The translations under genes were made by a program, and so were the position numbers. The notes under the pieces are model-generated. The model had not been told where the DNA came from, made no database searches, and saw nothing but the letters and a program-made list of their open reading frames with translations. A DNA stretch of 20,371 bases from Anaerolineae bacterium. GTDB taxonomy: Bacteria; Chloroflexota; Anaerolineae; B4-G1. The stretch is taken from positions 1-20,371 of the forward strand of contig JADHWW010000031.1 of the NCBI GenBank assembly GCA_016783285.1, given 5' to 3'. This document shows positions 1-20,371 of the stretch, piece after piece. Each line of letters opens with the position of its first letter. The stretch's first letter is position 1.

Positions 1-69
1 GAGGGGCGGCTCCGCAGCCTGGAGCACCGCCTGGAGCGGTACAAGGAGCGCGCGCGTCGCCTGGGGTGA
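1..69 (+). CDS. C-terminal end of an unidentified protein (partial)
   Basis: Frame 1 is open from the window edge to a TGA at 67-69. It gives 22 residues rich in Arg, Glu and Leu (ending LERYKERARRLG), which look like the end of an amphipathic or coiled-coil helix. The gene starts outside the window, so its family cannot be named. It converges on the anti-sigma candidate gene that ends at 118, with a hairpin between them. The reading rests on an open frame and a well-placed stop. Confidence 0.5.
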   Translation, partial: EGRLRSLEHRLERYKERARRLG

Positions 70-75
70 CAAGAA

Positions 76-97
76 AGCCCCGACCTCGGCCGGGGCT
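76..97 (-). terminator. Rho-independent terminator for the sigma/anti-sigma operon
   Basis: The arms AGCCCCG (76-82) and CGGGGCT (91-97) form a perfect 7-bp GC-rich stem with an 8-nt loop. On the minus strand the hairpin is followed by TTTCTT (75-70), a U-rich tail. It lies 20 bp past the anti-sigma candidate stop codon. There is no T-run on the plus side, so it mainly serves the leftward genes. Confidence 0.65.
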
Positions 98-117
98 CCA
101 CTGACGCATTTCCTTGT

Positions 118-501
118 TCAACCCGTCGGTGCTCGGATTGCTTGGGCCTGCGCTCGTGCGCGCAATCGTGTTACTACGAGCGCGATCGCCGCTACCACCG
201 ACGCGATGGACACGATAGATCCCAACGCTGCCGCGCCAATCATCAGTGCCCGCCGCAGTCGTCTTGTCAGCGCGGCCCTGCGCTTGGCATTGTCCACCAG
301 TTCCTTCCCCAGGCTACGCACGAAGGCTGCCGATGGCTGCACTGGCTGCATACTTTGCTGTAACCGTTCGGCCAGTTGAAACAGATGAATCAACCGGCTG
401 TGTTCCTCATTTGTCACGTTGATCTGCTGGATAGCCTCCGGTCGGCCGGTCAGTCCCTCGGCGTGGGCTGCCAGCACTTCGACTACACGTTTCGCATTCA
501 T
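118..501 (-). CDS. Putative single-pass membrane anti-sigma factor
   Basis: This 127-aa protein has an N-terminal soluble part of about 85 residues, a basic stretch (KRRAALTRRLRRA), one hydrophobic segment at about residues 86-110, and a tail of only about 17 residues. It follows the ECF sigma gene on the same strand after 29 bp, with a GGGAGAA ribosome-binding site (508-514). That position and topology suggest a membrane anti-sigma factor that holds the sigma factor at the membrane. There is no HxxxCxxC zinc motif, so it is not a classical ZAS-domain protein, and it has no extracytoplasmic sensor domain. The function rests mainly on context. It could be another small membrane protein of the operon. 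Confidence 0.6.
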   Translation of the reverse strand: MNAKRVVEVLAAHAEGLTGRPEAIQQINVTNEEHSRLIHLFQLAERLQQSMQPVQPSAAFVRSLGKELVDNAKRRAALTRRLRRALMIGAAALGSIVSIASVVAAIALVVTRLRARAQAQAIRAPTG

Positions 502-530
502 CGTTTGTTCTCCCTGTGCCCTCCGCCCAT

Positions 531-1073
531 CTATTGGCTGGCCAACTCCTTGCGCAACGTCACCAGTGTCCGGTGATAGAGCGACTTGATTGCTCCCTCT
601 GTCCGCCCCATTGTCTCTGCGATCTCGGTGTTGCTCATCTGCTCGACAAACTTAAGGATGAGCAACTGCTGCCGCTCCGGCGGTAGCCGGCGGATCTCTT
701 GGAGCAGTAGGTCCTGTTCCTCATGCTCCTCGGCCAGGTTGGCGGGTGCCTCTCGTTTCAGTGTGCCCATCACCAGTTCGTCCAGCGAGATGATCTGCCG
801 CCGGCTGCGGTCCCGGTGCCAGTTCGCCACGACGTTGTGCGCAATACGGTACAGCCACGCCGAGAGTGGTGCTCCCCGATCCACGTAGCGCGGGATGTGC
901 TTCAGCGCCTTGTAAAACACGTGTGCTGTCAGGTCTTCTGCGTCGTGGTGGTTTCCTGTGCGATAATAGATGTAGTTGTAGATCTTGCCGACGTGTCGCT
1001 CGTATAAGAGGCCGAATGCCTCCGGATCCTTCTTGGCACGGGCGATGAGCGCTGAATCGCTCTCTTCATGCAT
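531..1073 (-). CDS. ECF-family RNA polymerase sigma factor
   Basis: This 180-aa protein has the two-domain ECF layout. Sigma-2 covers about residues 12-92, with the typical DAEDLTAHVFYKAL helix and a WLYRIAHNVVANWHRD segment. Sigma-4 covers about 120-178, with RLPPERQQLLILKF and the helix-turn-helix MSNTEIAETMGRTEGAIKSL. It redirects RNA polymerase to a dedicated promoter set, usually under anti-sigma control. The ATG is preceded by CGGGAGC (1081-1087) at good spacing. It is the first gene of a two-gene operon with the membrane protein ending at 118. Its own promoter looks like a housekeeping-sigma type, so expression may be set by another regulator. The target regulon cannot be read from this window. 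Confidence 0.93.
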   Translation of the reverse strand: MHEESDSALIARAKKDPEAFGLLYERHVGKIYNYIYYRTGNHHDAEDLTAHVFYKALKHIPRYVDRGAPLSAWLYRIAHNVVANWHRDRSRRQIISLDELVMGTLKREAPANLAEEHEEQDLLLQEIRRLPPERQQLLILKFVEQMSNTEIAETMGRTEGAIKSLYHRTLVTLRKELASQ

Positions 1074-1151
1074 ACCGCTTGCTCCCGTCGTTTATCATCG
1101 GGGAAGAGCGAACGGCATTTCAACTTTAAGAACACCGTTGCGCTCTCTCGG

Positions 1152-1172
1152 TTGCGTCATCTCGTGACGCAA
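1152..1172. promoter_or_regulatory. Palindromic operator candidate over the sigma-operon start site
   Basis: TTGCGTCA (1152-1159) and TGACGCAA (1165-1172) form a perfect 8-5-8 inverted repeat. It spans roughly +1 to +20 of the predicted leftward transcript, which suits a dimeric repressor site. A 5' leader hairpin is the alternative. It has no T-rich tail, so it is not an obvious terminator. Confidence 0.5.
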
Positions 1173-1176
1173 GACC

Positions 1177-1205
1177 AGTATAACAGAGGAACGGCGGCTG
1201 GTCAA
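1177..1205 (-). promoter_or_regulatory. Housekeeping-type promoter of the ECF sigma operon
   Basis: Read on the minus strand, TTGACC (1205-1200) and TATACT (1182-1177) are separated by exactly 17 nt, a near-consensus sigma-70 promoter. The predicted start is near 1170, giving a leader of about 100 nt before the ATG at 1073. A perfect palindrome covers the predicted start site. Confidence 0.65.
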
Positions 1206-1349
1206 CCGTGGGTTCTCTCCATGCCTGATCTTTACTCTCCTTGTCATTCTGGCTCTTTCATGCTACACTTTTCATCTGCTATACCAGACGCACGTGAAAA
1301 CTGGAGGAACGTTTCGCTGCTACACCTGGCGTGAGACGTTTCGCGTTTC

Positions 1350-1378
1350 TTGCAGGTTTCGAGTGTGCCCGGTATAAA
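1350..1378 (+). promoter_or_regulatory. Promoter of the secreted beta-sandwich protein gene
   Basis: TTGCAG (1350-1355) and TATAAA (1373-1378) are separated by 17 nt, with the start predicted near 1385. The Shine-Dalgarno GGGGGA (1387-1392) and the ATG at 1398 follow at once. A second candidate, TTGTCA (1241-1246) with TACACT (1264-1269) and a 17-nt spacer, lies upstream on the same strand. The 1074-1397 gap therefore holds leftward and rightward promoters and no gene I can support. Confidence 0.5.
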
Positions 1379-1397
1379 CTTATCGTGGGGGAGACCT

Positions 1398-2138
1398 ATG
1401 CATAAGCGTGCACTGACCATAGGGATGGTGTTGGTGGTGATTCTGTTTACTGTGGGCTCGCCGGGAAGGGCGGCGCCGCAACCTCAGGCGCGGTCGGTCA
1501 TCACTTACCCGTCTACAGGTATGACCATCAGCGGGGTGGTAGAGGTCACAGGCATCGTCACCCATCCCAATATTAATTCCTACCAGTTGCGCTACGCTGC
1601 CGGGCCAGAGGAGACGGGGGATTCGCAATGGGTGGATTTTGCTGTCGTCTCGGGAACGCAGGTGGAGGACGGTGTGCTGGGTACGTGGGATACGACCACT
1701 ATTCCCGACGGTCAGTACACGCTGGCTCTGGCGCTCTGGGGGTTCGACGATGCTTCCAGTCCTTATGTTTTCTTTGTCAGGCACCTCACCGTGAACAACG
1801 CCCAGCCCGTCGCGACGCCGACGGCCGAGGAGCCTACGCCAGAGCCGATGCCCACCGCCGTGGTTGGGCCGACGCCTACGCCGGTTTCCATTGAGCAGCC
1901 CGCTACTCCGACGCCGCGGCCCTCTCCCACGCCTCGGGATGAAGAAGAGGTTGTGGGAGCCACCACGTCCCCGACTGGGGAGGGAGAAGGTCTTAGTATA
2001 CCATTCGATGTCGGGGAACTGCGTGGCGCCTTTTACACCGGAGCATCAATCACCGTATTGTTGTTCCTGCTGGGGGGCTTCTACCTGTTGGTGAAGGCCG
2101 GTGTGCGCTGGCTCTTGCGCCAGCGGCACACAAGTTGA
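1398..2138 (+). CDS. Secreted, C-terminally membrane-anchored Ig-like protein with Pro/Thr-rich linker
   Basis: From the ATG at 1398 the protein has 246 residues. It starts with MHKRALTIGMVLVVILFTVG, a signal peptide with a likely cleavage site near GRAAPQ. A beta-rich domain follows (about residues 30-135; motifs GVVEVTGIV, YQLRYAAG, DGQYTLAL), resembling the Ig-like or fibronectin-like modules of Chloroflexota surface proteins. Next is a low-complexity linker of PTPEP and PTPTP units (about 140-190), then one hydrophobic segment near the C-terminus (ASITVLLFLLGGFYLLV) with a basic tail. The predicted topology is an extracytoplasmic domain on a stalk with a membrane anchor. The open frame extends upstream to a TTG at 1350, but that codon lies in the promoter -35 element, so 1398 is the better start. 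No enzymatic motif is visible and the function is unknown. Confidence 0.8.
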   Translation: MHKRALTIGMVLVVILFTVGSPGRAAPQPQARSVITYPSTGMTISGVVEVTGIVTHPNINSYQLRYAAGPEETGDSQWVDFAVVSGTQVEDGVLGTWDTTTIPDGQYTLALALWGFDDASSPYVFFVRHLTVNNAQPVATPTAEEPTPEPMPTAVVGPTPTPVSIEQPATPTPRPSPTPRDEEEVVGATTSPTGEGEGLSIPFDVGELRGAFYTGASITVLLFLLGGFYLLVKAGVRWLLRQRHTS

Positions 2139-2234
2139 CCTCCCGGGCGAGTCGCTGCCGGGCCGACAGATACACGACATGCAACAGGTGGCGCGTCCTG
2201 CGTGTTGCGTGGAAACAGGGCGCAGGGTATAACA

Positions 2235-2834
2235 GTGGAATTCTACCTCATCGCGGGGCTGGGCAATCCAGGCGCACGGTATGCTGCAAACCGGCACAAT
2301 GTCGGCTTTCGTTGCGTCGAACGGCTGGCCGCAGCCCACGGCCTGACATTCGATAAGCGGCAGCAACGAGCCTGTGTAGCCCTGGGCGACTGCTACGGGA
2401 GGCGGGTCATCCTGGTCAAGTCGCAGATATATATGAACGAGAGCGGTCGCGCAGTCGTGCCATTGGCCCGCTTCTACAAGGTGCGGCTTGAGCGCCTGCT
2501 GGTGGTCTATGATGACCTGGACCTGCCCCTGGGCAGGATGCGCCTGCGGCCCGAGGGCGGCAGTGGCGGGCATAAAGGGATGCGGTCTGTCATCGAGCAT
2601 CTGGGGGGGCAGCGCGCCTTTGCGCGTCTGCGTATCGGCATCGGTCGCCCGCCGGGAAGGATGGACCCGGCCGCCTATGTGTTGCAGGATTTCTCGGCGG
2701 AAGAGGAACCGTTGGTAGGGGAGACGCTGGAGCGGGCTGTGGCTGCCATTGAGACCTGGCTGAGGGAGGGGGTCGAAGAGGCGATGGGGCGGTATAATCA
2801 GATATGTCCAGGATTTTCGGGAGCCAGGGAGTAA
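2235..2834 (+). CDS. pth: Peptidyl-tRNA hydrolase
   Basis: This enzyme cleaves the ester bond of peptidyl-tRNAs released by stalled ribosomes and so recycles tRNA. The 199-aa product has the family blocks in order: LIAGLGNPG near the N-terminus, RHNVGF (catalytic His), QIYMNESG (substrate-binding Asn), VYDDLDLPLG (catalytic Asp), GGSGGHKGMRS and RLRIGIGRP. The GTG at 2235 is chosen because the family starts a few residues before the GLGNPG block; an in-frame TTG at 2202 would add 11 unconserved residues. The nearest Shine-Dalgarno-like sequence is GCAGGG (2223-2227 region). mfd follows after 59 bp, and pth-mfd adjacency is common in bacteria. Confidence 0.95.
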   Translation: MEFYLIAGLGNPGARYAANRHNVGFRCVERLAAAHGLTFDKRQQRACVALGDCYGRRVILVKSQIYMNESGRAVVPLARFYKVRLERLLVVYDDLDLPLGRMRLRPEGGSGGHKGMRSVIEHLGGQRAFARLRIGIGRPPGRMDPAAYVLQDFSAEEEPLVGETLERAVAAIETWLREGVEEAMGRYNQICPGFSGARE

Positions 2835-2893
2835 ATGGGACTCAATGCCCAGGGAGCACATGTCCTCACGGGCCTACCCTCTGACGTCTACGG

Positions 2894-5800
2894 TTGTTGG
2901 AGGAGATGAACGTCTCTGGATTGCTCGCTTGGCTTGACAGGCTACCGGCCTACCGGGCGCTGCTGGAGGACCTGCGGGCTGGCGAGACTCCGTCCTCGCT
3001 GGGTCTCCTGCGGGCAGCCCGTCCCGCTCTCCTGGCTGCCCTGGCGGGCGACCTGTGCCGCCCACTCCTGGTCGTCGCCGGGAGTGTGGAGCGGACTCGC
3101 GCCCTCCACCGGTCCCTCCATGACTGGCGCTCCGAACCGGTCCGGATCCTGCGTTTACCCGAGCCCCCCGCTCTCTTCTACGAGCGCACTCCCTGGACCG
3201 ACGAGGCTATCGCGGGCCGCCTGCACGTCCTCTCGGTCCTTCAGTCCTCATCTACTCATTCCCCATCTACTCATTCCTCATTGGTCGTTGTCGCCTCGGC
3301 CCGCGCGCTGATGCAGCGCACGTTGCCATTGCATCAGTTTCGCACCTCCGTTCGTGAGTTCCGCGTGGGCCAGATACTCGATCTGGAGCAAGTCTTGGGC
3401 CGCTGGATGGGGATGGGCTATGAACCTGTCAGCGTCGTCGAGGCTCCCAGCCAGTTCAGCCACCGGGGTGGCATCCTTGACATCTTCTCGCCGGCCGATT
3501 CCCTGCCTGTGCGTATCGAACTCTTCGGCAGCCAGATCGAGTCGCTCCGGCGCTTTGATCCCGCCACCCAGCGTTCGCAGAACCGGACGGAGAGCGTCAC
3601 CATCACGCCGGCCCGCGAGGCGCTTCCCCGCCATGGCCCGCGTGTCGCTGGTCACGTCTCCGCGCAGTTGGCCGGCGATCAACCGGCCGATGTGCGTGCT
3701 GAACTGGAGGCCCATCACCGTAACCTGGCGGCCGCCACCCCCTTCCCTGGCCTTGAGTTCTACCTGCCTTACTTTTACACCGAGTCTGCCACGCTGATGG
3801 ACTACTTCTCACCTGAGGTCATGATTGTCGTGGATGACCCGCAGGAACTGGCGGATGCCTGGGCTCGTCTGGAGGAAGAGGCCGTGGACCTGCGGTCTGC
3901 TGCTGAGGAGGATGGGATGCTCCCACCCGACTACCCGCTTCCCTACGTCACCTGGGACGAGTGGTCGGAACGGCTGACCGACCGACCTGTCCTCATGCTG
4001 AGCCACGGGGAGGAAGGCATGACCTCTCGCCTGGCTGACTGTTTTATCCCCGGTCCCCGTTTTGGTGGTCAGATTAAGCCTGTGTTGGAGCATATCCATA
4101 CGGCGCAGACCAGGGGCGAGCAGGTAGTCGTCGTCAGCCAGCAGGCCCGACGGTTGGCCGAACTGTGGGGTGAAGAGGATGTGGGATGGAGAATGGAGAA
4201 TGTAGATTGCGGATTGCCGGTTGATGAGCTGCGGGAGTCACCACAGGCATCGCTGACATTCGTACAGGGCTCCCTCGCCGAAGGATGGCTTCTTCGCCTT
4301 TCTCCTTCTTCTACTCCCTACTCATCTGCTCATCTACTCACAGACTCAGAGATCTTCGGCTGGCGTCGCCCTGAGCCCAGGCGGTCCGTCCGTCGCCGTA
4401 AGATTGCCCCGGAGTCCTACTTCGCTGACCTCACTCCCGACGATTTCGTCGTCCACGTCGAGTACGGCATCGGCATATTCCGTGGTCTGGTCACGCGGGC
4501 CATGGAGGGGATCGAGCGTGAGTACCTGCTGGTGGAGTATGGGGGCAGCGACCGTCTCTATGTCCCTATCCACCAGGCAGATCGGCTCAGCCGTTACATC
4601 GGAGCCAGCGAGCGCCCACCGCGCCTGAATCGGCTGGGCACGGCCGAGTGGCGGACTGTCAAGGAGCGGGCCAAGCGGGCTGCTGAGGATGTCGCCCGCG
4701 AACTTCTGGAACTCTACGCCGCCCGTGAACTGGCCGCCGGTCATACATTCAGCCTGGACACACCCTGGCAGGTGGAACTGGAGGCCGCTTTTCCCTACTT
4801 CGAGACCGAAGATCAACTGCGCGCCATCGCCTACGTCAAGGCCGACATGGAAAAGCCTAAGCCGATGGACCGGCTCATTTGCGGTGATGTGGGTTATGGC
4901 AAGACCGAGGTGGCGCTGCGGGCAGCCTTCAAAGCTGTGATGGATGGCAGACAGGTTGCCATCCTGGTGCCGACGACTGTCCTGGCCCAACAGCACTATG
5001 TCACCTTCCGCCAGCGATTGGCTCCTTTCCCGGTCGAGGTAGAGATGCTCTCGCGCTTCCGTTCCCGGACAGAGCAACGGAGAATTCTGGAGAAGTTGCT
5101 TACTGGTCAGGTGGATATCGTTATTGGTACCCATCGGTTATTGCAGAAGGACGTCGCCTTCGCTGATTTGGGTCTGCTGATCATTGACGAGGAGCAGCGC
5201 TTTGGTGTCACTCACAAGGAGCGGCTCAAGCGCATGCGCACCGAGGTGGATGTGCTGACGATGACCGCCACTCCCATTCCGCGCACTCTCTACATGGTGC
5301 TCACTGGTGTGCGCGACATCAGCACCATTGAGACCCCGCCCGAGGAGCGGCTGCCGGTCACCACTTACGTGGGCGAGTACGACGGCCAATTGGTGCGCAG
5401 GGCTATCTTGCGCGAAGTGGGGCGCGCGGGGCAGGTCTTCTACGTCCACAACCGCGTGCAGACGATTGAGACGGTGCGCCAGCGGCTGGAACGACTGGTG
5501 CCGGAGGCGACCTTCGCTGTGGCCCACGGACAGATGCGAGAGGCAGACCTGGAGCGGGTGATGTTGCGCTTCGTCGCCGGGGAGATTGAGGTGCTGGTGT
5601 GCACTAGCATCATTGAGAGCGGCCTCGACATCCCCAACGCCAACACGCTCATCGTCGAGCGGGCTGAGCGATTCGGGCTGGCGCAACTGTACCAGTTGCG
5701 GGGACGCGTGGGCCGAGGCGCGCAGCGGGCTCATGCCTATTTCTTCCACGCCCAGTTGGCCCGTCTGACGCCCGAAGCGCGCCAGCGACTGGAGACTATC

Positions 5801-6424
5801 CGCGAGGCGGCTGAGCTGGGTGCCGGGTACACCGTCGCCATGCGGGACCTGGAGATTCGCGGCGCTGGTGACATTCTGGGTACCCGCCAGTCGGGCCAGG
5901 TCGCTGCCGTCGGCTTCAATCTCTACACCCGGCTGCTGGCGCGGGCGGTGCAGGAATTGAGGGCGCAGCGCGAGGGCCAACCTCCGCCTCCGGAGCCGCT
6001 GGGGAGTATCCGGATTGATCTGCCTATTCCGGTGCAGTTGCCGACGGACTATGTCCCCGACGTGCGGCTGCGTCTGCAGATATACCGTCGTTTGGCGGAA
6101 TTGAACTCAATGGCGCAGGTCGAAGAGATGGAGCAGGAATTGGCCGACCGCTTCGGACCGTTGCCCCGGTCAGCGCAGAACCTGATGTATCAGTTGCGGT
6201 TGAAGGCGCTGGCGCGTGACGCCGGGGTGGGGGCTATCGGTGTCGAGAATGGTCGCCTGGCGCTGCGGTCTGGTGGGGGGGATTACCCCGAGCGCGAAAG
6301 ACTCCGGCGCGTCCTGGGCGAGCGCGCGGCCGTCAGCCGGCGTGATATCTGGCTGCCGCTGGAGCGTGGCTGGCGGGAGGAGTTGGTGGCGGTGCTCAAG
6401 AAGATGGCGCGGGCCGTCGGTTGA
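2894..6424 (+). CDS. mfd: Transcription-repair coupling factor
   Basis: Mfd removes RNA polymerase stalled at DNA lesions and recruits UvrA for excision repair. The 1176-aa product has the usual order: a UvrB-homology region (about 1-350), a weakly conserved middle, the RNA-polymerase-interacting domain (about 490-560, [16 protein letters not shown]), the SF2 translocase with Walker A GDVGYGKT (664-671) and Walker B DEEQ (765-768), RecG-like motifs through RGRVGRG, and a C-terminal TRCF domain. The start is uncertain. TTG 2894 gives the longest frame; ATG 2906 is in frame but has GGAGG only 2 nt upstream. Two low-complexity Ser/Thr/His stretches (near residues 118-130 and 473-485) and the segment near 4184-4218 are encoded by short repetitive DNA and look like inserted sequence in tolerant linkers. 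All motor motifs are intact. Confidence 0.97.
3249..3277 (+). repeat. Short in-frame tandem repeat inside mfd
   Basis: CATCTACTCATTCC occurs at 3249-3262 and again at 3264-3277, a 15-bp period that keeps the frame and encodes repeated STHS. A related stretch of CATCTACTCA and CATCTGCTCA units lies at 4317-4340 in the same gene and encodes a Ser/His-rich loop. Confidence 0.6.
4184..4218 (+). repeat. Low-complexity GGAGAAT/GATTGCGGATTG segment inside mfd
   Basis: The DNA here is built from iterated units (GGATGGAGAATGGAGAATG, then GATTGCGGATTGC) unlike the surrounding GC-rich codons. It encodes part of a poorly conserved linker ([11 protein letters not shown]). It resembles short intergenic repeats rather than selected protein sequence. 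Confidence 0.4.
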
Positions 6425-6440
6425 CGGATGGTGCGGGAGA

Positions 6441-6652
6441 GGGAAGTACCTGGTAGTTATCGGACACGGTGATACGATTCAGAATCTCACCGACGTCAAT
6501 GTCGTGTCGCCTTCGCTCGACGGTGAAGACGATCTCGGCCAGCACGATAGCCGGGATCAGCAGGGTAGCCTCACCGTTCTCTACGTCGGAGAAAGCCGCC
6601 TGTGCGGCCGGAGTGAGTTGAGGCAGGTCATACAGATGCCAGAGCAAGGCTG
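6441..6652 (-). pseudogene. Remnant of a PIN-domain (VapC-like) toxin gene
   Basis: The minus strand encodes ALLWHLYDLPQLTPAAQAAF, then LLIPAIVLAEIVFTVERR and NRITVSDNYQVLP. This matches the N-terminal half of a VapC-type PIN nuclease, whose full members begin with a D-x-H-A-L-L-W block. The first catalytic Asp is missing because the frame enters the adjacent multi-hairpin element at about 6653. The second half, with the remaining acidic residues, is lost where the frame runs into the end of mfd. No antitoxin gene is adjacent. The fragment cannot encode a working nuclease. Its family assignment comes from motif recognition and is fairly firm. Confidence 0.65.
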
Positions 6653-6654
6653 TT

Positions 6655-6831
6655 CCAGAAAAATAATCGTCCCAAATTACGACGATTGAAATCGTCGTCT
6701 GATACGGGAAGTGCGTTGAAAACGCACTAAATGAGGCAGTTTTAACCCGTTTTAACGGGTTTCGTAGCGGGGTGTTTCAACGCCCCGCCTCAAGGCTGGC
6801 CTTACCCAGTTTGGGATAATTTAAATTCTGG
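6655..6831. mobile_element. 177-bp multi-hairpin element with imperfect terminal inverted repeats
   Basis: The ends are CCAGAA (6655-6660) and TTCTGG (6826-6831). The inverted match continues inward as AATAAT..TCCCAAA against TTTGGGA..AATT, with small gaps. Between them lie four hairpins: ACGACGAT/ATCGTCGT (6679-6698), AGTGCGTT/AACGCACT (6710-6728), AACCCGT/ACGGGTT (6744-6761) and GCGGGGTGTT/AACGCCCCGC (6767-6788, one G-T pair). GAGGC (6733-6737) and GCCTC (6787-6791) enclose the last two. The element sits exactly between two gene remnants and encodes no protein of its own. No target duplication was found. It could be a MITE-like non-autonomous element or a structured RNA gene. Confidence 0.6.
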
Positions 6832-6837
6832 AATTCA

Positions 6838-7217
6838 CTAACCTCCGCCACCCCCATTCTGGACCGTGTGGGCCGCGACCTGACCGCATTAGCCCAGGCG
6901 GGCGAACTCGACCCGCTCATCGGGCGCAAAAAGGAGTTGCGCCAACTGGTGCGCACGCTGGTTCGTAAGAAGAAGAACAACCCCGTCCTGGTCGGCCCGG
7001 CCGGCGTGGGCAAGACTGCCATTGTCGAGGGGCTGGCGACGAGTACATCGAGCAGGATGCCGCCCTGGAGCGCCGCTTCCAGCCAGTGTGGGTGGGGGAG
7101 ACTACCCTGAGCGCGGGGTTAGTCGTCACCGCCCGCACCGTCGCTGAGGTATTGGCCGGGTGGGTCGGTGTGCCGGCCGAGGGCTTGTTGGACACTGCAA
7201 GCACAAGGAGTGACTGA
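6838..7217 (+). pseudogene. Remnant of a ClpA/ClpB/ClpC-type AAA+ ATPase gene
   Basis: Frame 1 encodes [20 protein letters not shown], then [12 protein letters not shown] and [15 protein letters not shown], the start of the first Clp nucleotide-binding domain with an intact Walker A. The sequence then jumps to frame 3 at about 7038, giving [19 protein letters not shown]. That segment normally lies about 85-90 residues further on, so Walker B and sensor 1 are gone. It jumps again, in frame, to VTARTVAEVLAGWVGVPAEG, the segment just before the second ATPase domain. The frame stops at TGA 7215-7217. The N-terminal Clp repeat domain is missing where the 177-bp element ends. Multiple deletions and a frame change make this a clear pseudogene. 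Confidence 0.8.
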
Positions 7218-7241
7218 GGAGACAATGGGAGGTAAAGTCCT

Positions 7242-7463
7242 ATGAATAGCCAAATGGCCAGGGAATTTCGAGAGCGCTGGCAGGCGGTTGCAGTCGCCGA
7301 AGCCACGGAGCAAAGAGAGGTCTCCATCGCCCTGCGTTGGCAGCAAACGAACGCCATCTTCCGGCTGGCAGTGGGCCTGGGATTCCCCCTGGTAGAAGAG
7401 AATAGCGAGGAAATCGAAGCCGTGCGCCGCCGCTGGGCATTGCTCAAAGGAACCGCGACATGA
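7242..7463 (+). CDS. Small 73-aa protein, putative partner/antitoxin of the downstream nucleotidyltransferase
   Basis: The ATG at 7242 has a strong GGGAGG (7227-7232) nine nt upstream. The 73-residue product is charged and probably helical (MAREFRERWQAVAVAEATEQ, then LRWQQTNAIFRLAVGLG). It has no signal peptide or membrane segment, and I do not recognise a named family. Its TGA overlaps the ATG of the next gene (ATGA, 7460-7463), which implies translational coupling. A small gene overlapping a minimal nucleotidyltransferase is typical of toxin-antitoxin and HEPN/MNT-like pairs, so a neutralising partner role is plausible but unproven. The protein shows no DNA-binding motif. Confidence 0.7.
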   Translation: MNSQMAREFRERWQAVAVAEATEQREVSIALRWQQTNAIFRLAVGLGFPLVEENSEEIEAVRRRWALLKGTAT

Positions 7464-8038
7464 TACATCCACAGAATATCACTCCTATGTTGGCTCCCCT
7501 GGTGTCTGTACAGCGACTGCTGGCACGATTCGATGACCAGGGAATCGTTATTGGTGGCGTCGCAGCCAGCCTGTTGGGTAAACCGCGCCTGACCGCCGAC
7601 GTGGATGCTATGTTCCTTCTGTCCACCGAGGAGTTGCCAATCTTGATGGAGGCGGCGGCCCAGGAAGGATTAGTGCCGCGCATCACCGACGCCCAGGACT
7701 TTGCCCGTCGTCATCGGGTCATACTTCTACGCCACCAGGAAAGCGGCATTAACGTTGACATTTCCCTCGGCGTGTTGCCATTCGAGGTAGAAGCCGTTGA
7801 GCGTAGCATCGTCTATCAGGTTGGTTCCTTTACCATCCGCCTGCCTACCCCGGAAGACCTGATCATTTTCAAGGCTGTCGCCCACCGACCCCAGGACTTG
7901 TTGGACATTCAGGCGATCATTGAAAGTCACACCGACCTGGACAGGGAACGCATTGAACGATGGGTCTGTGAGTTCGCCCGGCTCCTGGAGATGCCAGAGA
8001 TGTGGGACGACATTGCATCCTGGCTGCAACAAGGGTAG
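7460..8038 (+). CDS. Minimal nucleotidyltransferase, AbiEii/MenA-like
   Basis: The 192-aa product has the core of the DNA polymerase beta-like nucleotidyltransferase fold: IGGVAASLLG (Gly-Gly at 32-33), TADVDAMF (Asp47 and Asp49) and NVDISLG (third acidic residue, Asp100). IRLPTPEDLIIFKAVAHRPQ and DLLDIQAIIE follow, as in AbiEii/AbiGii-type toxins and related stand-alone enzymes. All three metal ligands are present, so it is probably active and would transfer a nucleotide to RNA or protein. It overlaps the preceding 73-aa gene by 4 bp, has no clear ribosome-binding site of its own, and is likely translated by coupling. Location beside two toxin/chaperone gene remnants suggests an accessory patch. 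It could also be a resistance-type nucleotidyltransferase with a small-molecule substrate. Confidence 0.75.
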   Translation: MIHPQNITPMLAPLVSVQRLLARFDDQGIVIGGVAASLLGKPRLTADVDAMFLLSTEELPILMEAAAQEGLVPRITDAQDFARRHRVILLRHQESGINVDISLGVLPFEVEAVERSIVYQVGSFTIRLPTPEDLIIFKAVAHRPQDLLDIQAIIESHTDLDRERIERWVCEFARLLEMPEMWDDIASWLQQG

Positions 8039-8180
8039 ACAGTAGGAGCGACACATTCCTCGGATCACCCTTCGATCACAACGGGCGGTCTGCGAAATAC
8101 GGAATCTCACTCAGCGAGACGCTCTGCTGGGAATGCGTCGCCCCTACTTGCCCAAAATCGCGTTTTGCTCCATACTTAGG

Positions 8181-8287
8181 GGCACATGGTATCTTCTCAA
8201 TAAACTGGGGTTTGACAGACGAGAAACCGGGTTTTTTCTGGAAAACCCGGTTTCTTTCCCCGAATTTTTGAGAAGATACGGCACATG
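8181..8287. repeat. 8-bp target-site duplication flanking the 91-bp MITE
   Basis: GGCACATG occurs at 8181-8188 and again at 8280-8287. Each copy directly abuts the terminal inverted repeats of the enclosed element. This is the expected footprint of a transposase that makes 8-bp staggered cuts. Confidence 0.8.
8189..8279. mobile_element. 91-bp MITE (copy A) with perfect 12-bp terminal inverted repeats
   Basis: The ends GTATCTTCTCAA (8189-8200) and TTGAGAAGATAC (8268-8279) are perfect 12-bp inverted repeats. Inside, AGAAACCGGGTTTT (8222-8235) and its complement (8242-8255) form a 14-bp perfect stem with a TTCTGG loop. There is no coding capacity, so it must have been moved by a transposase encoded elsewhere. 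It lies in the 8039-8314 gap, 35 bp before the GH31 start codon. The rest of that gap shows no gene. The hairpin could affect GH31 expression or end transcription from the nucleotidyltransferase gene. Confidence 0.8.
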
Positions 8288-8314
8288 CAAGCATGGCCGG
8301 AGAGGGGATATACT

Positions 8315-10651
8315 ATGGAGACCATAACCTCTGCACCTGGCTACGAGCGCGTGGCGCGCTGGCGCGACTTCGAGCGTACCTCCCACGGCGTGCGGTTGCG
8401 CGCCGAAACCGACGCTGGTACCCCGGTCGAGGTCGCGTTGGACCTCGTCCTGCCCGAGGTGGTGCGGCTGCGCATAAGCCCGGAGGTACTCGGCCCGGCC
8501 CGTGGTCACCTTCTCGTGCCGGAGGAGTGGGAGGCTGTCCCGTTCCTGGTTTCGGAGGCCCCCGACCGGCTGCACCTGGCGACCAGCCTCCTGCACATAG
8601 ACGTGGCTCGTGACCCCTGGGCCATCCGTCTTTTCGACAGGGCCGGGGACCTGATCTGCTGCGAGGCGAGCGAGCGCACGCCCGGCGGCTCGAACAGGGT
8701 TCGCGAAGTTCCCACCTCGACCGACCTGGGCTTCTTGCGCGACCCTGAAAGCGGGCGTATAACGGTGCACGAGACCTTCAGGTTGGCCCCCGATGAGGAC
8801 CTGTACGGCCTGGGCGAGCAGTTCGCCCGCATCAACCGGGTCGGCCAGCGCTTCGAACTCTGGGCCACCAACGCCTACGGCATCTCCCATCGCGCCACCT
8901 ACAAGAACATCCCCTTTCTGTGGTCCACCCGTGGCTACGGCCTGTTCGTCAATTCCACCTTCCGCGTCACCTTCGATCTGGCTACCGTCTCCCTGCTGAC
9001 CCACGGTTTCACCCACTGGGGGCCGGAACTGGATGTCTTCCTCATCTATGGCCCCGAGCCGGCCGCCATCTTACGCCGTTACTGCGATCTCACCGGCTAT
9101 GCGCCCGCCCCGCCCCGCTGGTCCTTCGGATTGTGGATGTCCCGCTGCGGCTACCAGAACCGCGCCGAAGTCGAGCAAGTGGCCGAGGGGCTGCGGACCC
9201 ACGACATCCCCTGCGATGTGATTCACGTTGATCCCTGGTGGATGGGTGATCCGATCAACTGGTGCGACCTGCGGTGGGACGAATCCCGCTTCCCCGACCC
9301 GGCTGGGATGATCGAGGGGTTGCGTCAGCGTGGGCTGCGGCTCTGCTTGTGGGAGAACCCCTACGTGGTCGAAAGCGCGTCTATCTTCGAGGAGGGACGC
9401 CAGCGGCGCTACTTCGTCAGAGACGAGCACGGTGAACCGGCCATGATTCGCGTCTGGGCCGAGGTCGTTCCTCCGGTGGCGGTCGTGGACTTCACCAACC
9501 CAGAGGCGGTCGCCTGGTGGCAGTCGCTCCACCGCCCGCTGCTGGAGCAGGGCGTGGCTGTCTTCGAGACCGATTTCGGTGAGGCTGCGCCGGAGGACGG
9601 CGTCTACCACAACGGGATGAGTGGGCAGGAGGTGCACAATCTCTACCCGCTCCTGTACAACCGCGCCGTCTTTGAGGTGACCAAGGAGGTGACCGGGCGC
9701 GGTCTGGTGTGGGCCCGCTCGGGATGGGCTGGCTCGCAGCGTACCCCCATCTGCTGGGGCGGCGATCCTTTCACCGATTTCCCCCACATGGCCAACCAAC
9801 TCCGCGCTGCGCTCAGCATTGGCCTTTCGGGGGTGCCGTTCTACAGCCACGACATCGGCGGCTTCGTCGGCCAACCAGACGCCGAGTTGTACGTCCGCTG
9901 GGCGCAGTTTGGCCTCTTCAGTTCGCACAGCCGTTGCCACGGCGCCACCCCCCGCGAGCCGTGGGAGTTCGGCGAGGAGGCTGAGACCATCTTCCGTCGC
10001 TACGCTAAGCTGCGCTACCGGTTGCTGCCCTACATTTATTCCACCGCCATACAGGCCACGCAGACAGGGCTCCCGGTGGTACGGGCGCTGGTGCTCAAGT
10101 ACCGTAACGATCCCAACGTGCGCCACCTGGATAGCGAGTACCTCTTCGGCGATAGTTTCCTGGTCGCGCCGGTTCTGGAGCGGGGAGCGCAACGGCGTAT
10201 GCTCTACCTGCCAGTCGGTGAGTGGGTGGACTACTGGAGCCGGGAGGTCTACGAGGGGCCGATCTGGCTCAACTACCCAGCGCCTCTGGAGATCCTGCCC
10301 CTCTTTGTCCGGCGCGGCGCGATCATCCCGATGGGCCCGGAGGTGGACCACACCGGTCAGTCCGCTGGCGCGGGTCTTGTCTTCGACATATACACTGCCG
10401 ACGGCGGGCGTTTCACTCTATACGATGAGGATGCACCGCCGGTCGAGATCTCATACACCGCCGACGAGACCGCGCTGCGTTTGGCCGTCGGCCTGCTATC
10501 CGCCCCGCCGGTGGTGGTCCTCAACGACTTCCCTTCTGCCCGGCGCGTGACCGTCAATCGCCGCTCGCATGATCGCTGGCGAGCCGAGGGTGGCGGGCTG
10601 GTCATCGAACTGACCGAGCCAGGTGAGGCGGAGATCATCGTGTGGCGTTAG
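8315..10651 (+). CDS. yicI: Glycoside hydrolase family 31, YicI-type alpha-xylosidase/alpha-glucosidase
   Basis: The 778-aa product has the GH31 architecture: an N-terminal beta-sandwich (about 1-240, ending in the EDLYGLGEQF block), a TIM barrel (about 250-590) and C-terminal beta domains. The nucleophile is Asp420 in VFETDFGE and the acid/base is Asp484 in ICWGGD. Their positions nearly equal Asp416 and Asp482 of E. coli YicI (772 aa). FGLWMSRCGYQ, FPDPAGMIEGL, SGVPFYSHDIGGF and LFSSHSRCHG also match YicI. The enzyme should release alpha-xylose or alpha-glucose from non-reducing ends. No signal peptide is visible, so it acts in the cytoplasm on imported oligosaccharides. ATG 8315 has AGAGGGG (8301-8307); the in-frame ATG at 8285 overlaps a MITE target duplication and lacks one. 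A PHP gene follows 40 bp later. Confidence 0.92.
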   Translation: METITSAPGYERVARWRDFERTSHGVRLRAETDAGTPVEVALDLVLPEVVRLRISPEVLGPARGHLLVPEEWEAVPFLVSEAPDRLHLATSLLHIDVARDPWAIRLFDRAGDLICCEASERTPGGSNRVREVPTSTDLGFLRDPESGRITVHETFRLAPDEDLYGLGEQFARINRVGQRFELWATNAYGISHRATYKNIPFLWSTRGYGLFVNSTFRVTFDLATVSLLTHGFTHWGPELDVFLIYGPEPAAILRRYCDLTGYAPAPPRWSFGLWMSRCGYQNRAEVEQVAEGLRTHDIPCDVIHVDPWWMGDPINWCDLRWDESRFPDPAGMIEGLRQRGLRLCLWENPYVVESASIFEEGRQRRYFVRDEHGEPAMIRVWAEVVPPVAVVDFTNPEAVAWWQSLHRPLLEQGVAVFETDFGEAAPEDGVYHNGMSGQEVHNLYPLLYNRAVFEVTKEVTGRGLVWARSGWAGSQRTPICWGGDPFTDFPHMANQLRAALSIGLSGVPFYSHDIGGFVGQPDAELYVRWAQFGLFSSHSRCHGATPREPWEFGEEAETIFRRYAKLRYRLLPYIYSTAIQATQTGLPVVRALVLKYRNDPNVRHLDSEYLFGDSFLVAPVLERGAQRRMLYLPVGEWVDYWSREVYEGPIWLNYPAPLEILPLFVRRGAIIPMGPEVDHTGQSAGAGLVFDIYTADGGRFTLYDEDAPPVEISYTADETALRLAVGLLSAPPVVVLNDFPSARRVTVNRRSHDRWRAEGGGLVIELTEPGEAEIIVWR

Positions 10652-10691
10652 TGAATTATTGAATCCGTTGCCGTCCTGTAATCTGAGTTTT

Positions 10692-11546
10692 ATGCACGCC
10701 GATCTACACATTCACACCGTTGCTTCCGATGGTCGCTGGACGCCGGAACGAGTCGTCGTCGAGGTCCAGGCCCGGGGTATCGGCCTCTTCGCCATCGCCG
10801 ACCACGACTCCGTCGCCAGTGTGCCACTGGCCGAGACGCTGGCCCGCCAGGCGGGGTTGGCCTTCTTGCACGGCGTCGAGGTCTCCACGCTCCTGGACGG
10901 GCATCTTTTCCACGTGCTGGCCTACGGCTTCGAATTGGACAACCCGGTGTTGGATGTGTCGCTGCGGGAGAACAGCGCCGGGCTGGCCCAGGCCAACGAG
11001 AACGACATCCGCCGCCTGATTGGTGCTGGCTACGAGATAGACCTGGACGACTACGCTGCTTACGATTACGACTGTACCCGTGGCGGCTGGAAGGTGCTCA
11101 ACTTCCTGATTGACCGGGGCTTCTGTACCGACGTGCGCGACTACTTCCGCAACCTGGCGTCTCGCCTACCAATCGAGTGGCCTCCGTTCCCTCACCCCGC
11201 TGAAGCCATCACTGTCATCCGGGAGGCTGGCGGTGTGCCCATCCTGGCCCATCCTGGCGTCAGCCTGCGTCGTGCGGCTGAGCACTCACGAAAAGGTTTC
11301 GCGGGCGTCACTGAGGAATCGCTGCGTCCGTTCCTCGACTTCGGCATCGCCGGGCTGGAGTGTTACTCCCACTATCACGATGAGGCCACGACCCGCTTCT
11401 GCCTGGATTGGTGCAACCACCACGACCTGCTCATCACCGGCGGCTCCGACTGCCACGGCGGGTTCATCGGGCGCGAATTGGGTGTCCCAGCCGTGGACAC
11501 CGCCGACCTGCGGCTGGGCGAATTGGAGGAGCGGATTGTACGCTGA
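10692..11546 (+). CDS. PHP-domain metal-dependent phosphoesterase
   Basis: The 284-aa product carries the PHP metal-binding motifs in order: ADLHIHT (residues 3-9), AIADHDS, HGVEVST, PILAHPG and GGSDCHG near the C-terminus. This is the stand-alone PHP arrangement seen in nucleoside 3',5'-bisphosphate and RNA-end phosphatases (TrpH/RNase AM type); the exact substrate cannot be read here. Roughly residues 70-170 form an insertion typical of that group. ATG 10692 is chosen because the family begins a few residues before DLHxH. No good ribosome-binding site precedes it, and the longer frame upstream overlaps GH31. The aminotransferase ATG follows the TGA after 13 bp, so the two are probably co-transcribed. 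Confidence 0.88.
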   Translation: MHADLHIHTVASDGRWTPERVVVEVQARGIGLFAIADHDSVASVPLAETLARQAGLAFLHGVEVSTLLDGHLFHVLAYGFELDNPVLDVSLRENSAGLAQANENDIRRLIGAGYEIDLDDYAAYDYDCTRGGWKVLNFLIDRGFCTDVRDYFRNLASRLPIEWPPFPHPAEAITVIREAGGVPILAHPGVSLRRAAEHSRKGFAGVTEESLRPFLDFGIAGLECYSHYHDEATTRFCLDWCNHHDLLITGGSDCHGGFIGRELGVPAVDTADLRLGELEERIVR

Positions 11547-11559
11547 TGGAGGACTTGAA

Positions 11560-12783
11560 ATGACTGGACTATCTCTTTCCTTACGAAGTGCCGAGATGCC
11601 GGTGTCGGCTGTGCGCAAGTTGGTGCCCCTGGCCCAGGCTGCCAAGGAGCGCGGCGTGCGCGTGATTCATCTCAACGTCGGCCAGCCCGACATTGAGACG
11701 CCCCCCGAGTTCTGGGAGGCAGTGCGCAACTTCCCGGAGAGCACTCTGGCTTACGCCCCGTCGGCCGGCCGGCCTGAGTACATCAATGCCCTGCTCGACT
11801 ACTACGCCCGCTTCGACATCGAATTGACGCCGGAGCAGGTCGTCGTCACCACCGCTGGCTGTGAGGCGCTGTTGTTCGCGCTGCTGGCCTGCGGCGACGC
11901 CGGCGGCGAGGTCATCGTCCCCGAACCTTACTACTCCAACTACAACGGCCTGGCGGTGATGACCGGCCTGCGCCTGGTGCCCTTCACCACTCGCGCTGAG
12001 GACGGATACCGGCTGCCCTCACGGGAGGTGATCGAGCGGCTGGTGGGAGAGCGCACCCGTGCCATCCTCTACTCCAGCCCTGGCAACCCCACCGGTGTGG
12101 TCTACACCCTGGACGAGGTCGCCATGCTGGGGGAGATCGCCCGCGCCCACGGCCTGTTCCTCCTGGCCGATGAGGTCTACCGCGAGTTCACCTACGACGA
12201 CCAGATGGCCACCAGCGCGTTCCACATCCCCGGTCTGGAGGAGCACGCGGTCGTGCTGGATAGCATCTCCAAGCGTTATTCCGCCTGCGGTGCGCGGATC
12301 GGCTGTGTCGTCTCGCGCAACGCGACCTTTATGGGTGCGATCTTGAAACTGGCGATGGTACGCATTTCGGCCCCGTCGCTCGACCAGATCGGCGCTGCCG
12401 CGTGTGTGCGCATCCCGCTCGCCTACTTCGACCGTGTGCGGGCCGAGTACACCCGCCGCCGCGACATCGTCTTTGAACGTTTGAACCGCGTCGAGGGGGT
12501 CATCTGCCCCAGGCCGGCGGGTGCTTTCTACGCTATGGCCAGGATCGAGGGGGTGGATACGGAGGACTTTGCTCGCTGGCTGCTGACCGACTTCGAACGG
12601 GACGGCGAGACGGTGATGGTCGCGCCAGGGGCAGGCTTTTACGGTACCCCTGGCCTGGGCCGTGACGAGATTCGCATCGCCTACGTGCTGGAGACGGAGA
12701 CACTCTCGCGGTCGATGGACCTGCTGGCGGCAGCCATCCGTCGTTACCGCCGGGAACGGCCAGGACAGAAAGACGATTATTGA
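11560..12783 (+). CDS. Class I/II PLP-dependent aminotransferase (aspartate aminotransferase-like)
   Basis: The 407-aa product is a fold-type I aminotransferase. LNVGQPDIETP opens the domain, VVTTAGCEALLFAL binds the cofactor phosphate, SSPGNPTGVV contains the PLP-contacting Asn, LLADEVYREFTY the Asp and Tyr, and Lys238 in DSISKRYSACGARIG forms the Schiff base. Near the C-terminus EIRIAYV carries the carboxylate-binding Arg. The SISKRYSACGARIG block differs from the common S-x-SK-x-(Y/F)-x-MTGWRIG form, so substrate preference is open. ATG 11560 has GGAGG (11548-11552) 7 nt upstream, just after the PHP stop. It converges with the cupin gene ending at 12831; the 47 bp between them show no clear terminator. 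Confidence 0.92.
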   Translation: MTGLSLSLRSAEMPVSAVRKLVPLAQAAKERGVRVIHLNVGQPDIETPPEFWEAVRNFPESTLAYAPSAGRPEYINALLDYYARFDIELTPEQVVVTTAGCEALLFALLACGDAGGEVIVPEPYYSNYNGLAVMTGLRLVPFTTRAEDGYRLPSREVIERLVGERTRAILYSSPGNPTGVVYTLDEVAMLGEIARAHGLFLLADEVYREFTYDDQMATSAFHIPGLEEHAVVLDSISKRYSACGARIGCVVSRNATFMGAILKLAMVRISAPSLDQIGAAACVRIPLAYFDRVRAEYTRRRDIVFERLNRVEGVICPRPAGAFYAMARIEGVDTEDFARWLLTDFERDGETVMVAPGAGFYGTPGLGRDEIRIAYVLETETLSRSMDLLAAAIRRYRRERPGQKDDY

Positions 12784-12830
12784 GGAGGAGATTGGCTCCG
12801 TTGAAGGTCGGCAATGAGGAGGGTTGACGA

Positions 12831-13289
12831 CTACGTGATCTTCGGACCCGCTGTCCAGTCGTAGCCGATCTCCGGGTCGTCGTGGAGGATACGCCCCTCG
12901 TCGGTGGAGTCGTACTCGTGCGAGACGACGTAGAAAACGTGCGCGGGCCCGTTCAACACCCGGTAGCCATGGGCCACGCCGGGCGGAATTTTCAGCACGA
13001 TTGGCGGCTGCCCTTCCCCCATCAGCAATTCCTGTACCTCGCCGTGGGTGGGTGATTCGGGCCGGGTGTCGTAGAGTGCCGCCTTGATAGTGCCTACTGC
13101 CACGTACCACCAGTCTATCTGCTTCTGATGCACGTGCCAGGCTTTGGCAGTGCCCGGGTAGGACATGGTGTGGCTCCACTGGCCGAAGCCCTCCGGGAAG
13201 ATCGCGTCGCTGGCCCGGATGACCTCGCGGAAGAAGCCGCGCTCGTCTGCGTGGGTCACCAGTTCTTTGATCTCGACGCCGTGGATCAT
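12831..13289 (-). CDS. RmlC-like cupin (dTDP-4-dehydrorhamnose 3,5-epimerase family)
   Basis: The 152-aa product matches the RmlC family in ERGFFREVIR, in the strand holding AWHVHQKQIDWW (aligned with the R-G-L-H-x-Q block), in RPESPTHG and IPPGVAHGYRVLN, and in the tail EGRILHDDPEIGYDW. RmlC makes dTDP-L-rhamnose precursors. It is shorter than classical RmlC (about 180 aa), and the usual Lys after the catalytic His block (K-L-V-x-V) is replaced by IDWWYVAV. It may therefore be a divergent sugar epimerase or non-catalytic cupin. No rmlA, rmlB or rmlD is nearby. A GAGGAG site (13296-13301) precedes the ATG. It is co-directional with the protease gene, 13 bp downstream of it, so they form an operon. 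Confidence 0.75.
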   Translation of the reverse strand: MIHGVEIKELVTHADERGFFREVIRASDAIFPEGFGQWSHTMSYPGTAKAWHVHQKQIDWWYVAVGTIKAALYDTRPESPTHGEVQELLMGEGQPPIVLKIPPGVAHGYRVLNGPAHVFYVVSHEYDSTDEGRILHDDPEIGYDWTAGPKIT

Positions 13290-13302
13290 TGAGTGCTCCT
13301 CA

Positions 13303-14502
13303 CTATAGGTGAATCTCCCGCAGTGGCGCGGGCATAAACGTCAGGATAAAGACCGCCAGCACCAGCAGTCCGAGGGCGATCCGTGGTAAGTCGGGCCTGG
13401 TGGCGTCGTCGAGTGGTGGCGGATGACGCGGGTTGATGAGCAGGTTCAGGAACCCCCAGGTCATCCAGAACCCGCCCGCCTCGTTGCCGCCCATCAGCAG
13501 CCACCCTCCCCAGGCCACCATCGCGGCGATGGCGGCGTAGCCCAGTAGCCAGGCCCGGCGGCCCAACAGCGCGTAACTGGCGTGCCCGCCATCCAGTTGG
13601 CCCACCGGGATCAGGTTGATCATCGTGACCAACAGCCCGGCCCAGGCGGCGAAGGCGACCGGGTGGAGCCAGACGTCCTCTCCGTTGCTGGGGAGGATCT
13701 TCCCGAACATCAGGTATTTGATCGCCAGGTAGAGCAGCGAATTGCCCTCTTGCAAGACAACTTCTTCGCCAGGGGGAGGCGTCCCGACACTGGAAAGGGC
13801 CAGCCCCAGGACCAGCAGGGGAATGGCGACGATCAGGCCACCCAGAGGACCGGCGACGCCGATGTCGAACAATGTCTTGCGGTTGCGCATCGGCGCTCGC
13901 TGCACGATGACCGCGCCCATCGTCCCGAGGATGCTGAATGGCATAGGGATGAAGTAAGGCAGGCTGACTGGAGAGCCATACTGTCGGGCGACGAAGTAGT
14001 GGCTCAGTTCGTGGGCCAGCAGGATGGTCATGAGCGTACCCGCGAAGGGGATGCCCCAGTGCAGGTGGGTCAGCGGCGCGATCAGCACCTCGAGGCTTTG
14101 AGAATCCTCAAACAGTTCGGCGTATTGTGGCGAGGATAAAACGCCGATGTAGAGCACACTCAAGAGCGTTGCTGCGAACAGCACCACGTTGAGCCACATC
14201 CGGCTGGGCTTGGGCTTGACCAGGCCTTTGATGGCGATGACTTCGTGGCCCCCACCGGGCCGGTCGCGGAGCGAGGCAGTGTAGCCTTGGGTGGCAAAGC
14301 GCTGCGTGATGTGCTCAAAGGCGGTCTCTGTGTCGTCAAGCACCTGGCCCCGGAAGGCGATCATCTCGTCGGGTTGCCTCATCACCTCGTGCTCCTCGAC
14401 GCGCATCAGGTCCCCGAGTTGCCGTCGCAGCCGGGCTATGATCACCAACTTGGTGGGAGGCGTAGATTCCGTCAGTTGTGTCTCTTTGATTTCTTGGTTC
14501 AT
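13303..14502 (-). CDS. Site-2-protease-family intramembrane metalloprotease (M50)
   Basis: The 399-aa membrane protein has a soluble N-terminal region (about 1-100), then roughly eight hydrophobic segments. The zinc-binding motif is HELSH (164-168), and the second signature is NLIPVGQLDGGH (296-307) with the third ligand Asp304. FDIGVAGPLGG is the conserved loop between them. The set resembles plant EGY1/bacterial EGY-like proteases more than the RseP group, since no PDZ domain is visible. Such enzymes cut membrane-embedded substrates such as anti-sigma factors, but no substrate is shown here. GCTCCCT (14512-14518, minus-strand AGGGAGC) is the ribosome-binding site. Confidence 0.88.
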   Translation of the reverse strand: MNQEIKETQLTESTPPTKLVIIARLRRQLGDLMRVEEHEVMRQPDEMIAFRGQVLDDTETAFEHITQRFATQGYTASLRDRPGGGHEVIAIKGLVKPKPSRMWLNVVLFAATLLSVLYIGVLSSPQYAELFEDSQSLEVLIAPLTHLHWGIPFAGTLMTILLAHELSHYFVARQYGSPVSLPYFIPMPFSILGTMGAVIVQRAPMRNRKTLFDIGVAGPLGGLIVAIPLLVLGLALSSVGTPPPGEEVVLQEGNSLLYLAIKYLMFGKILPSNGEDVWLHPVAFAAWAGLLVTMINLIPVGQLDGGHASYALLGRRAWLLGYAAIAAMVAWGGWLLMGGNEAGGFWMTWGFLNLLINPRHPPPLDDATRPDLPRIALGLLVLAVFILTFMPAPLREIHL

Positions 14503-14534
14503 TGATTCTTTGCTCCCTCGCTCCTCTGCTCTGG

Positions 14535-14563
14535 ATTATACACCATAAGAGTGAAACGTGAAA
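14535..14563 (-). promoter_or_regulatory. Promoter of the protease-cupin operon
   Basis: On the minus strand, TTTCAC (14563-14558) and a perfect TATAAT (14540-14535) are 17 nt apart, with the start near 14528 and a leader of about 25 nt. The -35 box falls inside a short GTGAAAC repeat, so the repeat may supply part of this promoter. Confidence 0.55.
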
Positions 14564-14569
14564 CGTGAA
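14551..14569. repeat. Short ACGTGAA/GTGAAAC repeat
   Basis: GTGAAACGTGAAACGTGAA is an 8-bp-period direct repeat in the gap between the Mut7-C and protease genes. The same core occurs in the inverted pair at 19911-19984, so it belongs to a dispersed intergenic repeat family. Confidence 0.6.
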
Positions 14570-14580
14570 GTGTTGGGCAG

Positions 14581-15060
14581 TCATTCATCTGCTGGCTCTC
14601 CCGTGGTGAATTTCTCCATCTGATTGCGCATCATCTGGAGGTGGCTGCCGGGCCAGTAGATTCGCCCGCAGCCGGGGCAGTGACGGAATTCGGTCTGGGT
14701 CCTCAACACGTAGGGAGGCACGCGGTCGGCGACCCCGTCCGGAGGGACAGTCTCCAGCGCGACGTTGCACACGGGACAACGGGAGAGGGGCGGGTGGGGC
14801 GGGTGGCCGAGGGCATCCTGCACCTCCCGCACTTGCTCCTCCAGCACCTCCGATTGGATCAACAGCGTGCGCAGGCCACGGCGGGCTGCCAGTTCACGGT
14901 CGCGGGTGAGCAGCACGCGGCCCTCGGCGCGGGCGCGGCGGCCCAGTTCGGGGTCGCTGGCGGTATTATCGTAGGCGGTGTCGTAGCCCAGTAGCCGCAG
15001 CCATTTCGCCAGCCGGCCCAGCATGCCGTCGGCCAGGAGTGCCAATGGTTCGTCGTTCAT
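14581..15060 (-). CDS. Mut7-C RNase-domain protein with zinc ribbon
   Basis: The 159-aa product begins LLADGMLGRLAKWLRLLGYD, then EGRVLLTRDRELAARRG, the Mut7-C (PIN-like fold) signature with its conserved Asp residues. A C-terminal zinc ribbon follows, with CPVCN and CPGCGR, ending RIYWPGSHLQMM. Mut7-C proteins are predicted RNases, and the bacterial stand-alone form has little direct functional data. ATG 15060 is chosen because the family starts a few residues before the LADxMLGRLA block. In-frame starts at 15102 and TTG 15129 would add unconserved residues and overlap the promoter of the divergent Amt-like gene. No strong ribosome-binding site is visible. Confidence 0.88.
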   Translation of the reverse strand: MNDEPLALLADGMLGRLAKWLRLLGYDTAYDNTASDPELGRRARAEGRVLLTRDRELAARRGLRTLLIQSEVLEEQVREVQDALGHPPHPPLSRCPVCNVALETVPPDGVADRVPPYVLRTQTEFRHCPGCGRIYWPGSHLQMMRNQMEKFTTGEPADE

Positions 15061-15065
15061 CGTAC

Positions 15066-15094
15066 TTGGCGAAAACGGTGGAGTCTGGTAAGAT
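15066..15094 (+). promoter_or_regulatory. Promoter candidate for the Amt-family gene
   Basis: TTGGCG (15066-15071) and TAAGAT (15089-15094) are spaced by 17 nt in the 71-bp gap between the divergent Mut7-C and Amt-like genes. The start would be near 15101, with the ribosome-binding site AAGGGA (15120-15125) before the ATG at 15132. Confidence 0.45.
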
Positions 15095-15131
15095 TGGCAC
15101 ATTGCTACTATTCTACTCGAAGGGAACAATT

Positions 15132-16580
15132 ATGGCAATCGAGACCTGGCTTCCTGCGTTGTTGGGCTATTTGATCCCGGTGGGGTTGTTCCTGTTGGCC
15201 TGGGGAGGGACCGAGCCGCAGCGGGCGCGCCAGTCGGCTACGGTGGGCACGCTGGCGTTGGCGCTGGCGGCGCTGAGCTACTTCGCGGTGGGCTTCGCCT
15301 TCCACCTGGGCGGCGCAGGCCTGATGAGCGACCAGCAGGGCCTGGAGGGGTTGGTGCGGCTCTTTGCCGGCGAGGGGGAACTGGAGTGGGGGTTGATTGG
15401 CCTGGCAGGCTTCTTTTTGGCCGACGAGGCAGCCACGCCCGAGGCGCTGACACTGTTCGTGATCTACCTGCCGCTGGCAGCGACGGCGGTGCTGTTGCCG
15501 GTGTTGAGCGTGAGTGGGCGGGCGCGCGGCTGGCAGGTCACCGTCGGCGGGCTGGTACTGGCGGCGGTGCTCTTCCCTCTGGCTGCCTGCTGGGTCTGGG
15601 GTGGTGGCTGGCTGGCAAACCTGGGGCTCACGCTTGAGCGAGGGCACGGGTTTGTGGACCACGCCGGCTCGGGAGTGGTGTACCTGTTGGGCGGGATGGC
15701 TGCCTTGGGGGCGCTGGTGGGGTTGGGTCAACGGTTGCCGCGCGGTGAGCCTGGGGAGCCGGAGGAGATGCCGCCGGCCCACTTCCCGCTGCTGGCGAAT
15801 CTGGGCACGCTGCTGTTTGGCCTGGGCTGGCTGGGTTGGTCACTGAGCGTTCCTTTCCACGTGGCTGGGGCGACACTGAACCTGCCGCGTATCATGACGA
15901 ACGGGCTGCTGGCCGGGGCCGGGGCGATTCTCGTCTCGCAGACCTACTGTTGGATCACGGTGGGGCGCGCCGACGCGCTGATGGCGGCGCGAGGAGCGGC
16001 GGCCGGATTCGTCGCTATCTCGGCGGGCGCACCGTTTATGCTGCCATGGGCGGCGCTGGTGACCGGGGCGCTGGCCGGGCTGCTGCTGCCACTGGGGGTC
16101 TACCTGGTGGAACGGGTACTGCGGTTGCCCGACGGGACGGGGGCAGTGTCACTGGGCATCTTTGGCGGGCTGTGGGGGGCGCTGGCGGTCGCGCTCTTCG
16201 CCGACGGACGCTGGGGGCAGGGCTGGAACGGCGTGGGGTTGGAGGAGTACCGCACCGTGGTCGGGCAGGGCGTGACCGGCTTCCTCCCGGCGGAGGTCTT
16301 CGTCGGTGACGGTCCTGGTCAACTGATCGCCCAACTGGCTGGGATCGGGGCTATCGGGCTGCTGGCCTTTCTGGTCGGTTGGCTGGTATTCCTGGGGTTG
16401 AATGTGCCGTACCGCCCGCGCAAGGAGCGCAAGCCGAAAGAGAAAAAAGTGGGGGAGGCGGGCGGGTGGCTGGCGTCCCTGGGGCTGGACACGCTCATGC
16501 CGCGAAAGCGTGAAGTGGAGTCTGGGAAGGCCGGTGAAGCCGTTGAGTTGGAGACAGAGGAAGGAACAGCGGAAGAGTAG
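15132..16580 (+). CDS. Divergent Amt/Rh-family membrane protein lacking the twin-histidine pore
   Basis: The 482-aa protein has about 11 hydrophobic segments that align along ammonium channels. WVWGGGWLANLG matches M-V-W-G-G-G-x-L-A; FVDHAGSGVV matches the D-F-A-G-G-T-V-V block (Asp176 kept); AAAGFVAISAG and WAALVTGALAGLLL also match. Both pore histidines are changed. E. coli AmtB His168 (VVHIN) becomes Tyr184 (GVVYLL), and His318 (GVHGVCG) becomes Gly342 (SLGIFGG). The A-E-R and G-F-N-x-G-S signatures are also degraded. A charged 80-residue cytoplasmic tail follows (KERKPKEKK onward). ATG 15132 has AAGGGA upstream. There is no glnK (PII) gene beside it. It may be a sensor, a structural paralogue or a channel for another substrate, and is probably not a standard ammonium transporter. 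Confidence 0.8.
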   Translation: MAIETWLPALLGYLIPVGLFLLAWGGTEPQRARQSATVGTLALALAALSYFAVGFAFHLGGAGLMSDQQGLEGLVRLFAGEGELEWGLIGLAGFFLADEAATPEALTLFVIYLPLAATAVLLPVLSVSGRARGWQVTVGGLVLAAVLFPLAACWVWGGGWLANLGLTLERGHGFVDHAGSGVVYLLGGMAALGALVGLGQRLPRGEPGEPEEMPPAHFPLLANLGTLLFGLGWLGWSLSVPFHVAGATLNLPRIMTNGLLAGAGAILVSQTYCWITVGRADALMAARGAAAGFVAISAGAPFMLPWAALVTGALAGLLLPLGVYLVERVLRLPDGTGAVSLGIFGGLWGALAVALFADGRWGQGWNGVGLEEYRTVVGQGVTGFLPAEVFVGDGPGQLIAQLAGIGAIGLLAFLVGWLVFLGLNVPYRPRKERKPKEKKVGEAGGWLASLGLDTLMPRKREVESGKAGEAVELETEEGTAEE

Positions 16581-16630
16581 GTGGCGGAGGAGTAGGTATG
16601 TGCCGCTATGCTGACCGAGAGGAATTCGAG

Positions 16631-16650
16631 GCCCGGCATTATCGCCGGGC
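16631..16650 (+). terminator. GC-rich hairpin after the Amt-like gene
   Basis: GCCCGGC (16631-16637) and GCCGGGC (16644-16650) form a perfect 7-bp stem with a 6-nt ATTATC loop, 50 bp past the stop codon. It has no T-run, so factor-independent termination is uncertain. It directly abuts MITE copy B. Confidence 0.4.
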
Positions 16651-16651
16651 T

Positions 16652-16742
16652 GTATCATCTCAATATGTAGGGGCGAACCCTCGTGGTCGCCCTCTTGGGC
16701 AGGTACAAGGCCTGCCCCTACCCCGATTTATTGAGAAGTTGT
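16652..16742. mobile_element. 91-bp MITE relative (copy B), degenerate ends
   Basis: The element has the same 91-bp length as copy A, and its outer 22 bp align base for base with it: 17 of 22 match on the left (GTATCATCTCAA) and 17 of 22 on the right (TTGAGAAGTTGT). GGGG at positions 19-22 and CCCC at 70-73 are kept. The centre is unrelated: GTAGGGGC (16667-16674) pairs with GCCCCTAC (16714-16721). No target duplication remains (GCCGGGCT left, CATGAGTG right), so this copy is older or recombined. It occupies most of the gap after the Amt-like gene. Confidence 0.65.
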
Positions 16743-16775
16743 CATGAGTGCTTACACACCACCAAGGACGAAAAT

Positions 16776-16802
16776 GTAGGTCGGAATGGCATTCCGACTT
16801 AC
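16776..16802. repeat. 27-bp near-perfect palindrome
   Basis: GTCGGAATG (16780-16788) and CATTCCGAC (16790-16798) are a perfect inverted repeat around one base. With GTAG and TTAC outside, the arms extend to 13 bp with one mismatch. The near-zero loop makes it a poor terminator, and it looks like a dispersed palindromic repeat. Confidence 0.55.
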
Positions 16803-16847
16803 CCGGCGTTCTATTTTCGAAGCAGATACGCCGGGCTCTTTGTTTCT
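16802..16847 (+). terminator. Terminator-like hairpin with T-rich tail
   Basis: CCCGGCG (16802-16808) pairs with CGCCGGG (16829-16835) across a 20-nt loop, followed by CTCTTTGTTTCTT. It faces the convergent TIGR00725 gene end (16862) and may stop read-through from the Amt-like side. Confidence 0.4.
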
Positions 16848-16861
16848 TGGTTTCTGGACCG

Positions 16862-17374
16862 TTATCGCCCCTGACGGGCAAGCGCCAGTGCACGGGCGGC
16901 CGCCTCCTCCGGCGTGGCGGCGTAGACGATGGGCGCGGGCATGTGTCCCTCGCGCTTTAACTCCCACGTCCCCAACCCCACCACCGGCACACCGAACCTG
17001 AGCGCGAATCCGATCTCGCTCAGCGTGCCGTAACTCCCTCCGATGGCGATCACTGCCTGAGCGGTGCGCGTGATGATGGTGTTGCGCGCCTCGCCTAGCC
17101 CGGTGACGATGGGGATGTCCACGTAGGGGTTGGCCTCCCCCCGGTCGGCGCCGGGGAGAATGCCGATGGTGAGGCCGCCGGCCGTCTTGGCTCCCCGGCA
17201 GGCGGCCTCCATCACTCCGCCGCGTCCGCCGCAGATCAGAATCGCGCCCCCCTCGGCCAGCGCGCGACCCACGGCCTCGGCTGCCGCCGCTTCCTCTGGT
17301 ATCGGCGCTGAGCCGCCGATGACAGCGATTATTGGGCTGGTGCCGGATGCCCCTGGGGGCTTCAGTCGTTCCAC
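16862..17374 (-). CDS. TIGR00725-family Rossmann protein (LOG/lysine-decarboxylase-like)
   Basis: From GTG 17374 the product is 170 aa with a nucleotide-binding Rossmann fold. IIAVIGGSAP leads, ICGGRGGVMEA is the first Gly-rich motif, and IGGSYGTLSEIGFAL matches the P-G-G-x-G-T-x-x-E motif of LOG-type phosphoribohydrolases. The family includes predicted nucleotide hydrolases, and no activity is certain. GTG 17374 has GGCGAGG a few nt upstream and gives a family-like length. The longer in-frame ATG at 17434 would add 20 residues that overlap a convincing 58-aa ORF in another frame. It ends the thpR operon. Confidence 0.82.
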   Translation of the reverse strand: MERLKPPGASGTSPIIAVIGGSAPIPEEAAAAEAVGRALAEGGAILICGGRGGVMEAACRGAKTAGGLTIGILPGADRGEANPYVDIPIVTGLGEARNTIITRTAQAVIAIGGSYGTLSEIGFALRFGVPVVGLGTWELKREGHMPAPIVYAATPEEAAARALALARQGR

Positions 17375-17538
17375 CGGTGCCTCGCCATCATTCTGGCCTG
17401 TTCTTGCTCGATCCGCTCCAGCAGCACATCCCATGGGTCCGGCTCGTCGGCCAGCGCGATGAGTCCGCTGCCCGGCGCCTGGAACCGAGAGTCTCGCTTG
17501 GCGGTCTCTGCGAAATCTCCGGCAGAGTCAACTCCCAC
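17362..17538 (-). CDS. 58-aa hypothetical protein overlapping thpR and the TIGR00725 gene
   Basis: A GTG at 17538 opens a frame to TGA 17364-17362, giving 58 residues that begin VGVDSAGDFAETAKRDSRFQ and end ARMMARHRWND. The middle reads like a real soluble protein (APGSGLIALADEPDPWDVLL, then ERIEQEQ). The frame overlaps the thpR stop by 11 nt and the TIGR00725 GTG start by 13 nt, the tight packing of a co-translated operon. GAGGAG lies about 10 nt upstream. Without it there would be an unexplained 150-bp gap. I know no family for it. Confidence 0.6.
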   Translation of the reverse strand: MGVDSAGDFAETAKRDSRFQAPGSGLIALADEPDPWDVLLERIEQEQARMMARHRWND

Positions 17539-18115
17539 GCAGCGGGAACTCCTCTAATGTGGTGTACTCCGCCCCTGTGGGCTTGAGGATGCTGCTGATG
17601 AGGGCGAAGTGGTCGGCGGGGACCTCGGCCAGCAGTCCCGCCGTGGTTCTGGTGACGACCTGGCCCACCTGCGTCGCGTCGCTGCGAGGAGCGCGGCGGC
17701 GCACCCGGCCCAGCGTCAGATGCGGCGTGAAGCCGCGTCCCTCCGGCGGATAACCAAAGGGGGCCACTACCTCCTCAATACCGTCCTGCAGCGCCGCCAT
17801 CCGCCCCGTCGGTTCCTGCACCCCGACCCAGACAACGCGGGGGCGGTGGGGATTGGGGAAACAGCCCAGTTCCCCGACGGTGAAAGTGCAGGCTGGGGCG
17901 TGCCGGGCCACGACAGCCAGCGCTGCCTTGATGTCCACCAGTTTGCCTGCAGGGGTGTCGCCCAGGAACTTGAGCGTCAGGTGGATGCCCTCCGGCCGCA
18001 CCCAGCGCACGCTGCTGGGCGGGGCCTGTCTTCCCAGTTTCCGCTGTAGAGCGGTCAGTTCATCCAACAGCGACTGGGGTAGGGGGATGGCGATGAAAGC
18101 GCGAATGATCTCCAT
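17528..18115 (-). CDS. thpR: RNA 2',3'-cyclic phosphodiesterase (2'-5' RNA ligase family)
   Basis: The 195-aa product is a two-lobed 2H phosphoesterase. Both HxTx motifs are present: HLTL at 45-48 and HLTL at 132-135. IRAFIAIPLP opens the protein, VRWVRPEGIHLTLKFLGD and GFTPHLTLGR frame the motifs, and residues near 170 (ALISSILKPTGAEYTTL) form the usual C-terminal strand. ThpR opens 2',3'-cyclic phosphates and can join tRNA halves in vitro. AGGCAGG precedes the ATG. Two genes overlap or follow it on the same strand. Confidence 0.95.
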   Translation of the reverse strand: MEIIRAFIAIPLPQSLLDELTALQRKLGRQAPPSSVRWVRPEGIHLTLKFLGDTPAGKLVDIKAALAVVARHAPACTFTVGELGCFPNPHRPRVVWVGVQEPTGRMAALQDGIEEVVAPFGYPPEGRGFTPHLTLGRVRRRAPRSDATQVGQVVTRTTAGLLAEVPADHFALISSILKPTGAEYTTLEEFPLRGS

Positions 18116-18149
18116 TATGCCTGCCTTTGTTTGTCACTCGTTATTCATT

Positions 18150-18169
18150 CTGACTGACTGACTGACTGG
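18150..18169. repeat. CTGA tetranucleotide microsatellite
   Basis: CTGACTGACTGACTGACTGG is four and a half copies of CTGA between thpR and the broken nuclease gene. It is prone to slippage and lies just beyond the truncated 3' end of the latter. Confidence 0.75.
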
Positions 18170-18185
18170 CGGTTGCGGATCAGGT

Positions 18186-18413
18186 TCAGGCCTTCGGATA
18201 GTCACACGTCAGCGATTCGAACAACGCCCCTGCCCTTTGCCCTTTTGGCGGGTTGGGGCAAGGCGAGCATCGCATCCGAGTCAAGATACCCTGGGCTAAC
18301 TGAATGCTTCTCTTACTGCCCTTGTCCGCGATATTGGGTACCTCTGCCCGGTATCCCAGAATTTGCTTACAAATCGCCTCGTGATACGCCTTGCGCAACT
18401 GCTCCAGGTTCAT
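18186..18413 (-). pseudogene. Broken gene following the methyltransferase, probably a restriction endonuclease remnant
   Basis: The open frame (75 aa) starts MNLEQLRKAYHEAICKQIL 12 bp after the methyltransferase stop. After residue 35 (ADKGSKR) it becomes odd (RMRCSPCPNPPK). A neighbouring frame over 18312-18244 reads EKHSVSPGYLDSDAMLALPQ and then PAK, after which the first frame resumes as GQRAGALFESLT and ends at CDYPKA. Reading across the two shifts gives a smooth protein whose L-x-L-P-x-P-x-K-G-Q-x-A-G-x-x-F-E pattern recalls type II restriction nucleases. The frame then stops far short of a nuclease length, so the C-terminal catalytic part is missing. Position after a DNA methyltransferase supports this. 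Sequencing indels are an alternative explanation for the shifts. Confidence 0.55.
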
Positions 18414-18425
18414 TGTCCGCTGCTC

Positions 18426-19769
18426 CTATCTCGATCCCGGTTTGAGAAAACCGATTACATATTCTTCGTGCATCCGTTCCTCGATCTGGGAACGGCTCGA
18501 GGAGTGTGTTCGGCGCGCTGGCATCATGCGCCTATCGCGGTCCAGCCTTCGCACCGCGATATGGATCAATTCAAACCCAACCTGTTTTCCAATCTCTCCC
18601 AGGCAAACGTCGGTTCGTGTGCCCAGCCCGCGCATTGTGGATGAGCCGACTACGACAATGGCGGCTTTGCCTGGCTTTAACACACGTACCATTTCAGTCA
18701 GGCAGCGCGTCATTTCCGAATAGTAGCGATGTAATACTTTGGCCTTTTTGGGGTCAACTCGGGCGATGCTGGCAACTACCTGAGCGGCAGAGTCGGGCAA
18801 CTCGACATACTCAACGTTTGTTACAGCGTCATGGCCGATGTATTCTCGGCGCAGTTGTGAAAGGCTGTTGAGTGAGTGCCCAAACCACACCAATGAGAAC
18901 TTATGCGCTCGCATGTAGTCAATGGCGTTCGAAGCGTAGGGTGGAGAGGTAACAATAAGGTCAACGGTCTGATCGCGCAAAGGTAACTTCTGGACATCGC
19001 CACGGAATACCTCAATCGCCCCACTTCCGCGTGCTAACGTGGCAAGGCTGTCTAGATTCTTGCGTAACCGTTTACGGTACTCACCCAACGCTGGGCGAGG
19101 GGTCTTATCTCGGACGCGGTGGGGGCGTGTGTGTGCCAGGTCACGCGCCAGCGAGACGCCGCCCGACTTGGTGATAATGATGGCCGAAAACGCCAGTTCC
19201 AGGAACTCGCGGATACCAGGGTCTTGAACACGCTCAATCTCTCGAATCAAGGCCATCAGTTCGACTTGAGTGGAGGGCAGGAACCAGTAGTCCATAAACT
19301 TGCGCTCTGCCTCTCCAAAACGGGTGTCCAATTCTCGGCGCACTTCGGTTCCATCTTGCTGTAGGCTCTCTTCGGCGCGGTGGAGCATCTTACTTCCTGC
19401 TGCGCCAGTCTCTTCCAGCGCCAAAGGCGTGATTTTGACCTTACATAAACGCAACGCCATAGGGTCAATATCGAAACCAATACCCCGGCGCCCGGCTAGA
19501 AACGCTTCCACAACTGTTGTCCCCGACCCCACCATGGGATCAAGGACGACGTCTCCCGGCTCTGTGAGCCCTTCGATGAACTTCCCGGGTAACTGCGGGG
19601 GGAACTTGGCCGGGAAGGCGTGAAAATTGTGGGAAGCATAGGCGCTGCTCTTGCCATGGAAATCGAGGTCACTCGACAGGAGAGCGCTAAGACGCTCTCG
19701 ATAACTAACGTCGAGGTGCGGCGCAGAGGATTGTTGGACAATCGGGAGTTCGAGTTGTTGCGCGGACAT
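18426..19769 (-). CDS. Site-specific DNA methyltransferase (N4-cytosine/N6-adenine type)
   Basis: The 447-aa product has the SAM-binding motif I DPMVGSGTTVVEAFLAG (about residues 77-93) after FHAFPAKFPPQLPGKFIEG (motif X-like), and the catalytic motif IV TSPPY near residue 279, followed by ASNAIDYM. S-P-P-Y is typical of amino-methyltransferases, most often N4-cytosine. The X-I-IV order differs from the common beta-class order. Its recognition site cannot be deduced. The ATG at 19769 has AAGGGA upstream. Base composition looks lower in GC than its neighbours, consistent with horizontal transfer. The following gene is broken, so this is probably an orphan methyltransferase that now only marks DNA. 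Confidence 0.9.
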   Translation of the reverse strand: MSAQQLELPIVQQSSAPHLDVSYRERLSALLSSDLDFHGKSSAYASHNFHAFPAKFPPQLPGKFIEGLTEPGDVVLDPMVGSGTTVVEAFLAGRRGIGFDIDPMALRLCKVKITPLALEETGAAGSKMLHRAEESLQQDGTEVRRELDTRFGEAERKFMDYWFLPSTQVELMALIREIERVQDPGIREFLELAFSAIIITKSGGVSLARDLAHTRPHRVRDKTPRPALGEYRKRLRKNLDSLATLARGSGAIEVFRGDVQKLPLRDQTVDLIVTSPPYASNAIDYMRAHKFSLVWFGHSLNSLSQLRREYIGHDAVTNVEYVELPDSAAQVVASIARVDPKKAKVLHRYYSEMTRCLTEMVRVLKPGKAAIVVVGSSTMRGLGTRTDVCLGEIGKQVGFELIHIAVRRLDRDRRMMPARRTHSSSRSQIEERMHEEYVIGFLKPGSR

Positions 19770-19805
19770 TCAATCCCTTCCGTTCTTGGAGTCACGAATG
19801 GTAGG

Positions 19806-19834
19806 ATTATACATTATGCTGTTCCACTGGGCAA
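19806..19834 (-). promoter_or_regulatory. Promoter of the methyltransferase gene
   Basis: On the minus strand, TTGCCC (19834-19829) and a perfect TATAAT (19811-19806) are separated by 17 nt. The start is predicted near 19799, about 30 nt before the start codon. Confidence 0.65.
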
Positions 19835-19879
19835 CCCTGCGAAAAGCCATCACTGCACTGAGCGTTCTTGCCAGGTCAT

Positions 19880-19908
19880 TTGCCAATTTGCCGCTTTTGT
19901 GCTAACGT
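19880..19908 (+). promoter_or_regulatory. Weak promoter candidate for the DapA-family gene
   Basis: TTGCCA (19880-19885) and TAACGT (19903-19908) are 17 nt apart on the plus strand. The -10 box overlaps the 10-bp palindrome ACGTATACGT (19905-19914). The leader to the ATG at 20019 would be about 100 nt and would contain the inverted repeat at 19911-19984. Confidence 0.3.
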
Positions 19909-19910
19909 AT

Positions 19911-19984
19911 ACGTGAAACGTAAAATGTGAGAACGTGGGGCAACTGCCCTCAAATCATCACGTTTCACGCATTACGTTTCACGT
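19911..19984. repeat. Inverted pair of ACGTGAAACGT repeats
   Basis: The left arm (19911-19936) starts ACGTGAAACGT and ends GAACGT. The right arm (19960-19984) starts ACGTTTCACG and ends CGTTTCACGT. Their complement matches over about 25 bp with a few differences, leaving a 23-nt centre. Further related units (CATCACGCAATACGCA) continue to 20006, at the Shine-Dalgarno of the next gene. Confidence 0.6.
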
Positions 19985-20018
19985 CTCTCGCATCACGCAA
20001 TACGCAAGGAGGTCACCT

Positions 20019-20371
20019 ATGCCTGTCAAACTTCCGTGGCTCAAGGGGGTCTTCCCAGCCCTCGTCACCCCCTTCGTGAGAAAAACGGAGGAAGTTGACG
20101 AGGATGCCTATCGCCGCCTCATCCGCCACACCCTGCCTAACGTGAATGGGCTGGTCACCAGCGGCACCACGGGCGAGTTCCCCTATCTCACCCGCGAGGA
20201 GCAGAGGCGGTTGGTAGAGATCGGCGTAGAGGAGGCAGGCGGTAAGCCGGTCATCGCCGGCTGTGGCGCTTCGTCCACCCGGGCGGCCATCGCCCTGGCC
20301 CGCGATGCCAAAGGCGCTGGCGCGGCGGCGGCGCTCATCGTCACCCCCTACTTCCTCCACCCCTCCGATAA
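20019..20371 (+). CDS. DapA/N-acetylneuraminate-lyase family aldolase, N-terminal part
   Basis: The frame starts at ATG 20019 after a full-consensus AAGGAGGT (20006-20013) and runs off the window. The visible 117 residues contain GVFPALVTPF, the Y-R-R-L-I-R-H block, LVTSGTTGEFPYLT (the substrate-carboxylate T-T-G-E motif), PVIAGCGASSTRAAIALA and ALIVTPYF (the Tyr that orders the Schiff-base site). The Schiff-base Lys lies beyond the edge. Members condense or cleave pyruvate with aldehydes (lysine biosynthesis, sialic acid or sugar-acid breakdown). The GTTGE motif alone does not separate DapA from the sugar-acid aldolases. Confidence 0.88.
   Translation, partial: MPVKLPWLKGVFPALVTPFVRKTEEVDEDAYRRLIRHTLPNVNGLVTSGTTGEFPYLTREEQRRLVEIGVEEAGGKPVIAGCGASSTRAAIALARDAKGAGAAAALIVTPYFLHPSD

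Follow-up and report, generated by a model that had tools for sequence, protein, structure and literature searches.

Within the IS66 family, the transposition mechanism of which has been termed insufficiently characterized, ISDge4 of Deinococcus geothermalis belongs to the ISBst12 group and possesses one open reading frame (ORF) of 449 amino acids, an 8-bp repeat and the end GTAACTGCTCAGCA (available text of PMC12898284). GTAG-tagged REP palindromes have been reported from Chloroflexi (available text of PMC3733652). Among MITEs, Nezha, QMITE2 and Chunjie are described in a review (available text of PMC10969869), the main text of which contains neither IS66 nor Chloroflex-. The element considered here resembles these three MITEs, as it is short and non-coding and has inverted ends, target duplications and strong folding, but differs from them in that one set of ends encloses many unrelated palindromic cores. 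No account of this Chloroflexota MITE family was found in the available text of the literature searched, which lay mostly outside subscription journals.

A 91-bp MITE upstream of a GH31 gene

The window, i.e., the whole stretch of 20,371 nucleotides that was analyzed, contains the element and its flanking duplications at positions 8181 – 8287, with the following features:

8181 – 8188, no strand: left copy of the 8-bp target duplication GGCACATG; 8-bp duplications are general among related elements
8189 – 8279, no strand: 91-bp MITE with IS66-type ends, the same ends occurring in at least 120 genome-contig loci and in complete insertion sequences
8189 – 8210, plus strand: left end, a perfect 12-bp inverted repeat GTATCTTCTCAA followed by TAAACTGGGG; TAA...GGGG is common to the ends of the complete insertion sequences
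8222 – 8255, no strand: palindromic core AGAAACCGGGTTTT-N6-AAAACCCGGTTTCT, which belongs to a separate repeat
8258 – 8279, minus strand: right end CCCC...TTGAGAAGATAC, the terminal 12 bp being perfect
8280 – 8287, no strand: right copy of the 8-bp target duplication GGCACATG, the last three bases of which are an in-frame ATG

The 91-bp element is delimited by perfect 12-bp inverted ends (GTATCTTCTCAA at 8189 – 8200 and its exact complement at 8268 – 8279), which reach 22 bp at 82%. It lacks coding capacity and is flanked by GGCACATG on both sides, which are features of a MITE. Inside, two perfect 14-bp hairpin arms were found (8222 – 8235 and 8242 – 8255). The original prediction of an intact MITE with perfect ends, an 8-bp duplication and a 14-bp internal hairpin thus held in all its parts. 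Folding of the 107 bp was compared with that of dinucleotide shuffles, resulting in z values of -7.4 and -8.1, one per strand, and an Rfam search of the window gave no match at the gathering threshold. Taken together with the family and the insertion sequences described below, the element is very probably a non-autonomous MITE mobilized in trans by a DDE transposase of the IS66 type.

The element belongs to a family. An exact scan of genome contigs for two 11-bp ends, 53 – 83 bp apart, retrieved at least 120 loci; among the matches listed, 113 out of 120 had a record title that names Chloroflexi, Chloroflexota or a member of this phylum, the seven others being L012, L045, L056, L081, L082, L097 and L115. 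Among these seven, no target duplication was seen for L081 and L115. Exact 8-bp duplications surround positions 483 – 579 of L056 (a Candidatus Altarchaeum contig) and positions 2649 – 2739 of L012 (a Desulfobulbaceae contig), and these two copies may reflect either transfer outside the Chloroflexota or misbinned contigs. Perfect duplications are usual in the family, as they were exact in 72 of the 123 elements with enough flanking sequence and had one mismatch in 15 more, compared with 0.6 exact and 0.2 one-mismatch cases per round of a shuffled pairing control. In a later set of exact-ended elements, unselected for duplications, at most one mismatch occurred in the 8-bp duplication of 135 out of 194. 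The reading as a MITE was hence borne out by hundreds of copies with 8-bp duplications in related genomes.

In each of the 17 host genomes, which were selected as carriers of the element, between 5 and 210 copies of the 12-bp end were counted, versus 0 to 2 of its reversed pattern; because such a family exists, a chance origin of the window element is excluded. In broader samples, a 14-bp end was present in 17 of the 400 genomes sampled from the phylum, and exact-ended elements were present in 30 of 396 genomes of one class and five of 48 genomes of one order; among the matches listed for the class and order samples, none was to the reversed-pattern control. The copies that had been expected in related genomes from a search with the 12-bp ends were numerous; for instance, G002 contains 78 exact-ended MITEs, with many near-identical copies that carry exact duplications. 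Furthermore, the insertions avoid long open frames, as 18 of 50 insertion sites were located in open frames of at least 200 codons versus 399 of 500 random sites. Contigs L181, L182 and L183 (1 – 141) of G028 start with exactly 141 bp finishing in the family end, and in L184 of the same genome the family end lies 141 bp short of the end of the contig, a pattern expected if multi-copy elements had interrupted the assembly.

A repeat search of the window revealed a second, decayed element that had been missed in the first reading:

16652 – 16742, no strand: decayed 91-bp relative with ends GTATCATCTCAA and TTGAGAAGTTGT and flanks GCCGGGCT and CATGAGTG
16667 – 16721, no strand: core of this second element, a GTAG...CTAC double hairpin, the commonest core type

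No target duplication is left around positions 16652 – 16742 (GCCGGGCT versus CATGAGTG), and the cores of the two 91-bp elements of the window are quite different. By eye, a free-standing GTAG-tagged palindrome, GTAGGTCGGAATGGCATTCCGACTTAC, was seen at 16776 – 16802, 33 bp past the second MITE.

Full-length insertion sequences that share the ends

A MITE without a transposase implies a helper elsewhere, and complete insertion sequences that could fill this role were found in related genomes. They measure 1.76 – 1.87 kb, contain a single ORF and have ends identical or almost identical to those of the MITE. An exact 8-bp duplication flanks four of the seven complete Chloroflexota copies, namely L202 in G002 (1866 bp, perfect 12-bp ends, duplication AGTGACAT, intact ORF of 553 amino acids), L310 (1835 bp, perfect 12-bp ends, duplication TGCAGATG, an in-frame TAG stop), L311 (1757 bp, duplication CGCAAAAC) and L312 (1757 bp, duplication GACCGGGA). 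The 12-bp ends of L202 and L310 are identical to those of the window element, so that full-length insertion sequences of the kind foreseen, with the same inverted repeats and 8-bp duplications, do exist; L311 and L312 both end in GTATCTTATCAA. L310, L311 and L312 belong to the order of the nearest relatives of the window that were compared. The remaining copies, L179, L200 and L201, are complete and have matching ends, and no target duplication was found around them. L179 was retrieved by a search of the phylum as an end pair 1790 bp apart around an ORF of 559 amino acids; one ORF of 549 – 572 amino acids fills each of L179, L200, L201 and L202.

The assignment to IS66 relies on the Pfam model DDE_Tnp_IS66 (PF03050), which the L179 transposase passed with 49.4 bits (cut-off, 23.1 bits); for the NCBIfam IS66 model NF033517, its 122.6 bits stayed below the cut-off of 180 bits. 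Candidate DDE residues (D233, D360/D361 and E474) are invariant across four aligned transposases. Ends beginning with GTAA are a general feature of the IS66 family. The starting bases found here were GTAT in the Chloroflexota and Nostoc copies and GTAAC in the Allochromatium relative. ISDge4 is similar in that GTAACTGCTCAGCA and GTATCTTCTCAA agree at 9 of 12 positions and that both systems combine a single ORF with an 8-bp duplication, and the Pfam IS66 domain of that family is also present in the Chloroflexota transposase. It differs in that the Chloroflexota ends start with GTAT instead of GTAA and that their transposases count 553 – 572 instead of 449 amino acids (available text of PMC12898284). 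Further relatives occur on plasmids of Nostoc sp. C052, Nostoc sp. UHCC 0870 and Allochromatium tepidum (1741 – 1793 bp, ends such as GTATCCGCTCAG, GTATCGGCTCAA and GTAACTTCTCAATAAG), where they carry only the annotation "transposase"; their amino acid identities with the L202 transposase are 53.5%, 52.0% and 31.7%, respectively. Exact 8-bp duplications and similar ends were present in three of the four plasmid relatives fetched (two from Nostoc and one from Allochromatium), and no duplication was seen for the fourth, from Rhizobium.

Other candidates for a helper or a longer element were rejected. Transposases with a DDE_Tnp_1 domain (PF01609) were considered at 30 loci in nine genomes and showed no convincing flanking end pair; a weak end pair of 1422 bp around a PF01609 gene in L152 had poor ends and two duplication mismatches. 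Unpaired ends in low-copy genomes were considered as ends of long elements, yet 14 of 20 had a partner at 90 – 188 bp and none had a distant one. An end pair of 2461 bp in G016 proved to be two separate MITEs.

Of 23 genomes, 11 yielded homologues of the L179 transposase. None was found in the 12 others, which are mostly incomplete metagenome assemblies and include G006 with its 210 end sites. This absence, together with the second window element, which has no duplication and has partly lost its ends, would suit MITEs whose mobilization by an IS66-type transposase lies far in the past and that are now immobile relics. Such a state is unlikely, however, given that G002 contains, beside its many near-identical MITE copies bearing exact duplications, a helper with an intact frame, perfect ends and a duplication. 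Mobilization in trans by an IS66-type transposase stays the preferred explanation.

Exchangeable cores between constant ends

The interior of the elements was compared in a set of 154 distinct elements. Exact-ended elements were admitted up to a length of 160 bp, and one or two mismatches in the ends were tolerated only where the duplication was exact or differed at a single position, a selection that biases duplication counts within this set upward. About 22 bp of the end are shared, while the elements fell into 32 unrelated core groups without any common 12-mer. Representatives of the core groups folded more strongly than dinucleotide shuffles, with z below -2 in 24 of 32 cases and below -3 in 19. 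The length is 90 – 94 bp in 104 of the 154 elements, and the modal length is 90 – 93 bp in 12 of the 24 core groups within the scanned range, some of which may share ancestry. A helical periodicity of length (10.5 bp) was suggestive, failed a stricter test and is considered unproven: hand-picked lengths gave 0 out of 3000 null draws, a systematic test of 38 core groups gave 87 out of 4000 for modal lengths and 596 out of 4000 without the 89 – 94 peak, and all group-length pairs, a non-independent list, gave 2 out of 4000.

Comparison of the 154 cores with the bodies of four insertion sequences yielded a single match of 16 bp; therefore, most cores do not stem from the helpers compared. In one case, the interior does derive from such a source, as a 269-bp element of G186 contains the end of a relative of the transposase gene (L223, 74% identical to residues 2 – 44) and is, judged by its sequence, a true internal deletion derivative. 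This element would fit an origin of the cores by internal decay of various helper insertion sequences, as opposed to a separate acquisition of palindromes. As a general origin of the cores, this is improbable, both because of the single 16-bp match and because core repeats exist outside the ends, i.e., for four of the 32 core groups in a local sample and for the window core in most places sampled.

Indeed, the window core is a repeat in its own right. Its pattern AGAAACCNGGTTTYT occurs in 12 of 18 genomes; strand matches number 717 for G012, 169 for G001 and 59 for G419, many sites being self-complementary and so counted on both strands. The reversed AGAAACCNGGTTTYT control matched in G016 alone (two strand matches). 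In G017, the AGAAACCGGGTTTTT core of the window is enclosed by GGCTCAACGCGG ends, which we take to be ISL3-like, in 121-bp MITEs with exact 8-bp duplications (L293, L294 and L295 (98 – 220)); two further G017 elements with GGCTCAACGCGG ends have two and six duplication mismatches. At 25 of 33 distinct sampled places, the window core is free, meaning that neither an IS66-type end (up to one mismatch) nor an ISL3-like end (up to two mismatches) lies within 150 bp. One such free copy (L298 in G419) is identical to the window core at 32 of 34 positions.

A GTAG-tagged hairpin was present in eight of the 32 core groups, including the largest one, and in about 1.5% of shuffled cores, a control that does not preserve hairpins. 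In this respect, the cores resemble the GTAG-tagged REPs reported from Chloroflexi (available text of PMC3733652), although the core of the window element is untagged, the second element having the tag, and although the palindromes here are enclosed by transposon ends. That the whole unit would be a REP-like or structural RNA palindrome kept for a function in mRNA stability or termination, with an outer stem posing as "ends", is highly improbable: the strong hairpin of the whole element on both strands, the folding of most cores and the location of the sites mostly outside long open frames would agree with it, but it is contradicted by the exact 8-bp target duplications, by full-length insertion sequences that share the ends and by the unrelated cores within constant ends, and the window contains no Rfam family.

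The GH31 locus, a proposed mechanism and its meaning

The gene downstream of the element and its upstream region have the following features:

8148 – 8176, plus strand: probable promoter TTGCCC-17-CATACT, seen by eye; the upstream block is conserved in the orthologous locus of G420 (TTGCCC-17-CATAAT)
8315 – 10651, plus strand: GH31 glycoside hydrolase gene (PF01055, PF13802 and PF21365), start by homology

The ATG at 8315 lies 35 bp past the end of the element, as originally proposed, and this start is backed by the homologues P0003, P0005 and P0006, which begin with METIT. A longer ORF is possible from the in-frame ATG at 8285, within the right target duplication, and P0001 (96% identical GH31) is predicted from this longer start. 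At its threshold, a promoter consensus scan did not call any promoter, the conserved TTGCCC-17-CATACT block included. Just upstream of the element, an AbiEii/DUF6036-like nucleotidyltransferase gene (7460 – 8038) is faced by an ORF on the opposite strand (6917 – 7468) without Pfam match, and these two could be a toxin-antitoxin pair. Elsewhere in the window, GTGAAACGTGAA-type repeats occur between genes at 14553 – 14575 and 19911 – 19987, in direct and inverted order.

A comparison of Mfd in a sample of 400 genomes indicated G209 as the nearest relative of the window (67%). Within the order of G209, GH31 orthologues were found in only two of 48 genomes, namely G420 (74%) and G419 (69%); matches elsewhere were weak (31 – 50% in 23 genomes and 39 – 48% in 400 genomes). 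The G420 locus aligns to the window at 8145 – 8174 (90% of 30 bp) and resumes from 8313, the spacing between the aligned blocks being 71 bp in G420 versus 138 bp in the window. The element is absent from this orthologous locus, in which two end-like matches are unpaired and both fall inside the GH31 match. The comparison with a relative that had been called for therefore yielded a locus without the element, and the alignment shows an insertion after the split between the window and G420, which does not by itself imply recent movement. L250 of G419 was dropped as an empty site, as it does not align with the promoter region.

Mechanistically, the IS66-type transposase would bind an end of about 22 bp (GTATCTTCTCAATAA...GGGG), pair both ends of the 91-bp element and join them to a target opened by staggered cuts 8 bp apart. 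As nothing but the ends would be required, the middle would be free to vary, and it would usually be taken by one of the palindromic repeats of the host itself. As to the exchange of cores, a mobile palindrome may have inserted into an existing MITE, two ends may have been placed around a palindrome, or elements may have recombined, all of which fit. In the window, the element would have landed just past the conserved promoter, at about position +6 of the GH31 transcript, and the GH31 mRNA would start with a long hairpin, leaving promoter, ribosome site and coding sequence intact.

The element as a MITE and its helper as an IS66-like insertion sequence are of kinds already known; the new part is the architecture. 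Exchangeable palindromic cores within constant IS66-type ends are not described in the available text of PMC10969869, PMC9769881, PMC3733652 or the other papers found. MITEs are usually viewed as shrunken copies of one transposon, whereas here at least 32 unrelated cores, mostly palindromes, share one set of ends. As a tentative proposal, somewhat short of an even chance, IS66-type ends might act as a natural cassette, in which any short DNA between two 22-bp ends becomes mobile, host palindromes are captured repeatedly and handed on among MITE families that use different transposases, and length is perhaps tuned to whole helix turns. One core type, which occurs on its own as well as within IS66-type and within ISL3-like ends, provides a testable case for such core capture. 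In addition, with its 91 bp and ends of about 22 bp, the element offers a minimal substrate for the study of the IS66 family, and a widespread repeat of the Chloroflexota is tied to a definite transposase.
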